Part shown: positions 1 to 61,508 of the stretch, one piece after another
Position numbering within the stretch: the stretch's first letter is position 1
Layout of the letters: each line of letters opens with the position of its first letter
Assembly (NCBI GenBank): GCA_035307765.1
Contig: DATGHU010000010.1
Coordinates: forward strand, 1 to 61,508
Direction: 5' to 3'
DNA length: 61,508 nt
Source: a bacterium
GTDB taxonomy: Bacteria > Sysuimicrobiota > Sysuimicrobiia > Sysuimicrobiales > Segetimicrobiaceae
The notes under the pieces: generated by a model
Told to the model about the DNA's origin: nothing
Database searches by the model: none
What the model saw: only the letters and a program-made list of their open reading frames with translations
Made by a program: the position numbers and the translations under genes

Positions 1-531
1 GCACTCCCCGTACAACTCCTCTACCGGGACGACACTTTCGTGCGCCGCGATCTGGAACACGCTGTCCGCCGACGTGTACACGATCGGCCGGCCCGTGCGC
101 AGGTGCTCCTCGCCGAGTTGTTGGATGATCGCCGTCCCGGACGCCGGCCGGTTGCCGAGCACCCGCCGCCCGATCCGCGCTTCGAATGGTTCGATGATCT
201 CGGGGGGAAACCCGTGCGGGTAGGTGGGAAACGGCCGGTCGAGGATCAGCCCCATCATCTCCCAGTGCCCGGTCGTGCTGTCCTTCCCCGGCGCCACCTC
301 GGCCATCTTGCCGAACGCGCCGGTGGGCGCGGGATCCGCCGGAACGCCGAGGATGGGGACGATCCGCCCGAGTCCCAACCGGCCCAGCGTCGGCATCCTC
401 AGCCCTCCGCAGGCCGCCGCGGTGTGCGGCAGGGTGCTGGCCCCCAAATCCCCGAACCTGGCGGCATCGGGCAACTCGCCGACGCCGCAGCTGTCGAGCA
501 CGATCACGATCACGCGACGGAGGCGGGTCAC
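1..531 (-). CDS. deoB: phosphopentomutase, N-terminal part (runs off the left edge)
   Basis: Phosphopentomutase interconverts (deoxy)ribose 1-phosphate and 5-phosphate in nucleoside salvage; it is a cytoplasmic metal-dependent enzyme of the alkaline phosphatase superfamily. The 177 visible codons start [17 protein letters not shown], the metal-binding N-terminal strand, and continue with [17 protein letters not shown] and [14 protein letters not shown], all DeoB signatures. The best start is a GTG at 531, just before the first strand; the frame stays open to base 1, so the C-terminal half lies outside the window. It follows the Nudix gene with a 46-base gap, which fits a salvage/housekeeping operon. 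Identification is firm; the exact start is less so. Confidence 0.93.
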
Positions 532-577
532 CGTCGGCGCCCCGAGCCGGCGCCGGGTCGGCCGCCGGCGAACCGGG

Positions 578-1108
578 TCAGCCGGGGCGCCCGAGGCGCC
601 GGCATGCCAGGGCGATCCCGATCACCGATTTGGCGTCGCGGATCTCGCCCGAGTCGATCCGACGCCGGGCCTCGTCGAGCGCCACGGTCTCGACCCGGAG
701 ATCGACTTCCTCGCGGTCCGCCGCGGCGGGGCGGAGGTCCTGGGCCAGGAACACATGCAGTACCTCGGAAAGGATGCCGGGCGACGGGTAGAAGGCGCTG
801 AGGCACTCCCACCGCCCGGCCGCGCGGCCCACCTCCTCGGCGAGTTCGCGCTCGGCGCACCGCTCTGGGGTTTCGCCGGGTTCCATGGTGCCGGCGGGGA
901 TCTCGAGAAGGTCGGCCTCCACCGCGGCGCGATACTGGCGGACGAGCACGACGTGCCGGTCCGCGGTCAGGGCAACCATCGCCACCGCCCCGGGGTGTTC
1001 GACGATCTCATACTCGACGCGCTGGCCGCCGGGGAACTCGACTTCATCCAGGCGGACCGTCACCCGCCGTCCTTCGAACACCCGGCGGCGGCGCACCAGC
1101 CGCCGCAT
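578..1108 (-). CDS. Nudix hydrolase, ADP-ribose pyrophosphatase type
   Basis: A 177-aa Nudix protein. The Nudix box is complete: G73, E79, then R87-E88, E91-E92 and G94, the residues that bind the metal and activate water. The N-terminal strands ([17 protein letters not shown], then LVRQYR) and the [11 protein letters not shown] stretch before the box match the ADP-ribose/ADP-sugar pyrophosphatase subgroup (NudF/YqkG-like), which cleaves ADP-ribose to AMP and ribose 5-phosphate. The ATG at 1108 is preferred because longer frames run into ilvE and do not look like protein. It sits 31 bases after ilvE and 46 before deoB; a ribose-phosphate link to DeoB is plausible but inferred. The substrate is not provable from sequence. 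Confidence 0.85.
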
Positions 1109-1139
1109 CAGACCCCGGCGGGAGGGTGAATGGAACCGT

Positions 1140-2042
1140 TCACGCCTTGGCGGACGCGCCCGTCGCGACGTACACAGGCGTCCCTTCACGCGAGGCCAGC
1201 TCTCGGAACGCCACGAGAACGCGCTGGGTGATCGGGCCCGGCTTGCCGGTGCCGATGGACCGCCCATCCAGCGTGACCACCGGGCCCAGTTCCGCCCCCG
1301 TCCCGGTGAGGAAGCACTCATCGGCCGTGTACATGTCGTGGAGGGTCAGGACCTGCTCGGCGCAGGGGACACCCAGTTGCGCGCACACGTCCACGATCGT
1401 CTGCCGGGTCACGCCCTGCAGGATGCCGAGATACGCGGGCGGGGTCAGCACCCGGCCGGCCTTGACGATGAAGACGTTGTCGGCGGTGCACTCGGCGACG
1501 TAGCCCTGGGTGGTGAGCATCAACCCCTCGTCGACCCCGGCCAGGTTAACTTCCATCCGAGCCAGGATGTTGTTCAGATAGTTGCACGTTTTCACCCGAG
1601 GGTTGAGGACGTCCACCGGTCGCTGCCGCGTCGTGGTCGTGATCATCCGCAGGCCCTTCCGGTACGCCTCCTCCGGGTAGAGCTGGATCGAATCGACGAT
1701 GACAACGACGTTGGGCCGCGGACACTTTCGCGGGTCGATCCCGAGATCCCCGGGGCCGCGCGACACCACGGGGCGGATGTAGGCGTCCTGCAGCCCGGTC
1801 CGACGCACGGTCTCCAGGATCGCCTCGGTCATCTCCGCCTTGGTGAGCGGAATCTCGAGGCCCAGCGTATGCGCGGACTCGAAGAGCCGATCGACGTGCG
1901 CGTCCAGCTTGAAGACCCGGCCGTTGTACACGCGGATACCCTCAAACACCCCATCCCCGTACAGGAATCCGTGGTCGTAGACGGAGACCGTCGCCTCCGC
2001 CTTCTGGACGAACCGGCCATTCACGTAGACCACCGCACTCAT
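1140..2042 (-). CDS. ilvE: branched-chain amino acid aminotransferase
   Basis: A 300-aa class IV PLP aminotransferase that performs the last transamination in valine, leucine and isoleucine synthesis (or the first in breakdown). It starts with the typical VYVNGRFV and VSVYDHGFLYGDGVFEG; the PLP lysine is K151 in RVKTCNYLNN, and the C-terminal FLTGTGAELGPV motif is present. Length matches IlvE. D-amino acid transaminase and aminodeoxychorismate lyase share the fold, but the EGIR and NYLNN features favour IlvE. A GGGAGG ribosome site lies just upstream of the ATG. It is isolated from other branched-chain genes and is flanked by pyrG (36 bases upstream) and the Nudix gene. Confidence 0.88.
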   Translation of the reverse strand: MSAVVYVNGRFVQKAEATVSVYDHGFLYGDGVFEGIRVYNGRVFKLDAHVDRLFESAHTLGLEIPLTKAEMTEAILETVRRTGLQDAYIRPVVSRGPGDLGIDPRKCPRPNVVVIVDSIQLYPEEAYRKGLRMITTTTRQRPVDVLNPRVKTCNYLNNILARMEVNLAGVDEGLMLTTQGYVAECTADNVFIVKAGRVLTPPAYLGILQGVTRQTIVDVCAQLGVPCAEQVLTLHDMYTADECFLTGTGAELGPVVTLDGRSIGTGKPGPITQRVLVAFRELASREGTPVYVATGASAKA

Positions 2043-2078
2043 CGCGCTCGCCTCCCGAGTCGCATCTGCGTCAATCCT

Positions 2079-3752
2079 TCACCTGTTCGCCGCCGGCGTA
2101 AATGGCTCCTCCGGGACGTGCCCGGCGGGGTGCTGCGCCTGCCGGAGCGCAGCGGCGATGAACTCGCGGTACAGGGGGTGGGGCCGGTTGGGCCGCGATC
2201 GGTATTCGCCGTGAAACTGGGTGCCGACGAACCAGGGGTGATCGAGCAGTTCGACGATCTCCACGAGCTGACGACTTGGGTACAGCCCCGTCACCCGAAG
2301 ACCGTGCTGCGTCAGGATCGGCAGATAGTGGTTGTTGACCTCGAAGCGATGGCGGTGCCGCTCCTGGACCTCCGCCACCCCGTAGGCCTCCCCCGCGCGC
2401 GACCCCGGGGTGAGCCGGCACGGGTACAATCCCAGACGCATCGTCCCCCCCTTGTCGGTGACGGCCTCCTGCTCGGGGAGCAGCCCGATCACCGGGTGCG
2501 GCGTGTTCGCGTCCACCTCGGTCGTGTTGGCGCCGGCGAGGCCGCAGACGTCCCGGGCAAACTCCACCACCGCCCACTGCATTCCGTAGCAGACGCCGAA
2601 GAACGGAATGCGGCGCTCCCGCGCGAAGCGTGCCGCTTTGACCTTGCCCTCCACCCCTCTCGCGCCAAACCCCGGACAGACCAGGATCCCATCGTACCCC
2701 GCGAGCCGCGCCGCCACCCCGTGGTCGTCGAGGGAATCCAGCTCCTCCGAGTCCTGCTTGGTGATCACCACCCGGGCGCCGTTGGCGATGCCGCCGTGCC
2801 GGAGCGCTTCCTCGATGCTCACGTACGAATCCTCGTTCCCCACGTACTTGCCGACGAGCGCGATCCGCACGGTCGAGGAGGGATGCCGAATTCGCTCCAC
2901 CATCGCCCGCCATTCGGCGAGGTCGGGGGGTCGCACCGGGAGGCGCAGGCGGCGCTCCACGATCCGGGGGAGACCCTCGTCCTCGAGGATCAGTGGGACC
3001 TCATAGATACTCTGCGCGTCGACCGCCTGAATCACGGCCTCCAGCGGGACGTCGCAAAAGAGCGCGAGCTTCTCCCGCAGTCCGCGGGAGAGCGGGCGCT
3101 CGGTCCGGCAGACGAGGACGTCGGGTTGGATCCCGATCCCGCGCAGCTCCTTCACGCTGTGTTGGGTCGGCTTCGTCTTGAGCTCGCCGGCGCTGCGGAG
3201 GAAGGGAATGAGCGAGACGTGGATGTACATCACGTTCTCTTCGCCGACGTGGAACTTAAACTGCCGGATCGCCTCGAGAAACGGCAGGCTTTCGATGTCC
3301 CCGACGGTGCCGCCGACCTCGACGATGATGATGTCGGCGCCCTGTGCACGGCCGACCCGCGTGATCTCGTCGCGAATCTCGTTGGTGACGTGGGGGATGA
3401 CCTGCACCGTCCCGCCCAGGTACTCGCCCCGGCGCTCGCGGGCGATCACGGCGCCGTAGATCTTCCCGGTGGTCGTGTTGTTGTCGCGGCAGAGGTTCTC
3501 GTCGATGAAGCGTTCGTAGTGGCCGAGGTCCATGTCCGTCTCCGCGCCGTCGTCGGTGACGAAGACCTCCCCGTGCTGAAACGGGTTCATCGTTCCCGCG
3601 TCCACGTTCACGTAGGGATCGAACTTCAACAGCGTGACGCGCCACCCCCGGCTCCGGAGCAACCGCCCCAGCGACGCCGAGGTGATGCCCTTGCCCAGCG
3701 CGGAGGTGACTCCCCCCGTCACAAAGATGTACTTCGACCCCTGCTGCGTCAT
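2079..3752 (-). CDS. pyrG: CTP synthase
   Basis: CTP synthase aminates UTP to CTP using ATP and glutamine, the last step of pyrimidine nucleotide synthesis. At 557 aa it has the usual length. The synthetase domain opens with [17 protein letters not shown] (P-loop) and carries [11 protein letters not shown] and [19 protein letters not shown]. The class I glutaminase domain starts near residue 295 and has the nucleophile C388 in FFGVCYGMQ; the histidine and glutamate of the triad lie in [10 protein letters not shown]. The usual family sequences are GVCLGMQ and HPE, so both motifs are slightly variant. It sits between nadK (56-base gap) and ilvE. Confidence 0.96.
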
Positions 3753-3808
3753 TCGCTGCGCCCCCCCCTCCGCCGATTCATGGTTCGTCGCCGCTGCCTC
3801 GGATGCGC

Positions 3809-4687
3809 CTACCGTTCTCCCCAGGTGAGCTTTGCGCGGAGGATGCTGTAGAAACCGCCCCGACCCAGGCGAACGAGCCGAGTGCGGTGGGGCGAGCGTT
3901 CCACGCGCACCTCGTCGCCTTCCTTGAGCGGGAACCCTTCCTGCCCGTCCACCGTCAAGATCGGCGGTGGGGGTGGGGCGCCAACCGGGTCGACCCGGAT
4001 GGTCACCGTGTCGGTCCCGGAGACCAATACGGCGCGAGCGTTGAGCGTGTGGGCGCAGATCGGCGTGAGCACGATCCCGTCCACCGCGGGATGGACGATC
4101 GGACCGCCGGCGGAGAGGGAGTACGCGGTGGACCCGGTGGGGGTGGCCACGATCAGGCCGTCGGCCAGATGCGTGGCGAGGTGCTCGCCGTTGACGAAGG
4201 TGCGCAGCCTGAGAAGACGCGCGTAGCCGCTCTTGGTGACGACGATATCGTTGAGCGCGAGGAACTCCTGGGGAACCTGCCCGTCCCGCTCCACTCGGGC
4301 GCGGATCATCATCCGCTCGTCGAGTTGATAGTCGCCCTCCAACACCCGGTGGAGTGCGCTCGCCACCTCCGGGCCGTTCACCTCGGCCAGGAATCCAAAC
4401 GCTCCGAGGTTGACCCCCAGGATGGCGATCCCTTGGGGGCCGGCCGCGCGCGCGGTGCGCAGGATGGTTCCGTCTCCCCCGAAGACCACCACGACACCGA
4501 CCCGCTTGATCAGGTCGGCTTCGCTCGCCCCGAGCGCGGGGTGCCCGAGGATCTCCGCGCTCTCTCGGTTGATCCAGACCGGTACGCCGCGCTCCACGAG
4601 GAGGTCCACGGCTTCCCGTGCCAACCGCGCGACATCGGGATTGGCGTGGACCTTTTCGACGTTGACGTTCAGACCGACCGCGATCAC
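3809..4687 (-). CDS. nadK: NAD kinase
   Basis: Phosphorylates NAD to NADP in the cytoplasm. The 292-aa product has the diagnostic GGDG motif at residues 70-73 ([14 protein letters not shown]), followed by [13 protein letters not shown] and the [17 protein letters not shown]-type segment here written [16 protein letters not shown]. The GTG start at 4687 was chosen because it overlaps the tlyA stop in a GTGA tetranucleotide and lies directly before the first beta strand (IAVGLNVN). TlyA followed by NAD kinase is a common order in Gram-positive bacteria, where recN often follows; recN is absent here and pyrG takes its place. Confidence 0.94.
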
Positions 4688-5520
4688 GAGCGCCTCGGGG
4701 TAACCCCGCCAGCGTGCGCCCGCGCGACGCTGGCGTCGATGGCCTCGGGGGATAGCCCCGCCTCGGTCCCCGGGCGGAGGTGGACCAGGTACTCGATGTT
4801 TCCGGCCGGCCCGGTGATCGGTGACGGTGTGACGCCGACGGCGGTCAATTCGGCCGCGCCGGAGGCCGCCAGCACCCGGGAGAGCACTTCCCGGTGGACG
4901 TCCGGATCTCGCACCACCCCGCCCCGCGGGACGTGAGCCCGCCCGGCCTCGAACTGGGGCTTGACCAGGGCCACCACAGACCCGTGCGCGGCCACGAGCC
5001 CCGCGATCGCCGGCCAGACCAAGCGCAGGCTGATAAACGCGAGGTCTGCGGTCACCAAGTCGCACCGGCCGCCGACCTGCTCGACGGTGAGATACCGGGC
5101 ATTCACGCCCTCGAGCACCACCACCCGCGGGTCGGTTCGAAGCCCCCAGGCCAGTTGGCCGTGGCCGACGTCGACCGCGTAGACCCTGGACGCTCCGGCG
5201 CGGAGGAGACAATCCGTGAATCCCCCCGTGCTCGCTCCGAGGTCCACCGCCACCCTACCCCGCACATCAATGCCAAAGACCTCAAGGGCGTGAGCAAGCT
5301 TGAGGCCGCCGCGGCTCGCGTACGCCGTCCCCCGGCGCCGAACCAGCACGGTCGCCCCCGGCGCCACTCTGCGGCCCGGCTTGTCGACAAGCCGGCCATC
5401 GACCGTGACCAGGCCCGCCATGATCGCCGCCTGCGCCTCCCCGCGGGTTGCGGCGTGGCGCTGGACAACCAGCCATTGATCCAACCTGACCCCGCTGTCC
5501 ATCCCCGTCCCCGGCGTCAT
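4684..5520 (-). CDS. tlyA: TlyA family rRNA 2'-O-methyltransferase
   Basis: A 278-aa protein with an N-terminal S4 RNA-binding domain (about residues 11-60, [19 protein letters not shown]) and a C-terminal FtsJ/RrmJ-type methyltransferase. The SAM-binding motif is [11 protein letters not shown] at 93-103. TlyA methylates ribose 2'-OH positions on 16S and/or 23S rRNA in mycobacteria and affects capreomycin susceptibility; many are still annotated as hemolysins. The ATG at 5520 overlaps the stop of the prenyl synthase gene in ATGA, which favours it over an upstream ATG. The 3' end overlaps the nadK start in GTGA, so three genes are translationally coupled. Confidence 0.92.
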
Positions 5521-6467
5521 CGCTCGCGGCTGAGGAGAAACGCGGCGATGCTCCGGAGCCACTCCCCCCGCACGCCGAGCGGCTCGAGCGCAGAGATCGC
5601 CTGAGCGGTCGCGGCCCGGGCGAGGTCCCGGGATGCGTCCAGCCCGAAGACGGCGGGAAAAGTCACCTTTGCCTGGGCGGCGTCGCTGCCGGTGCCTTTG
5701 CCGAGCTTGCCTTCCTCGCCGACAACATCGAGGATGTCGTCGATGATCTGAAACCCCAACCCGACGTGCTCCCCGTACGCGCTCAAGGCTTTGAGATCGT
5801 TCGGGGACGCCCCCGCCAGCATCCCGCCGATGCGCACACAGGCCTGGATCAGCGACCCCGTCTTCAGCCGGTGGATCTCCCGGACATCCGCGGCTTCGAC
5901 CGGACCCCGGGTTGCGAGGAGATCGAGCACTTGACCGCCGACCATCCCCTTCGTGCCGATACCCTGAGTGACTTCGACGATCGCCCCCACCACACGATCC
6001 GGTGGGATCGCATCGCCGTCCGCGATCCCGGCGAGCAATTCGAAGGCCAGCGCGTGGAGTGCGTCGCCCGCGAGGACCGCGATCGCTTCGCCGAAGACCA
6101 CGTGACAGGTCGGGCGGCCCCGCCGGGTGGGCGAATTGTCCATGGCGGGCAGATCATCATGGATCAGCGAGTACGTGTGGATCAGCTCGACCGCGGCGGC
6201 GGCGGGCAGGACGGCGTCCGGCCCCATCCCCGCGACCTCCGCTCCGGCCAAGACCAGGATGGGTCTGAGTCGCTTGCCGCCGGCGAACACGCTGTACCGC
6301 ATCGCCTGGTGCACGACCTGGGGGGGAGTGTCCTCGGACACCAGCGCGCGGTCAAGCGCCCCCTCGACACGCCTGCCGAGGTCGGCCAGGCGGGCCTCGA
6401 CAGCGGCGAGCGCATCCGTGGGGGGCAGAGGGAACGAGCCTGCGGGTACGCGCGACGTCAGCGGCAT
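5517..6467 (-). CDS. ispA: polyprenyl (farnesyl/geranylgeranyl) diphosphate synthase
   Basis: Trans-isoprenyl diphosphate synthase that condenses IPP with allylic diphosphates to make precursors of quinone tails and lipid carriers. The 316-aa protein shows GGKRLRP (63-69), the first aspartate-rich motif DDLPAMD (104-110) followed by RRGRPTCH, and the second motif within FQIIDDILD, both of which bind Mg-diphosphate. The DDLPAMD form and the length are typical of bacterial IspA/GGPP synthases. Chain length cannot be read safely from sequence. IspA-TlyA neighbourhoods (often with xse and dxs) are common; dxs and xse are absent here. It starts 5 bases after the acylphosphatase gene. Confidence 0.9.
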   Translation of the reverse strand: MPLTSRVPAGSFPLPPTDALAAVEARLADLGRRVEGALDRALVSEDTPPQVVHQAMRYSVFAGGKRLRPILVLAGAEVAGMGPDAVLPAAAAVELIHTYSLIHDDLPAMDNSPTRRGRPTCHVVFGEAIAVLAGDALHALAFELLAGIADGDAIPPDRVVGAIVEVTQGIGTKGMVGGQVLDLLATRGPVEAADVREIHRLKTGSLIQACVRIGGMLAGASPNDLKALSAYGEHVGLGFQIIDDILDVVGEEGKLGKGTGSDAAQAKVTFPAVFGLDASRDLARAATAQAISALEPLGVRGEWLRSIAAFLLSRER

Positions 6468-6472
6468 CCTCG

Positions 6473-6739
6473 CTACCGGATCACAAACTCCCGCTCCCGG
6501 GATGGAACATCCTCCCAGTCGACCTGGATCCCGCGAACGGCGGCCCCCGGCGGACCCTCGCGCATCGCGACGAGGAACGCCTCGAGCGCATCCCGCGCTC
6601 CCTCCGCCAGCACCTCGACCTGTCCGTTCGGAAGGTTGCGCGCGAAACCGCTGAGCCCCAGCGCTCGGGCGCGCGTGAGGGCGAAGAACCGAAACCCGAC
6701 CCCCTGCACCCGTCCCGTCACCGCAATTTGGACGCGCAC
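6473..6739 (-). CDS. acyP: acylphosphatase
   Basis: An 88-aa acylphosphatase that hydrolyses acyl phosphates such as acetyl phosphate or carbamoyl phosphate. The phosphate-binding loop with the catalytic arginine is GRVQGVGFRFF and the catalytic asparagine is in GFARNLPNGQVEV. The GTG at 6739 is the only start that gives a canonical-length protein; longer frames overlap nusB. It lies between nusB (16-base gap) and the prenyl synthase gene, clearly in the same transcript. Confidence 0.93.
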   Translation of the reverse strand: MRVQIAVTGRVQGVGFRFFALTRARALGLSGFARNLPNGQVEVLAEGARDALEAFLVAMREGPPGAAVRGIQVDWEDVPSREREFVIR

Positions 6740-6755
6740 AGAACGCGGGCCGGCC

Positions 6756-7178
6756 TCACACGTCGGCCGCGTGCCCCACCAAAGGGGGGGTGGTGGATCG
6801 GACGATCTTGCCGAGCAGGCCGTTGACGAATCGACCGGATTCCTCGGTGCTGAACCGCTTAGCGAGCTCCACCGCCTCGTTGATGACGACGCGGATCGGG
6901 GTATCCGTATATCGGAGTTCGAAGATGGCCAGGCGGAGGATGTTGCGGTCGACCGCCGCCATCCGCTCAAGCGTCCACCGCTCGGCGCACTGGGCAATCA
7001 CGGGGTCGATCTCACCCAGATGTCCCCGGGTGCCCCGGCACAAGGTCTCCACCCACGTCAAATCGTCGGGAACCCAATCCGGGGCCGCGACGGATGTTAG
7101 GGCGTCCTCCAGGGACAGCTTCCCGACGTCCATCTGGAACAGCACCTGTAACGCCGCCGCCCGTGCCTTTCGCCGCAT
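6756..7178 (-). CDS. nusB: transcription antitermination factor NusB
   Basis: NusB binds boxA RNA with S10 (NusE) and takes part in rRNA antitermination. The 140-aa all-helical protein begins RRKARAAALQVLFQMD and has the conserved VDRNILRLAIFELRY and VINEAVELAKRFSTEESGRFVNGLL segments. It is the first gene of a run (nusB-acyP-ispA-tlyA-nadK) served by a TATAAT promoter inside the end of ribF, and its roughly 110-base leader contains a perfect hairpin. I see no clear boxA sequence in this leader. Confidence 0.95.
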   Translation of the reverse strand: MRRKARAAALQVLFQMDVGKLSLEDALTSVAAPDWVPDDLTWVETLCRGTRGHLGEIDPVIAQCAERWTLERMAAVDRNILRLAIFELRYTDTPIRVVINEAVELAKRFSTEESGRFVNGLLGKIVRSTTPPLVGHAADV

Positions 7179-7210
7179 ACGCTCCGTTCCGCGCCCCGGT
7201 AAACAAACTG

Positions 7211-7230
7211 ACCACCGTAGCTGGTGGTCA
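7211..7230 (-). promoter_or_regulatory. perfect hairpin in the nusB leader (attenuator or ribF terminator)
   Basis: A 7-bp perfect inverted repeat (GACCACC and GGTGGTC) with a 6-base loop, followed on the minus strand by AGTTTGTTT. It lies about 60 bases after the ribF stop and about 35 bases before the nusB start, downstream of the TATAAT promoter. It therefore could end the ribF transcript, attenuate nusB transcripts, or both. The T-run is short, so termination would be partial at best. Confidence 0.5.
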
Positions 7231-7291
7231 GGTTCTTACTCGAGGGCTGCGTCCGCCCGCTGGGCTTCCGTACACTCGTTCGCCGCCTGCA

Positions 7292-8242
7292 CTACCGTAT
7301 TATACTCGGTTGGGCTTCCGCAAGCAACTCTCGCACCCTGACCACGTCCTCGCGGATCTGCGCGGTCAGGGCCGCGGCACTTGGGAAGGCGCGCTCGGAC
7401 CGAACCCGCCCGACAAACTCGAGCCTCATCGGTTTGTCGACCAGGGGCCCATCGTAATCAAGGAGGTGGGTCTCCACGGACAGGTCTCCGCCACCGAACG
7501 TCGGGCGGTAGCCGATGTTGGTCGCACCACCGTACCGGCGCCCGCCGGTCTCGACGATCGTGGCGTACACCCCCCGTCCCGGGAGGATCTTGCGCGGCGA
7601 CGGCACCAGCAGGTTGGCGGTCGGAAATCCGATGGTCCGGCCGCGCCCCTGACCGGGCACGACCCGCCCAAGCACGGAGTAGTATCGGCCAAGCAGATGC
7701 GCGGCCTCGTCCACCAATCCCTCGCGCAGGGCGCTGCGTATCCTGCTGCTGCTCACCGGCTCCCCCCGCACCAGCGCCGCCGGAACCAGGTGCACCTCCA
7801 CGCCGTGAGCCCGGCCCCACTCGGTGAGGCGCGCCGCTGTCCCCTCCCGCCGATGGCCGAAGGTGTACGAGGAGCCGACGAAGATCGTCCGGGCCCTCAG
7901 TCGTCGGGTGAGGATCTCATCGAGCCACACTTGCGCCGGGGTCCTTGAGAACCCCAGATCGAATCCGAGCACCACCGCGAGATCCACCCCCAATCGTTCA
8001 AGCAGGGGGAACCGCTCCTCGATGATCGTCAGCAGAATCGGCTCCACGCTGGGGCGGAGGATCTCGAGCGGGTGGGGGTCAAACGTCACCACCGCGGACT
8101 GGAGCCCGACCTCGCCGGCGCGGGTGACGGCCTCTCCGATTACCTTTTGGTGGCCGACGTGCAGGCCGTCAAACGTCCCGAGGGCCAGGACGGAGTCCCC
8201 GCCCTGTGCGGGGAACTCATCCAGACCGTGGACGATCCGCAA
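7292..8242 (-). CDS. ribF: bifunctional riboflavin kinase / FAD synthetase
   Basis: Makes FMN from riboflavin and then FAD. The 316-aa protein has the N-terminal nucleotidyltransferase domain with GTFDGLHVGHQKV (H28 and H31 of the HxGH-type site) and the SSSRIRSALREG motif, and a C-terminal riboflavin kinase domain containing GRTIGFPTANL. Length matches the family. Its first 26 bases overlap the end of truB, a common arrangement that implies translational coupling. It is the last gene of the rimP-to-ribF operon and contains the nusB promoter at its 3' end. Confidence 0.96.
   Translation of the reverse strand: MRIVHGLDEFPAQGGDSVLALGTFDGLHVGHQKVIGEAVTRAGEVGLQSAVVTFDPHPLEILRPSVEPILLTIIEERFPLLERLGVDLAVVLGFDLGFSRTPAQVWLDEILTRRLRARTIFVGSSYTFGHRREGTAARLTEWGRAHGVEVHLVPAALVRGEPVSSSRIRSALREGLVDEAAHLLGRYYSVLGRVVPGQGRGRTIGFPTANLLVPSPRKILPGRGVYATIVETGGRRYGGATNIGYRPTFGGGDLSVETHLLDYDGPLVDKPMRLEFVGRVRSERAFPSAAALTAQIREDVVRVRELLAEAQPSIIR
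7299..7327 (-). promoter_or_regulatory. sigma-70-type promoter for nusB operon
   Basis: The minus strand reads TTGCTT (7322-7327), a 17-base spacer, then a consensus TATAAT (7299-7304). The transcript would begin near 7291, at the last codon of ribF, and read into nusB. A 10-base direct repeat (CGGAAGCCCA on the minus strand, at 7311-7320 and again at 7261-7270) lies in the spacer and in the leader. Confidence 0.7.
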
Positions 8243-9164
8243 CCAGCGCTCCTCCGGTTCCGGCCAGCACCTTGAACGGCCGCAACATTCCGCCGTCGAC
8301 CTTGGCCAGCGCGATCAGCGCGCCCCGACGGCTGCGGAGACGGACGGGGAGATCCTCGGAAAGGGCGGTCTCCCCCACTTTCCAAAGCGGGACGGGATGG
8401 CCGTTGAGGACCTCGATCACGCTGCGCTCCGAAAGGTCCACCGCCGGCAGATGGCCAACCGCTTCGTCCATCGGGATGACAACGTCCGCGAGCGCGCCGC
8501 GGCCGGCACACTCGGCCAACTCCTCCAGGGTGACCGCGTCCCGCAAGGAAAACCGACCGGCGCGCGTGCGCACCATGAAGTGGGCGTACCCGCCCAACCC
8601 CATGGCGTCCCCGATATCCGCGCACAGCTTCCGGATGTACGTCCCCTTGCCGCAGGCCACCTCGAGGAGCGCCGACAGGTGGTCGTGACCGATCCAAAGG
8701 ACATCGATCCGCTGCACCACGACCGGCCGCGGTTGCAGGTCGACCGCTTCTCCGCGGCGGGCCAGCTGATAGAGCCGCACGCCATCGTGATGAATCGCGG
8801 ACACCATCGGCGGCACCTGCAGGATCTCTCCGGTGAATCGCTTCAGGACCGCCTCGAGCGACTGGCGGGTGACGGGGCGATGTGCCCCGGACGTCTCCGC
8901 AGGGGCCAGCCTCTCGCCGTAGGCATCGCCGGTGCTCGTCCGCGCCCCGAGGCGCAGTTCCACCCGGTACTCTTTGTCGGCGTCCATCAGGATCTCGCTC
9001 AACCGCGTCGCCCGCCCCAGGCAGCACACCAGCACCCCGGCGGCGCCGGGGTCGAGCGTCCCGGTATGGCCGACGCGACGCAGCCCGGCGGCCCGCCGGA
9101 CGACGTTGACGACGTCGTGCGATGTCATCCCGGGCGGCTTCAGCAGGTTGAGGACTCCGTCCAT
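8217..9164 (-). CDS. truB: tRNA pseudouridine-55 synthase
   Basis: Isomerises U55 in the T-loop of tRNAs. The 315-aa protein opens with GVLNLLKPPGMTSHDVV and has the catalytic aspartate D38 in GHTGTLDPGAAGVL; KEYRVELRLGARTSTGD and GTYIRKLCADIG are further TruB signatures. The C-terminal part, from about residue 245, looks like a small PUA-type RNA-binding tail. It begins 2 bases after the nrnA-like gene and overlaps ribF. Confidence 0.96.
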   Translation of the reverse strand: MDGVLNLLKPPGMTSHDVVNVVRRAAGLRRVGHTGTLDPGAAGVLVCCLGRATRLSEILMDADKEYRVELRLGARTSTGDAYGERLAPAETSGAHRPVTRQSLEAVLKRFTGEILQVPPMVSAIHHDGVRLYQLARRGEAVDLQPRPVVVQRIDVLWIGHDHLSALLEVACGKGTYIRKLCADIGDAMGLGGYAHFMVRTRAGRFSLRDAVTLEELAECAGRGALADVVIPMDEAVGHLPAVDLSERSVIEVLNGHPVPLWKVGETALSEDLPVRLRSRRGALIALAKVDGGMLRPFKVLAGTGGALVADRPRSG

Positions 9165-9166
9165 CG

Positions 9167-10159
9167 TCAGGCGGATCCCCCCGGAACCGTGGGGTTCGGC
9201 GCGCCAAGTTCGCGCCGAACGACGTCGAGCGTGCGATCGACGGCCGCAGTCAGCCCCTCCTTGATGGTGAATCCCGCCGCCGCCGCATGGCCCCCACCGC
9301 CGAACGCCTCGGCGATGACGTTGGCCCGGACCCCGCCTTGGGCGCGGAGGCTGACGTGAATGCCTTCGGGCTCCTCTTTGAAGAGAACGGCCACCTGCGT
9401 CCCCCGAGTCGCTCTGATCGCCCCGACGATCCCCTCCGACTCGTCCATCGTCGCCCCGGCTTCCTTCAGCATGGCTTGGGTGACCGTGGTCCAGACCACC
9501 CGGCCGGCCTCACAGACGGTGAGGCGGCTGAGCGCCATCCCCGCGAGGCGCAGCGCCCCCTCGGAGCGGTTCTCGTAGACCTGCGTGTACACCGCCGTGG
9601 GACTGGCTCCCGCGGCCACCAACTCCGCGGCGATCTGGAAACTTCGCGGGGTCACGCTGGCATGGTGAAAACTGCCGGTGTCCGTGAGCAGCGCGGTGAG
9701 CAGGCACGTGGCGGTATCGGCGTCGAGCTCGGCGTGCAGCGCTTTGACGATCGGCAGCACCACTTCCGCGACCGCCGCCGCCTCGGTATCCAGCAGCACG
9801 AGGTCCCCGTAGCCGCTGTTGCTCACGTGATGATCGATGTTGACCCACACGGGGACGCCGGCCGCGCGTGCCACCAGCCCGCCGGCCCGCTCCGGGGAGC
9901 TGCACTCCATGAACACGACGGCGTCGAAGCTCTCGCCAGCCGGGATCTCGGCGACCACCCGCTCGCTCCCGGGGAGGAATTGATACATCGTCGGCACACC
10001 GTCCGCACTCCCGACGACGGCCCGCTGTCCACGGGCCGCCAGGGCTCGGGCGAGCGCCAGCGTGGACCCCAAGCAGTCGCCATCCGGCGCGACGTGATTG
10101 AGGAGCAGGACGTTACGCCGACTTTGAAGGGCTTCCGCGATCCGACCGACCGGATGCAT
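9167..10159 (-). CDS. nrnA: DHH-family phosphoesterase, NrnA/nanoRNase type
   Basis: A 330-aa DHH-DHHA1 protein. The motifs are NHVAPDGDCLGS (H22, D26, D28), a central aspartate, NIDHHVSN, and the DHHA1 glycine motif FGGGGHAAAAGF. Members in this operon position degrade short oligoribonucleotides and/or pAp (NrnA). The ATG at 10159 overlaps the end of rbfA by 47 bases; it is the natural start because the first helix (GRIAEALQSRRNVLLL) follows at once. An upstream in-frame start would add a low-complexity basic stretch. A role in cyclic dinucleotide turnover (pApA, pGpG) is possible for the family. Confidence 0.88.
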   Translation of the reverse strand: MHPVGRIAEALQSRRNVLLLNHVAPDGDCLGSTLALARALAARGQRAVVGSADGVPTMYQFLPGSERVVAEIPAGESFDAVVFMECSSPERAGGLVARAAGVPVWVNIDHHVSNSGYGDLVLLDTEAAAVAEVVLPIVKALHAELDADTATCLLTALLTDTGSFHHASVTPRSFQIAAELVAAGASPTAVYTQVYENRSEGALRLAGMALSRLTVCEAGRVVWTTVTQAMLKEAGATMDESEGIVGAIRATRGTQVAVLFKEEPEGIHVSLRAQGGVRANVIAEAFGGGGHAAAAGFTIKEGLTAAVDRTLDVVRRELGAPNPTVPGGSA

Positions 10160-10517
10160 CCCCGGATCCCTCGCCTTCCGTCTCCGCCACCTGGCGCAAC
10201 AGGCGCTGGATGCGCACACCGCGCTCGATCGACTCGTCGAGCCTAAACGACACTGCGGGCATGTGCCGGAGGCGAATCCGCCGCCCCAGCTCTTTCCGGA
10301 TGAACCCGTGGGCGTTGGCGAGGCCGGCCATCGTTTTGGCTTTCGCCTCCGCGTCTCCCAAAATGCTGACGAATACCCTGGCGTGCCGCAGATCCTGGCT
10401 CAGCTCGACGTCCAGGACGGAGACAAACCCGATCCGGGGATCCTTCATCTCGCGTTGGAGAATCGTGCTGATCTCCTCCTTGAACAGTTCACGAAGCCTG
10501 GCGATGCGCACGCTCAT
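10113..10517 (-). CDS. rbfA: 30S ribosome-binding factor A
   Basis: RbfA is a KH-like protein needed for late maturation of the 30S subunit. The 134-aa product has IARLRELFKEEISTILQRE, MKDPRIGFVSVLDVELSQDL and ARVFVSILG, which cover the family core. The C-terminal 25 residues are polar and rich in Gly/Ser, and their coding sequence overlaps the nrnA start. It follows the DUF503 gene with a 91-base gap in which I see no other gene. Confidence 0.95.
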   Translation of the reverse strand: MSVRIARLRELFKEEISTILQREMKDPRIGFVSVLDVELSQDLRHARVFVSILGDAEAKAKTMAGLANAHGFIRKELGRRIRLRHMPAVSFRLDESIERGVRIQRLLRQVAETEGEGSGDASGRSDRGSPSKSA

Positions 10518-10608
10518 GCTTGGGCCTCCCTCCCGGCGGGCTCCTCCGTCGCACCTCCACCCCGAGCGCGAAGCGGCGGCGCGGGAGAGATGGACGTGGG
10601 GAAGGCGA

Positions 10609-10890
10609 TCACCGCATCTCCACCGCGTAATCGAGCACCACGAGATCGGTGTGCCGCTCGATCGCGCTGGCGACGTGGGCGAGAACCTCGTCGGCGTGGC
10701 GGGCGGTCGTGCTGATGTACGCCACCGCAAGCCCGGCGCGCCGCCAGGAGTCCTGGTGCGACACCTCGGCGGCGGCAACGCGAAACCGATGGTGCAATCG
10801 GTCCAAAAGCGATTTCACGATCCGCCGCTTGTCTTTGATGCTCTGCGTCCCCGGAAGGCTACACTCGACCCGCAGCAACCCGACCACCAT
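10609..10890 (-). CDS. DUF503 family protein (YlxP-like)
   Basis: A 93-aa protein of the DUF503/YlxP family, a small alpha-beta protein encoded between infB and rbfA in many Gram-positive and deep-branching bacteria. Signature parts are SLKDKR-type SIKDKRRIVKSLLDRL and the AAAEVSHQDSWRRAGLAVAYIS core. The molecular function is not established; the fixed position suggests a role in ribosome assembly or initiation. A GGAGA-type ribosome site lies 8 bases before the ATG. Confidence 0.9.
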   Translation of the reverse strand: MVVGLLRVECSLPGTQSIKDKRRIVKSLLDRLHHRFRVAAAEVSHQDSWRRAGLAVAYISTTARHADEVLAHVASAIERHTDLVVLDYAVEMR

Positions 10891-10946
10891 GGTCTGTCTC
10901 CTGTTCCCCTAGGGGGGCACCGTCCCCGGGGTGGTCTCGCCAGCCG

Positions 10947-13523
10947 TCAGGCCGGCTTCACCTCCATGGCGAATGCCTCGATCGTGTCGCCTTCCTTGAT
11001 GTCGTTGTAGCGTTCGAGGCCGATTCCGCACTCGAACCCTTCGACCACCTCGCGGACATCGTCCTTGAAGCGCCGCAACGATCCGATCACCCCTTCGTGA
11101 ACGACGGCGCCATCCCGGATCAGGCGGGCCTTGGCGCCCCGCACGATCTTCCCGCTGGTCACGTAGCAGCCCGCGATCGTCCCGATCCGGCTGATCGAAT
11201 AGACTTTGCGCACTTCCACCCGCCCCAAGATGACCTCAGCCATCTCCGGAGCCAGCAAGCCCGTCGAGAGCTTCTTGACGTCGTCGAGCACCTCGTAGAT
11301 CACGCGGTAGAGGCGGACATCGACCCCCTGGGTCTCGGCCAGACGTCTGACCGGCGGTTCCGGGCGGACGTTGAAGCCGATCACGCGGGCGAAGCTCGCC
11401 GCCGCAAGCATGACGTCAGACTCGGTCACGTTCCCCACGCCCGCGTGCAGGATCGTGATGATGACTTCCCGGCTGGTGAGACGCTCCAAAGCCGGAACCA
11501 GGGCTTCCACCGATCCCTGGACATCGCCCTTCACGATGAGGCGCAACTCTTTACTTTCCGTCACCGCCCCCGTCTCTTTGGAGATCTCCTCGACGCTGAC
11601 CTGGCGCACCCTGGCCTGTTCGGTGGCCCGCCGGCGCTCGCTCCGCTCCTCGGCCACGGCCTTCGCGATCCGCTCGTTGGAAACGACTTCCACGAGATCC
11701 CCGGCCTGGGGGACATCGCTGAGCCCGATCGCTTCGACCGGTACACTCGGTCCGGCCGCTTGGATGCGCGCGCCCTTGTCATCGGTCATCGCCCGGATCC
11801 GCCCGTACGTCTCCCCGACCACCGCGGCGTCCCCGACCCGCAGGGTACCGTCCTGCACCAAGATCGTGGCGACCGGCCCCCGTCCCTTGTCGAGGCGGGC
11901 TTCGATCACCGTGGCGCGTGCCGCCTTGTCGGGGGTGGCCCGAAGGTCGCGCAGCTCCGCGACGAGGAGGATCATCTCGAGCAGGGCGTCGAGCCCGGTG
12001 CCCTGCCGCGCGGAGACCGGCACGGTGATGGTATCACCGCCCCACTCCTCCGGGACGAGACCGAGATCGGCCAGCTGCTGCTTGACGCGATCGGGATTGA
12101 TCTGCGCCAGGTCGATCTTGTTCACCGCGACAATGATCGGAACCCGCGCGGCCTTGGCGTGGTTGATCGCCTCGATCGTCTGCGGCATCACCCCGTCATC
12201 GGCCGCCACCACGAGCACGGCGATGTCGGTCACGTGCGCGCCGCGCGCCCGCAGAGCCGTGAACGCTTCGTGGCCGGGGGTGTCGAGGAAGGTGATCGGT
12301 TTGCCCGCGGCCTCGACGGTGTACGCGCCGATGTGCTGCGTGATGCCGCCGTACTCTTGCGAGGCCACGCTGGTCTTCCGGATGGCGTCGAGGAGGCTGG
12401 TCTTCCCGTGGTCGACGTGGCCCATCACCGTCACGACGGGCGGCCGGAGGTCCCGACCCTTCTCCGCCGGCGTCGCGCTCGGCACTTCCAAGGTGGGGGC
12501 GAGATCGGTCACCTGAGCGACCTCACGCGCCCTGGCCGCAAAGTTGAACATCCCCATGACTTTGCCGGCGATCTCCAGCGGGATCATATGGTTGATCCCG
12601 GCCATCACCCCCGCTTCGACCAGCCGCTTCACCACCTCGCCCGGTGGCACGCCCATCCGAACCGCCAGCTCGCCAACCTGGATCGGGCCGTCGAGTTCAA
12701 GGTAGCGCACGGGCTGCGGAGCGGCAGTGGCGGCGGGGGGCGGGGGCTCCGGAGCCACGCGTGGCACCTCCACCGGTCTCACCGCCTCCGGCTTCGCCGG
12801 TTCTCGCTTCGGTGGTTCGACGGCGGGCGTCTCGGGTGAAAGGCGCGGCATCGCCGTGCCCTCGCCGACTTGAGGTTCGTATCGAGGGACCTTGCGGACG
12901 TCGGCGAATCGAACGGTAGGCTTGTCCTTGGTCGGCGCCGAAGGCGCCGCCGCGGCCTGGGCGCCGGCGGGGCCGGCCGCCGCCGCCGGATGCTCCCTGA
13001 CCCCCCTCTCCGGGTGCACCGGCTTCGTGTCGAGGGAGGTCCTCTTCGCGTCGGGCTTGACCTCGACCGTCTTCTTGGCGGCGAGGCGGTCGGCAGGCTT
13101 CGCGGGGCTCTTCACCGGGCCTTTTTCGCTGGGGGTCGGCGCCGCGGAAGGCTTCCCCGGAGCAGCCGGCGGGTGCGCCGGAGTCGCGGGAGCCGGCGTC
13201 GCCTCAACTCGGGGAGCGCGGATCACCCGCACGCCTCTGATCTCGGATCCATAACTCGCCTGAAGGAAGGCACTCTGGCGTACCTTCTCCGCGTCCACCG
13301 CCGTGGCCGTGCCGCGGACCTCGTGCGCCTGCGCCCCCGCCGATGTGCCGGCGGAACCTGGCTGAGATTCCCGTCCTCCGGCATGAGCTTTGCGGAGGTG
13401 TTCGACGACCGAGTCGTCGAGCACACTCATGTGGTTGCGGACCGGGACCTTCAGAGCCTCCAGCTTGGCGATGAGTTCCTTGCTGGTCAGCCCCAGTTCC
13501 CGGGCGAGTTCATGAACCTTCAC
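10947..13523 (-). CDS. infB: translation initiation factor IF-2
   Basis: The GTPase that brings fMet-tRNA to the 30S subunit. The 858-aa protein has an IF2-N domain at residues 1-50 ([21 protein letters not shown] begins it), then about 220 residues rich in Ala, Pro and Lys, a second N-terminal helical domain (275-330), and the G domain with GHVDHGKT at 368-375, DTPGH and NKID. Domains II-IV end at the C-terminus with the fMet-tRNA-binding C2 region. The long Pro/Ala linker between the two N-terminal domains is typical of high-GC organisms. It starts 17 bases after ylxR and is followed by DUF503. Confidence 0.97.
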
Positions 13524-13540
13524 GATACCCCTCCATGCGC

Positions 13541-13903
13541 CTAGGGCGCTCCCGGCTTCCGCGCGGGCTTCTCGTCGAACAGCTCCGCGGCTTTGGCCAG
13601 GGGGATCCGGTGCACCACAGGGGGGCGCGGGGTTGCCGGCCGCTGCGATGCCCCACGCAACCCCTGTGCCACCTCAGCGGGAATCTCGCGCTCGAGCATG
13701 CGTGCGAGTTTCCCTCCACGCACGGCGAGCTCGATGCAGGACGCCGCCGGGCACACGTACGCCCCGCGGCCGGACAACTTCCCCGTCGGATCGACCCGCA
13801 CGTCACCCGACACGGTCCGAACGACGCGCACGAGATCCCGTTTCGTGCGCACTTGGCCGCAGGCCACACACTGGCGCTCCGGGAGCCGTCGTACCTTCGC
13901 CAT
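13541..13903 (-). CDS. ylxR: YlxR (RnpM) family RNA-binding protein
   Basis: A 120-aa DUF448/YlxR protein. The core is RQCVACGQVRTKRDLVRVVR followed by GKLSGRGAYVCP and SCIELAV, which form the conserved fold with the GRGAY/VC motif. The two cysteine pairs (CVAC and later CP..SC) look like a possible metal site. In Bacillus subtilis the homologue (RnpM) binds the RNase P RNA. The ATG at 13903 lies 4 bases after the nusA stop; the last 30 residues extend beyond the usual domain. Confidence 0.93.
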   Translation of the reverse strand: MAKVRRLPERQCVACGQVRTKRDLVRVVRTVSGDVRVDPTGKLSGRGAYVCPAASCIELAVRGGKLARMLEREIPAEVAQGLRGASQRPATPRPPVVHRIPLAKAAELFDEKPARKPGAP

Positions 13904-13907
13904 CTGC

Positions 13908-15128
13908 TCACTCCGCGACCGTCTTCTCCTCGACCCGGGCGATGTTCTCCACCACCGGTCCGTCCCCGACGGCGGGGGTCTCTTCCACCGGCACGGGCGT
14001 CTCCGCCGCCGGGATGGCGACCCCATCGTCGGCCGCGGCCGGTTCCTCCTCCGGGGGGAGGTCCGCAAAGATCTTCCGGGCCTCAAGCTCCTTGATTTGC
14101 GATTCGCTCTTGATATCGATCCGCCACCCGGTCAGCTTTGCGGCCAGCCGTGCGTTCTGGCCTTCCTTGCCGATGGCCAACGACAACTGGTTATCCGGCA
14201 CGATCACCAGGGCCGTCTTCGTCTCCTCGCTGATCTCGACCCGGATCACCTTCGCCGGGCTGAGCGCGCTCGCCACAAAGAGCGCCGAGTCGCTGGCCCA
14301 CGGGACGATGTCGATCTTTTCCCCGCGCAGTTCGTCCACGATCGACTGCACCCGGGATCCTTTCGGCCCCACGCACGACCCGACCGCGTCGACGTTTCGG
14401 TCACGGGAAATCACCGCCACCTTACTCCGCGCACCTGCCTCGCGGGCGATCGCCCTGATCTCGACGATGCCCTCGTAGATCTCGGGCACCTCGATCTCGA
14501 ACAACCGCTTCAGCAGCCCGGGATGGGTGCGCGAGACGACGATCTGCGGTCCCCGGTTCCCCTGCTTCACCTCGACCACGTAGGCCTTCACGCGGTCGTT
14601 TTGCCGGTACCCTTCCCGCGGCACCTGCTCGGTCGGAGGGAGCACGGCCTCGATCCGGCCGAGGTCCATGTAGACGTTCCGCCGCTCCACGCGTTGGACC
14701 GTGCCGGTGACGATGTCACCCTCCCGATCGCGGAACTCCTTGTACACCATGTCGCGCTCGGCTTCACGAATGCGCTGAACGATCACCTGCTTCGCGGTCT
14801 GCGCGGCGATCCGGCCGAAATCCTTGGGGGTCACTTCCACCTCAACGGTGTCGCCCACCTGAATCTCGGAATCCCACCCCCGCGCCTCGGATATGGGAAT
14901 CTCGGTAGTCGGGTCGGCCACCGTGTCGACGATCGTCCGGACGCTGAAGACGTGCTGCTCACCCGTTTCGCGGTCCAACTCGATCCGAATGTTTTGGGCA
15001 GCGGACCCAAAGTTCTTCTTATACGCCGACAGCAGGGCGGCCTCGATCGCCTCGATGAGGACGTCCTTGCTGAGGCTCTTTTCCTCTTCCAATTGTTTGA
15101 TCGCCTTGATGAGCTCAGTGTTATTCAC
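13908..15128 (-). CDS. nusA: transcription termination/antitermination factor NusA
   Basis: NusA binds RNA polymerase and nascent RNA and controls pausing and termination. The 406-aa protein has the N-terminal polymerase-binding domain (MNNTELIKAIKQLEEEK; ALLSAYKKNFG), an S1 domain near residues 130-205 and two KH domains (DAVGSCVGPKGSRVQ; NQLSLAIGKEGQNARLAAKLTG). The tail from about residue 350 is acidic and rich in Pro and Glu, with no extra AR repeats, as in Gram-positive NusA. It starts 7 bases downstream of rimP. Confidence 0.97.
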   Translation of the reverse strand: MNNTELIKAIKQLEEEKSLSKDVLIEAIEAALLSAYKKNFGSAAQNIRIELDRETGEQHVFSVRTIVDTVADPTTEIPISEARGWDSEIQVGDTVEVEVTPKDFGRIAAQTAKQVIVQRIREAERDMVYKEFRDREGDIVTGTVQRVERRNVYMDLGRIEAVLPPTEQVPREGYRQNDRVKAYVVEVKQGNRGPQIVVSRTHPGLLKRLFEIEVPEIYEGIVEIRAIAREAGARSKVAVISRDRNVDAVGSCVGPKGSRVQSIVDELRGEKIDIVPWASDSALFVASALSPAKVIRVEISEETKTALVIVPDNQLSLAIGKEGQNARLAAKLTGWRIDIKSESQIKELEARKIFADLPPEEEPAAADDGVAIPAAETPVPVEETPAVGDGPVVENIARVEEKTVAE

Positions 15129-15135
15129 TCACCAC

Positions 15136-15744
15136 TCACCCCCAGCGCTCCGGATGCCCCTTCGCCGGCCCACCCCGCTCACCTTCGGGAGCGCCCTCCC
15201 CTTGCGCGCTTCCCCCCGAAGCCGTTCGGGAGGGCGAGGCGGAGGCCGCCCTGGATCGCCTGAAGTCTTCACGCAAATCCGACATCTCCACAACGAGCTT
15301 CGCCTGCGCGATCTCCTCTTCCGCCAGGCGGATCTCCCTCCCGTCCTCCAGTAGGAGCGAGACGCGCCCGTCGACGAGGCCAAGCAATCGTCCACGAAAC
15401 CGCCGTTGCCCGTCGTGGGGGACGACCGTCGTCACCGCCGCTGTCCGACCCGAAAACCGCACAAAATCGGGCAGCCGGCGGAGCGGCCGGTCGAGGCCCG
15501 GCGACGCCACTTCCAGTGTATAGGAATGCGCGAGCAGATCGTACAGATCCAACTCCCGGCTGAGCGCCTCGCTCAACCGGGCACAGTCCTCCACGCCCGC
15601 GCGGCCGTCTCGGTCAACGAGCACCCTCAAGATCTGATGTCCTCCGCCGCCGACCCATTCCACGTCGACCAACTCCAAACCCATACGGGCCGCGATAGGT
15701 CCGGCGAGCACCGCCACCTGCTCGGCTACCTCGTGACGCTTCAT
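15136..15744 (-). CDS. rimP: ribosome maturation factor RimP
   Basis: RimP helps assemble the 30S subunit. The 202-aa product has the N-terminal alpha-beta domain (MGLELVDVEWVGGGGHQILRV, ending before RDGRAGVEDC), the central EVASPGLDRPL motif and the C-terminal SH3-like domain. The last 40 residues are a polar, Gly/Ser/Arg-rich extension not usual for the family. The ATG at 15744 is preferred to an upstream frame because GGGGAG lies about 7 bases before it and the domain begins there. It is the first gene of the operon that reaches ribF. Confidence 0.94.
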   Translation of the reverse strand: MKRHEVAEQVAVLAGPIAARMGLELVDVEWVGGGGHQILRVLVDRDGRAGVEDCARLSEALSRELDLYDLLAHSYTLEVASPGLDRPLRRLPDFVRFSGRTAAVTTVVPHDGQRRFRGRLLGLVDGRVSLLLEDGREIRLAEEEIAQAKLVVEMSDLREDFRRSRAASASPSRTASGGSAQGEGAPEGERGGPAKGHPERWG

Positions 15745-15798
15745 CCAAAAACTCCCCACAAACGTGCGCCCCAGCCTTCGGCGCCTCCAAGAACGAGA

Positions 15799-15819
15799 GA
15801 GTGGGTAGCGCACCCACTC
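15799..15819 (-). promoter_or_regulatory. perfect hairpin in the rimP leader
   Basis: An 8-bp perfect inverted repeat, GAGTGGGT and ACCCACTC, with a 5-base loop. It lies within the roughly 118-base leader between the rimP promoter and the rimP start. No poly-T follows, so it is not a terminator. It may be a structured leader element or a protein-binding site; function unknown. Confidence 0.5.
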
Positions 15820-15868
15820 CCCTGAAAGCGTCAAGATTGGGGCACGGGACCTAACTGAAACCGTCTGT

Positions 15869-15898
15869 AGTATAGCATACGCCGAACGCCGATGACAA
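15869..15898 (-). promoter_or_regulatory. sigma-70 promoter for rimP-nusA-infB operon
   Basis: The minus strand reads TTGTCA (15893-15898), an 18-base spacer, and TATACT (15869-15874) preceded by TGC, which makes an extended -10 (TGNTATACT). Transcription would start near 15862, giving a leader of about 118 bases before rimP. Confidence 0.75.
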
Positions 15899-16058
15899 GG
15901 CGCCTGGGGGGCCTCGCGTGGGTGCCGGAAATATCGCCTCCTCGCCCAACCCCGCCGTTCGCTGTCGTATACTGAGGGGCGGCCGCGGGCGCTGGCGGGA
16001 CAACCGAGCGTCCGGGGCGAATCCTGCGAAATACTTCGAGACCAAGAGGGGGCGGATA

Positions 16059-16352
16059 ATGCGGATGCTGATGCGCGTCACGATGCAAGTGGAGCAGGCG
16101 AACAAAGCGTTCAAAGACGGGACCCTTCAGAAAACGATGCAGTCGTCGCTGGAAGCGCTCAAGCCTGAGGCGGCCTACTTCGGCGCGATCGATGGGGCCC
16201 GCACCGGCCTCATTTTCTTCGACCTGAAGGATGTGAGCGACCTGCCTCGGATCGCGGAACCGTTTTTCCATAACTTCAACGCTACCGTCGAATTCTGCCC
16301 CGTCATGAATGGGGACGATCTGAGGGCGGGTATGGGGAAAGTGCAGCTGTAG
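16059..16352 (+). CDS. conserved-looking 97-aa protein of unknown function
   Basis: I do not recognise a named family. The protein is 97 aa, begins MRMLMRVTMQVEQANKAF, has alternating strands and helices (SSLEALKPEAAYFGAIDGAR, LIFFDLKDVSDLPRIAEPF, ATVEFCPVMNGDDL), and resembles small ferredoxin-like dimeric alpha-beta proteins. There is no signal peptide or membrane segment. A GAGGGGG ribosome site lies just before the ATG, and a TATACT box at 15968-15973 without a good -35 may drive it. It is transcribed away from rimP and precedes a thioesterase gene by about 185 bases. No catalytic residues can be named. Confidence 0.75.
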   Translation: MRMLMRVTMQVEQANKAFKDGTLQKTMQSSLEALKPEAAYFGAIDGARTGLIFFDLKDVSDLPRIAEPFFHNFNATVEFCPVMNGDDLRAGMGKVQL

Positions 16353-16536
16353 CCCGCGCTCACGCCGCCCCGAGCAGGGTGTCGCCCCGCCGATCACCCG
16401 CGACGCGCCTTGGCACAGATGCCGTCCCCCCGGCGAGGGCAGACGGTGACCCTCCGGGGTCGATCATCTCCGGCGGGCCCGAGGCCGGGGGGGCCGACGG
16501 CACGCGCGGGTGTGGCGAAGGACGGCAGGGGTGACG

Positions 16537-17001
16537 ATGAAGCCGACGCCGCAACAGATCGCCGAAGCCGCCCGCGATGCGATGTGGACGCAGGACAGGG
16601 CCAGCCGCACCCTTGGCATGGCGGTGGTCGAGATCGGTCCGGGCCACGCCATGCTGCGCATGGCGGTGCGGCCGGAGATGTGCAACGGGCATCTCATCTG
16701 TCACGGTGGGATGATCTTCGCGCTCGCCGATTCGGCGTTCGCCTTCGCCTGCAACTCTTACAACACGGTCACGGTGGCGAACAACTGCGCGATCACGTTC
16801 ACCGCCGCCGCGCACGTGGGCGATGTCCTGACGGCCGAGGCGGTTGAGCGGCACCGCAGCGGAAGGTCCGGGGTGTACGACGTGACCGTCACCGACCAGA
16901 GCAGAAGATTAGTCGCCGTCTTCCGCGGCCACTCCACCCAGATCAGGGGCGAACTGGTGTCGGGGCTGACACCAAACGCCCCAGACACCGGCGCGTCTTG
17001 A
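16537..17001 (+). CDS. paaI: PaaI-type hotdog thioesterase
   Basis: A 154-aa hotdog-fold acyl-CoA thioesterase of the PaaI group, which hydrolyses (hydroxy)phenylacetyl-CoA and related thioesters in phenylacetate breakdown. The active-site stretch is NGHLICHGGMIFALADSAFAF, in which the HGG and the acidic residue of LAD are characteristic. The ATG at 16537 has AGGGG 8 bases upstream; a GTG two codons earlier is possible. No other paa catabolic genes are present in the window; a PaaX-type regulator is at the far end (60078), 43 kb away. The identity of the fold is firm, the substrate inferred from the family. Confidence 0.85.
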   Translation: MKPTPQQIAEAARDAMWTQDRASRTLGMAVVEIGPGHAMLRMAVRPEMCNGHLICHGGMIFALADSAFAFACNSYNTVTVANNCAITFTAAAHVGDVLTAEAVERHRSGRSGVYDVTVTDQSRRLVAVFRGHSTQIRGELVSGLTPNAPDTGAS

Positions 17002-17061
17002 GTTGAGACGTCACTGAGCATTGGGGGGTGGTGCGAGGGCAACCGCCCCGCTCGGGCACCG

Positions 17062-17084
17062 GGACCGTCCTGCTCCGACGGTCC
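17062..17084. terminator. hairpin between convergent genes
   Basis: An 8-bp perfect inverted repeat (GGACCGTC and GACGGTCC, 7-base loop) lies between the thioesterase gene and the convergent amidohydrolase gene. There is no T-run on either side, so a role as a weak or factor-assisted terminator is only inferred from its place. Confidence 0.35.
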
Positions 17085-17111
17085 GAAGCCACCCCACCGC
17101 CGGCGAGACGC

Positions 17112-18278
17112 TCAGGGAGCATCCCCCGCGATCGCCGCGACGGCAACGAGACGCCCCCCCCGCACCGTGGTCACGGGCTCCAGGCCGACCGAGGCGAGCT
17201 CGGTGTGCCCGCTGGCGTCGCTGTATTCAACCGGACCTTCACGGAGCCGGAAGACCGTCACGTCCGCGCACGCCCCGGGACGGAGCGTCCCGATCTCCCC
17301 TTCCCATCCAATGGCGCTGGCGGGCCCGAGGGTCGTCGCCGCGACAACGTCGCGCAGGCTCATGCCCAGGTGGAGAAATTTGGCCATGGTGGTGGCCAGA
17401 TCGCGAACCGGATGACGGAGGTTGAGCTCGTGGAGGTCGGTACTGATCGAATGCAGCGGCAGCCCGGCCGCCATGGCCAGCCGCGCGGTCGCGAAGGAAA
17501 AGCTCGAGAGGCCGTGGCCGATGTCGAACCGCACCCCGCGATCCGCCGCCGCCCGCACCGCCCGGATCGGGCGGCCCACGCGATCCAGGATCGAGCCGGG
17601 CCCTTTCCCGTGCCAGCAGTGGGTCACGATGTCCCCTTCCTCCAGATGATCCAGCACCTCGTCGATCACCGGAGGCCCCAGTCCGAGGTGGCACATCACC
17701 CGAGTACCGGAGAGCCTCGCCGCTTGGACCGCCAGCTCAACCGGCGTGATATCCATCACGCCGCAGTGGAGGTAGCTCGCCAACACCTTCACCCCGACGA
17801 CTTCCCCGGGATGTCCCTCCACCGTGGCCACCGTCTGCGCCTGATCGAAGTGCTCCCACGCCCCGTGCACCGGGGACACCGTCAACCCCGGGAGCGAGAC
17901 GTTGACGAAGGCCATCACCCGCGTCGCGGCGCGTTGGATGACGTAGGTCGAGAACGCGTCGTAGTTCCAGGCCCCGCATGAACCCGTGTCCACGACCGTG
18001 GTGACGCCCTTCGCCACACCCGCGTCGCGGTCGGGGTCGAGGCTTCCCCGGGTCAGCCGGTGCGCGACGTGGGCGTGCAGGTCGATCCACCCGGGGGAGA
18101 CGAAACGTTGGGAGGCGTCCACGACCGTGCGGGACGCGCCCGGGACGTGCCCGACCGCGACGATCCGGTCCCCGCGGATCACGACGTCCGCGGGCCCGTT
18201 GAGATCCTGCGCCGGATCGATGACCCACCCTCCGCGGATCGCCAGGTCGTAGGGCTCCGCCGGGGCGGGCGTGGTCAT
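17112..18278 (-). CDS. amidohydrolase/deacetylase family metallohydrolase
   Basis: A 388-aa cytoplasmic amidohydrolase of the EF_0837/AHA_3915 deacetylase type (dihydroorotase-like). Metal ligands visible in order: the HxH of DLHAHVAH, a lysine in VGVKVLASY that would be carboxylated, histidines in CHLGLGPP and THCWHG, and the aspartate in [11 protein letters not shown]. Known relatives deacetylate N-acyl amino acids or act on similar amides; the substrate here is unknown. Its ATG overlaps the asnS stop (ATGA), so the two are co-translated. The N-terminal beta-sandwich ([16 protein letters not shown]) and C-terminal strands complete the fold. Confidence 0.82.
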
Positions 18279-19567
18279 GGATACAAGCGGTTGATCAACC
18301 GTGGAAACGGGATCGTCTCTCGAACGTGCTCGAGCCCGCAGATCCAGGCGACGGTCCGTTCGATCCCGATGCCGAACCCGCTGTGGGGAACCGAGCCGTA
18401 GCGCCGAAGGTCGAGATACCAGGCGTACTCCGCTCGCGGGAGTTTCGCCTCTCGGATCCGGGTCTCGAGCAGCTCGATGTCGTGGATCCGTTCCCCGCCC
18501 CCGATGATCTCGCCGTATCCCTCCGGGGCGATCAGGTCGGCCCCCAGCACCACCTCAGGACGCTCGGGATCGGGCTGCATGTAGAACGCCTTGCACTGCG
18601 CGGGGTACCGATGGACGAACACCGGCCGGTCGTGAAGCTGGCCGATCACGGTCTCCTCGTCCCCGCCGAAGTCCTCACCCCACCGAACGGGGTGCCCGCG
18701 AGCCGCCAGCGCCGCGACGGCCTCATCGTACGAGATGCGCGGGAACGGAGCGCGCACGCGGTCCAGCGGCGCCAGATCGCGCTCCAGGGTCAGCAACTCC
18801 GCCCGTCGGCGCTCCAGCACCCGCTGGACGATGAAGGCCACCATTCCCTCGGCCAGCGCGACGCAGCCGTCGAGGTCCAAAAACGCCGCCTCCGGCTCCA
18901 CCATCCAGAACTCGGTGAGGTGCCGACGGGTCTTGCTCTTCTCCGCCCGAAACGTCGGTCCGAAACAGTAGACCCGCCCGAGGGCAGCGGCGGTCGCCTC
19001 GTTGTAGAGCTGGCCGCTCTGGGCGAGGTAGGCCGTGCGCTCAAAGTACGGGGTCTCGAACAGCGTCGTCGTCCCCTCGCAGGCCGATGGGGTGAGAATC
19101 GGCGTGTCCATCCTCACGTACCCCCGGTCGTCGAGGTAGTCGCAGATCGCCCGCTCCACCTCCGCCCGCACCCGCATGATCGCATGGGGTCGGGCGCTGC
19201 GAAGCCAGAGGTGGCGGTGGTCCATCAGAAACTCCACCCCATGCTCCTTCGAAGTGATGGGGTACGGCTCGGCCCGCTGGACGACCGCGAGGCGGCGAAG
19301 GCTCAACTCGAACCCGCCGGGCGCGCGGCGGTCCTCGCGCACGACCCCGCCAACGGTGACCGAGGATTCCTGCGTGAGCGCGCCGACCGCTTCGAAAACC
19401 GGGGAAGGCAGTTCGTGCCGGACGGCAACCGCCTGCAGGATCCCCGTCCCGTCCCGGAGGACAAGGAAATGGATCGCCCCGCTGCTCCGGAGATGGTAGA
19501 CCCACCCGTGGAGCTCGACCTCCTCGCCGACGTGCGTCCCCAACGCGTCGATCGTGGTGGTCATCAT
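18275..19567 (-). CDS. asnS: asparaginyl-tRNA synthetase
   Basis: Class IIb aminoacyl-tRNA synthetase that charges tRNA-Asn. About 430 aa, with the N-terminal OB-fold anticodon domain ([25 protein letters not shown]) and the class II core: [21 protein letters not shown] (motif 2 region begins here) and [15 protein letters not shown] (motif 3). The TRRHL.EF sequence and lack of an inserted GAD domain separate it from AspRS, which is encoded at 44385. An ATG at 19567 is preferred; a GTG at 19600 is adjacent to the upstream ribosome site and too close to it. Between a lipoprotein and an amidohydrolase gene. Confidence 0.92.
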
Positions 19568-19586
19568 GCGCGCCGTACCCCATCGG

Positions 19587-20108
19587 TCATGGCTGCCCAC
19601 CCTCCTTTTCCACGATCCACTCGAGGTCCACGAGGCTCGACTCGGCGAGCAGCGGTCTCGACGCCTCCACCCGGCCCTCCCGCACCACCAGGATGCGCTT
19701 GCGCCAACTCCCCGTGAACGGAATCATCACCTGCGATACCCCCGGGACTCGCCGGCGCCCGACCGTGAGCGATTGCGGCACCCCCAGCGTGACGACCACG
19801 AGATGCTCGTTCAGGCGGAGGTTCACGAGAAGCCGCGGTCCGTCCTGATACGGGGTCATGGGTCCCGCGTGCTGGAGCGCCTCCTGGACGAGCGCCAGCA
19901 CCCGGGCCGCCTTTGCCGGGCCGAGGGTCTCCGGCCGTCGGGTCCGCAGCAACGCCACTCGCGCCGTTCGGGGGGTGAGCCCGCTGTCGTGGGGGACCAC
20001 CGCCGGGACCGGCGGGCGAGGGATCGCCCCGACCTCACCGTGTGATGGGGAACCGCCGCAGGCGGCGGCCGCGAGCGCGGCGAGAGGGACCGCCCACCGC
20101 CATACCAT
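19587..20108 (-). CDS. putative lipoprotein of unknown function
   Basis: I do not recognise the family. The 173-aa product has a lipoprotein signal: a short basic start, a hydrophobic run ([12 protein letters not shown]) and a lipobox cysteine at C17, so it should be anchored to the outer face of the membrane. After a Pro-rich linker it has a mixed alpha-beta domain from about residue 45 ([54 protein letters not shown]). It ends shortly before asnS, in the same transcript. The start ATG has no clear ribosome site. A transported-substrate or peptidase role would be guesswork. Confidence 0.7.
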
Positions 20109-20163
20109 GCGTCACTGGCTACGCCGGGCGGCTGGCCATCTCCTCTCGGCCGCGCCGGCGTAC

Positions 20164-20192
20164 TTGCGGGTGTGGAGGGCGCGGCGTACAAT
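20164..20192 (+). promoter_or_regulatory. promoter for the HAD hydrolase gene, apparently leaderless
   Basis: TTGCGG at 20164-20169, a 17-base spacer and TACAAT at 20187-20192. Only 6 bases separate the -10 box from the GTG at 20199, so transcription would start at or within a base or two of the start codon. Confidence 0.6.
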
Positions 20193-20198
20193 GCCGCT

Positions 20199-20861
20199 GT
20201 GGTGACGCCCGCGCGGGTCGCGCTGATCTTCGATATGGACAACACGTTGATCGGCTCGCGGATCGACTTCCCGGCAATCCGACGATCGCTGATCGCGATG
20301 CTGCGGACGACGGGCGCGGTGGACGAATCCGACGAGGTCCTGATGCGCCGCGCGTTGGCGCAGCTCGTGGCGATAGGGGCCGCGCACGATCGCCATCACG
20401 GCACCGCGCTGGCCCGACGGATGTGGGAGATCATCGAAGCGCACGAAGCCGAGGGGCTGCGTGACGCCCTGCCGCTGGATGGCGCCGCCGAGGTCCTTGG
20501 GACCCTGCGCGCGCGCGGGTTCCGGATCGCGGTCCTCACGAACAACGGCCGGACCGGCGCCGTTGACGCCCTGCACGCCTCCGGCCTCGGCGGGCTGGCC
20601 GAAACCGTGATCGCCCGCGACGACGCCGGGGCGCTGAAACCTGCAGGGGACGGCGTCTGGGAAGCGGTACGCCGCCTCGGCTCCGTGGAGCGGTCCTATG
20701 TGATCGGGGATTCGTGGATCGACGGGGCCGCGGCCGCCGAGGCGGGCGCCCGGTTCATCGCCTATCGGCGCAGTGCGGAAGAACTCGGCGATCGGGGAAT
20801 CCACCCCTGGTGCTGCGTCGCCCACCTCGGGGAACTGCTCGCGCTCGACTTCACCACGTAG
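20199..20861 (+). CDS. HAD-superfamily phosphatase
   Basis: A 220-aa haloacid dehalogenase-type hydrolase, similar to phosphoglycolate phosphatases and other subfamily IA enzymes. Motif I is IFDMDNTL (nucleophile D12 and acid/base D14), followed by a helical cap; motif II is in VLTNNGR, motif III includes the lysine of GALKPAG, and motif IV is GDSWIDG. Two in-frame GTG codons, at 20199 and 20202, fit the fold; a GTG at 20172 would add nine residues but overlaps the promoter. It is divergent from the lipoprotein gene. Substrate unknown; phosphoglycolate or a nucleotide is usual for the group. Confidence 0.82.
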   Translation: MVTPARVALIFDMDNTLIGSRIDFPAIRRSLIAMLRTTGAVDESDEVLMRRALAQLVAIGAAHDRHHGTALARRMWEIIEAHEAEGLRDALPLDGAAEVLGTLRARGFRIAVLTNNGRTGAVDALHASGLGGLAETVIARDDAGALKPAGDGVWEAVRRLGSVERSYVIGDSWIDGAAAAEAGARFIAYRRSAEELGDRGIHPWCCVAHLGELLALDFTT

Positions 20862-20924
20862 CGACGGCCCGCCCGCACACCCCCACCACGCCGAAGGGGG
20901 CGCGCTCCGCGGCCGCCGGGCACC

Positions 20925-21728
20925 CTACCAAAAGTGTTTGAACTTCTTCGCGAACCGGCGCTCCATCGACTCCCTGTGCAGGTGGTAGACCGGACACTCC
21001 CGGGTGATGCAGACCTGCAGCGCGGTGTTGCAGTAGGCCTCCGGTACCTGCCAGCACTCGCGGTTCGTGAAGTACGTGAAGCAGACCCCTTTCCGCTCGG
21101 TGGCCTGCTCCGCGCGCACCCCATCGACCCCCAGGCCGGAGGAGGTCACCCGGTGGCGGGTCCGCCGGCGGCCGCGCTCCGGTCGCGGTCGCTTCAGCGC
21201 CGCCCCTGCGACGCTCGGAGGGGGGGGCGGCACCAACCGCGCGGCGGGGGGCGCCGAATCGGGCGCGGGGCGTGCGGGTGGTTCCACGGGCGCGGGCCTG
21301 AACGGCTGAGCGGGAGCGATCCGCGTCGGAATTGGAGGTCCGGAGACCGCCGCAGCAGCCGATGATGCGGCCGGTTCTACGCGAACGGGCGCCGGCCGCG
21401 TTCCGCCCTGATGGCCCGTCGGAGGCGCGGAGGAAGGCGGCGGCCCAGGTCGTTCGGGGACCGCGGCCGGGGCGAGTCCCCCCGCCGACGCCATCGCGGT
21501 TTCGACGATGCCGTCTCTCCCTACCGGCGCGTTTGGAGGGGCAGACGTCGAGGGCTGGATCGTGACGTCGTGGGCGCCGCCGCGGGCCTTGGCCGGCACG
21601 TCCTCGGCCTCGACCGGGGCGGGGGGGCGGCGGGGGATCTCCCGCCCCTCCAGATCGGCGAGTTCGCGCGAGGTGTCTTCGATGAACGATCTAAGTCCGC
21701 GCCGCAGCGCTTCCTGCTTTTTGTTCAA
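20925..21728 (-). CDS. Pro-rich, Cys-rich protein encoded with ParA; possible ParA partner
   Basis: I do not recognise a named family. The 267-aa protein starts at a TTG (21728) inside the end of parA, with a strong AAGGAGG (21738-21744) nine bases upstream. It has three parts: a basic-acidic N-terminal helix (MNKKQEALRRGLRSFIEDT), about 160 residues very rich in Pro and Ala and probably disordered, and a compact C-terminal segment (213-267) with C216, C225, C233, C240, C245, H249 and H251, ending in a basic aromatic tail. The cysteines could bind zinc or an iron-sulfur cluster. The overlap with parA and the absence of parB suggest that it is the ATPase's partner, but that is inference. Confidence 0.75.
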   Translation of the reverse strand: MNKKQEALRRGLRSFIEDTSRELADLEGREIPRRPPAPVEAEDVPAKARGGAHDVTIQPSTSAPPNAPVGRDGIVETAMASAGGLAPAAVPERPGPPPSSAPPTGHQGGTRPAPVRVEPAASSAAAAVSGPPIPTRIAPAQPFRPAPVEPPARPAPDSAPPAARLVPPPPPSVAGAALKRPRPERGRRRTRHRVTSSGLGVDGVRAEQATERKGVCFTYFTNRECWQVPEAYCNTALQVCITRECPVYHLHRESMERRFAKKFKHFW

Positions 21729-22563
21729 GCGCCATGACCTCCTTGGCGAGGTTCATGTACTCTTGCGCCCCGCGTGAGGTGCGCAGGTGCACAAACACCG
21801 GGACGCCCGCCATGCTGGACTCGACGAGCTTGATGTTGAAGTGGATGGCGCTGGCGAAGACCTTGTCGCCGAAGTACTCGCGGATGCCGTGGATGATCTC
21901 CTTGCTGATGGCCGTCCGGGCATCGTACATCGTCGGCACGACCCCGGCGATCTCAATCTGGTGGCCGACTTCCTCCCGTACGACCTTGAGGGTGCGGAGC
22001 AGTTGGCGCATCCCGAGCAGCGCGTAATAGTGCGTCTGGATCGGGATGATCACCTCCTCGCACGCCACGAGGGCGTTGAGGGTGAGCAGCCCCAACGACG
22101 GGGGGGTGTCGATGATGATGTACTCATACCGGTCTCGAATCGGGATGATCTTTTTCCGCAGCGACTTCTCGCGTCCGATGCGGGCCGACAGCTCCAATTC
22201 CGCGGCGGCCAGGTCGATCGAAGACGGGGCGACATCGAGGTTCGGCACGTTGGAGGGAACGACCACGCCCGCCAGGTCGACCGCCGAGCCGCCGTCGATG
22301 GGATCATCGACAAGCACATGATAGATCGTCCTGGTCAGCTGGCCGGGATCGACCCCGAGGCTCACCGTGGCGTTGGCTTGCGGGTCGAGGTCGATCAGGA
22401 GAACCCGCCGCTTGCTGACGGCAAGGCAGGCGGCGAGGTTCACCGCCGTGGTCGTCTTGCCGCACCCGCCCTTTTGGTTGACCAGGGCGATCAGGCGCGC
22501 CGTGGGCTTCGTTTCTTCGTCCACAGCTTCCCTCCCCACGACCAGGCCGCTGCGCGTATCCAT
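21691..22563 (-). CDS. parA: ParA/Soj-type ATPase
   Basis: A 290-aa member of the ParA/MinD family, which moves DNA, protein complexes or organelles by ATP-dependent binding to nucleoid or membrane. The deviant Walker A is KGGCGKTT (31-38) with the signature lysine K31; Walker A' is LLIDLDPQANAT and Walker B is IIIDTPPSLGLLTLNAL. It has a 20-residue N-terminal extension before the first strand. No ParB or parS site is visible next to it; instead the downstream gene overlaps its last 38 bases. The C-terminus lacks an amphipathic MinD-type membrane helix as far as I can see. Chromosome segregation is possible, but a cargo-positioning role fits the context equally well. Confidence 0.88.
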   Translation of the reverse strand: MDTRSGLVVGREAVDEETKPTARLIALVNQKGGCGKTTTAVNLAACLAVSKRRVLLIDLDPQANATVSLGVDPGQLTRTIYHVLVDDPIDGGSAVDLAGVVVPSNVPNLDVAPSSIDLAAAELELSARIGREKSLRKKIIPIRDRYEYIIIDTPPSLGLLTLNALVACEEVIIPIQTHYYALLGMRQLLRTLKVVREEVGHQIEIAGVVPTMYDARTAISKEIIHGIREYFGDKVFASAIHFNIKLVESSMAGVPVFVHLRTSRGAQEYMNLAKEVMALEQKAGSAAART

Positions 22564-22650
22564 GCGCAGCGCTATCCGTGCACGCCTGCACCATTGGCGC
22601 AGTTCGACCTTCCCTGCACTATTTCCTCCGCAGATCGCATCGGAGACGCG

Positions 22651-24006
22651 TCAGCGGGTCGAGGTCGATCCGTCCCCGACCCCGCCCGGTGCCGGCGGGG
22701 CGCCCTCGGACGTGAGGCGCCGCGCCAGCGCCAGCGCCTGCTCGCGCGTTTGGATCTCGCCGTCGAGTCGGGCGTTTTCGACGATGTGGAGCACCCGCCC
22801 CACGCCGGGCCCCGCGGGAAGCCCGAGGGCCAGGACGTCCGTCCCCGTGATCAGCGGCGGGGGAACCGGAGGCTCCCCCGCCAGGCGCTCCACGAACGCC
22901 CGAACCCACGCGTACGTCGAGAGGTCCCCGTGGCTCGCGGCGCAGTCGGCTCGGTGGAGCTCCAACAACTCCGGAAAGGCCTCGTCCGCCACGAGGCGCC
23001 GGAGCCGTGAGGGCCGCATCTGCATGACGTCTTTGAAGACCATGTGCCTTCCGACCAACGCGACGATCCGATCGGCGGCACGGCGGGGGAACCGGAGACG
23101 CTCCAGGGCGACGCGGGCGAGCGCGGCCCCGACCTCGTCGTGCCGGGAGAACCGGATCCGGTCGGCGTGCACCAGCGTGGAAGGCTTTCCGACATCGTGC
23201 AGCAGGGTGGCCATCGCCAACGTCGCCGATGGGGCCCGCAGCTGAGCCATGGCCAGCAGGGTGTGCGTGAACACATCCCCCTCGGGGTGGAACGCCGCCG
23301 GCTGCGGCACCCCGACCTCGTTGGCCACCTCGGGGAGGATGACGTCGAGCAGGCCGGTCTCGTGCAGCAGGCCGAGCGCCCGGCGGGAATCGGGCCCGGT
23401 CACGATCCGGATCAGCTCATCGCGAATCCGCTCGGGGCTCACGTCGGCGATCCCGCGCGCCAACCGCCGAAGCGCCGCCCCGGTCTCGGGGGCGATCTCA
23501 AAACCCAGTTCGACCGCCAGCCGCACGGCGCGGAGCAGGCGCAGCCGGTCCTCGGTGAATCGGGTGACCGGGTCACCGATTGTCCGGATCTGTCGGGCGG
23601 CCAGATCCCGGCGCCCGCCGACGTAATCGAGCACCTCGTCCGCTTCAGGGTCGTAGAGCAGGCCGTTGACCGTGAAGTCGCGCCGCGCCACGTCTTCCCG
23701 GGCGGTGGCATACCGGACCGAAGCGGGATGGCGGCCGTCGAGGTAGGGCCCTTCGGCGCGAAATGTCGCCACCTCGTACTCGCCATCGTCCTCGCGGACC
23801 CGGATCACGCCGAACGCCTCGCCGACGTCAACGGTGCGGTCGAAGAGCGCGCGCACCTGTTCGGGAGGGGCAGCGGTGGCGATGTCGTAGTCGGCCGGGT
23901 CGCGGCCCAGCAGGCGGTCGCGCACGCATCCGCCGGCGAGGTAGGTGTCAAACCCGGCGGCCTTCAGGCGCCGGACGATATCACGCGCGGTGTGGAAGCT
24001 GCCCAT
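22651..24006 (-). CDS. cca: CCA tRNA nucleotidyltransferase/poly(A) polymerase family with HD domain
   Basis: A class II nucleotidyltransferase of 451 aa that adds or repairs the CCA end of tRNAs. The catalytic motif is GGCVRDRLLG then DYDIAT with the DxD carboxylates D39 and D41; RRDFTVNGLLYDP is the conserved flexible loop/neck entrance, and the TEDRLRLLRAVR segment binds nucleotide. An HD phosphohydrolase-like domain follows (LLHDVGKPS, RHDEVG). The HD domain is found in many bacterial Cca enzymes. Which activity (CCA, A-adding or poly(A)) it has cannot be told from sequence alone. It stands between the sigma factor gene (115-base gap) and parA (87-base gap). Confidence 0.88.
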   Translation of the reverse strand: MGSFHTARDIVRRLKAAGFDTYLAGGCVRDRLLGRDPADYDIATAAPPEQVRALFDRTVDVGEAFGVIRVREDDGEYEVATFRAEGPYLDGRHPASVRYATAREDVARRDFTVNGLLYDPEADEVLDYVGGRRDLAARQIRTIGDPVTRFTEDRLRLLRAVRLAVELGFEIAPETGAALRRLARGIADVSPERIRDELIRIVTGPDSRRALGLLHETGLLDVILPEVANEVGVPQPAAFHPEGDVFTHTLLAMAQLRAPSATLAMATLLHDVGKPSTLVHADRIRFSRHDEVGAALARVALERLRFPRRAADRIVALVGRHMVFKDVMQMRPSRLRRLVADEAFPELLELHRADCAASHGDLSTYAWVRAFVERLAGEPPVPPPLITGTDVLALGLPAGPGVGRVLHIVENARLDGEIQTREQALALARRLTSEGAPPAPGGVGDGSTSTR

Positions 24007-24121
24007 AGACGGTCGTGCCGGCCGCGGACGACCTCGCCCCGCGGCCGCGTCCGCCGTGCGCTCGAGGAGGTGCCGTGCCGATGTTCATGCCGCCGACTCC
24101 ACGTCGCATCACGCCGCGGCG

Positions 24122-24913
24122 CTAGCCGGAGCTGTCGGTGGGTTGGCCGACGACGAGGGCGCGCAGATGCTCGAGGGCCTCCCGCTGCAAACGGGACACG
24201 TGCATCTGCGAGATGCCGAGCTGGCGGGCAATCTCGGCCTGCGAAATCCGGTCGAAAAACCGCAGGCGCACGATTTGCTGATGGCGCTCGGGCAGCTTGC
24301 GGAGGGCCCACTCCAGCGTGGCCCGATCCTCCAGACGTTCAAGGGAATGGTCCTCCCCGCCGACCATCTCGCTCAGAGGGACGCTGTGTTCTCCGCCCTC
24401 TTCCAGGGTCTCCGCGTCCAGGGAGGCGGGGGCGTAGGCGCGCCCGGCCTCGAGCGCCTCCAGCGCGACCTCGAACGCCACTCCCGTCTGGTCTGCCAGT
24501 TCGGTGATCGTCGGCGAACGGCCGAGGCGCTGGGAGAGTTCGTCGACCGCGCGCATCAGCGCATAGTTGACCTCCCGGAGCCGCCGCGGGACACGAATCG
24601 ACCACAGCTTGTCCCGAAAATACCGCTTAATCTCGCCGACGATGGTCGGCGTGACGTAGGTGGTGAACTCGATGCCCCGGGTGAGATCGTACCGGTCGAT
24701 CGCCTTGATCAGGCCGATTTGAGCCACCTGGATCAGGTCCTCCAGCGGCTCTCCGCGATCGCTGAACTTCCGCGCGAGATAGATCGCCAGGCTCTCGTGG
24801 CCGAGAATGAGCGCCTCGCGCGCCTCGGGATCTCCGGTCCGGCGAAGCCGCTGGAAAAGGGCGCGGACCTCCGACCGCGGGAGCGGACGTCGACCACGGG
24901 GACGCGCCGTCAT
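24122..24913 (-). CDS. SigB/SigF/SigG-family RNA polymerase sigma factor
   Basis: A 263-aa group 3 sigma factor. It contains region 2 (LIQVAQIGLIKAIDRYDLTRG), the FTTYVTPTIVGEIKRYFRDK segment that marks the SigB/F/G branch, region 3 (ITELADQTGVAFEVALEALE) and region 4 with a helix-turn-helix (ISQAEIARQLGISQMHVSRLQR). The ATG overlaps the stop codon of rsbW as TAATG, so the anti-sigma factor and sigma are co-translated. In Bacillus such pairs control stress responses or sporulation; no RsbV-like anti-anti-sigma gene is present here. Preceded in the operon by rsbW, ytxH and DUF948. Confidence 0.9.
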   Translation of the reverse strand: MTARPRGRRPLPRSEVRALFQRLRRTGDPEAREALILGHESLAIYLARKFSDRGEPLEDLIQVAQIGLIKAIDRYDLTRGIEFTTYVTPTIVGEIKRYFRDKLWSIRVPRRLREVNYALMRAVDELSQRLGRSPTITELADQTGVAFEVALEALEAGRAYAPASLDAETLEEGGEHSVPLSEMVGGEDHSLERLEDRATLEWALRKLPERHQQIVRLRFFDRISQAEIARQLGISQMHVSRLQREALEHLRALVVGQPTDSSG

Positions 24914-25341
24914 TATCGCTGGCGACGCTTAACGAGCCGGAGCTCCGCCTTTCCCTGCGCGGTCCGACGCGAGTCGACTTTGTCGACCAGGCACTGCATC
25001 AGGAACACTCCGAGGCGACCCTCGTTCAGGGGCGCCCCATCGGGCCCCGGGGGGGGATCGAGCTCCACCCCGGGGCCATCGGTCTCGATCCGGATTTCCA
25101 GCGTCGCTCCTTCGAGGCCGAATCGGAGGGCGAGCGGGGATCCCGACGTCCCCGCAAGGATCAGCGCGTTGCACGCCTCGGAGATCGCGATCTTCAAATC
25201 CTCGATCTCGTCATAGGAGAACGACTGCCGCGCTGCCACGGTCGCCGCGGTCAACCTCGCGACGCTGACAAACTCGGGCTTCGCCGGGATCGTGACCCCG
25301 ACCGCCTCCGCCGCCTGTCCCGTGCGCCTCCGCCCCGGCAC
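24913..25341 (-). CDS. RsbW/SpoIIAB-like anti-sigma factor kinase
   Basis: A 142-aa GHKL ATPase-fold protein. The N-box helix is DLKIAISEACNALILAG with the conserved Glu and Asn, and a glycine-containing G-box (ETDGPGVELDPPPGPDG) plus a second segment LGVFLMQCLVDKVD match RsbW/SpoIIAB and related serine kinases that bind and inhibit a sigma factor or phosphorylate an antagonist. The first G-box is weak for ATP binding. The GTG start at 25341 has GGAGGGG six bases upstream and comes one base after the ytxH stop. The sigma factor it probably controls is immediately downstream. The partner antagonist is not visible in this window. Confidence 0.82.
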   Translation of the reverse strand: MPGRRRTGQAAEAVGVTIPAKPEFVSVARLTAATVAARQSFSYDEIEDLKIAISEACNALILAGTSGSPLALRFGLEGATLEIRIETDGPGVELDPPPGPDGAPLNEGRLGVFLMQCLVDKVDSRRTAQGKAELRLVKRRQR

Positions 25342-25342
25342 C

Positions 25343-25735
25343 CTACCCCTCCGACCGTTCGGGGGCTTCGGGGGATTCCGGCGACCACCCCGGCACGGCG
25401 TCGCGCCCCTCGTCGTAGGCGCGCCGCAGGCGACCGGACTTCTCCTCGAATACGGTGCGGCCGCGGTGGATCGCTTCTTCCGCGGTACTCCGCGCCCGCG
25501 ACGCGAACTCATCCGCGCGTTCGCGGACGCGCTCGGCGACCTCACCCGCCGTGGTGGCCACACGATCGGCCACCCGGTCCGCCTGCTCCCGGGCCCGGTC
25601 CCGCCACTCTTCGGACTGCTTGCGCAGCCGTTCGCGCGTCTTCTCCCCGGCCTCGGGGGCGAAGAGCAACCCGAGGGCGGCGCCGATTAACCCTCCGACG
25701 ATCAATCCCGACAGAAAGTCCCTGGGCTCTTCCAT
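25343..25735 (-). CDS. YtxH domain protein
   Basis: A 130-aa protein with an N-terminal membrane segment (FLSGLIVGGLIGAALGLLFAP) followed by a long, charged, probably coiled-coil region (EKTRERLRKQSEEWRDRAREQADRV begins it). The G-rich segment and APEAGEKTRERL are the hallmarks of YtxH (PF12732). Members are membrane-anchored, stress-induced proteins of unknown molecular role. An AAGGAGGG ribosome site precedes the ATG at 25735. It is one base from rsbW, so it likely shares the sigma operon and may be part of its regulon. Confidence 0.85.
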   Translation of the reverse strand: MEEPRDFLSGLIVGGLIGAALGLLFAPEAGEKTRERLRKQSEEWRDRAREQADRVADRVATTAGEVAERVRERADEFASRARSTAEEAIHRGRTVFEEKSGRLRRAYDEGRDAVPGWSPESPEAPERSEG

Positions 25736-25773
25736 CGCACATCCCTCCTTGGGCTTGCGCCCTGGTTCTGCGG

Positions 25774-26175
25774 TTACCGCCGGCTCCCGTCTCCGCTGGG
25801 GCGAAACCACTGCAGGCCCTCGCGGATCGCCGACAGCAGGCCGGCGGCGGTGGCCATCGGCGGGAGGATCACGTCCTGAGCGACTCGGCGGACGGTCTGC
25901 TGCATGTGCTCGAGGGTGCTGGCCCCCGATCCGATCACGGCACTGACGCGCTCAAGGTTCCGGACCACCTCACCCAAAATCTCCTGGTCGACCTTCGTCA
26001 GGATACGCCGCACGTCGATCACCATGCCGGGCAGCGCGCGCTGGACCAGCGTCAGGATCGCCTCGACGCGCGACACGACCCTCCAGAGCAGCGCCAGGAA
26101 GACGACAAACGCCACCACGGCGATGATGCAGGTGGCGGCAATGACGACCAGACTCACGGTGGCGACGGTGGACAT
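25774..26175 (-). CDS. DUF948 family membrane protein
   Basis: A 133-aa protein with one strong N-terminal transmembrane helix (about residues 8-31, LVVIAATCIIAVVAFVVFLAL) and a long amphipathic helical region after it, matching DUF948 (YtxG-like). In Bacillus the DUF948 and YtxH genes are neighbours in sigma-B-type stress loci; the same pairing is seen here. It overlaps the end of mnmA by 22 bases. Molecular function unknown; a membrane-scaffold role is only a guess. Confidence 0.8.
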   Translation of the reverse strand: MSTVATVSLVVIAATCIIAVVAFVVFLALLWRVVSRVEAILTLVQRALPGMVIDVRRILTKVDQEILGEVVRNLERVSAVIGSGASTLEHMQQTVRRVAQDVILPPMATAAGLLSAIREGLQWFRPSGDGSRR

Positions 26176-27350
26176 CCATCCCCTCCCTCACCAACGGTAT
26201 GGTTCCCGCATCCGACGCCGGACAGGACAGCAGCGCGGCCCGCCGGGCTCCGTTCCCCGACCGGGGTCCCACCGATCTCAACGTCGTGGATCACCCCACC
26301 GCCCAGCACCACGTCTCCATCATAGAACGCGATCGCCTGACCGGGGGCCGCGGCACGGGGCCACGTCTCAAACCGCACGGCGACCGCTCCGCCGAGCGCG
26401 GGGGCGATGACCGCCGGGAGATCGGCAGAGGCGTGCCGGATGCGGACCGTCGCGGCCCGCGGCGCGGCCAGCCCGGGCAGCGCGACCCAGTTGATGTCGC
26501 CGGCCAGCAACTCGGGACAGCGCACCGCCCCCGCATCGCCCACGATCACGGCGTTGCGGTCGGGATCGATTCGCACCACATACCAGGCGCTGTCGCCCGC
26601 GAGGCCGAGCCCGCGGCGCTGCCCGACCGTGTAGCGCGCCACTCCCCGATGCTCCCCGAGCCGCTGCCCCTCGAGGTCGTAAATCGGCCCCGGCCGCAGC
26701 GCCTGCGGTTCGAACCGTCCCACCACCGCCGCGTAGTCGCCTCCCGGCACGAAGCAGATCTCCTGGCTGTCGGGTTTCTCCGCGACGCCCAACCCCAGGC
26801 CGCGGGCGATCTCCCGGACGCGGGGTTTGGTGTACGTCCCCACCGGGAACCGGACGTGGACGAGCTGGGACTGTGTGAGCCCGGCCAGGACGTACGACTG
26901 GTCCTTGTGCCGATCCACCGCCCGGAGCAGGCGCACCCGGCCGTCCGGACCCCGATCGGTCCGCGCGTAGTGACCGGTGGCGAGATCGTCCATCCCGAGC
27001 GAACGCGTCCGGTGAAGCAGCAGGTCAAACTTGATCGCCTTGTTGCACGCGATGCAGGGGTTGGGTGTGCGACCGCGGGCGTACTCGGCGGTGAAGTAGC
27101 CGATGACCTCCCGCTCAAACTCTTCGCGAAGGTTGAGCACGTAGTGCCGAATGCCGAGGGCCCGCGCCGCCGCCCGCGCGTCGTCGATTGCCCCGATGCC
27201 GCAGCACCCGGAGCCCTCCGCGGTCCGCGGCACCCAGGTCGGCCAGAGGTTCATGGTGATCCCCACCACGTCGTGTCCCTCACCGACGAGCAGCGCCGCC
27301 GCCACCGCGCTGTCCACGCCGCCGCTCATCGCCACCGCCACCCGTGCCAT
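26154..27350 (-). CDS. mnmA: tRNA-specific 2-thiouridylase MnmA
   Basis: Thiolates U34 of tRNA-Lys, -Glu and -Gln. The 398-aa protein begins RVAVAMSGGVDSAVAAALL, the PP-loop for ATP, and has the catalytic cysteine pair in TPNPCIACNKAIKFD and QEICFVPGGDY. The second half has the tRNA-binding and beta-barrel domains (YTVGQRRGLGLA). The last 35 residues extend past the usual end and are rich in Gly and Pro. Starts 19 bases after rarA and overlaps DUF948 by 22 bases. A sulfur donor (a cysteine desulfurase) is not encoded nearby except a class V PLP enzyme at 48718 that is a different type. Confidence 0.94.
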   Translation of the reverse strand: MARVAVAMSGGVDSAVAAALLVGEGHDVVGITMNLWPTWVPRTAEGSGCCGIGAIDDARAAARALGIRHYVLNLREEFEREVIGYFTAEYARGRTPNPCIACNKAIKFDLLLHRTRSLGMDDLATGHYARTDRGPDGRVRLLRAVDRHKDQSYVLAGLTQSQLVHVRFPVGTYTKPRVREIARGLGLGVAEKPDSQEICFVPGGDYAAVVGRFEPQALRPGPIYDLEGQRLGEHRGVARYTVGQRRGLGLAGDSAWYVVRIDPDRNAVIVGDAGAVRCPELLAGDINWVALPGLAAPRAATVRIRHASADLPAVIAPALGGAVAVRFETWPRAAAPGQAIAFYDGDVVLGGGVIHDVEIGGTPVGERSPAGRAAVLSGVGCGNHTVGEGGDGCPPSPP

Positions 27351-27369
27351 CGACCCTTTGATCCTCCCT

Positions 27370-28704
27370 CTACGGGGCGTAGGGCTTCACGCCCGCCCAC
27401 CAGGTCCGGAGCCGCTGGCGAATGCCGCGTTCCTGCCCCGCTTCGGTGGGTTCGTAGTACAGGCGATCCCGGACGTTGTCCGGCAGATACTGCTGCGCGA
27501 CGAACCCGCCCGGCGAGTCGTGCGGGTACTGATACCCGGCACCGTGGCCCAACCGGGCCGCCCCCGGGTAGTGCGCGTCCCGCAGATGCCGGGGCACCGG
27601 ATGCGCCTCCGTGTGTTCCACGTCGTGCCACGCCCGCGAGATCGCCATGAGCGTGGCGTTGCTCTTCGGCGCCGCGGCCAGATAGAGCGCCGCTTCGGCC
27701 ATCGGAATCCGCGCCTCGGGGAGGCCCACGAACTCCACGGCGTGCGCCGCCGCAACGGCCACGACCAAGGCCTGGGGATCGGCCAGCCCGACGTCCTCCG
27801 CGGCGTGGACGACCATCCGACGCGCCACGAACCGGGGGTCTTCGCCCGCCGCCAGCATCCGGGCCAGCCAATAGACCGCGGCGTCGGGATCGGATCCGCG
27901 GATGCTCTTGATGAACGCCGAGATCATATCGTAGTGCGCGTCCCCGTCCCGATCGTAGAGCAGCGCCCGGCGCTGGCTCGCTTCTTCCGCGATCTCGCGC
28001 GTGATCCGCCTCACCCCATCCGCCGCTCGGGGCGCCGCCACGGCCGCCACCTCCAGGATGTTCAGCGCCACGCGGGCGTCCCCGTTCGCCACCCCCGCGA
28101 TGAATCGGGCGCTCTCTCCCGACAGGTCGATCCGGTCGGGCCCGAGGCCGCGGGGGTCGGAGACGGCGCGCGACAGGATCTCGACGAGGTCCTCCGCGGT
28201 GAGGGGCTCCAGGACGAAGACCCGCGACCGCGAGACGAGCGTCGGCGTGACCTCGAAGAACGGATTCTCCGTCGTGGCCCCGATCAGCGTCACCGTGCCG
28301 TCCTCGACGCACGGGAGCAGCGCATCCTGCTGGAGCTTGTTGAACCGGTGGATCTCGTCGATGAACAAGATCGTCCGCGTCGCGTACAGCGCGCGCCGAT
28401 CGCGCGCTTCCTCGATCAGCCGCCGCAGATCGGCGACCCCGGCCGTCACGGCGTTGATCGTCTCGAAATGCGCGCGGGTGGCCTGCGCGATGACATGGGC
28501 GATCGAGGTTTTTCCGGTCCCCGGCGGTCCGTACAGAATCACCGAGGTCAACGCGTCCTGCTCGATCGTGTGTCGCAGCAGGTGCCCGGCCCCAAGGAGG
28601 TGCGCCTGTCCCACCACCTCTTCCAAGCTCCGCGGCCGCATGCGCGCCGCGAGCGGAGCGTGCCGCGCGAGATCCCCAGCGGCGCTCTGCTTAAACAACT
28701 CCAT
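27370..28704 (-). CDS. rarA: replication-associated recombination protein A (RarA/MgsA) AAA+ ATPase
   Basis: A 444-aa AAA+ ATPase related to clamp loader subunits and RuvB that acts at stalled replication forks. Walker A is GPPGTGKT (59-66), Walker B is ILFIDEIHRFN (D116-E117), and the sensor I region GATTENPFFEV and the arginine finger region SRSRVFVL follow. The C-terminal helical tetramerisation domain with YPHDSPGG and YLPDNVRDRLYYEPTE matches MgsA. A TTGACA-17-CATGAT promoter places the transcription start only about 6 bases before the ATG, so this mRNA may be leaderless. It heads the mnmA-DUF948-ytxH-rsbW-sigma run. Confidence 0.95.
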   Translation of the reverse strand: MELFKQSAAGDLARHAPLAARMRPRSLEEVVGQAHLLGAGHLLRHTIEQDALTSVILYGPPGTGKTSIAHVIAQATRAHFETINAVTAGVADLRRLIEEARDRRALYATRTILFIDEIHRFNKLQQDALLPCVEDGTVTLIGATTENPFFEVTPTLVSRSRVFVLEPLTAEDLVEILSRAVSDPRGLGPDRIDLSGESARFIAGVANGDARVALNILEVAAVAAPRAADGVRRITREIAEEASQRRALLYDRDGDAHYDMISAFIKSIRGSDPDAAVYWLARMLAAGEDPRFVARRMVVHAAEDVGLADPQALVVAVAAAHAVEFVGLPEARIPMAEAALYLAAAPKSNATLMAISRAWHDVEHTEAHPVPRHLRDAHYPGAARLGHGAGYQYPHDSPGGFVAQQYLPDNVRDRLYYEPTEAGQERGIRQRLRTWWAGVKPYAP

Positions 28705-28710
28705 GGCCTC

Positions 28711-28739
28711 ATCATGCCCCCGGCGCCCAAACGTGTCAA
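28711..28739 (-). promoter_or_regulatory. promoter for rarA, apparently leaderless
   Basis: On the minus strand TTGACA (28734-28739), a 17-base spacer and CATGAT (28711-28716). The ATG of rarA is at 28704, six bases after the -10 box, which matches the spacing seen before the HAD gene at 20199. Confidence 0.6.
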
Positions 28740-28835
28740 GCTACGCCCGGGCCGCGACGACCCCCGGAGGTACCCCGGTGGTCCGTCGTGGAAAGTAGCC
28801 CAGGTCGATGTCGAACCGAAAGCGGAGGTGGTCGC

Positions 28836-29618
28836 ATGGAGATCCAGCTCAGCGGCAGGCGGGCCCTCGTCACGGGGGGGAACTCGGGAATCGGGCGGGC
28901 GATGGTCGAGGCGCTCGCCGAGGCCGGCGCCCGGGTGGGGATCAACTATATCGCCCACCCCGAGGCCACCGACGCCCTGATCACCGAGATGAAGGCGCGG
29001 CGCTGGGAGGGCCTCCCCCTCCGCGCCGACGTCTCGGATGCCGCCCAGGTGGCCCAGATGTTCGGCGAGCTCGACCGGGCCTGGGGCGGGGTGGATATCC
29101 TCATCAACAACGCCGGCATGGACGGGGCACGCGCCACGGGGTGGGACAGCCAGCCCGACGTCTGGCGCCGGGTCCTGGACGTCAACCTCGTCGGCGCGTA
29201 CCACTGCGCGCGAGAGGCCCTGCGGCGCATGATCCCGCAGGGGCGAGGGGCGATCCTGAACCTCACCTCGGTTCACGAGACGATACCCTGGAGCGGCTAC
29301 AGCGCCTACACCGCGAGCAAGGCCGGGTTGAGCATGCTGACCAAAACGCTCGCACAGGAGGGAGCGCCGCGGGGCGTGCGCGTCCTGGCGCTCGCCCCCG
29401 GAGCGGTTCAGACCCCCATCAACCAGGACGTGTGGGGGGATCCGAAGAGCCTGGCCGACCTGTTGACGAAAATCCCGATGGGTCGGTTGGGCCAGCCGGA
29501 GGAACTCGCCCGCATCGCGGTGGTCCTCGTCTCAGACGTCGCGGCCTACTTGACCGGGACCACGGTGTTCGTCGACGGCGGGATGACCTTGTACCCGTCC
29601 TTCATCCACGGGGGGTAG
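28836..29618 (+). CDS. gdh: glucose 1-dehydrogenase-like short-chain dehydrogenase
   Basis: A 260-aa SDR. The cofactor motif is GGNSGIG (TGxxxGxG type), NNAG and the catalytic tetrad serine in [12 protein letters not shown], tyrosine and lysine in [10 protein letters not shown]. The SVHETIPW segment and the C-terminal [10 protein letters not shown] are the same signatures as bacterial glucose 1-dehydrogenases (NAD(P)+-dependent, tetrameric), which oxidise beta-D-glucose to gluconolactone. A GGAGGTGG ribosome site lies before the ATG at 28836. It is convergent with zwf and overlaps its last codons by 17 bases. The identification is by signature; substrate is inferred. Confidence 0.85.
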
Positions 29619-31194
29619 GCGGCTGGTCGGGGCAGTGAGCCCGCCCTCCGGCGTGATCCTTGCCGTCGGGGGCCTCGAGCGCCGTGGGCAGCATCCACCG
29701 ACGTCCGTGGCGCGCCAGCAGCACATCCGCCGCCTCCGGTCCCCAACTCCCGGCTGCATAGTTGGGGAAGGCGGAGGGCCGGGCCGCCTGCCAGGCCTCA
29801 AGGATCGGCATCACGACCGACCAGGCGGCCTCCACCTGGTCGTCGCGCATGAACAGCATCTGGTCACCGCGAATCACGTCGAGCAGCAAGGTTTCGTATG
29901 CCTCCGGCGGTGAGTCACGGAACGCCAGGCGGTACGAAAAGAGCATGTCCACCGGATCCAGGTGCATGTCGGGCCCGGGGTGCTTGGCCTGGAAGCGCAC
30001 CAGGATCCCCTCGTCGGGTTGAATGCGCACGATCAGCCGGTTGGGCTCCCAATGCTCCAGGGCGCTGGGGGAGAACGCCTGGTGGGGCACGGGCCGAAAC
30101 AGCATCGATACCTCCGACACCTTCGCCGGGAGGCGCTTGCCGGTCCGCACGTAGAAGGGTACCCCCTGCCACCGCCAGTTGTCCACCCAGAACTGCACGG
30201 CGGAGAACGTCTCGGTTCCCGACTCCGCCCCCACCCCGGGCTCGGCGCGATAGGCCGGCACCGGCATCCCCCCGACCTCCCCCGCCCCGTACTGGCCGCG
30301 CACCGCGTACCGCGCCGTCTCGCCGAGGGCGGTCGGGCGGATCGCGCGCAGCACGTCGACCTTCTTGCTGCGGATCTCGTCGGCGTCAAACCGGACCGGC
30401 GGCTCCATCGCGATGAGGCACAGCACCTGGAGGAGGTGGTTTTGGATCATGTCGCGCAGCGCTCCCGCGCCCTCGTAGTAGTTGCCCCGCTGCTCCACCC
30501 CCACGGTCTCGGCGACGGTGATCTGCACGTGATCGACGTAGCGGCGGTTCCACACCGGCTCGAAGAGGGCGTTGGCGAATCGGAAGGCGAGGATGTTCTG
30601 CACCGTCTCCTTCCCGAGATAGTGATCGATGCGGAAGATCTGGGATTCGCGAAACGTCTCGCCCAGGGTGAGGTTCAACGCCCGGGCCGACGCCAGGTCA
30701 TGCCCGAAGGGCTTCTCGACGACGATCCGCGCGGTCCCGTCACGCGAGAGCCCGGCGGCGCCGAGCCCCCCGGCGATCGTCGCGACTACGTCGGGGGGCG
30801 TGGCCAGATAGAAGACCCGGACCGCGGGTCCGCCCCAATCTCGCTCCTGGGCCGCCAGCCGCTTGCCGAGCGCCGCGTAGGTCCGCCGATCTTCGAAGTC
30901 ACCGGCGTGGAACGTCAGCCCGGCGGCAAATCGCTCCCACTCGGCTTGGGCGGGGCGCCCCCGCCGCGAGAACTGATCCACCCCTTGGCGCAGCCGGGCG
31001 CGGAATTCGTCGTCCCCCATCCGCTTCCGCCCGACGCCGATCAGGGCGAAGCGCTCGGGGAGTCGCCGGTCGAGGAGCATGTCGTAGAGCGCCGGCACCA
31101 GCTTGCGCCAGGTCAGGTCGCCCCCGCCGCCAAAAATCACCAAGATCGCTGGGTCGGGGCACAGCCCGACTCCCCGCTCGCCCGACTCAGCCAT
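29602..31194 (-). CDS. zwf: glucose-6-phosphate dehydrogenase
   Basis: Catalyses the first step of the oxidative pentose phosphate pathway, making NADPH. The 530-aa protein has an N-terminal nucleotide fold ([20 protein letters not shown]; usual family sequence GASGDLA), EKPFG at 160-164 and the active-site RIDHYLGKE at 188-196. The C-terminal EYESLL-type substrate domain follows ([19 protein letters not shown]). The ATG at 31194 overlaps the gnd stop by 8 bases. It is last in a sugar operon with fba, DUF488, tal-pgi, HAD and gnd. The extra 25 polar residues at the C-terminus lie in the overlap with the convergent gdh gene. Confidence 0.95.
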
Positions 31195-32602
31195 GGCTCC
31201 ACTCGGTGTGGAAAACGCCCGGCGCATCGGCACGCTCGTAGGTGTGGGCGCCGAAGAAGTCGCGCTGTGCCTGGATCAGGTTCGCGGGCAGCCAGGCACT
31301 GCGGTAGCCGTCGAAATAGGCGAGCGATGCCGCCAGCGCGGGAACGGGGATCCCCACGCCGGCCCCCCGGCTGACGATCGTCCGCAGGTCCTGCTGGCGC
31401 ATCATCACCTCCCGGGCGAGAGCGGGGTCGACGAGCAGGTTGGGCAAGTCGGGCCGCGCCCGGTAGGCCCCCCGGACCTTCTCGAGCAGGGCGGCGCGGA
31501 TGATGCAGCCTCCTCGCCAGATCGCCGCCACCTCGCCGAGGGGAAGGCGGTACCCGTAGACGTCGGACGCCCGCCGGAGCAGGGCCATCCCCTGCGCGAA
31601 GGTGATGATCATCGCGGCGTAGAGCGCGTTTCGCAGGCTCGCCAGCGTCTCCGCGCGCTCCCCCAGTCCCGCCGGCCGTGGGCCGGCCAAGGCGCGGCTC
31701 GCCTCCACCCGCTCCGGCTCCAACCCGGAGAGCGCTCGGGCGGTGACCGCCGCATCGATCGTGGGGACCGGCGTCCCCAGCTCCATCGCGTTTTGCGATG
31801 TCCACATCCCGGTCCCCTTCTGCTTCGCCTCATCGAGGATCACGTCGACGAGTCGCTTCCCGGTGCGCGGGTCGACCTGCACGAAGATCCGCGCGCTGAT
31901 CTCGATCAGGTAGCAGGCGAGTTCCGAACGGTTCCAGCCGTCGTACACCTCGCACAACTCGTCGTCCGAAAGACCCAACCCCCGCCTCATCAGATCGTAG
32001 CTCTCGGCGATCGCCTGCATCAACCCGTACTCGATCCCGTTGTGGACCATTTTCACGTAGTGCCCCGCCGACCCCGGGCCGAGATACGTCGCGCACGGCT
32101 CGCCGTCCACACGGGCGGCAACGGCCTCCACGACCGTCCGGATCCGCGCGTACGCGTCCGGGGAGCCGCCGGGCATCAGGCTGGGCCCGTGCCGCGCCCC
32201 CTGCTCCCCGCCGGACACGCCCATCCCCAGGAACCCAATCCGCCGCCCGCCCAGAGCGTGGGCACGGAGGTCCGTATCCTTGAACCACGAGTTGCCCGCG
32301 TCAACGAGCAGGTCTCCCGGGGCGAGATGGGGCAGCAGGGCCCCGATGACCGCATCGACGGGGGGCCCCGCCGGGACGAGCAGCAGCACCGCCCTGGGGG
32401 GGGCGAGCGTCGCCGTGAACTCTTCCACCGTGGTCGCCGCGGCGACCGCTCGGCCCTCGGCCTCGCGGCGCAACGAAGCGACCTGGGCCGGGTCCTTGTC
32501 GTAGCCGGCGACGGGAACACCGTGATCCGCCATATTCAGCAACAGGTTGCGGCCCATCACGCCGAGGCCGACCATCCCCACCTCGTACCGCCGTGCGTCC
32601 AT
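31187..32602 (-). CDS. gnd: 6-phosphogluconate dehydrogenase
   Basis: Oxidatively decarboxylates 6-phosphogluconate to ribulose 5-phosphate. The 471-aa length is that of the long, homodimeric type. N-terminal NADP fold is [14 protein letters not shown], the catalytic segment is [19 protein letters not shown] with the lysine, and the C-terminus has the [23 protein letters not shown] end common to Gnd. GAGGGA precedes the ATG at 32602. It ends 8 bases past the start of zwf and starts 11 bases after the HAD gene, so zwf and gnd are clearly one operon. Confidence 0.96.
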
Positions 32603-32613
32603 TTTCCCTCCCG

Positions 32614-33237
32614 CTAGCCCGCGAGCGCCAGCCCCAACCCGGCGAGCGCCGCCCGCGTGGATGCATACCCAGTGTGGTGCACGCCGCGGATGCCGAACCG
32701 CCGGGCCGCCTCGAGGTGCGGCGACCGATCGTCGACGTAGGCGATTTGGGCCGCCGGTGTCTGGGCGACGTCCAGGGCGAGCCGAAAGATCTCCGGGTCC
32801 GGCTTGCGGAGATGGACGAAGCACGATGACAGAAAGGCATCGATGAACTCCCCGAGCCGGAACCTGGCGATGCGATACACGTTCAACTCGCGACCCTCGT
32901 TGTTGACCGCGATGACCCGCAGGCGGTGGGCCTCTTTGAGTCCGTGCATCAACGCGATCATGTCGGGAAACGGCTGGGATTGTTCGAACATGAGCGACTT
33001 GAATTCCTCGCGCGCTGCCTGGCGCCCCGTCTCGAGCCCCAGCCGGGCCAGGTAGTCGTCAAGACTCAACGTCCCCTCCTCGTAGGCGTCGACGGCGAGA
33101 CGGTGGCGCGCCTCCATCTCCCCGGGGTCCAGCCCGAATCGATCCGCGGCGCGCTTGCGCATCCCCCCGTCCCAGCCGTTGGTGAGCAGGACCCCGCCGA
33201 TGTCGAGAAACAGTCCCGTGATCGGCGCCGACGTCAC
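32614..33237 (-). CDS. HAD-superfamily hydrolase in the pentose phosphate operon
   Basis: A 207-aa HAD hydrolase of the subfamily IA-V or epoxide hydrolase N-terminal-like type. Motif I is FLDIGGVLLTNGWD, in which the usual second aspartate (DxD) is glycine; motif II VIAVNNEGRELN, the lysine in LRKPDPEIF and motif IV VDDRSPHLEAA are present. Loss of the second aspartate is common in a subgroup whose nucleophile aspartate still works. The GTG start at 33237 overlaps the stop of tal-pgi (GTGA). Its substrate is unknown; a sugar phosphate is possible from the context. Confidence 0.82.
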   Translation of the reverse strand: MTSAPITGLFLDIGGVLLTNGWDGGMRKRAADRFGLDPGEMEARHRLAVDAYEEGTLSLDDYLARLGLETGRQAAREEFKSLMFEQSQPFPDMIALMHGLKEAHRLRVIAVNNEGRELNVYRIARFRLGEFIDAFLSSCFVHLRKPDPEIFRLALDVAQTPAAQIAYVDDRSPHLEAARRFGIRGVHHTGYASTRAALAGLGLALAG

Positions 33238-36065
33238 CGCCTCAGGCCCGCCGCGGCGTCGGTGACGGCGTCCTCGAGCGCCCGCAGCGCGCTGTGCGCC
33301 TCGCCTCCCAGGTGGATGCGGATGACGCGGCGCCCGTGCTTGCGCAGTGCCTCCAGGTCCCCCTGCGCCTGAGCGCGCCTGAAGACGCCAAACGTGTACG
33401 GTGCCCCCGGCACGGGGGTGTCCTCCCGGTCGTCGGCCGTGAGTTGGATGAAGAGTCCGGTGTTGGGGCCGCCTTTGTGGTACTGCCCGGTGGAGTGGAG
33501 GAATCGGGGGCCGTACCCGAGGGTAGTGGCCAGGCGGGTCGCATCGCGCAGGCACCGGCGGATCGATCGCAGCGCCCGGTCGGCCACCGGCTCCTCCGTC
33601 AAGTAGGCCATCATCGCCACATAGTCACCCGGCCGCGCCTGGGCGAGAAACCGGCCAAGGGTCAGCGCGACGGTCTTCCCCACCGGCTGGCCGTAGACCC
33701 GGAGCGAGCCGTCGACGAGCGCGGGCGCCTCCTCGGGCAACCGGCCGTCCTTGCGGACGACGTCGAGCAGGCGGTTGGTGTTGTCCTTGCTTTCCTGCAC
33801 GTTGGGTTGATCGAAGGCGTTGATGCCCAGGATCGCGCCGGCGGTCGCGGTCGCGATCTCCCAGCGGAAAAACTCCTGGCCCAGATCGAGCGGACCGTCC
33901 AACAAAATGGTCACCACGGGATGCCCGGCCCGGCGCAGCGCATCGGCGCCTCGCCCAACCGCCCCCCCGTCGAGGCGGACGTGCGCGAACACCCGATCCT
34001 CCCCGTACACCGCCGGATCTCCCAGCGGCTCGTCCGCCACCGGCAGGAGGCCGGTCCCGGCCTTGCCCGTGCTTTCGGCCATGAGCTGCTCGAGCCACAT
34101 CCCGAGCGCGGCGATCGGCTCGTCGACGAGCAGGGTGACCTTGTCCCGCCCGTGCCGGGCGAGTTCGCCCAAGGCCGCCCCGAGCGCCACCCCGGGATTC
34201 TCACGGGAGGAAACGCACGACGCGCAGGCATGCGCCATGTGCAGCGCCCGGTCGAGCACCCCGGCGACATCGACCCCCATCAGTGCGGCCGGCACCAGGC
34301 CGAAGTACGACAGCGCTGAGTACCGGCCGCCGATATCGGGGAAGTTGAGGAACACCCGTCGGTACCGGCGCCGCTGCCCCTCCGCCGCCAATGGCGTCTG
34401 GGGATCGGTGATGGCGGCGAAGTTCTCCCCGGCCCGATCCCCCTTCAGCGTCCGGAGCTTCGCGTAAAAGTACTCGCCGAACGCCGCCGGCTCGGCCGTG
34501 GTCCCCGATTTGCTCGCGACGATGAACAGGGTTTCGGCCAAGGGCGCCGCACGCTCCACGGCGAGGATCGTCGCCGGGTCCGTGGTGTCGAGCACGGTCA
34601 GCGGAAGGGCACCTTTCCCCGTCGGCAGCGTCCGCTGAAGCACGAGGGGGGCGAGGCTGCTGCCCCCCATGCCCATGTGCACCACGCGGCGGATCCCGGC
34701 GGCGCGCGCCTCCGCGGCGAACCTCCCGAGGGCGTCGAGGGCCTCTTCCATCTTGTCGGCCACGTGCAGCCAGCCGAGCGCCCCGCGGATGCCCGCCGCG
34801 ACCTGCGGGTCGGACGTCCAGAGGCCGGGATCCCCCCGCCAGAGGCGCGCGGCAAACGCGTCCCGGTCGAGGCGCTCGAGCCCGGCCTCGACCAGCGGTG
34901 CCGCGGTGCCGAGATCCAGGCGCTGCCGGTCGACTCGGTCGTCCACCGCCGTGCGGCGTCGCTCCTCCAAGGTGGCCTCGAGGTGATCGAGGGCGGCGTT
35001 GAACTTTTCCACCCCCTCCCGCTCGAGTTGCGCGGTCACCGCTCCGAGATCGATCCCCACCTCGCCGAGGCGGGCCAGGACTCGGCGGGCGTCGTCCGGG
35101 CGCTCCCCCAACCGGGCCGCCGGTCGACCGTGATCCCGGTAGGCGTGAATCGTCTCGAGCGGGAGGGTATTGACGGTCTCCGCGCCGATCAGCGCCTCGA
35201 CGTACATCACGTCCGGGTACGCGGGGTTCTTGGTGCTCGTGCTCGCCCACAACAGACGCTGCGGCCGGCCCCCGCGGGCGGCGATCGCCCGAAACCGCTC
35301 GCCCCGTCCGACGTCCGTGTACATCTGGTAGGCGACCTTGGCGCTGGCGATCGCCACCTGACCGCGAAGAAGCTTCGCGACTTCCCCTTTGGCCCCTCCG
35401 GCCTGGATCAGCCCCTCCAGCACGGGATCGACGAGCACATCGATACGGCTGAGGAAGAAGCTGGCGACCGAGGCGATCCGGTCGATGGGCTGGCCGGCCG
35501 CCACCCTGGCGTCGAGCCCGGCGAGGTAGGCCTCGGCGGCGTCCCGGTAGCGGTCGATGGCGAAGAGCAGGGTGACATTGACGTTGATCCCGCCGCGGGT
35601 CAGCTCCCGGATCGCCGGGATCCCTTCCGGCGTGGCGGGGACCTTGATCATCACGTTGGGGCGGGCGAGCGCGGCCCAAAACCGGCGCCCCTCGGCCACC
35701 GTCCCCGCGGTGTCGCGAGCCAAGTGGGGGGACACCTCGAGGCTGACAAACCCGTCGCCCCCCCCGGTCTCCTCGTAGACGGGGCGGAAGAGATCCGCCG
35801 CCCGCTGCACGTCCTCAATAGCCAGCGCCTCGTAGATCTGGTGCGCCGCCAGGCCTCGCCGGGCGAGGGCGCGGACCGCGTCATCATAGTCGTGGCTTCC
35901 GGCGATCGCCTTTTCGAAAATCGAGGGGTTGGCGGTCACGCCTCGCAGCCCGTCTTCCTCGATCAACTGCCGGAGTTCACCGGATTCGATCATCCCGCGA
36001 CGCAGCAGGTCGAGCCAGACGCTCTGTCCGAACGCCTGAAGTTGGAGCAGCGGGTTGGTGGGCAT
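33234..36065 (-). CDS. bifunctional transaldolase / glucose-6-phosphate isomerase
   Basis: A single 943-aa protein with two enzymes. Residues 1-370 are a transaldolase (TVNPST-type motif GVTANPSIFEKAI; Schiff-base lysine K141 in VMIKVPATPEG; GGINVNVTLLF). From about residue 430 it is a phosphoglucose isomerase of the sugar isomerase fold (MGMGGSSLAPLVLQRT, DTTDPATI, SKSGTTAEPAAFGEYF) with a C-terminal lysine/histidine region. Such fusions are known in some Chloroflexi, cyanobacteria and actinobacteria. It links the non-oxidative pentose phosphate pathway and glycolysis. A GGGGAGGAG ribosome site precedes the ATG at 36065. It overlaps the HAD gene. Confidence 0.94.
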   Translation of the reverse strand: MPTNPLLQLQAFGQSVWLDLLRRGMIESGELRQLIEEDGLRGVTANPSIFEKAIAGSHDYDDAVRALARRGLAAHQIYEALAIEDVQRAADLFRPVYEETGGGDGFVSLEVSPHLARDTAGTVAEGRRFWAALARPNVMIKVPATPEGIPAIRELTRGGINVNVTLLFAIDRYRDAAEAYLAGLDARVAAGQPIDRIASVASFFLSRIDVLVDPVLEGLIQAGGAKGEVAKLLRGQVAIASAKVAYQMYTDVGRGERFRAIAARGGRPQRLLWASTSTKNPAYPDVMYVEALIGAETVNTLPLETIHAYRDHGRPAARLGERPDDARRVLARLGEVGIDLGAVTAQLEREGVEKFNAALDHLEATLEERRRTAVDDRVDRQRLDLGTAAPLVEAGLERLDRDAFAARLWRGDPGLWTSDPQVAAGIRGALGWLHVADKMEEALDALGRFAAEARAAGIRRVVHMGMGGSSLAPLVLQRTLPTGKGALPLTVLDTTDPATILAVERAAPLAETLFIVASKSGTTAEPAAFGEYFYAKLRTLKGDRAGENFAAITDPQTPLAAEGQRRRYRRVFLNFPDIGGRYSALSYFGLVPAALMGVDVAGVLDRALHMAHACASCVSSRENPGVALGAALGELARHGRDKVTLLVDEPIAALGMWLEQLMAESTGKAGTGLLPVADEPLGDPAVYGEDRVFAHVRLDGGAVGRGADALRRAGHPVVTILLDGPLDLGQEFFRWEIATATAGAILGINAFDQPNVQESKDNTNRLLDVVRKDGRLPEEAPALVDGSLRVYGQPVGKTVALTLGRFLAQARPGDYVAMMAYLTEEPVADRALRSIRRCLRDATRLATTLGYGPRFLHSTGQYHKGGPNTGLFIQLTADDREDTPVPGAPYTFGVFRRAQAQGDLEALRKHGRRVIRIHLGGEAHSALRALEDAVTDAAAGLRR

Positions 36066-36085
36066 CGCGAATCTCCTCCCCGGGG

Positions 36086-36442
36086 TCAACCGTCGCCCCG
36101 GCCCATCTTCTCCAAAACCTCCTTGATCACCACGGCCTGATTGTGGACGGGGTCGCGCGCTCCGTAGACGAGGGTGAGCGTTCCGCGCCGGGCCCGCCCC
36201 GCCAAATCCGCGAGCAGGGCGCGCTTCGCCACCAGCTCCCTGCCGTATCGCGTGCGGAACCCCGCCCATTTCGCCGGGTCGTGGCCGAACCACTTGCGCA
36301 GCCCGGTGCTTGGTCCCAGTTCCCCCAGCCAGGCATCGATCTTGAGCGTCGCCTTCGACACCCCCCGCGGCCAGACGCGATCGACGAGCACGCGGGCGCC
36401 GTCGGTGCGCGACGGTCGTTCGTAGGCCCGCTTCAGGAACAC
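36086..36442 (-). CDS. DUF488 family protein
   Basis: A 118-aa DUF488 protein: FLKRAYERPSRTDGARVLV is followed by DRVWPRGVSK, then GELGPSTGLRKWFGHDPAKW and LVYGARDPVHNQAVVI, all typical of this family. Members are small, cytoplasmic and of unknown function. The GTG at 36442 has GGGAGG five bases upstream; a GTG at 36448 is the alternative but too close to it. It sits 20 bases before tal-pgi. The 286 bases between its start and the aldolase stop are GC-rich and contain no gene that I can recognise. Confidence 0.82.
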   Translation of the reverse strand: MFLKRAYERPSRTDGARVLVDRVWPRGVSKATLKIDAWLGELGPSTGLRKWFGHDPAKWAGFRTRYGRELVAKRALLADLAGRARRGTLTLVYGARDPVHNQAVVIKEVLEKMGRGDG

Positions 36443-36728
36443 CCTCACCTCCCTCGTGCCGGCGCCCTCGGGCCGGGCCGATCCGAGGGGCCGGATGCGC
36501 CGCGGGCGCTTGGGGAGCGGGGTCCCGGACGTCGCGGGTGAGCGTCGTCCCCCGGTCGCGCGCGTCACGAAGCCCGCCGTTACTCCTCCCTGACCGGGGC
36601 GGCGAGAGCGTCCGCCACCACGGAGCGCGGCCATCGTGTTGACCCCGCGGACGCCCCTCGGCCGGCGATGTTGACCGCGGTGTGGTGACCGACCCCGGCG
36701 GCCTCGCCCCCCGCTCCGGCCGCGCGCG

Positions 36729-37658
36729 TCACGTCGCGTCCCCCGCGTAGATCTGCATGATCGTGCGCAGGAACCGGAGGGCCGCCGGCCGCGGGCGCTG
36801 GAACGAGTTGCGGCCGATGATCGAGCCGAACCCCCCACCCGCGCGGATCGCCCGCACCTCGTCGAACATCATCTCGTCCTCTTCCCGTGGCCCGCCGGAG
36901 AAGATGACGATGCGTCGTCCCGAGAACGTCGCCTGCACCACGTGCCGGACGCGGTCGGCAGGGGTGTCGATCGGAATCGCGTTCTGCGCGTAGACCGCGC
37001 GGGCCTGGGGCTCCTCGATATGGGCGGTCGGCAGCTTCACCTTGATGAGATGGGCGCCCAGTTGTGCGGCGATGTGGGCGGCGTAGGCGATCACGTCCAC
37101 GGCGGTCTCTCCCTCTCGGCTGAGCCCCGAGCCCCTCGGGTACGACCAGACGACGACCGCGAGCCCCGCCGCCTTCGCCTCCTCGGCCACCTCACGGAGC
37201 TGCTGGTACATCGCCCGGCTCCTGGCCGATCCCGGGTAGATCGTAAATCCAACGGCGCAGCAACCGAGGCGCAGCGCGTCGCGGACGCTGGCGGTCAGCG
37301 CGGGCGCGGGGTCGCGTTCCTCGGTCAGGAGATCGTGGTTGTTCAGCTTGAGGATCAGCGGGATCTCGCCCGCGAACTCGGCCGCCCCGGCCTCGATGAA
37401 CCCGAGCGGAGCGGCAAACGCGTTGCACCCGGCTTCGATCGCCAGGGCGAAATGGTAGCGCGGATCGTAGCCGGGAGGGTTCGGGGCGAAGCTCCGGGCG
37501 GGTCCGTGCTCAAACCCCTGATCCACGGGGAGGATGACGAGCCGTCCCGTCCCCCCCAACACGCCGTGGGTCAGGAGTCGTGCGAGGTTTGCGAGCGTCC
37601 CGGGGTTGTCGCTCCGATACCACCCCAGGATCTCCCGTACTCGGGTCGGGTGCTGCAT
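36729..37658 (-). CDS. fbaB: class I fructose-bisphosphate aldolase (FbaB/DhnA type)
   Basis: A 309-aa archaeal-type class I aldolase of the DeoC/FbaB family, cleaving or forming fructose 1,6-bisphosphate. Recognisable parts are ILPVDQGFEHGPARSF, ILKLNNHD, GCCAVGFTIYPGS, VVVWSYPRG and the Schiff-base lysine region HLIKVKLPT. FSGGP near the C-terminus binds phosphate (RRIVIFSGGPREED). A GGAGGGAGGGGAG ribosome site precedes the ATG at 37658. It begins the sugar operon, separated from the downstream DUF488 gene by 286 bases, so it could also be transcribed separately. Confidence 0.92.
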   Translation of the reverse strand: MQHPTRVREILGWYRSDNPGTLANLARLLTHGVLGGTGRLVILPVDQGFEHGPARSFAPNPPGYDPRYHFALAIEAGCNAFAAPLGFIEAGAAEFAGEIPLILKLNNHDLLTEERDPAPALTASVRDALRLGCCAVGFTIYPGSARSRAMYQQLREVAEEAKAAGLAVVVWSYPRGSGLSREGETAVDVIAYAAHIAAQLGAHLIKVKLPTAHIEEPQARAVYAQNAIPIDTPADRVRHVVQATFSGRRIVIFSGGPREEDEMMFDEVRAIRAGGGFGSIIGRNSFQRPRPAALRFLRTIMQIYAGDAT

Positions 37659-37760
37659 CGGGCTCCCCTCCCTCCTGGCGCGGCGGAATGGCCGCGGACT
37701 CTCCGACAATCGTCAAAGAACAACGCTCGGTCCCGCGGCGGGAATTCCGCGCCTTCCTCC

Positions 37761-39164
37761 TCAGCGCGCGGTCCGCGATTTGAGGAACGCGATCAGCGCA
37801 TCGAGTTGCTCCGGGGTGAGGTTTCCGGCGAACGCCGGCATATTGGTCCCCCCGTTGAGGATCCGCCAGGTCAGTTCCTCCGGCGTCAGCCGATCGCCGA
37901 CCGTGGTGAGGTCCGGCCCCCGCGTGCCGCCGTACCCCGCGATCGTATGGCAGTACTCGCACCCCTTGTCGTAGAACAGCCGCCCTCCCCACGCAACGGG
38001 TTGGGCCGTCGTCCCGACGATCCGCGCCGGGATCGGTCCGGCGGAGAACACCGGGGACCAGGGCGACCTCGCCCCGGCAATCCACAGGGTGCCGATCATG
38101 AGGCAGGTCAGGAACACGAATCCAATCGCCCATGGGCGGCGGGCGGGGCTGCGCTCCCCGCGGTTGGAGACGGCGGGCACGAGCAACAGCACGGCCAACG
38201 CCACCAGCGGCGCCAGGACCATCACGGGGGTCTCGATCGCCGGCGGGAGCAGCGCCAGCAACCCGAAGTACCACAGCAGGTACCAATCGGGCCGGGGGTC
38301 CGCTTGGATGATCGTCGGGTCCGGCGGGTTGCCGAGTTCCGGGGGGCCCAACACGACCGCCGCAAAAGCGATCGCGGCGATGACGCCGACCCCGAAGAGG
38401 AGGTCCCGCCACGCCGCATCCGGCCAGAACGGCCGCCCCTCGCGGCTGAGCAACGCCCGGTACCAGGCCCGATACGTCCGCGGATCGAGGACCCGCCCGG
38501 CGCGGGGGGGCTCCGAGATGCCGTGGCGCAGCACCAACCAGAGGTGCACGCCGATGAACACAAAGATCACCGCCGGGATGAAGAACACGTGGAAGGCGAA
38601 AAACCGGCTGAGCGTCTGCCCGCCCCAGGTGTCCCCGGCCAGCAGGAACCGCGCCAGGGCCGGGCCGATCAGCGGGATCCGCCCCGTCTGCTCGGCGGCG
38701 ACGGCAATCGACCACACCGCGGTCTGATCCCACCGCAGCAGCTGACCGGTAAACGCGATGATGATCGTCACCACAAACAGGACCACGCCCGTGAGCCAGT
38801 TCGCCTCTCGTGGAAACTTGTAGGCCCCCATCAAAAAGGTGCGCGCCATGTGGACGCCGATCAGCAGGACCATCGCCGAGGCGCCAAAGTAGTGCATCCC
38901 GCGCAGAAGCCTCCCGAACGGCGCCTGATGGGTGATGAACTGCAGCGTATCGTAGGCGTTCGCCGTCGAGGGAATGTAGGCCAGCGCCAGCGCGATCCCG
39001 GTCGCCACCTGCACGAGGAACGCGAAGAGCGTCGCGCTGCCAAAGATGTAGTACCAGCGGGCGTCGGGCGGCACCGGGTGTTTGAGCACGGGACCGAGGA
39101 TGTCCGACACCCCTATCCGATCGTCGAACGCGCGCCAGGCGCGCTTCAGCACTCCCATCCGCAT
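37761..39164 (-). CDS. qcrB: cytochrome b with C-terminal heme c domain (bc complex)
   Basis: A 467-aa membrane protein that merges cytochrome b6, subunit IV-like helices and a cytochrome c domain. Heme b ligands are H91 and H105, H192 and H207 in their helices; the quinol-site motif is PDWYLLWYF. Three more membrane segments follow, then a soluble heme c domain from about residue 385 with GCEYCH (402-406) and a likely distal methionine in NMPAFAG. It replaces separate cytochrome b and c1 proteins. The ATG overlaps the Rieske stop by one base (TGATG). Last gene of the oxidase operon. Confidence 0.93.
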   Translation of the reverse strand: MRMGVLKRAWRAFDDRIGVSDILGPVLKHPVPPDARWYYIFGSATLFAFLVQVATGIALALAYIPSTANAYDTLQFITHQAPFGRLLRGMHYFGASAMVLLIGVHMARTFLMGAYKFPREANWLTGVVLFVVTIIIAFTGQLLRWDQTAVWSIAVAAEQTGRIPLIGPALARFLLAGDTWGGQTLSRFFAFHVFFIPAVIFVFIGVHLWLVLRHGISEPPRAGRVLDPRTYRAWYRALLSREGRPFWPDAAWRDLLFGVGVIAAIAFAAVVLGPPELGNPPDPTIIQADPRPDWYLLWYFGLLALLPPAIETPVMVLAPLVALAVLLLVPAVSNRGERSPARRPWAIGFVFLTCLMIGTLWIAGARSPWSPVFSAGPIPARIVGTTAQPVAWGGRLFYDKGCEYCHTIAGYGGTRGPDLTTVGDRLTPEELTWRILNGGTNMPAFAGNLTPEQLDALIAFLKSRTAR

Positions 39165-39688
39165 CACGTCGTGATCGGAATCGGGCTCGTCTGGATCTCG
39201 ACCTGTCCGTTGCGCACCCGCACCGGGTACTGCGACAGCGGCTTCGGTGGGGGGCCGGCGGCGACCGTGCCGTCCTTGTAGTACACGCCGCCGTGACACG
39301 GGCACATGAACAGGTCGGCACCGGGAAGCCACCGCACCGGGCACCCCAGGTGGGTGCAGTGCACCGAAAATGCGACGAAGTGGTCCTCCGACTCCCGCCG
39401 CAGCCACGCCGCGGTCTGCGCGACGATCCCCGCCCACGGCAGCGGCGAGGAATCGGGAAAGTCGACCTTGACCGTCTCTCCGATTCGGAACCCGTCCGCC
39501 GCGCCGACCGGCCGCCACACCTGAACCTGCCGCTCGAACAGCGGCGCGAGCAGGAACCCGACGATCGGCACGGCGACGATCGCGGCGCCGAGCGCGCCGA
39601 GGGCCACGCTCACCCGGGTCAGGGCCTCGCGCCGGCCCGGGGGCGCGGCCGACTCCGCCGGTGGGGAGGCGGGACGGTTACCGTTCAC
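39164..39688 (-). CDS. qcrA: Rieske iron-sulfur protein of the bc complex
   Basis: A 174-aa protein with a proline-rich N-terminus, one transmembrane helix (about 22-50, VSVALGALGAAIVAVPIVGFL) and a Rieske domain. Cluster ligands are C111-T-H113-L-G-C116 and C129-P-C131-H132 (CTHLGC and CPCHGG). It passes electrons from quinol to the heme c domain. The GTG start at 39688 lies before the hydrophobic segment and overlaps the end of the small upstream gene by 11 bases. The 2Fe-2S domain should face the outer side. Confidence 0.93.
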   Translation of the reverse strand: MNGNRPASPPAESAAPPGRREALTRVSVALGALGAAIVAVPIVGFLLAPLFERQVQVWRPVGAADGFRIGETVKVDFPDSSPLPWAGIVAQTAAWLRRESEDHFVAFSVHCTHLGCPVRWLPGADLFMCPCHGGVYYKDGTVAAGPPPKPLSQYPVRVRNGQVEIQTSPIPITT

Positions 39689-39932
39689 GGCGCAGCTCCC
39701 CGATCCATCCGAGTGCGGCCACGCCCAGGAGGACCGCCCCGGCGCCAGCGACCAGGTACGCGGTGACGACACCCCAGAGGAGCAGGACGATCCCCAGCGC
39801 CGCCCAGATCGGCACCAGCGTCCGGCTGGGGAGCCGTTCCGGCTTCGCCGCGGTCCACCCCTCGCGCCCCGGCGGCGCCGGGGAGGGGGCGCCCTGCGGG
39901 AGCCCCCCGCGCACGGTGCGATCATCCGCCAT
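39678..39932 (-). CDS. small membrane protein of the oxidase operon (COX subunit IV-like)
   Basis: An 84-aa protein with two short hydrophobic helices near its C-terminus (IWAALGIVLLLWGVVTAYL and GAVLLGVAALGWIG) after a polar, Pro-rich N-terminal half. This architecture and place, directly after the fused subunit I/III gene and before the Rieske gene, resemble the small fourth subunit (CtaF/CoxD-like) of caa3 oxidases. There is no conserved motif to confirm it. The ATG at 39932 has GGAGGGG five bases upstream. It overlaps the Rieske start by 11 bases. Confidence 0.7.
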   Translation of the reverse strand: MADDRTVRGGLPQGAPSPAPPGREGWTAAKPERLPSRTLVPIWAALGIVLLLWGVVTAYLVAGAGAVLLGVAALGWIGELRRER

Positions 39933-39954
39933 GGTCACCCCTCCGCCGTTGCGG

Positions 39955-42195
39955 TCATCCGACCAGCGCCCAGAGATAGATCAGGCCGTAGATCACGATC
40001 CAAACCGCATCGACGAAGTGCCAGTAGAGGGTCACCACTTCCACCCCCGCGGATCTCGGCCCGGGGAACTGCCCGACGGCCGCCAGGGTGAACAATACGG
40101 CAAGCAGGATCAACCCGACGAGGACATGCAGCCCGTGAAAGCCGGTCAGCGTGAAGAACGTCGTCCCGAACAGGTCCCGGCTCACCGTCACGTTCGCGTG
40201 GACGAGCGCGAGCCACTCCCGCCCCTGACCGACCAGGAACAAGGCGCCGAGGGCGATCGTCACGGCCAGCCACCCGGCGAGGGCGGCGGGACGGCGGCGT
40301 TCCAGGCTCTTTCCCCCCCAGTAGAGCGTCACGCTGCTCCCGATCAGGCACAGCGTGTTCACGGCGGCGCGACCCGGCGCGAGCACGCGCGCCGCCACGA
40401 CGCCCGTGTGCGCCGCCGCGTGGTAGTACACGTAGGCCAGGATCAGCATCAGGAAGAACACGCCCTCGGTCCCAATGAAGAGCAGCATCCCGAGTCGGGG
40501 GGCGGGGATCGCCGTGCGGCCGGCCGCTCGCTGCGACCCGCCTCCCCGGGCCGGGGCCGCTCGGTCGGGATGCTCCAGGTCCCACAACGGACGTCGGCCC
40601 CGCACCGGCGGCACCAGATCGAAGTTGTGCTCGGGGGGCGGTGACGGTGTTGCCCACTCCAAGGTCCAGGCGTGCCACGGATTCTCGCCGGCGGGCCGCC
40701 CGGATCGCAGGCTGGCGGCGACGTTCCAGAGGAACACCAGCACCGAGAACGCCAGGAGATAGGCCCCGACCGTCGAGATCATGTTGAACGTTCCCCAGTA
40801 CGGGAGCGCGGGGTACGTGAACACCCGCCGGGGCATCCCCATCAACCCCAGGAGGTGCTGGATCATGAAGGTCACGTTGAACCCCACAAACGTCAGCCAG
40901 AAGTGCCACTTTCCCCACGACTCCCACAGCATCCGACCGGTCATCTTCGGAAACCAGTAGTACACTCCCGCGAACATCGCGAACGCGGTGCCGCCAAAGA
41001 GCACGTAGTGCATGTGGGCCACCACGTAGTAGGTGTCCTCGACCTGCCAATCGATCGGCACGGCGGTGAAGCTCACGCCGGTGATCCCCCCGATCGTGAA
41101 CATGGCGAGGAAGGCCAGTGCAAACAACATCGCGGTCGTCAACCGAATCGCCCCGCCCCACATCGTCGCGCACCAGTTCAGCACTTTGATCCCCGTCGGG
41201 ATCGCGATCAGCATGCTGGCCACGGCGAAAAAGAGGTCGGCCGACCGCCCCAGTCCCACCGCGAACATGTGGTGCGCCCACACCGTCAGGCTGAGAAACG
41301 CGATCGCCGCGGTCGAGGCGGCCACGAACTCGTAGCCGTAGATGGACTTGCGCGAGAAGACGGGGATGACTTCGGAAATGATCCCGAAGGCGGGGAGGAC
41401 CATGATGTAGACCTCGGGGTGGCCGAACGCCCAAAAGTAGTGCTGCCAGAGGACCGCCGATCCTCCCGTTTGGGGGGCGAAGAAGTGTGCGTTGAGCAGC
41501 CGATCGATCAGGAGCATCACGAGCGACGCGTTCAGCACCGGCAGGGCGCACAGGATCAGGATGGAGTTGACGAGCACCATCCATGTGAACAGCGGCAGCC
41601 GGGTCATGGACATGCCGGGGGCGCGGAGCGTCAGGATCGTGACGATGAGGTTGATCGAGGCGGCAACGGTGCCGATGCCGGTCGCCAGCAACCCCAGCGC
41701 CCAGTAGTCCACCCCCGTCGTCGTCGCGTAGGGTTTCTCGCTGAGCGGTGCGTAGCTGAACCACCCGGCGTCGGGAGCCCCTCCCGCCAGGAAACTGTAG
41801 TAGAGCAGCAGCCCGCCGAACACCAGCAGCCAGAGGCTCAGCGCGTTCATGCGCGGGTAGGCGATGTCGCGCGCGCCGATCTGGAGCGGGACGAGATACG
41901 TCGCCAGCCCGATCAGCATCGGCATCACCACGAGGAAGATCATCGTGGTCCCGTGCATGGTGAAGAGTTGATTGTACGCCTGCGGGCCGAGCATCGTGTT
42001 GTTGGGGACGGCGAGCTGGGTGCGAATCAAGAGCGCTTCGATGCCGCCGACGACGAAGAACACGAACGTGCTGATCAAATACATGATGCCGATCTGCTTG
42101 TGATCGAGGGAGGCGATCCACCGGTAGAGCCCCGCGCCCTCCGCCGCCGCGGGAGGAGAAACCGCGCCCGCAAAGGCCGCGGAGCCTTCGCTCAT
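39955..42195 (-). CDS. cytochrome c oxidase, fused subunits I and III
   Basis: A 746-aa membrane protein. The first 560 residues or so are the heme-copper subunit I: HGTTMIFL, the cross-linked His-Tyr and CuB motif HYFWAFGHPEVYIMVLPAFG, WAHHMF, and the heme a ligand segment HMHYVLFGG. The last 170 residues are subunit III-like helices (RLGMLLFIGTEGVFFLM; FHGLHVLVGLILL). The FGHPEVY form marks an A-type oxidase. CoxA-CoxC fusion is known for caa3-type oxidases of Thermus and others. The ATG overlaps the ctaC stop in ATGA. It reduces oxygen to water and pumps protons. Confidence 0.95.
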   Translation of the reverse strand: MSEGSAAFAGAVSPPAAAEGAGLYRWIASLDHKQIGIMYLISTFVFFVVGGIEALLIRTQLAVPNNTMLGPQAYNQLFTMHGTTMIFLVVMPMLIGLATYLVPLQIGARDIAYPRMNALSLWLLVFGGLLLYYSFLAGGAPDAGWFSYAPLSEKPYATTTGVDYWALGLLATGIGTVAASINLIVTILTLRAPGMSMTRLPLFTWMVLVNSILILCALPVLNASLVMLLIDRLLNAHFFAPQTGGSAVLWQHYFWAFGHPEVYIMVLPAFGIISEVIPVFSRKSIYGYEFVAASTAAIAFLSLTVWAHHMFAVGLGRSADLFFAVASMLIAIPTGIKVLNWCATMWGGAIRLTTAMLFALAFLAMFTIGGITGVSFTAVPIDWQVEDTYYVVAHMHYVLFGGTAFAMFAGVYYWFPKMTGRMLWESWGKWHFWLTFVGFNVTFMIQHLLGLMGMPRRVFTYPALPYWGTFNMISTVGAYLLAFSVLVFLWNVAASLRSGRPAGENPWHAWTLEWATPSPPPEHNFDLVPPVRGRRPLWDLEHPDRAAPARGGGSQRAAGRTAIPAPRLGMLLFIGTEGVFFLMLILAYVYYHAAAHTGVVAARVLAPGRAAVNTLCLIGSSVTLYWGGKSLERRRPAALAGWLAVTIALGALFLVGQGREWLALVHANVTVSRDLFGTTFFTLTGFHGLHVLVGLILLAVLFTLAAVGQFPGPRSAGVEVVTLYWHFVDAVWIVIYGLIYLWALVG

Positions 42196-43133
42196 CTCAG
42201 GGTCTCCAGGTAGGCGACCAGCGCCCGCACGTCGGCGGCGCTGAGGTGGAAATTGGGCATCAGGCTCCCGGACTTGACCGACTGCGGATCGGCGAGCCAC
42301 CGGGCCAGGTCGGCGGGGGTGTTTTCCAGCAGCCCCGCGGCCAGCGTCTGGCGGCTGGCGACGTGGCTGAGATCGGGGCCGATCCCGGTCCCGTGGCAGC
42401 GGCCGCAGGTGTCTTCTTGGTAGAGCTGCACGCCCACGGCCGCCTCCGGACCCGGCGGGGGCGGCGGGGGTTGGCGCTGCTGCTGCACCCAAGCCGCGAA
42501 CGCCGCGGCCGGTTCGGCGATCACCCGAATTCGCATCCAGGCGTGCTGGGCGCCGCAAAACTCGGCGCAGGCGCCCAGGTACACGCCGGGCCTATCGGCC
42601 TGGAGCCAGATGTCGGTGGGATAGCCCGGGGTGAGGTCCATTTTGCGCGCGAGTTGCGGGATCCAAAAATCGTGGATGACGTCGGCCGAGATGAGGTGGA
42701 CGAGCACCGCCCGATCGGTCGGGATGTGGATCTCGTTCGCGGTCACGATCCCCTGACCGGGGTAGCTCACCTCCCACCACCACTGGTGCCCGGTGACCAC
42801 GAGATCCGGGATGCGCCGTCCGGCCGGCGGATCGACGATCCGCATCGTGATGACCGTCGCCACGAAGATCGCGAGGAGCAGGATGCCGGCGCCGACGACC
42901 CAGGCGATCTCCGCCCTCGGCGACGCGGGACCCTGTCGCGGTTCCGCACGCCCCGGGCGGTCGCGAAACCGGACGACCGCCACGACGATCAGCCCGGCGA
43001 TGAGCAAGAACACGGCGCCTCCAAGCGCCAGCACGAAGACGAACAGGTTCCAGGTCGCCTGAGCCTGGGGAGACGCGGGGTTCGGGAGGGGACCGATCGG
43101 CACCGGCGGACCTTTCCATGCGCGCACGGGCAC
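42192..43133 (-). CDS. ctaC: cytochrome c oxidase subunit II with heme c domain (caa3 type)
   Basis: A 313-aa protein. Two transmembrane helices (31-55 and 77-99) precede the cupredoxin domain with the CuA ligands H154, C189, C193, H197 and M200 (CAEFCGAQHAWM). A Pro-rich linker (219-230) then leads to a cytochrome c domain with CGRCH (243-247) and a probable distal methionine near SGSLMPNFHLS. The N-terminal 25 residues are short and do not make a signal peptide with a clear cleavage site. GTG start at 43133 with AAAGG about 8 bases upstream. It heads the operon; an inverted repeat lies upstream. Confidence 0.95.
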   Translation of the reverse strand: MPVRAWKGPPVPIGPLPNPASPQAQATWNLFVFVLALGGAVFLLIAGLIVVAVVRFRDRPGRAEPRQGPASPRAEIAWVVGAGILLLAIFVATVITMRIVDPPAGRRIPDLVVTGHQWWWEVSYPGQGIVTANEIHIPTDRAVLVHLISADVIHDFWIPQLARKMDLTPGYPTDIWLQADRPGVYLGACAEFCGAQHAWMRIRVIAEPAAAFAAWVQQQRQPPPPPPGPEAAVGVQLYQEDTCGRCHGTGIGPDLSHVASRQTLAAGLLENTPADLARWLADPQSVKSGSLMPNFHLSAADVRALVAYLETLR

Positions 43134-43180
43134 CGCGCTAGCCTTTGTTTCGATGCGCGGTCCCGCCTCCCTTTTATGTC

Positions 43181-43221
43181 AAAGTGGCTGTCGAATAAGA
43201 CATGGCAAGAGGTGCCACTTT
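43181..43221 (-). promoter_or_regulatory. inverted repeat in the upstream region of the oxidase operon
   Basis: An 8-base inverted repeat AAAGTGGC (43181-43188) and GCCACTTT (43214-43221) separated by 25 bases, located about 50 bases before ctaC, in the 229 bases shared with the divergent methyltransferase gene. A second small palindrome, GAGAGA-CTA-TCTCTC, is at 43263-43277. They may be operator sites. I see no good consensus promoter in this stretch. Confidence 0.35.
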
Positions 43222-43362
43222 CGGGGAGAAGATCATGCCTCCCTTGCGGCTTGACCGCCTGAGAGAGACTATCTCTCCCCGGGACCGCCGGGGACGCCCG
43301 AAGAGGTATAGACTCGGATCGGGTGTGAACTAGGGGTGGAACGTCATGAGGGGGCCCGACCG

Positions 43363-44160
43363 ATGCCGCCGGATGTGGGATTCCATTGGGACATGCTCAA
43401 CGACTTCGACCGCAACGCCGCGTACCGGACGGCGATCGCCCGCACGGTCCCCGGTCGAACCGTTTACGATCTTGGCGCGGGCATCGGCCCGATGTCGTAT
43501 TATGCCCTCGCCGCCGGCGCGCGGCGCGTCTACGGGTTTGAGATCGACCGCACCATCTACCCGTACCTGAAGCGTCTCCGCAGGACGTTCCCGAACTTCG
43601 TACCGCTGCCGCGAAGCGTGCTCCGTGGCCGCCTGCCGGCGGACCCGCCGGAGGTGATCGTCTGTGAGATGTGGTCGTCATGGCTGACCGCGTGGCCGAT
43701 GGTCGCCGCGCTCGCCAGGGTGCTCCGCCGATCCCCGCGGGCGGCGGTGATCCCGGCGCGCGCGCATCACATCGTGCAGCTCGTCCGGATGGGCCACCGT
43801 TCCGGACTCCCCACGCAGGTTGCCCCCGGGTCCACCGCCTCCTCGTTCGGCGAGCCGTGGGCCACCGCGGAAATGTCGCTGCCGGTCCTCGCCTGCGTCA
43901 CGGACTTCCAGAGGAAGATCGACCCGGTCAATCGCACGGTCTCGCTGACCCCGCTGGCCACGGGGGTCGCGAACGCGGTCCGGCTGTACAGCTACGAGGA
44001 GGTGTCGGACGGACGGATTCTGCCGCGGCTCGGGACCCGGGGGGACGAGCTGCTGCACTGGATCGTGCCGACGCGGGTAGAGCGCGGCCGCCGCGTGCGG
44101 CTCAGGATCCGGCACCGTTGGGATGAAGGACTTTGGGTCGGGGTGGAGCGGCCGCGGTGA
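43363..44160 (+). CDS. PRMT-like (protein arginine methyltransferase fold) methyltransferase
   Basis: A 265-aa class I SAM-dependent methyltransferase with the layout of protein arginine methyltransferases. The start, HWDMLNDFDRNAAYRTAI, matches the PRMT N-terminal helix pattern (HxxML.D..R..AY..AI); the SAM motif is VYDLGAGIGPMSYYAL, followed by VYGFEID with acidic E60; the loop motif is EVIVCEMWSSWL with E102, and a THW-like loop, LLHW (H232-W233), occurs near the end. The second glutamate of the usual double-E loop is not obvious. ATG at 43363 has GAGGGGG 8 bases before. Divergent from the oxidase operon. Substrate unknown. Confidence 0.75.
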   Translation: MPPDVGFHWDMLNDFDRNAAYRTAIARTVPGRTVYDLGAGIGPMSYYALAAGARRVYGFEIDRTIYPYLKRLRRTFPNFVPLPRSVLRGRLPADPPEVIVCEMWSSWLTAWPMVAALARVLRRSPRAAVIPARAHHIVQLVRMGHRSGLPTQVAPGSTASSFGEPWATAEMSLPVLACVTDFQRKIDPVNRTVSLTPLATGVANAVRLYSYEEVSDGRILPRLGTRGDELLHWIVPTRVERGRRVRLRIRHRWDEGLWVGVERPR

Positions 44161-44384
44161 ACCATTCGGGCTCCCGCGGTGCCGCGGCCCGCAGCTCCCG
44201 AACCCGAGGCATCAAGTGGGTGCCCTCCCGAGTGGTTCCGGCTATCCCCCTCTGTCGGCCTCCGCGGCCGCAGAGCCAACCGGGGCTGTGCCGTCCCCGT
44301 CCGGAGTCCGGGCTCCCAATGTGGACCTGTTGGATCGGAGCTACAAGGCTCGCGCGCACCGCCGGAGCCGCTTCGATGATAGCA
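44161..44384. other. noncoding stretch between the methyltransferase and aspS
   Basis: 224 GC-rich bases between the convergent ends of the two genes. I see no convincing gene in it. A perfect palindrome (CCGCGG-TG-CCGCGG) at 44174-44187 could be part of a bidirectional terminator, but no T-run follows. Confidence 0.4.
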
Positions 44385-46165
<1,781 letters not shown>

Positions 46166-46169
<4 letters not shown>

Positions 46170-47446
46170 CCGGATCCCTTTCCGACCACCCGGGCCCGCA
46201 CCCGCGCCGCCAGCACCTCGGACAGCGCCTCCAGCGCGACCTCGTCTTGGGCCCCCGTTCCCATCTCGCGGACGCCAGCCACCCCCCGCCGGAGCTCCTC
46301 CTCCCCCAGCACCACGGCGAAGGTCGCCTCCAGACGGTCCGCCTGTTTCATCTGGGCCCGCAGCCCGCGCGCCATCACATCGGTGTCCACGGCGAGGCCG
46401 CTCGCACGGAGCCGATCCGCCAGCGCGAGCGCGCGCGCCGTCTCCGCGCCGGCCGTGGCGATGTAGGCGTCCACCGGGGGTGGCTCCGCGGGGAGGCCCC
46501 GTTCCTCGTCGAGCGCGAGCAGCAGTCGTTCGACCCCCAACCCGAACCCGACGCCCGGGGTGGGCGGCCCGCCGAGCTGTTCGGCAAGCCCGTCGTACCG
46601 CCCGCCCCCGAAGACGGCACTCTGCGCCCCCAGCCTGCCCGAGTAGACCTCGGCCGCGGTCCGGGTGTAGTAGTCGAGCCCTCGAACGATGCGCGCATCG
46701 AGCGCGTAGCGGATCCCGATCGCTCCCAGGTGCGCCTGCACCCCCTCAAAGTGAACCCGGCAGTCGTTGCAGAGGTACGAGAGGATCGGCGGAGCGCCGC
46801 GGACGATCTGCTCGTCCCGCTTGCAATCCAGGAGGCGCAGCGGATTGGTTTCGAAGCGCCGCTGACAATCCTCGCACATCTCGGCGAGGTGCGGGCGAAA
46901 GTAGTCCCTCAGCACCTGGACGTAATGGGGCCGACACACGGCGTCTCCGACGCTGTTGAGATGGACCTCGACGTCCGCCACCCCAAACGACTCCACCAGG
47001 CGCACGCCGAGGCTCAACACTTCCGCGTCCGCGGCGGGGTCGGAACTCCCGAGCACCTCAGCGCCGAACTGCGTGTGCTGCCGGTACCGCCCCGCCTGCG
47101 GCCGATCGTAGCGGAAGATCGGGCAGATGTAGTAGACCTTAACGGGCAACCCGGCGGCGCCGAGGTTGTGCTCAAGAAACGCCCGCATCACCGGCGCGGT
47201 GCCCTCCGCGCGGAGGGCCAGGGTCCGCCCGCCCCGGTCGAGGAACGTGTACATCTCCTTGTCCACAATGTCGGTCCCGCTGCCGATCCCGCGCTGGAAC
47301 ACCTCGGCGTGCTCGACAACGGGCGTCCGGATCTCGCGGTAGCCGTACCGGCGAGCAAGATCTCGCATCCCGGCCTCGACACGACGCCACCGGCCAACGT
47401 CTGCGGGCAAGATGTCCTGCATCCCCCGCGGCGCCTTCACGACCAT
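46166..47446 (-). CDS. hisS: histidyl-tRNA synthetase
   Basis: A 426-aa class II synthetase that charges tRNA-His. It begins KAPRGMQDILPAD and has motif 2 (RAEGTAPVMRAFLEH), the two histidine-specific motifs in LDARIVRGLDYYTRTA and in GGGRYDGLAEQLGGP, and an anticodon-binding domain at the C-terminus. The strong AGGAGGAG ribosome site lies 7 bases before the ATG. A rho-independent terminator-like structure occupies the space between its upstream gene and hisS, and I see no promoter between that structure and hisS. Confidence 0.95.
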
Positions 47447-47475
47447 CCTGGGTCTCCTCCTGTGGAAATCCCGAC

Positions 47476-47520
47476 AAAAAACCCGTTCGCGGTGAGGACT
47501 ACCTGCTCACCGTCGACGGG
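47476..47520 (-). terminator. rho-independent terminator-like hairpin before hisS
   Basis: On the minus strand, a hairpin with an outer 5-bp stem (CCCGT with ACGGG), a 3x3 internal loop and an inner 7-bp stem (CGGTGAG with CTCACCG) around a 9-base loop is followed at once by TTTTTT. It overlaps the stop codon of the upstream membrane-protein gene. It lies only 30 bases before the hisS start, so it could either end that gene's transcript or attenuate hisS-aspS expression. Confidence 0.7.
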
Positions 47521-48232
47521 ACCGCCCTTCCCCGCTGTCGCCCGGCTCGATCGAGTCGGGCAGGTTGCGCACATTGTACCGGCCGTTCTTCGGCGCTGTC
47601 AAATCCCGCGCGTCCCGGCGTGTGGCCCAGACCGATCCGAGCGTGCCACCCACCACCACCGCGGTGAAGAAGACCACCGCCTCGGCACGATCCAGAACGT
47701 TCGCCGCGGCCAGCACCCATCCACGGGCGCGCATCCACGCCGCGGCCCCCGCCAAAATGGCGAGCGGCACCGCCGCGCGGCGCAGCCACAGGCTCCCCAG
47801 CGCACGGCCGGCGGCGAGGAGCCACCCCGCGAGCACCAGCAGCCCGCCGAGCAGCATCGTCGACGGCGGAAGCGCCCGCGCCAGCTTTCCAATCACCGAG
47901 GCCGGCAGGTATCGCTCCGCTCCCGCAAACACCGCCCCGGCGGTGAACACGAAGAGCAGCGTTCCCCCGACGCTGCCGGCAACCCCACGCCCCGCGGGGA
48001 TCGGGCGCGCCGCACCGAGCGCGGCGACGACCATCCCCTGGAGGATCAGCGGCGCGAGGAGCACGGCCGGGATCATCCCCCAGGTCACCGCGTCCCAGCT
48101 CGCCCGCGGGAACAGGTCCAGCAGCACCCGAAGCCACCCGACGCGGGCCGCGGCGGCCAACCCCCACGCCCCCACCGCGCCCGCGGCGGCCCCGCAGGCG
48201 GCGAGTTCCAAAACCTCCGTGCGCGGCTTCAT
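47507..48232 (-). CDS. hypothetical membrane protein
   Basis: I do not recognise the family. The 241-aa protein has about six hydrophobic segments (for example 16-40, 55-72, 88-105, 124-142 and 155-167) and a hydrophilic, basic C-terminal tail after residue 205. There are no cysteine or charge clusters suggesting a redox or transport role. Its ATG overlaps the dtd stop in ATGA, so it is co-translated with dtd. The 3' end is inside the terminator-like hairpin before hisS. Confidence 0.7.
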   Translation of the reverse strand: MKPRTEVLELAACGAAAGAVGAWGLAAAARVGWLRVLLDLFPRASWDAVTWGMIPAVLLAPLILQGMVVAALGAARPIPAGRGVAGSVGGTLLFVFTAGAVFAGAERYLPASVIGKLARALPPSTMLLGGLLVLAGWLLAAGRALGSLWLRRAAVPLAILAGAAAWMRARGWVLAAANVLDRAEAVVFFTAVVVGGTLGSVWATRRDARDLTAPKNGRYNVRNLPDSIEPGDSGEGRSRRR

Positions 48233-48708
48233 CGCTCCCGGCTGTCCAGCATGAGGGTGACCGGTCCGTCGTTGTGAATCGCCACGGTCATGTGGGTCCG
48301 AAACCGGCCCGGCACGACGCGCAGGCCCGTTGCCTCAAGCGCGCGGTTGAACTCGAGGTACAGCGGCTCCGCGGTCTCCGGTGGGGCGGCTCTCGAGAAG
48401 CCCGGCCGCCGGCCGCCGCTCGTATCGGCGTACAAGGTAAACTGGGAGATGCTGAGGATCTCCCCGCCAACCTCGAGCGCCGACCGGTTGAGTCGGCCGG
48501 CCTCGTCCTCAAAGATGCGGAGGTGTGCCACCCGCCGCGCGAGATGCCGTGCCGCCTCGAGGGTATCCTCCACCCCCACCCCGAGCAGCACCACCAGCCC
48601 GGGCCCGATCTGACCGACCAGCTCCCCGGGATCGTCCGCCGCTTCGGTGGGAGAGGTGCCGCGCACGCGCACGTCGGCGCGGCGCACCCGCTGCAGGAGA
48701 GCTCGCAT
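48229..48708 (-). CDS. dtd: D-aminoacyl-tRNA deacylase
   Basis: A 159-aa Dtd that frees D-amino acids (and glycine) wrongly attached to tRNAs. It has MRALLQRVRRADVRV at the start, LSISQFTLYADTSGGRRPGF in the middle and the C-terminal GPVTLMLDS cross-subunit motif (the Gly-cisPro region is SQFTLYAD / GPVT). Relatively large insertion (GTSPTEAADDPGEL) in the N-terminal part. Its 3' end overlaps the membrane protein gene. It follows the class V PLP gene by 9 bases. Confidence 0.95.
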   Translation of the reverse strand: MRALLQRVRRADVRVRGTSPTEAADDPGELVGQIGPGLVVLLGVGVEDTLEAARHLARRVAHLRIFEDEAGRLNRSALEVGGEILSISQFTLYADTSGGRRPGFSRAAPPETAEPLYLEFNRALEATGLRVVPGRFRTHMTVAIHNDGPVTLMLDSRER

Positions 48709-48717
48709 CGGCCGGGC

Positions 48718-49911
48718 TTAGCGCGCGTGCCGCCGCAGCGCGGCCGCGGTCCGTTCGATGTCCTCGACGGTGTTGTAGAAGTACGGCGATAGGCGCACGA
48801 CTCCGGGCCGCTGATCGACGATGATGTGCTCCCGCGCCAGCGCCGCGACCGTCGCGGGAGGATCGGGGACGGGGACGGTGATGATGCCAGCGTGCGCGGC
48901 GACATCGCCAACCAGGCGCGGCTCCAGCCCGATGCCCCGCACCGCTTCGACCAGGGCCGCGGTCAATTCCATCTGGCGCGCGCGCAGTCGGGTCGGGGAT
49001 ACTTCGTGGACGTACTCCAGCCCCGCCCGGCCGGCGTGGACGGCCGCGATCGCGGGGGTGCCCCCTTCAAGCCGGCGGGCCCCATCCGCGTACGCAAAGT
49101 GGGTGATATCGAACGCGAACTGATCGCGGTGGGCAAACCACCCCACCACGCCGGGGCGCAGCGACGCCTGCAGGTCGCGGCGTGCATAAAGGTACGCGAT
49201 CCCCGGACCCCCAAGGAGCCACTTCAGCCCGCCCGTCACGAGAAAGTCCACCCCGGCGGCGCGCACGTCGAACGGCAGTTGACCGATCGACTGATAGGCG
49301 TCGACCAGCAGGAGGGCGCCGTGGCGGTGCGCCATTCGCGCCAGGGCGGCCACGTCCTGGATTGCCCCGCTCTGAAAATAGACGTGCGAGGTGGCCACCA
49401 GCTGCGTCCGCTCGTCGATCGCGCGCTCGAAGCGCTCCAGCGGCACCGTAAGGCCGTCCGGGCTGTGGACGAAAGTCACCTCCACCCCGGCGGCGTGTTT
49501 GGCCAGCCACTGATAGGGGACGGTGGGGAAATCGATGTCCGCGACCACGACCCGCGGGCGCGTGCGATAGTCGAAACAACTCGCCACCGCCGATACCGCT
49601 CCCGTAATTGACGGGAACAACGCCACGTCTTCCGCCCCGGCGCCGATGAGGCGGGCGACCGAGCCGCGCAGGTCGTCCAGCTCCTTCCACCAGGGTCCGT
49701 ACCAGGCGGAGGCGCCCATCGACGCCCAGAGGTCGAGGCACCGCTCGACGGCGTGCCGCACCCTCATCCCGAGCGCGCCGAGCGAGCACGAATTGAGGTA
49801 CGTGGCCTCGCGAAAGATCGGGAACTCATCCCGATAGGCCCCCCACGACGGGGCCTCCTCGGCGATCGCCCCGCCGCGCGCCGGGGAAGGTTCCGGGACC
49901 ACCTGGGTCAC
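48718..49911 (-). CDS. class V aminotransferase-fold PLP enzyme (kynureninase/desulfurase-like)
   Basis: A 397-aa fold-type I PLP enzyme of class V. Visible landmarks are LFPSITGAVSAVASCF (phosphate-binding loop), LLLVDAYQSIGQLPFDV (aspartate that pairs with the pyridine nitrogen) and TGGLKWLLGGPGIAYLY (Schiff-base lysine). No conserved active-site cysteine like that of NifS/SufS cysteine desulfurases is visible, so a kynureninase-like or isopenicillin epimerase-like activity is more likely. GTG start at 49911 overlaps the stop of the class I aminotransferase (GTGA). Its pairing with an aminotransferase suggests a shared amino acid pathway. Confidence 0.82.
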   Translation of the reverse strand: MTQVVPEPSPARGGAIAEEAPSWGAYRDEFPIFREATYLNSCSLGALGMRVRHAVERCLDLWASMGASAWYGPWWKELDDLRGSVARLIGAGAEDVALFPSITGAVSAVASCFDYRTRPRVVVADIDFPTVPYQWLAKHAAGVEVTFVHSPDGLTVPLERFERAIDERTQLVATSHVYFQSGAIQDVAALARMAHRHGALLLVDAYQSIGQLPFDVRAAGVDFLVTGGLKWLLGGPGIAYLYARRDLQASLRPGVVGWFAHRDQFAFDITHFAYADGARRLEGGTPAIAAVHAGRAGLEYVHEVSPTRLRARQMELTAALVEAVRGIGLEPRLVGDVAAHAGIITVPVPDPPATVAALAREHIIVDQRPGVVRLSPYFYNTVEDIERTAAALRRHAR

Positions 49912-51164
49912 CGGCCCGACCGCCCCTTGCGCCCCGATTCCGGACGCGGCGCCCGGGCCGGCTCGGCGGCGGGCTGCCCCGCCGGCACGGCGGTGATCCG
50001 GGCGCGGGGGCGCAGGCGCCGCAGCCGGGATCGAACCTCATCGAAGGTCTCCTCGCGCTTCGGGAACGCGAAGCGGACGTAGTGCCGCCCCAGTGCGGGA
50101 TCGTGGAAGAAGGAGGACCCCGGCACGGGGGCCACCCCCACCTCCTTGATCAGGTGCATCGTAAATTGGTAGTCGTCGTCGAACCCAAACGGCGTGATGT
50201 CGCAGATGATGTAGTAGGCCCCCGAGGGCACGAGGCACCGGAACCCGGCGTCTTGGAGGATCCCCAGGAGCGTGTCGCGCTTGCGCTGATACATCACCGA
50301 CAGGTTGTCGTAGTACTCCCGCGGCAGCCGCAGCGCGGTGACCCCGGCCTCCTGCAGCGGGGCCGCCGCCCCAACGGTGAGGAAGTCGTGCACCTTCCGG
50401 ATCACGTCCGCGATCGGGCCGGGAGCGATCGTCCACCCCACGCGCCACCCGGTGACGCTGTAACTCTTCGACATGCTGTTCACGATGACGGTGCGCTCGG
50501 CCATCCCCGGGAGGGTCGCCACGCTGAGATGCGGCTGCCCGTCGTAGCGGATGTGCTCGTACACCTCATCGGTGATCGCCAACAGGTTATGTGTCCGGCA
50601 GAGCTCGGCGATGATCTCCAGCTCGGCCCGGCTGAAGACTTTCCCGGTGGGGTTGTGCGGGGTGTTGATGATGATCGCCTTGGTGCGGGGAGTGATCGCG
50701 TCCCGGAGTTGTGCCGGGTCAAACGGGAACCCCGGCTCCAGCCGCAGTTGAACGAACCGCGGCACCGCGCCCGACAGTTTGGTGTCCGGGCCGTAGTTCT
50801 CGTAGAACGGCTCGAAGACGACCACCTCCTCGCCGGGGTTGACCGTGGCCAGGAGCGTCGCCATCATCGCCTCCGTCGCCCCGCAGGTCACCGTGATGTG
50901 GCGTTCCGGATCCGCGGTGATCCCGTTGAACCAACGGACCTTCTCGGCGATCGCCTGCCGAAAGTTCGGCGCTCCCCAGGTGATCGCGTATTGATTGTAG
51001 CCCTGCGCGAGCGCCCGGGCCGCCGCGTCGAGGAGTTCCTTCGGTGCCGGGAAATCCGGGAATCCCTGGGCGAGGTTGATTCCGCCGTGCTCCATGGCGA
51101 GCCGGGTCATCTCCCGAATCACCGATTCCGTGAACACCTCTACCCGAGCTGCCGTCTCGATCAT
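49908..51164 (-). CDS. class I aminotransferase (AspC/kynurenine transaminase-like)
   Basis: A 418-aa fold-type I PLP aminotransferase. Motifs: GGINLAQGFPDFPAP (N-terminal substrate loop), VTCGATEAMMATLLA, INTPHNPTGKVF, AITDEVYEHIRYDG (aspartate and tyrosine that contact PLP) and SMSKSYSVTGWRVGW (Schiff-base lysine). Closest types are aspartate/methionine/kynurenine transaminases. C-terminal 40 residues beyond the fold are Pro/Arg rich. ATG at 51164 has a GGAGGAGG ribosome site. Directly downstream of the rsh gene (89-base gap); the next gene overlaps its stop. Confidence 0.9.
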   Translation of the reverse strand: MIETAARVEVFTESVIREMTRLAMEHGGINLAQGFPDFPAPKELLDAAARALAQGYNQYAITWGAPNFRQAIAEKVRWFNGITADPERHITVTCGATEAMMATLLATVNPGEEVVVFEPFYENYGPDTKLSGAVPRFVQLRLEPGFPFDPAQLRDAITPRTKAIIINTPHNPTGKVFSRAELEIIAELCRTHNLLAITDEVYEHIRYDGQPHLSVATLPGMAERTVIVNSMSKSYSVTGWRVGWTIAPGPIADVIRKVHDFLTVGAAAPLQEAGVTALRLPREYYDNLSVMYQRKRDTLLGILQDAGFRCLVPSGAYYIICDITPFGFDDDYQFTMHLIKEVGVAPVPGSSFFHDPALGRHYVRFAFPKREETFDEVRSRLRRLRPRARITAVPAGQPAAEPARAPRPESGRKGRSGR

Positions 51165-51253
51165 CGCCGCCTCCTCCACCCTGAATCGCCCCGCGGTCCT
51201 CCGGGGGATCGCCCCCCGGTCGCCCGCGTGCGGGGACCCCGTGCGCACGACCG

Positions 51254-53458
51254 CTAGTGCGGCACGACGCGCTCGACGTTGTAGACTTCCGGCACCCGGC
51301 CGATGCGCTGCATCACCGCGGTGAGTTGCGTGACATTCCCGATGTCCACGACGAGGTTGACGATGCCCACCTTGTCCTTCCGGACTCGGGCGTTCACCGA
51401 GACCACGTTCGTCTTCGTCTCGGTCACCGCAGCCAGGATGTCCTTGAGCAGGCCGACCCGGTCGAGCGCTTCGATCTCGACCTCCACCTGGTAGGTGCCG
51501 TCCGGTGAGGCCTCCCACTCCACCTCGACCAACCGCTCCGGCTGCCCCCGCAGGAACTGGATGTTCGGGCAGTCCGCCCGGTGAATGCTCACCCCGCGAC
51601 CGCGCGTGATGTACCCGAGCACGCGATCCCCCGGCAAGGGGCTGCAACACCGCCCAAACCGCATCAAGACGTTGTCGACCCCCCGCACCCGAATCCCGTG
51701 CGCGGTCTGGGACGGCGGCGACGCGGCCGTGGGGAGCGCCGGCGCCTCCTCCACGACGGGCCGCTCGCCGCGCAGGGCCTGCACCACCTGCAGGAGCGAG
51801 ACATCGCCGTTGCCCACCGCGGCCAAAAGCTCCTCCTCGTCGGGGAGCCCGAACTCGGCGGCGGCCTCGCGGAGCCGTTCCGGCCGAAGGGCGGCGACGC
51901 TCCCGAACCGGCGCAGTTCCTTCTCCAGGAGATCCTTGCCGCGCAGAATGTTTTCGTCGTGTCGCTCCCGCTTGAACCACTGGCGGATCTTCGTGCGGGC
52001 GTTGCTGGTCTGGACGAACGCCAGCCAGTCTCGGCTCGGGCCGGCGCTGCTCTTGTTGGTGGAGATCTCCACGATGTCCCCGGACTGCAGCCGGTGGCTC
52101 AGCGGGACCAAGCGTCCGTTCGCCTTCGCGCCCACGGTGTGGTAGCCGACATCGGTGTGAATGCGAAAGGCGAAGTCGATAGGGGTCGCCCCCGCGGGGA
52201 GGTCGATGACGTCGCCTTTTGGCGTAAAGACGAACACCTCGTTCTGAAACAGGTCGATCTTGACCGAGTGGACGAACTCGCGGGGATCCTGAAGGTCCTG
52301 GTGCCACTCCAGCAACTGTCGGAGCCACGAAAGCTTCTGCTCGAATCCGGGATCGGCCTTCTTGCCGCCCTCCTTGTACCGCCAGTGCGCGGCGATCCCG
52401 TTCTCGCCGGCGTGGTGCATCTCCGCCGTCCGGATCTGAATCTCCAGCGGCTGGCCCTCGCAGATCACCGCGGTGTGCAAGGATTGGTACCCGCTGGTCT
52501 TGGGGGCGGCGATGTAGTCGTCCACCTCGCCGGGGATCGGCGTCCACAGCGAGTGCACGACGCCGAGGGTCTCGTAGCACTCCCGGACATCGTTGACCAC
52601 CACCCGGATCGCCAGCCGATCGTAGATCCGGCCCACCCCTTGCCCTTGATATTTCGGCCGCTGCATCTTTTGGTAGATGCTGTAGACATGCTTCGGGCGT
52701 CCGGTGATGCGGCTCTGGTCCACGCGGATTCCCGCGCGGTTCAACTCGCGGTGGAGCGTCTCCACCACGCTGGCCAGCACCACCACCTTCTCCTGGCTGG
52801 CGCGCTCGAGTTCGCCGGCGATCTCCCGGTAGGCCTCCGGCTGCAGGACCGCGAACGCCCGGTCCTCCAACTCGCGCTTGATGCTCCCGATGCCGAGCCG
52901 TTCGGTCAACGGCGCGTAGATCTCCAAGGTCTCGTTCGCCGTGCGCTTCTGCTTCCACTCCGGGAGATACTCGATCGTGCGCAGGTTGTGGACGCGGTCG
53001 GCCAGCTTGATCAGGATGATCCGGATGTCGTTAGCCATCGCCAGGAACATCTTGCGGAGGTTCTCCGCCTGGCGCTCTTCCCGGCTCTTCCACTCGATCC
53101 GGCCGAGTTTGGTCACCCCGTCCACCAGCCCCGCGACCTCCGGGCCGAATTTGTCGCGGATCGCCTCGATCGTGTGCGCGGTGTCCTCGGGAACGTCGTG
53201 CAGGAGGGCCGCCGCGATCGTTACCGCGTCCAGGCGAAGGTCGGCGAGGAGCGACGCGACGGCGACACTGTGGTTGACGTACGGCTCACCGGAGGCACGG
53301 GTTTGGTCGGCGTGGGCCTCCTGCGCGAACAGGTAGGCCCGCCGGATCAGCTCCAGATCGGCGTGCGGCGTCAGCTGTTTGACACGGGCCAACAGCTGAA
53401 CGGCATCGGGGGGAAGGTTCTCCTCGGTGCTGCCCCGGGTGAGATGAAATCGCTTCAT
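51254..53458 (-). CDS. rsh: RelA/SpoT (Rsh) (p)ppGpp synthetase/hydrolase
   Basis: A 734-aa bifunctional-type stringent response enzyme. The N-terminal HD hydrolase has H63 and the H87-D88 pair with E91-D92 (HDVPEDT), complete for Mn-dependent ppGpp hydrolysis. The synthetase domain follows (RIYDRLAIRVVV; SGYQSLHTAV), then TGS (VFVFTPKGDVIDLPAG), a helical/zinc-finger region and an ACT domain (VGLLKDILAAVTETKTNV). The cysteine motif FGRCCSPLPGD is present. The ATG at 53458 begins before the first helix. Single Rsh genes are usual in Gram-positive bacteria. Confidence 0.95.
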   Translation of the reverse strand: MKRFHLTRGSTEENLPPDAVQLLARVKQLTPHADLELIRRAYLFAQEAHADQTRASGEPYVNHSVAVASLLADLRLDAVTIAAALLHDVPEDTAHTIEAIRDKFGPEVAGLVDGVTKLGRIEWKSREERQAENLRKMFLAMANDIRIILIKLADRVHNLRTIEYLPEWKQKRTANETLEIYAPLTERLGIGSIKRELEDRAFAVLQPEAYREIAGELERASQEKVVVLASVVETLHRELNRAGIRVDQSRITGRPKHVYSIYQKMQRPKYQGQGVGRIYDRLAIRVVVNDVRECYETLGVVHSLWTPIPGEVDDYIAAPKTSGYQSLHTAVICEGQPLEIQIRTAEMHHAGENGIAAHWRYKEGGKKADPGFEQKLSWLRQLLEWHQDLQDPREFVHSVKIDLFQNEVFVFTPKGDVIDLPAGATPIDFAFRIHTDVGYHTVGAKANGRLVPLSHRLQSGDIVEISTNKSSAGPSRDWLAFVQTSNARTKIRQWFKRERHDENILRGKDLLEKELRRFGSVAALRPERLREAAAEFGLPDEEELLAAVGNGDVSLLQVVQALRGERPVVEEAPALPTAASPPSQTAHGIRVRGVDNVLMRFGRCCSPLPGDRVLGYITRGRGVSIHRADCPNIQFLRGQPERLVEVEWEASPDGTYQVEVEIEALDRVGLLKDILAAVTETKTNVVSVNARVRKDKVGIVNLVVDIGNVTQLTAVMQRIGRVPEVYNVERVVPH

Positions 53459-53546
53459 CGCCGCCGTCCCGGCGCCCCCGGGCCGCTTGTTCGAGGGGCG
53501 GCCGGGCCTCGCCCGGTCCACGTCGCCAACCCGCAACCGCCGCCCA

Positions 53547-56500
53547 CTAGCCTGCGCCAGCCGCCCCGGCGGCGACCTGGAGCAACTCGAACCCCGTCGC
53601 GCGAACCGCCCAGCGCGCGAATGCGTCGAACGCCTCGCGCTCGCGCATCCCCTCCCGGAAGCGCAGCGACGCCCCGAGATCTCGCCGACCCACATCGAGC
53701 AGCTGCATCTCGAGTCGCGCGTCCACCATCTCCCGGGTCGCGAGCCCCGCCTCCTCGAAGATCACCGCCGCCGCGTCGACCGTCGCTGGGGTCAGGTGCG
53801 GCAGCGCACCGCTGAGCGCCGCCCACGTCGCGTCATCCGGCCAAGCGAGCGGTGCGTCACCGCGCCACCCTCGCAGCACCCGGTAGATCGCGGCCAGGAT
53901 CTCCCGGTCCGGGGCGCGGGCGGCCAACTCGCGGCGCCTCGCGTCAATCTCGTTCGTGCCGAAAAGCACCGTCAGCGCGAGCGGGCGCGTCTCGAACCCC
54001 ATCGAGCCAAGCGCCTCCGAGAATCGCGCCCGGTCCGGGGGAAGCGCGGCGATCATCACCTGGCGCACGTCCGCGGGGAGCATTTCTTCATCGAGCGCCG
54101 ACGTGGCCACCAGGATTCCCAACCGGCTCTCCTGGAAAGCATGCGCCACAATCTGGCGAACGCGCGCGGGAAGTCCACCGTGCAGGTACCCGACTTTCGA
54201 GGATCGATCGCGAGCGCGCTCGCGCAGGTGCCGCGCCAGACGCACGCACTCTGCCCTCCCGCCGGCATAAATGAGAGTCTTCTCGTCTCGGCTAAGGGCT
54301 TCCTCCATCACGCCGAGGGCCCCGGGGGTGTTGCGGCGATCGACCACCCGCAGGGCCGCTCTGAGGGCCGGATCGGAAATCACTTCCGCGCCCGGATAGA
54401 GGCGAGCCAGCGTGTCGCGCGGAGCGGGCGCGGTCACCGCCAGCACGGGCCGCCCACCGAACATTTCCGCGACCGCCCCCGTCTCCGCCGCCACCCCGTC
54501 CATCAGGACCGCGGAGACCCGCTCGGCGTGGCCCCCCACCCACCCGCCGGTCACGGCCTCGGCACTCGCCACAAGCACGTCCACCCCGCCGGCCCGAAGC
54601 GCCGCCGCGACCCGTTCGCGCTCGCGGAAGTCCTGGAATCCGTGGACGGACAACACCCGAAATCCCATGGCGCCCAGACGCGCGGTCATCTGGTCGGTCC
54701 GGTGGCGCACCTGCCGGCGGAGCGGCGCGATCAGGAGCGCGCAGCGCCCGTCCTGGGCGGTCAACGCCGCCGCGCCGGCGAGTGCGGTCGCCCAGCCCCG
54801 GCCCGGCGGGAGCGCGAGCACGACCGACCTCCCGGCCGCGATCGCCGCCAGCGCCTCGCGGTGTGGTGCCGGCAGCGGCCGCCCGCCGTTCAGGGAAGCG
54901 GGGAGCCGCTCTTGGATCGCCCGCGCCGAAGGCCGCCCCCGGACATCCCACCCCGCGGATCCGAGGTCGGGGTCGTCGCGTTCGAGAAAGATATTGACGC
55001 CGAGCGACCGGTCCCCGCCGCCGGTCACGGTCAGAACGGTGGCTCGATATCGCGCCCCGGCGTCGATGGACGGCGACAGACGACCGGCCAGCGGCGCCCG
55101 CAGGTATCCCAACTGCCGGCCATCGGGGGCCAGCACGCGGACGGCGTGCGGGTCGTGCTCGTTCCCCGGCTCCCTGACCAACTGCAACGGGTCACCGGGG
55201 CGCAGGGCGGCGATCGCCTCCTGCCGTCCGTCGAAGGTCACGCCGACGACTTTGGTGTAGAGCGCCGCCGCCTCCTCGACCCCGTCGCCTCGAGTCTCAT
55301 CGAGGTACTCCGCGGCGTGCTGGAAGAGGCGGTCGAGCAGGGCTCCGGTGTCGGTCAAGATCGATTCCGGATCCATTCCCGGCACGTCGAGGGCCTGCAC
55401 GCGGAGCCGGATCCGGCCGGGGACCAGCCGGTCCCGCTCCGGAACAAAGGCAAGGTCGATGGGAGCCTCGGTGAACAAGAGCAGTTCGCCGCGCGCCGCC
55501 ATCGCGAACCCGATCGCCTCCACGAGCGCATCTCCGTCCGTCACGTCCATCCTGAGGTGCTGCCCGCCGCCGACGAGCCGGCGGTTGACCGCCCGGACCC
55601 CGCGCGACGCCAGCAGCGGCTCGGGGTTTCCCGACCCAAAAGGCCCGAGACGTTCCAGCGCATCCACCAACGATGGGGTGACCTCGGACAACCTCACCTC
55701 CGCGTCGATGCGGAGCCGCGGGAGGATCGTCCATGCCGCGGCGCCTGCGGCGGCCCGCGCTTGGAAGGCCCGTCGAAACTCCGGCACCGCCTCCCGCGTC
55801 ACCGACAGGCCGGCCGCCATGGCGTGGCCGCCAAAGGCGAGCAGGTGTGGCCCGCACGCCCCGAGCGCCTCGGTCAGGTCGAAGCCCTCCACGCTGCGTG
55901 CGGACCCGCGGCCGGCGTCCCGATCGAGCGCGATCGCCACCACGGGGCGGCGGTAGCGCTCCGCCAGGCGACCGGCGACGAGTCCGACGACCCCCGGGTG
56001 CCACCCGTCGCCCGCCACCACGAACGCCGGCGCCCCGGCGTCCTCCTCGGCCTGAACGAGGGCCTCGGCGAGAACCCGCCCGAGCACGGCCTGCCGCTCG
56101 CGGTTGGTGGCGTCGAGGAGATCGGCGAGGGTACGTGCCTCTTGCGGGTCGTCGGTCAGCAGCAGCCGCAGGGCCGGCGATGGATCGCCGAGCCGTCCCG
56201 GCGCGTTGAGGCGCGGGCCCAACTGCCATCCCACGTGCCACGCATCCACATCGGCGATCCCCGCCACGCTGGCCAGGGCGCGGATCCCGGCCAGCGGTGC
56301 CGCCCGCATCTCCGCCAGTCCCGCGGCGGCCAACCGACGGTTGTCATCGAGCAGGGGAACGACGTCGGCGATCGTCCCGAGGGCGGCAAGCGAGACCAGG
56401 CCCGGCTGGAGCGGCGAGGCGGCGCCCAGATGCCGCCCGAGCGCCAGGATGAACGCAAACGCCAACCCCGCGGCACAGAAGGGAGCGGTGCCGGACCCCC

Positions 56501-57047
56501 GCGGCGGTGCCACGATCGTCGCCTCCGGCCGCTCGGCTGTGGGGACATGGTGGTCAAGGACCAGGACGTCGCATCCCAACGCCCGCGCCCGTCCCACCGA
56601 CTCCGTCGCGGTGATCCCGCAGTCCGCCGCGATCAGCACCTGCGCGCCCCGGGCCGCAAGGGCCTCGACCGCCCGCAGCCCAAGCCCGTAGCCGTCCTGG
56701 AACCGATGCGGGAGATACCATCCCGGGTCGCCGCCGAGCGCCCGCAGCCCGCGCACGAGGATCGCCGTGGCGGAGATGCCGTCGACGTCGTAGTCACCGT
56801 GAACGGCGATGGACTGGCCCGCCGCCAGCGCGAGCGCCACCCGCTCAACCGCGCCGGGCATCTCCGGGAGCGCCAGGGGATCGGACAGATCGTCCAAGCT
56901 GGGATGGAGAAACCGCCTGGCCGCTTCGACGGTCGTCACCCCCCGCCGGCGCAGCATCGCCGCAGCCAGGGGATGGAGATCCAGCGCGGCCGCAAGCGCG
57001 GCCGCCTCCGCGTCCTTCGGCTCTACGATCCAGCTCTCCACCGCCAT
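53547..57047 (-). CDS. recJ: RecJ exonuclease fused to a HIRAN domain and a helicase-like module
   Basis: A 1166-aa protein, about twice the length of a normal RecJ. Residues 1-585 are the single-strand 5'-3' exonuclease: DYDVDG (85-90), ADCGIT, LDHHVP (DHH motif), the DHHA1 segment GGHAMAAG (407-414) and an OB-like region. Residues 598-692 look like a HIRAN domain (VTFDGRQEAIAALRPGD; EPGNEHDPHAVRV). Residues 725-1040 resemble a superfamily 2 helicase with LPPGRG at the Walker A place, MDGV at the DEAD place and LHGGLPARVRQIV. The P-loop lacks GK[ST] and the DEAD box lacks the glutamate, so ATPase activity is doubtful. A C-terminal helical part ends it. A TATAAT box lies 9 bases before the ATG. 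Confidence 0.92.
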   Translation of the reverse strand: MAVESWIVEPKDAEAAALAAALDLHPLAAAMLRRRGVTTVEAARRFLHPSLDDLSDPLALPEMPGAVERVALALAAGQSIAVHGDYDVDGISATAILVRGLRALGGDPGWYLPHRFQDGYGLGLRAVEALAARGAQVLIAADCGITATESVGRARALGCDVLVLDHHVPTAERPEATIVAPPRGSGTAPFCAAGLAFAFILALGRHLGAASPLQPGLVSLAALGTIADVVPLLDDNRRLAAAGLAEMRAAPLAGIRALASVAGIADVDAWHVGWQLGPRLNAPGRLGDPSPALRLLLTDDPQEARTLADLLDATNRERQAVLGRVLAEALVQAEEDAGAPAFVVAGDGWHPGVVGLVAGRLAERYRRPVVAIALDRDAGRGSARSVEGFDLTEALGACGPHLLAFGGHAMAAGLSVTREAVPEFRRAFQARAAAGAAAWTILPRLRIDAEVRLSEVTPSLVDALERLGPFGSGNPEPLLASRGVRAVNRRLVGGGQHLRMDVTDGDALVEAIGFAMAARGELLLFTEAPIDLAFVPERDRLVPGRIRLRVQALDVPGMDPESILTDTGALLDRLFQHAAEYLDETRGDGVEEAAALYTKVVGVTFDGRQEAIAALRPGDPLQLVREPGNEHDPHAVRVLAPDGRQLGYLRAPLAGRLSPSIDAGARYRATVLTVTGGGDRSLGVNIFLERDDPDLGSAGWDVRGRPSARAIQERLPASLNGGRPLPAPHREALAAIAAGRSVVLALPPGRGWATALAGAAALTAQDGRCALLIAPLRRQVRHRTDQMTARLGAMGFRVLSVHGFQDFRERERVAAALRAGGVDVLVASAEAVTGGWVGGHAERVSAVLMDGVAAETGAVAEMFGGRPVLAVTAPAPRDTLARLYPGAEVISDPALRAALRVVDRRNTPGALGVMEEALSRDEKTLIYAGGRAECVRLARHLRERARDRSSKVGYLHGGLPARVRQIVAHAFQESRLGILVATSALDEEMLPADVRQVMIAALPPDRARFSEALGSMGFETRPLALTVLFGTNEIDARRRELAARAPDREILAAIYRVLRGWRGDAPLAWPDDATWAALSGALPHLTPATVDAAAVIFEEAGLATREMVDARLEMQLLDVGRRDLGASLRFREGMREREAFDAFARWAVRATGFELLQVAAGAAGAG

Positions 57048-57056
57048 CCTGGCATC

Positions 57057-57062
57057 ATTATA
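57057..57062 (-). promoter_or_regulatory. consensus -10 box next to the recJ start
   Basis: TATAAT on the minus strand, 9 bases before the recJ ATG (57047). There is no good -35 hexamer 16-18 bases upstream, so it is uncertain. No ribosome site fits in the space between it and the ATG, which would imply a leaderless transcript. Confidence 0.45.
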
Positions 57063-57103
57063 TCGCCCGTGGGAACCGGCAGGGCGGCGGAGCGCGGAGC
57101 GGG

Positions 57104-57433
57104 TCAGGGCAGTCTGCGGGTCTCCTCCAGCGGATTCGAAGGCGGGGGTGCGGTGACGAGCGACGACGCGGAGGGATGAGGGTCAAGGGGTTCGTGCGCG
57201 CGGACGCGGCCTTCCAGGGTGCGGATCTGCCGCGCCAGGCGGAAGTGATGTCCCAACGACCCCAGATAGGTCAGCAGCGCCCCGATCACCCCGGCCCCAA
57301 CGATGACCAGGGCCAGCGGACCGCTGTAGACCGTGACCTGCCAGAAGTTGACCGTGACCGTGCTGAGGTTGCTCAACGCGAAGACCGTGACCACCACCAG
57401 CAGGATGACCAGGAAGAGCAACGTCCGGCCCAT
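57104..57433 (-). CDS. lapA: LapA/DUF1049 family membrane protein
   Basis: A 109-aa protein with two transmembrane helices (about 4-22 and 40-62) and a cytoplasmic coiled tail (FRLARQIRTLEGRVRAHEP). The short loop VTVNFWQVTVYSGPLALV between helices and the ALSNLSTVTVNFW stretch match LapA/DUF1049 (YrvD-like). In E. coli LapA takes part in LPS assembly; Gram-positive relatives are uncharacterised. It begins 9 bases after secF and ends 56 bases before recJ, an order secF-lapA-recJ also seen in other bacteria. Confidence 0.85.
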   Translation of the reverse strand: MGRTLLFLVILLVVVTVFALSNLSTVTVNFWQVTVYSGPLALVIVGAGVIGALLTYLGSLGHHFRLARQIRTLEGRVRAHEPLDPHPSASSLVTAPPPSNPLEETRRLP

Positions 57434-57442
57434 CGGTCCCGT

Positions 57443-58513
57443 CTACCGTCGCCGCCGGCTGCCCTTGCGCCGCCGCGAGGCGCCCTGTCCGGGCGCCCCC
57501 GACCCGGTGCCCGATGGGGCGGGAGCCACCGCCTCGCCGTCCTCGGTGGTGACCTGAGCGGCGCCGAGGCCGGAGGTCCGATCGGAGGCGCGCGCGGTTC
57601 GGGCCTCGGCCCCCCTCGCTCCCCGCCGCCGTTCGGTCCAGTTGCGCCAGTCCACCAGGATCGGGCTCGCGTTGAAGATCGACGAATACCCCCCGGTGAT
57701 GATGCTCACCACCAGCCCGAAGGCGACGTCGCGGATCGTCTCGCCCCCAAAGATGTAGACCGCCCCGATCGCCAGCACCGCGGTCATCGCGGTGTTGATG
57801 GACCGGACGATGGCTTCCAACACGCTGCGGTTCACCAAGTGCTCGAAGGGCTCGCGGGTCCGCATCGCCAGGTTCTCGCGGATCCGGTCGAAGATGACGA
57901 TCGTGTCGTTGATCGAATACCCGGCGACGGTGAGCAGCACCGCGAGGAAGCTGGCGTTGACCTCCCGCTGGGTCAGCGCGAACGCGCCGACCACCACCAG
58001 GAGATCGTGAAGCAGCGCGATGTCCGCCGCGATGGCGAACCGAACGGAGTGGAAGCGGATGGAAATGAACACCACCTGCAGGATCAATCCAATCGCCACA
58101 CCGAAAATCGCGACGTTGCGGAGTTCGGCGCCGATCTCGGGGCCGACCGTGTCCACGCGCAGCATCTTCGCGCTGGGGAACTTGGCGGTCACCGCCTCGA
58201 TCACGGCGGTGGTCTGCTGCGGCGAGAGCGGGCGGGTGCGGATGATCACTTGGTTGTCGCCGGACCGCTGGATGATCGCGTCCCCGAGCTGAAACCCGTT
58301 CATGATGCTCCGGATGTCCCCGACGGCGAACGGCTGCGTGATCCGCAATTCGAGCGAGTTGCCCCCGGTGAAGTCAACCCCCCAGTTCAGCGCGTGATGG
58401 TCGTTGACGTGATGGACGTACAGCGCGACCAGACCGGGGATGATCACCGCCAGCGACAGCGCGTACCACCACCGCCGCCGGCCGATCAGGTTGAAGGTGC
58501 CCGACGTCGCCAT
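57443..58513 (-). CDS. secF: protein translocase subunit SecF
   Basis: Works with SecD and SecYEG to drive late protein export using the proton motive force. The 356-aa protein has six transmembrane helices in the RND pattern, the D1 loop GVDFTGGNSLELRI and the helix motif segments SINDTIVIFDRIREN. The last 70 residues, beginning RRRGARGAEART, are low-complexity and basic. Follows secD by 3 bases and precedes lapA by 9. Confidence 0.96.
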   Translation of the reverse strand: MATSGTFNLIGRRRWWYALSLAVIIPGLVALYVHHVNDHHALNWGVDFTGGNSLELRITQPFAVGDIRSIMNGFQLGDAIIQRSGDNQVIIRTRPLSPQQTTAVIEAVTAKFPSAKMLRVDTVGPEIGAELRNVAIFGVAIGLILQVVFISIRFHSVRFAIAADIALLHDLLVVVGAFALTQREVNASFLAVLLTVAGYSINDTIVIFDRIRENLAMRTREPFEHLVNRSVLEAIVRSINTAMTAVLAIGAVYIFGGETIRDVAFGLVVSIITGGYSSIFNASPILVDWRNWTERRRGARGAEARTARASDRTSGLGAAQVTTEDGEAVAPAPSGTGSGAPGQGASRRRKGSRRRR

Positions 58514-58516
58514 CGC

Positions 58517-59887
58517 CTAGCCTCCCGCCGCCGGCGCCGTCTCCCGCCGCCGGCCCGTGGTGGCGATGTTCTCGATCCACTTCGCCGCCGACGAGTCGAG
58601 CGCGAGATCGACGAAAACCCGGGTGACGACGATGGCGGTGAAGATGCTGGTCAGGATCCCCAACATCAAGGTAACGGCGAACCCGCGGACCGGCCCCGTG
58701 CCGAGCCAGAGCAGCACCGCCGCTCCGATCAGCGTGGTGGTATTCGAATCGAAAATGGTGACGATGGCCCGGCTCCAGCCCGTGCCGATCGCGGCGCGAA
58801 GGGTCTTCCCTCCCCGCAACTCCTCCTTCACCTTCTCGAAGATGATCACGTTGGCGTCCACCGCCACCCCGAGCGAGAGGATAAACCCGGCGATCCCCGG
58901 CAGGGTGAGTGTGGCCCCGATCAACGTCAGCAGCGCGAACAGGATGAGGGTGTAGACGCCGAGCGCCAGATCCGCCAGCAACCCGGGGAACCGGTAGTAC
59001 AGCGCCATGAAGAGGGCCACCATCACGACCGCGATGTAGCCGGCGCGCATGCTCAGGTCGATCGAGTCACGCCCCAAGAGCGGGCCGACCGTTCGGTTCT
59101 CGACCACCTCGACCGGCACCGGGAGCGCGCCGGCGCGCAGGAGGACCGCCAGGTCTCGCGCCGACTCCAGAGTGAATCCGCCCTGGATGATCCCCCGCCC
59201 GCCGGGGATCGCGCTGTTGATCACCGGCGAGCTGATCACGCGATTGTCGAGCACAATCGTCAGATACTTCCCGATATTCTTGGTGGTGTAATCCTCAAAC
59301 TGCTTCGCGGCGGAGCTCTTCAGGGTGAAGCCGACGATCGGCGCGCCGAACTGATCGAATTGCTCCTGCGCCGTGACGAGGTCCGCGCCGGTGATCAGCA
59401 CTTTCTTCGTGACCTTGTAGATCCGCTTGGTGGCCGGGTCCACCGCCGTCTCGTTGTCCGTCCACCCGGTCCCCGCGGGCAGCGAGGTCGTGGCCGTGTC
59501 GACAAACTCGAGGAGCGCGGTCTTGCCGATCAACTCGATCGCCCGCTGCGGGTTCTCGATCCCCGGCAACTCCGCGACGATCCGATCCCTCCCCTGGCGC
59601 GTGATCGCCGGCTCGGCCACGCCCAACTGGTCGATGCGGTTGCGGATCACGCGGAGCACCGCGTCCATCGCGTCGTTGGTGATCGGGGTCTGGGCGGTCG
59701 GCTTCGCCTGCAGCACGATGTGGCTCCCGCCGCGGAGATCCAATCCCAAGTTGAGGTGCAACTGCGGGGCCTGAAACGTCGGATTGGTCGGTCCCCCGGG
59801 GAACACCACCGGCTCGAACGTGATCAGAAACGCCGCCACCGCGATCAGGATGACCCCGAGAAGCCGAACCGGATGACTGAGTCTCAC
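58517..59887 (-). CDS. secD: protein translocase subunit SecD
   Basis: A 456-aa SecD, first gene of the secDF operon. D1 begins LGLDLRGGSHIVLQ; the periplasmic P1 region is shorter than in E. coli and typical for Gram-positive-type SecD. Six helices include the motif segments in SLGVAVDANVIIFEKVKEEL and RAGYIAVVMVALFMALYYRFPG. The ATG at 59887 is served by a strong consensus promoter upstream. Confidence 0.96.
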   Translation of the reverse strand: MRLSHPVRLLGVILIAVAAFLITFEPVVFPGGPTNPTFQAPQLHLNLGLDLRGGSHIVLQAKPTAQTPITNDAMDAVLRVIRNRIDQLGVAEPAITRQGRDRIVAELPGIENPQRAIELIGKTALLEFVDTATTSLPAGTGWTDNETAVDPATKRIYKVTKKVLITGADLVTAQEQFDQFGAPIVGFTLKSSAAKQFEDYTTKNIGKYLTIVLDNRVISSPVINSAIPGGRGIIQGGFTLESARDLAVLLRAGALPVPVEVVENRTVGPLLGRDSIDLSMRAGYIAVVMVALFMALYYRFPGLLADLALGVYTLILFALLTLIGATLTLPGIAGFILSLGVAVDANVIIFEKVKEELRGGKTLRAAIGTGWSRAIVTIFDSNTTTLIGAAVLLWLGTGPVRGFAVTLMLGILTSIFTAIVVTRVFVDLALDSSAAKWIENIATTGRRRETAPAAGG

Positions 59888-59972
59888 TTAGACGATCCCC
59901 TCCAGTAGGTCCCGCTCATGCCTGGGCGGGAGAGCGGGAAGACATAAAAAAAGCCTGTGAAAGCCGCGCTTC

Positions 59973-60002
59973 ATTATATCGGCGCCCCGAGCGCGCTGTC
60001 AA
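59973..60002 (-). promoter_or_regulatory. strong sigma-70 promoter for secDF-lapA
   Basis: On the minus strand TTGACA (59997-60002), an 18-base spacer and TATAAT (59973-59978), both consensus hexamers. The transcript would begin near 59966, giving a leader of about 79 bases before secD. Seven T residues (59946-59952 on the plus strand as A) lie inside that leader; a weak AAGC/GCTT stem precedes them, so a minor terminator or attenuator is possible. Confidence 0.75.
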
Positions 60003-60077
60003 ACAACCGCACCCGCTCCCGCTGAGTGCCAAACGCCTCCCCCGGTCGGTTCCCGGCCGCGGAACCCCGCACCGACC

Positions 60078-60995
60078 CTACGCCGTCGACAGGGGCGGAC
60101 GGAACGGGTCGCGACGGGCGGTCTGGCGGCCCCCGGGGAGGTCCCCCTCGTGCCCCGGCGCGGGCCGGTAGTGCCCCTCGAAGAACCGAAGGGCGCCCTC
60201 GTTGAGCAGATGATAGTAGGTGGAAAAGGTGCGCCGCGCCTCGCCCCCGCTCCACCGCTCGGGCAAGAGCTCCTGCGGGAGCCCGGGGTCGATGAACAGG
60301 AACTTCCGAAACGCGTGCACGAGCCGAGTCTTCTCCGCGAAGCAGGTGGCATCGGATGGCGGATCCCCCGCGGGCGGTCCGCCGGACTCCCCCGAGCCCG
60401 CGCTCCGATACCGGTCGAGGCGCGGCTGCCACTCCGCCACGAATCCCCCGTACGCGGCATCGATCGCAGGCAGGTCCCAGTAACGCGTGGCCAGCCGGTC
60501 ATCGGCGGTCGGCCCGTCGTGGCTCGCCGTGAACGTCTCGACCCCGCCGCTCAACCCGTACCGCTCCTCCAGGGCCACGGTCCGGTCGAGCAGATCGTTG
60601 GGGGTGAGGTAGATGCCCCGGGAGAGCGGAGCAAACCCCATCCAGGTCAGCTCACGGCGGAGGCGCTCCCGCCCCTCCCGGTCCCGCCCGGGGGCGGCGA
60701 CGACCAGGATCCGCCAGCGTCCGTCCCAGGGTTCCGGATGCAGCTTGAAGATCCGCTGCGCCGCTTCGTCGATCCGCTCGCGCCCCCGCTCGGAGAGCGA
60801 GTAGTAGCTGGCCCGTCCGTACCTGATCGGCACAAGCCAGCCCTGCCGGGTCATGCGCGAGACGGCCGCGCGCACCGCCGATGAGGTGAATCCCAGTTCG
60901 GCCAGCAGGGCGATCATGCTGCCCACCCAAATCGTGTTCCCATAGTGGCGGACGTAGTCGCCGTAGAGCGTGAACAGCGTCGACCGGGCCTGCAT
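60078..60995 (-). CDS. paaX: PaaX family transcriptional repressor
   Basis: A 305-aa regulator with an N-terminal winged helix (FTLYGDYVRHYGNTIWVGS; GFTSSAVRAAVSRMTRQGWL), a central GRASYYSLSERGRERI linker and the PaaX dimer/sensor domain (GRWRILVVAAPGRDREGR; GFAPLSRGIYLTPND). PaaX represses phenylacetate catabolic genes and is released by phenylacetyl-CoA. No paa operon sits next to it, so its targets are unknown here. The 262 bases upstream, before the IS110 transposase end, may contain its promoter; a TTGACA occurs there without a matching -10. Confidence 0.88.
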   Translation of the reverse strand: MQARSTLFTLYGDYVRHYGNTIWVGSMIALLAELGFTSSAVRAAVSRMTRQGWLVPIRYGRASYYSLSERGRERIDEAAQRIFKLHPEPWDGRWRILVVAAPGRDREGRERLRRELTWMGFAPLSRGIYLTPNDLLDRTVALEERYGLSGGVETFTASHDGPTADDRLATRYWDLPAIDAAYGGFVAEWQPRLDRYRSAGSGESGGPPAGDPPSDATCFAEKTRLVHAFRKFLFIDPGLPQELLPERWSGGEARRTFSTYYHLLNEGALRFFEGHYRPAPGHEGDLPGGRQTARRDPFRPPLSTA

Positions 60996-61257
60996 CGGGG
61001 GCCTAGCGCGGCTTCCCCAACGCCGCCTTGCGGCACCGAGACACTGATATGGACGAGCCTGTCAAGACGGTCGGGTCTTTCATGTCATGGTCGATGCTCC
61101 TCTTCGGGTCACGATTGTGATTCGTCGGGAGCTGCCTCCATCTAGGGACGTGGATCAGCACAGACGTCCGCCTGGGCGCCACATAATGTCGACGAGGATG
61201 CTTCGTGCCGCTGCCTCGCCTCCAGGCCCAGAACGCTCCACCAAGGTCCCCTCCTGC
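60996..61257. other. noncoding stretch between paaX and an IS110-type transposase end
   Basis: 262 bases without a recognisable gene. The part next to the transposase stop (about 61140-61257) would be the 3' noncoding end of the insertion sequence; the part next to paaX should be its upstream regulatory region. The boundary between the two cannot be placed because IS110 elements lack long inverted repeats and target duplications. Confidence 0.5.
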
Positions 61258-61508
61258 CTACGCCGGCATCCGGTGCGGGCACTGTTTAGCAATCGCCCAC
61301 ACAAACCCCGCCAGTTCCCGCGCCACGGCGACCGCGGTGACTTGGCTCAGCTTACTCCGACTCAGAAGACGCCAGAACTTGCGGTGCAACCGATCTTGTG
61401 CCCGCCGGGCGATCCGGAGGACTTCGGGCGGAACACCTTGGCGCCGCTTCCGGAGCTCGGGGCTGGTCGTGTTGCGGTGGCGGTAGCTCCACGCGGCCTC
61501 GACCCAAA
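61258..61508 (-). mobile_element. IS110-family transposase, C-terminal part (runs off the right edge)
   Basis: The open frame ends at a TAG at 61258 and enters from the right border; 82 codons are visible. It reads WVEAAWSYRHRNTTSPELR, then VPPEVLRIARRAQDRLHRKF and AVAVARELAGFVWAIAKQC, which matches the C-terminal end (Tnp_20-type region) of IS110/IS116/IS902 DEDD transposases. Those enzymes insert by a bridge-RNA-guided mechanism; the RNA comes from a noncoding end of the element. Whether the element is intact cannot be seen from here. It is the only mobile-element sign in the window. Confidence 0.82.

Follow-up and report, generated by a model that had tools for sequence, protein, structure and literature searches.

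A ParA-type ATPase gene and the gene that overlaps its 3' end form a pair that is a fixed trait of the uncultured bacterial phylum CSP1-3, which has been given the name Sysuimicrobiota (PMC11604079). The best explanation of the pair, to which we assign a probability of roughly 0.6, is a dedicated Sysuimicrobiota positioning system in which a nucleoid-associated ParA and an ATPase-activating adaptor move a cargo found throughout the phylum. We favor this reading because the two genes are linked wherever the partner's C-terminal module was found, near-universal and joined by a conserved overlap, because a separate ParABS system with its own parS exists and the ATPase falls in a distinct ParA clade, and because the partner shares a three-part architecture with published ParA/MinD adaptors. 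Against it, no cargo gene lies nearby, a ParB-like motif in the partner is only suggestive, and the partner's cysteine-rich module might bind DNA or sense redox state instead. ParA/MinD ATPases organize many cell components, and many of them are "orphans", as their partners are too diverse to recognize. For one entire phylum the partner can now be named, and sequence conservation singles out the two short parts of it that matter, an N-terminal helix and a cysteine-rich module.

The pair was analyzed in a window of 61,508 nucleotides, the whole stretch of DNA under study, which is one contig from a genome of 3.8 Mb (G000:C10). The ATPase gene (positions 21691 to 22563, minus strand) encodes 290 amino acids. 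The partner gene (20925 to 21728, minus strand) encodes 267 amino acids from a TTG start at 21728-21726 that lies inside parA, producing an overlap of 38 bp between the parA 3' end and the partner 5' end (21691 to 21728, minus strand). A Shine-Dalgarno element, AAGGAGG, can be read from the sequence 9 nt ahead of the TTG (21738 to 21744, minus strand; the start region on that strand is ctcgccAAGGAGGtcatggcgcTTG). The first-pass annotation had placed the start here, and the coordinates, strand, overlap and ribosome-binding site all agree with that placement.

Orthologs also back this start. In 38 of 41 relatives it stands at a fixed distance from the parA stop codon, as TTG in 15 cases, ATG in 17 and GTG in 6, and the same N-terminal protein sequence follows each of the 38 starts, whichever codon is used. 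Since the codon varies while the ensuing protein stays the same, we regard the start as fixed. The Shine-Dalgarno-like sequence ahead of it is retained in relatives, and the 38-bp overlap is exact in 38 of the 41 genomes. Among the 41 loci, parA extends further across the homologous partner start in two (L052 and L056), and the genes are separated in one alone (L042). That the partner is made together with the ATPase, as had been proposed, is supported.

The surrounding genes are housekeeping genes. A CCA-adding/poly(A) polymerase-type nucleotidyltransferase gene lies upstream (22651 to 24006, minus strand; Pfam PolyA_pol, E=5e-37) and is syntenic in most loci. Downstream lies a convergent HAD-family hydrolase gene (20172 to 20861, plus strand; Pfam Hydrolase, E=2e-18) that is syntenic in many. 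The spacers on either side of the pair are short, about 90 bp upstream of parA and about 60 bp past the end of the partner gene. The conserved order of this chromosomal neighborhood, with cca on one side and HAD/asnS/rimP-nusA-infB on the other, rules out a mobile or plasmid partition module. In nine loci (L045, L047 and L054 among them), a conserved protein of about 130-170 amino acids (gene cluster 13), which has no significant Pfam match, is encoded immediately upstream of parA on the same strand.

The ATPase has an AAA_31 domain (Pfam, E=9e-59) and a deviant Walker A motif, KGGCGKTT, with the signature lysine, features that place it among the ParA (Walker A cytoskeletal) ATPases. K14, G15, G16, C17, K19 and T20 are invariant across 21 sequences. 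No phylum member of this ParA group falls below 67% identity to the one in the window, and the best match from about 250 outside genomes is 51% identical. In a phylogenetic tree, 40 phylum ParAs cluster apart from outside ParAs and from the phylum's own ParABS ParA, a grouping that is descriptive, with low support for the 40-member node (0.34 after re-rooting). The phylum's ParABS ParAs group together (10 of 10, support 0.98).

Among close ParA relatives outside the phylum, a ParB-type gene lies downstream in most of the 20 top-ranking ones that were examined. Downstream of a ParA from another lineage that is about 50% identical (L141; G260:C20:97500-102000) is a gene for a TPR-like protein that starts VNSEDNVLGKGIEAIF. 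This protein, too, looks like a ParA partner: its N-terminal motif is ParB-like, and no ParB domain is evident in it. Two ParAs that neighbor the phylum clade in a quick tree (L145, G178:C77; L152, G176:C120) are each followed by a second P-loop-like protein with an N-terminal LGRGL or MGRGL motif (e.g., VKRLGRGLADVSHVFLSG).

We examined the distribution of the partner by searching 43 genomes of the phylum, mostly metagenome-assembled and drawn from 22 genera, with its 64 C-terminal residues. The cysteine module was found in 41 of the 43 genomes, with all 22 genera represented. In each of these 41 genomes ParA lies immediately upstream of the partner, an adjacency that exceeds chance. The first-pass annotation had raised the question of whether the module always accompanies this ParA; it does so in every module-bearing genome, and the partner family is not one that occurs mostly without the ATPase. 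One of the two module-negative genomes (G006) contains ParA and the first part of the partner, which is cut by a contig end, and the other (G034), 72% complete, contains neither gene. Each module-bearing genome has one copy except G033, in which a second, gap-containing ParA-partner copy (C144, L133) has runs of N in the partner and may reflect either a genuine duplication or mixed strains in the assembly. A profile of the module returned nothing below E=0.003 from 343 genomes outside the phylum. The absence of the module outside the phylum rests on these 343 sampled genomes, covered by the profile search and one pattern-based scan of genome contigs.

The partner has no ParB match in Pfam or NCBIfam, parB was not found in the neighborhood of the pair, and parS was not found within the window with up to three mismatches allowed. 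A separate rsmG-parA-parB locus in the same genome holds the genome's only exact parS match. The view that this ParA lacks a ParB, put forward in the first-pass annotation, is borne out by these results, and the search for a second ParA-ParB locus that it proposed succeeded. With the only exact parS in the other locus and none in the window, a ParABS or parS-containing locus is ruled out. The pair might instead be a second DNA-segregation system, in which the partner is a ParG/ParB-like centromere binder whose cysteine module forms a zinc-type DNA-binding domain. Classic partition loci likewise set a ParA next to a partner whose N-terminus is basic, and the cysteine module contains conserved basic residues. 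However, the locus is chromosomal and syntenic, leaves little intergenic room on either side and, short chance matches aside, shows no iterated repeats, and the chromosome already has ParABS with parS. Modules related to that of the partner, moreover, occur as stand-alone proteins of 60-80 amino acids or as a C-terminal extension of an HD-GYP protein. We consider a second segregation system improbable.

The partner is built from three parts. The first is a basic helix at the N-terminus (MNKKQEALRRGLRSFIEDTSRELADLE; 21648 to 21728, minus strand), presumed to be the ParA-interacting peptide and delineated by a conserved motif and an AF2-predicted helix. The motif L-[RL]-[RH]-[GV]-[ILV]-R (in short, L-R-R-G-[ILV]-R) occurs in all 41 partners, and its first leucine and last arginine are invariant. 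For an ortholog of 130 amino acids, AF2 predicted one helix spanning residues 2-30, with pLDDT values of 77-84 across residues 1-20. The second part is a linker rich in proline and alanine (21102 to 21647, minus strand), assigned by composition and low AF2 pLDDT. It ranges from 37 to 279 amino acids over the phylum, is 40% Pro+Ala and contains no cysteine; residues 32-77 of the modeled ortholog, which belong to it, have pLDDT below 50. A charged N-terminal helix and a long disordered linker had been described previously, and our results agree with that description; the layout matches that of ParA/MinD ATPase-activating adaptors. A linker motif, [IVL][LV][RK]L[VI]R (e.g., PILRLVRE; L060, L061 and L062), recurs in 20 of the 41 partners within an otherwise variable linker, and a VRY[IL][RQ] variant is present in four others. 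The motif was not seen in the window's own protein.

Set against LGRGLxALI from the N-terminus of ParB, the partner's motif shows a weak likeness. Its median score lies near the 97th percentile of neighbor-protein controls, and ParBs score far higher. The motif is thus not established as a clear ParB-type motif, and its ParB-like appearance is only suggestive.

The third part is a 58-residue C-terminal module with five cysteines and a tryptophan at its end (20928 to 21101, minus strand), defined by invariant columns and a profile match. All five cysteines of the partner fall within these 58 residues and are among the 15 invariant columns of the module alignment. The last residue is tryptophan in all aligned partners but one, which has tyrosine. 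The first-pass annotation had counted five cysteines and two histidines here. The cysteines stand, but the last 55 residues hold three histidines (in YHLH and KHFW), none of which is conserved. Because of this lack of conservation, the five cysteines would be the ligands, if there are any. AF2 predicted an all-helical module of short helices with a mean pLDDT of 70, and Foldseek found no fold match to this prediction in the PDB. No curated Pfam or NCBIfam model matches the partner directly. A PDB sequence search returned a scorpion toxin only, which is a chance match, and a weak Pfam match to beta-defensin 136 is below the cut-off of that model and reflects a coincidence of cysteine patterns.

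Weak matches in two outside genomes (G188 and G325) led to possible relatives of the module. These matches are Cys-rich proteins of 70-72 amino acids downstream of HD-GYP-like sequence, and from them we found a family of Cys-rich proteins of 60-80 amino acids with the pattern CxAYx5CWE..CCKRx5RCxxCxxY (L161-L184; e.g., L161 and L162). Tested members have no Pfam or NCBIfam match. The family's Cys-rich sequence also occurs fused to an HD-GYP protein (L174) and as part of a MerR regulator (L175), and the MerR example weakly matches the NCBIfam two-CW domain NF045718. Aligning the partner's module with the small proteins by hhalign gave a probability of 95% over 38 gapless columns. The score of 37.2 compares with at most 23.0 in 400 controls (200 with all columns shuffled and 200 with the cysteine columns kept and the rest shuffled), none of which scored as high. 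Four cysteines, a CW pair, AY and [VI]Y are in register. One cysteine is shifted, giving C-x6-C-x4-C in the partner and C-x8-C-x2-C in the small proteins, and the partner's module differs further in having a helix and a linker ahead of it in the same protein. Judged from these alignments, it probably derives from a Cys-rich module that is widespread; its link to the two-CW domain is weak and runs through the MerR protein.

Such a module could bind DNA or sense redox state instead of docking on a cargo. One alternative is a metal- or redox-sensing regulator, in which the module senses an Fe-S cluster, zinc or oxidation and either switches ParA or reports elsewhere, moving no cargo. This model would account for five invariant cysteines that are all the cysteines of the partner, and for the presence of related modules on signaling proteins (HD-GYP and MerR) elsewhere. 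It fits poorly with the gene overlap and the activator-like helix, which point to direct ATPase control, and with a long, variable tether for which a mere sensor has no need. We regard a regulator of this kind as a doubtful explanation with a small chance of being correct.

In the positioning system that we favor, ParA would form ATP-dependent dimers that bind the nucleoid irrespective of DNA sequence, as expected from its family. The basic helix of the partner would contact the ParA dimer and cause ATP hydrolysis and release from DNA, as the partner's architecture and the activating peptides known from other adaptors suggest. The linker would act as a flexible tether, and the five-Cys module with its terminal tryptophan would fold around a metal, a cluster or a disulfide core and may dock on a cargo present in essentially all members of the phylum.

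We asked what this cargo could be. A cargo gene was not found in the neighborhood of the pair. The bacterial microcompartment (BMC) shell domain PF00936 is absent from 42 of the 43 phylum genomes, which makes a carboxysome-like cargo unlikely; the sole match is at G022:C10:58020-58235. An MCP domain exceeds its cut-off in nine of the 43 genomes only, making chemoreceptors an unlikely cargo. Because of these low counts, neither can be the phylum-wide cargo. No protein reaches the MinD cut-off (TIGR01968) in any of the 43 genomes. The cargo is narrowed to something present in every member, since the pair is near-universal, shell proteins and chemoreceptors are sparse, and bona fide MinD is absent.

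One candidate of this breadth is a type IV pilus or type II secretion-like machine. The ATPase domain of such machines, PF00437, is over its cut-off in 42 of the 43 genomes, often in several copies, and is thus nearly as universal as the pair. However, it is widespread in bacteria generally, pilus genes are unlinked to the pair, and one genome that is 89% complete (G013) has the pair and lacks a full PF00437 match. We consider this cargo very unlikely.

As no sequence reaches the MinD cut-off, a role in division like that of PomXZ is conceivable. In this cargo-specific version of the positioning model, the cargo is or recruits the division machinery, and the pair selects the division site in place of Min. 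Division-site selection is needed by every member, and PomX shares the partner's plan of a charged N-terminal peptide, an Ala/Pro-rich region and a C-terminal interaction domain. Against this, PomX ends in a polymer-forming coiled coil and not a Cys module, ftsZ and other division genes are unlinked to the pair, and absence of MinD is common by itself: many phyla lack MinD and yet have no PomZ. We view this role as unlikely. The broader proposal that a whole phylum uses a hitherto undescribed ParA positioning system with a metal- or redox-dependent cysteine dock, possibly replacing MinD in division-site placement, is speculative and rather unlikely.

We compared the pair to known systems that use ParA/MinD-family ATPases. 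As in ParA-ParB-parS systems, a ParA ATPase adjoins its partner, and the partner motif L-x-R-G-[LI] is loosely ParB-like. The partner lacks a ParB domain, there is no parS at this locus, and a complete ParABS is encoded elsewhere in the genome. The pair also differs from MinDE, as no phylum sequence qualifies as MinD.

The McdA-McdB system, which the first-pass annotation took as its model in preference to chromosome partition, combines a ParA-type ATPase with a non-ParB adaptor. McdB follows the adaptor plan of a positively charged N-terminal peptide and an interaction domain (PMC12204374; PMC10241942), and like the partner it has a basic N-terminal helix and a very variable length. Its C-terminal aromatic residue, a tryptophan, is a cargo determinant that is essential for carboxysome binding (PMC11321042), and the terminal tryptophan of the partner may be analogous. 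In contrast to McdB, the partner has a Cys module in place of the McdB C-terminal motifs, and the pair lies outside any BMC operon, is near-universal in its phylum and occurs in genomes that, with one exception, have no BMC shell genes. The non-ParB partner and the separate ParABS support the proposed distinction from chromosome partition, but the likeness to McdB is one of analogy.

PomX, which acts with PomZ to position the division site in Myxococcus, is as close an architectural analog of the partner as McdB. It is a non-ParB protein in which a positively charged N-terminal peptide is grafted onto an interaction domain, with an Ala/Pro-rich unstructured region between them (PMC7993993). 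The C-terminus of PomX is a polymer-forming coiled coil, whereas that of the partner is predicted, with modest confidence, to consist of short helices with no long coiled coil. The best reading of these comparisons is that the pair would work like McdAB and PomXZ while belonging to neither family.

Follow-up and report, generated by a model that had tools for sequence, protein, structure and literature searches.

RecQ and RecJ are textbook partners in end resection by the RecF pathway, and their coupling on DNA is debated. Resection enzymes such as RecC and AddB keep dead helicase folds as DNA readers, a likeness to the protein described here, although theirs are SF1 folds in separate subunits and recognise Chi. 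A further parallel is offered by Hef, a helicase-nuclease fusion, XPF, which combines a dead helicase with a live nuclease, and FANCM, in which the helicase is live and nuclease activity is lost; their nuclease is of the ERCC4 type, however, and unrelated to the DHH nuclease considered here, and the helicase subfamily is unrelated as well. In HLTF, the HIRAN domain binds 3' ssDNA ends. RecJ alone digests 5'-tailed DNA, and RecQ is needed for blunt and 3'-overhang ends, as stated in the part of PMC4846377 that cites Morimatsu and Kowalczykowski 2014. The RecJ of Deinococcus carries a C-terminal module, domain IV, which the cell requires (PMC4663267, PMC4846377); HHpred gave no defined homologue for this domain, and without it the enzyme is less active and no longer functions in vivo (PMC4663267).

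The window, i.e. the whole 61,508-nucleotide stretch of DNA analysed here, contains a recJ gene that shares with its Deinococcus and Thermus counterparts the DHH-DHHA1-OB core, the catalytic residues and the presence of a further C-terminal module behind the OB fold. In contrast to domain IV of Deinococcus RecJ, the extra module consists of a HIRAN domain and a RecQ-type pseudo-helicase. This architecture points to a DNA-resection machine built as one chain, which lost its motor and became an end-sensing nuclease. The gene and its neighbours are as follows.

53547..57047, minus strand: RecJ-HIRAN-pseudo-RecQ gene, one open frame of 1166 aa with its ATG at 57047
57104..57433, minus strand: LapA-domain small membrane protein (PF06305), immediately upstream of the fusion gene
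57443..59887, minus strand: secF and secD (PF02355, PF22599), upstream, conserved recJ neighbourhood
51254..53695, minus strand: RelA/SpoT homologue (PF04607, PF13328), downstream, conserved recJ neighbourhood

The order around the fusion gene is secD-secF-recJ-relA, and the true start of the RelA/SpoT homologue probably lies near 53455. The fusion gene is the single recJ of the window genome, which holds no second RecJ. On the opposite strand of this high-GC DNA, a longer but spurious open reading frame (53487-57179, +) was noted. A frameshift, an assembly chimera or the joining of two genes was ruled out, as more than 30 independent genomes encode the same unbroken arrangement, with identities of 42-69%; sequencing error was excluded because the full-length tail recurs across the genomes of the phylum. 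An anti-phage defence gene of the DpdF/PsyrT type was likewise rejected: PADLOC matches spanned the helicase lobes only, the neighbourhood is a housekeeping one, and we found neither a defence-island context nor a full-length model match.

The nuclease part comprises the following features.

55413..57047, minus strand: RecJ 5'-3' exonuclease core, residues 1-545 (TIGR00644; 5f54 alignment)
56373..56810, minus strand: DHH domain, residues 80-225 (PF01368, 1.8e-16)
55752..56024, minus strand: DHHA1 domain, residues 342-432 (PF02272, 3.2e-15)
55431..55709, minus strand: RecJ_OB fold, residues 447-539 (PF17768, 1e-20)

Against TIGR00644, the NCBIfam recJ equivalog, the core scored 444.2 bits (cut-off 396.9, E 5e-133), and in the AlphaFold2 model of the whole protein it matched RecJ structures (Foldseek). 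The metal ligands of D. radiodurans RecJ are Asp79, 81, 83, 135, 223 and His159 (PMC4846377). Alignment to this enzyme (5f54) revealed that all ligands are kept in the window protein (DYDVDG 85/87/89, D142, H166 and the Asp of GTIADV), together with phosphate-binding S382 and R384, the counterparts of Ser371/Arg373. Since the ligands and the Ser/Arg pair are intact, the window nuclease should, as predicted from its sequence, be active. According to per-column counts, the nuclease motifs were invariant across the phylum wherever a sequence included the N-terminus. By membership, the window protein is thus clearly a RecJ. Its architecture and evolutionary history were not found described: a literature search in which subscription journals were thinly covered, and which is therefore weak evidence of absence, returned no work joining a HIRAN domain with RecJ and nothing on point for a RecJ-RecQ fusion.

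Downstream of the OB fold, a single domain precedes the helicase lobes.

54978..55262, minus strand: HIRAN domain, residues 596-690 (PF08797, HLTF HIRAN alignment)

The Pfam match (residues 596-679) reached 49.9 bits (E 2.9e-13) against a gathering cut-off of 24.7. The domain carries the RxPxNxxDxxA signature of HLTF HIRAN (N629, D632), and its likeness to HLTF/Rad5 is evident from the alignment of HLTF RDPNNPYDKNAIKV with window REPGNEHDPHAVRV; N91 and D94 of HLTF are, in this alignment, the probable counterparts of N629 and D632. The two proteins differ in context, HIRAN being coupled to a SNF2 translocase and a RING domain in HLTF, whereas in the window it lies between RecJ and the RecQ part. 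Among 30 phylum sequences, the putative pocket positions N629 and D632 were kept in 28 and 30, respectively, and the Arg, Asp and Ala of the signature in all 30. At the Tyr position adjoining the conserved Asp, the window protein has His, and the residue varies across the phylum. HIRAN scored above the cut-off in 41 of 43 phylum genomes, with one copy per genome in the RecJ frame and one genome holding an extra short match.

The remainder of the chain is a helicase whose motifs are ruined.

54408..54905, minus strand: pseudo-RecA1 lobe, residues 715-880 (AlphaFold2 models matched to the RecQ family, Foldseek)
54024..54407, minus strand: pseudo-RecA2 lobe, residues 881-1008 (PF00271)
54789..54809, minus strand: ruined motif I, PPGRGWA, residues 747-753 (motor-intact relatives: GTGRGKS)
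54495..54506, minus strand: ruined motif II, LMDG, residues 848-851 (motor-intact relatives: VVDE[AS]HH)
53985..54020, minus strand: ruined motif VI, SEALGSMGFETR, residues 1010-1021 (motor-intact relatives: NQQxGRxGRDG)
53688..53915, minus strand: winged-helix-like helical and two-strand C-terminal segment, residues 1045-1120 (DSSP of models; assigned by inspection)

Pfam recognised Helicase_C (PF00271) at residues 918-1007 (E 7e-11), but the DEAD lobe (730-834) only below threshold (18.3 bits vs 26). The motif II stretch reads DGVAA instead of DE[AS]HH and is followed by a shortened loop, and motif VI reads GSMGFET instead of GRxGRDG, so that both Arg are gone (S1015, F1018). Searched against the PDB, a profile of the phylum tail found RecQ structures best (4tmu at E 1.5e-22, RecQ4, and E. 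coli RecQ 1oyw), with HLTF HIRAN at 1.2e-8. With AlphaFold2, the whole protein (pLDDT 87.3, pTM 0.65) and the tail (pLDDT 87.8, pTM 0.84) were modelled, and the tail matched RECQL5, RecQ, WRN and BLM in Foldseek, showing a RecQ-type fold of two lobes. TM-scores to RecQ structures were moderate, reaching at most about 0.6 (by target), probably due to lobe orientation and extra domains. A generic DEAD or SNF2 origin of the helicase was therefore rejected in favour of RecQ on the profile-to-PDB and Foldseek searches. The window protein shares the two RecA lobes with E. coli RecQ, RECQL5, WRN and BLM, but it has lost every catalytic motif, HIRAN precedes the motor, and the fused forms lack a match to the zinc-binding domain: PF16124 was found neither in the window protein nor in its motor-intact relatives. 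Scores against the NCBIfam RecQ models were far below their cut-offs (recQ_fam, 22.1 bits vs 219.8; recQ, 33.6 vs 640.2), and the motifs I, II and VI needed for the ATPase are not intact. Because these three motifs are ruined, we filed the protein as a RecQ-type pseudo-helicase rather than a RecQ helicase.

A preliminary description of this DNA had proposed that RecJ, HIRAN and a degenerate helicase reside in one chain, and it held in every part that could be tested. It had described the exonuclease region as looking fully active (DYDVDG, DHH, GGHAMAAG), in agreement with the alignment of all ligands to D. radiodurans RecJ. Its HIRAN domain (598-692) and helicase module (725-1040) were placed correctly, the former lying above the PF08797 cut-off and the latter showing two RecA lobes in the model. 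The loss of key residues from P-loop and DEAD box was confirmed (PPGRGWA for GTGRGKS, DGVAA for DE[AS]HH). Its assignment of the module to SF2 stood as far as the helicase fold is concerned, and was refined from generic SF2 to RecQ-type.

The degenerate motor is not an oddity private to the window genome, a possibility we rejected, since it is fixed throughout an uncultured bacterial phylum. The tail profile matched 42 of 43 genomes of CSP1-3/Sysuimicrobiota and all 28 good genomes (completeness of 90% or more, contamination of 5% or less); as there is a single class and a single order in the phylum, searches by class and by phylum covered an identical set of 43 genomes. Loci with the fusion include 'Armatimonadetes bacterium CSP1-3' (Candidatus Sysuimicrobiota) and ANGP1 genomes. 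Per-column counts found the P-loop Lys in none of 30 sequences within the phylum and in 18/18 outside, and the first Arg of motif VI showed the identical split (0/30 vs 18/18). We considered whether the degenerate motor might keep a non-canonical nucleotide-dependent activity, i.e. binding without hydrolysis, as a switch. The GPGRG of many phylum members does resemble a glycine-rich loop, but Lys, Ser/Thr, the DExH Glu and the Arg finger are all unconserved at the motif positions, and several members have no glycine loop at all; such a switch thus appears highly improbable.

Full-length homologues outside the phylum were found in Bacillota (Thermincola, Orenia, Frackibacter, Peptococcaceae and other Clostridia) and in Coriobacteriia. 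All 18 motor-intact relatives sampled carry intact motifs I (GTGRGKS), II (VVDE[AS]HH), III (TATA), V (TSAFGEGIDIPD) and VI (NQQxGRxGRDG), and motif Ia of these relatives is YPLRALVNDQ. Many also contain an HRPxY element reminiscent of the aromatic-rich loop of RecQ. RecQ was their best helicase model, with 160-210 bits just under the recQ_fam cut-off of 219.8. About 25 of 299 sampled Bacillota genomes hold the fusion, a sample that includes previously chosen genomes, so that the true rate is lower. The recJ-relA neighbourhood is common to the fusions in Bacillota, Coriobacteriia and the window phylum; because gene order is shared (secF-recJ-relA in Thermincola, recJ-apt-relA-dtd in Frackibacter), these are orthologous housekeeping recJ genes. 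In an Eremiobacterota genome, a HIRAN-RecQ tail with intact motor follows directly after secD-secF without a RecJ part, and no RecJ match was obtained anywhere in that genome. The window arrangement descends from the motor-intact version that survives in Bacillota, Coriobacteriia and, there without RecJ, Eremiobacterota. In both the nuclease-core and the helicase tree the phylum formed one clade (SH-aLRT 100 in each). The best reading of these gene trees is a single loss of the motor, in the last common ancestor of the phylum or earlier, the exact timing being beyond their reach.

To compare the domains, sequences were matched at a core identity of 45-55%. The RecA1 lobe then shared 26% identity within the phylum vs 55% among motor-intact forms, while HIRAN shared 57% and 53%, respectively. 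In seven close within-phylum pairs, the core had dN/dS values of 0.13-0.26 and the pseudo-helicase lobes had values of 0.15-0.45; HIRAN values were 0.04-0.12 in five pairs, the exceptions being L008/L011 (0.22) and L145/L146 (0.59). These figures indicate that the motor was relieved of constraint while HIRAN remained under it; by sequence, HIRAN is usually the most constrained domain of the chain. In family f4 (L145, L146), HIRAN has lost its first strand and is weakly constrained, and it therefore appears dispensable in places.

Within the chain, the pseudo-RecA1 lobe evolves fastest, an observation that fits slow decay and a scaffold equally well. The tail might accordingly be a slow relic, another helicase having taken over and the pseudo-helicase staying because truncation is costly or because the C-terminus stabilises the fold. 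The relaxed RecA1 lobe, with dN/dS up to 0.45, points this way, as do the shrinking f4 members (1109-1126 aa) and two Bacillota loci (L164, L165) that lost motor and HIRAN together. We nevertheless judge a relic quite unlikely: frames are full-length and free of stops phylum-wide (28/28 good genomes), the pseudo-motor remains under purifying selection with dN/dS well below 1, and the YxHGGLPxRxR segment of pseudo-RecA2 and the C-terminal R/E positions are near-invariant in the phylum. Alternatively, the HIRAN-pseudo-RecQ tail could mainly be a partner-docking module that controls the nuclease, with DNA-end binding secondary. Like domain IV of Deinococcus RecJ, which binds HerA and SSB, it is positioned behind the OB fold, and protein binding would not conflict with a dead motor. 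However, the usually best-conserved domain is HIRAN, which is DNA-binding in HLTF, and not the pseudo-helicase surface, and a RecA1 lobe at 26% identity has drifted further than is usual for a partner interface; docking as the main role therefore seems unlikely.

We consider it reasonably probable that the fusion arose as a single-chain RecJ-HIRAN-RecQ resection machine whose motor died once in the phylum, so that RecJ was left with a scaffold that binds DNA ends. Where the motor is intact, HIRAN would hold the strand with the 3' end, the RecQ part would unwind the DNA from this strand, and the 5' strand set free would be degraded by RecJ; E. coli and Deinococcus need such a division of labour between RecQ and RecJ on blunt and 3'-overhang ends. 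In the phylum form, HIRAN and the folded pseudo-helicase would most likely serve as an ATP-independent scaffold that binds ends or junctions and positions RecJ, with unwinding supplied in trans by another helicase. The architecture, the intact nuclease residues, the RecQ-type fold and the loss of the motor are established by the data; we infer unwinding by the motor-intact form, 3'-end binding by HIRAN, DNA binding by the pseudo-helicase and unwinding in trans. The suggestion in the preliminary description that the dead helicase acts as a scaffold is compatible with the data. The natural RecJ-RecQ fusion would mean that RecQ and RecJ act as one unit, and it suggests which DNA end is gripped, namely the 3' end, by HIRAN. 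The phylum-wide dead motor constitutes a natural separation of function: because the end-binding domain stays conserved after unwinding was lost, its role is directly testable.

A wider history is conceivable, to which we give slightly less than even chances: a one-polypeptide RecQ-RecJ resectosome with HIRAN as its 3'-end sensor, from which at least one phylum made an ATP-independent end-sensing nuclease, while others dropped RecJ or split the chain. It would be the bacterial counterpart of the Hef/XPF/FANCM story. In the two Bacillota with loci L164 and L165, the motor decayed independently together with the loss of HIRAN, and one of them (genome G224) holds a separate HIRAN-RecQ with intact motor (L166), a split of the RecJ-HIRAN-RecQ machine. 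Within the window phylum, searches of the 43 genomes with RecQ and HIRAN profiles yielded no separate active HIRAN-RecQ. RecQ scored above the cut-off in 1 of 43 phylum genomes vs 10 of 14 control genomes, and a whole phylum thus lives nearly without RecQ. Annotation pipelines label the fusion proteins simply RecJ. Proteins with a RecB-type nuclease domain were present in all 43 phylum genomes, many in frames of about 1000-1100 aa, and the phylum therefore contains other candidate helicase-nucleases.

The loss of the helicase motor throughout the phylum of the window, Sysuimicrobiota, has its mirror image at locus L090 of an Eremiobacterota genome, where the HIRAN-RecQ part is kept and RecJ is missing. 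A search of this genome for RecJ found none.

L090, 4719-6866: HIRAN-RecQ with intact motor and no RecJ part, directly after secD-secF

Other genomes show further arrangements. In one Bacillota genome (G095, L164), RecJ has lost its HIRAN domain and the RecQ motor is ruined; this tail is a pseudo-helicase of independent origin. A second (G224) encodes a RecJ whose tail lacks HIRAN and has also lost the motor residues (L165), together with a separate HIRAN-RecQ protein with intact motor (L166). The RecJ fusion of G279 (L168) has an intact RecQ motor and a low-complexity linker rich in Gly, Ala, Arg and Glu, which seems to stand in place of HIRAN. A Clostridia protein exhibited no Pfam domain besides HIRAN.

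L103, 3198-5516: 773-aa protein, HIRAN at residues 603-685

Within Sysuimicrobiota, the first HIRAN strand is deleted in family f4 (L145 in G022, L146 in G019) and the domain is under weak constraint (dN/dS 0.59 for this pair), suggesting that HIRAN is secondarily eroding there. The sole true RecQ of the phylum (L121, genome G005) follows a DinG/XPD-type Helicase_C_2 domain, to which it is fused in a single 1800-aa open frame. Each of the 43 genomes encodes proteins that contain a RecB-type PD-(D/E)XK nuclease domain (e.g., G000:C44 and G000:C50); these proteins, whose frames in many cases span about 1000-1100 aa, are candidates for alternative resection enzymes.

In the window itself, the entire recJ gene is spanned by an antisense open frame exceeding it in length. 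This frame is a high-GC artefact, by which gene callers are likely to be misled. A regulator gene adjoins secD.

53487-57179, + strand: antisense open frame, 1230 aa
60078-60995, - strand: PaaX-family regulator
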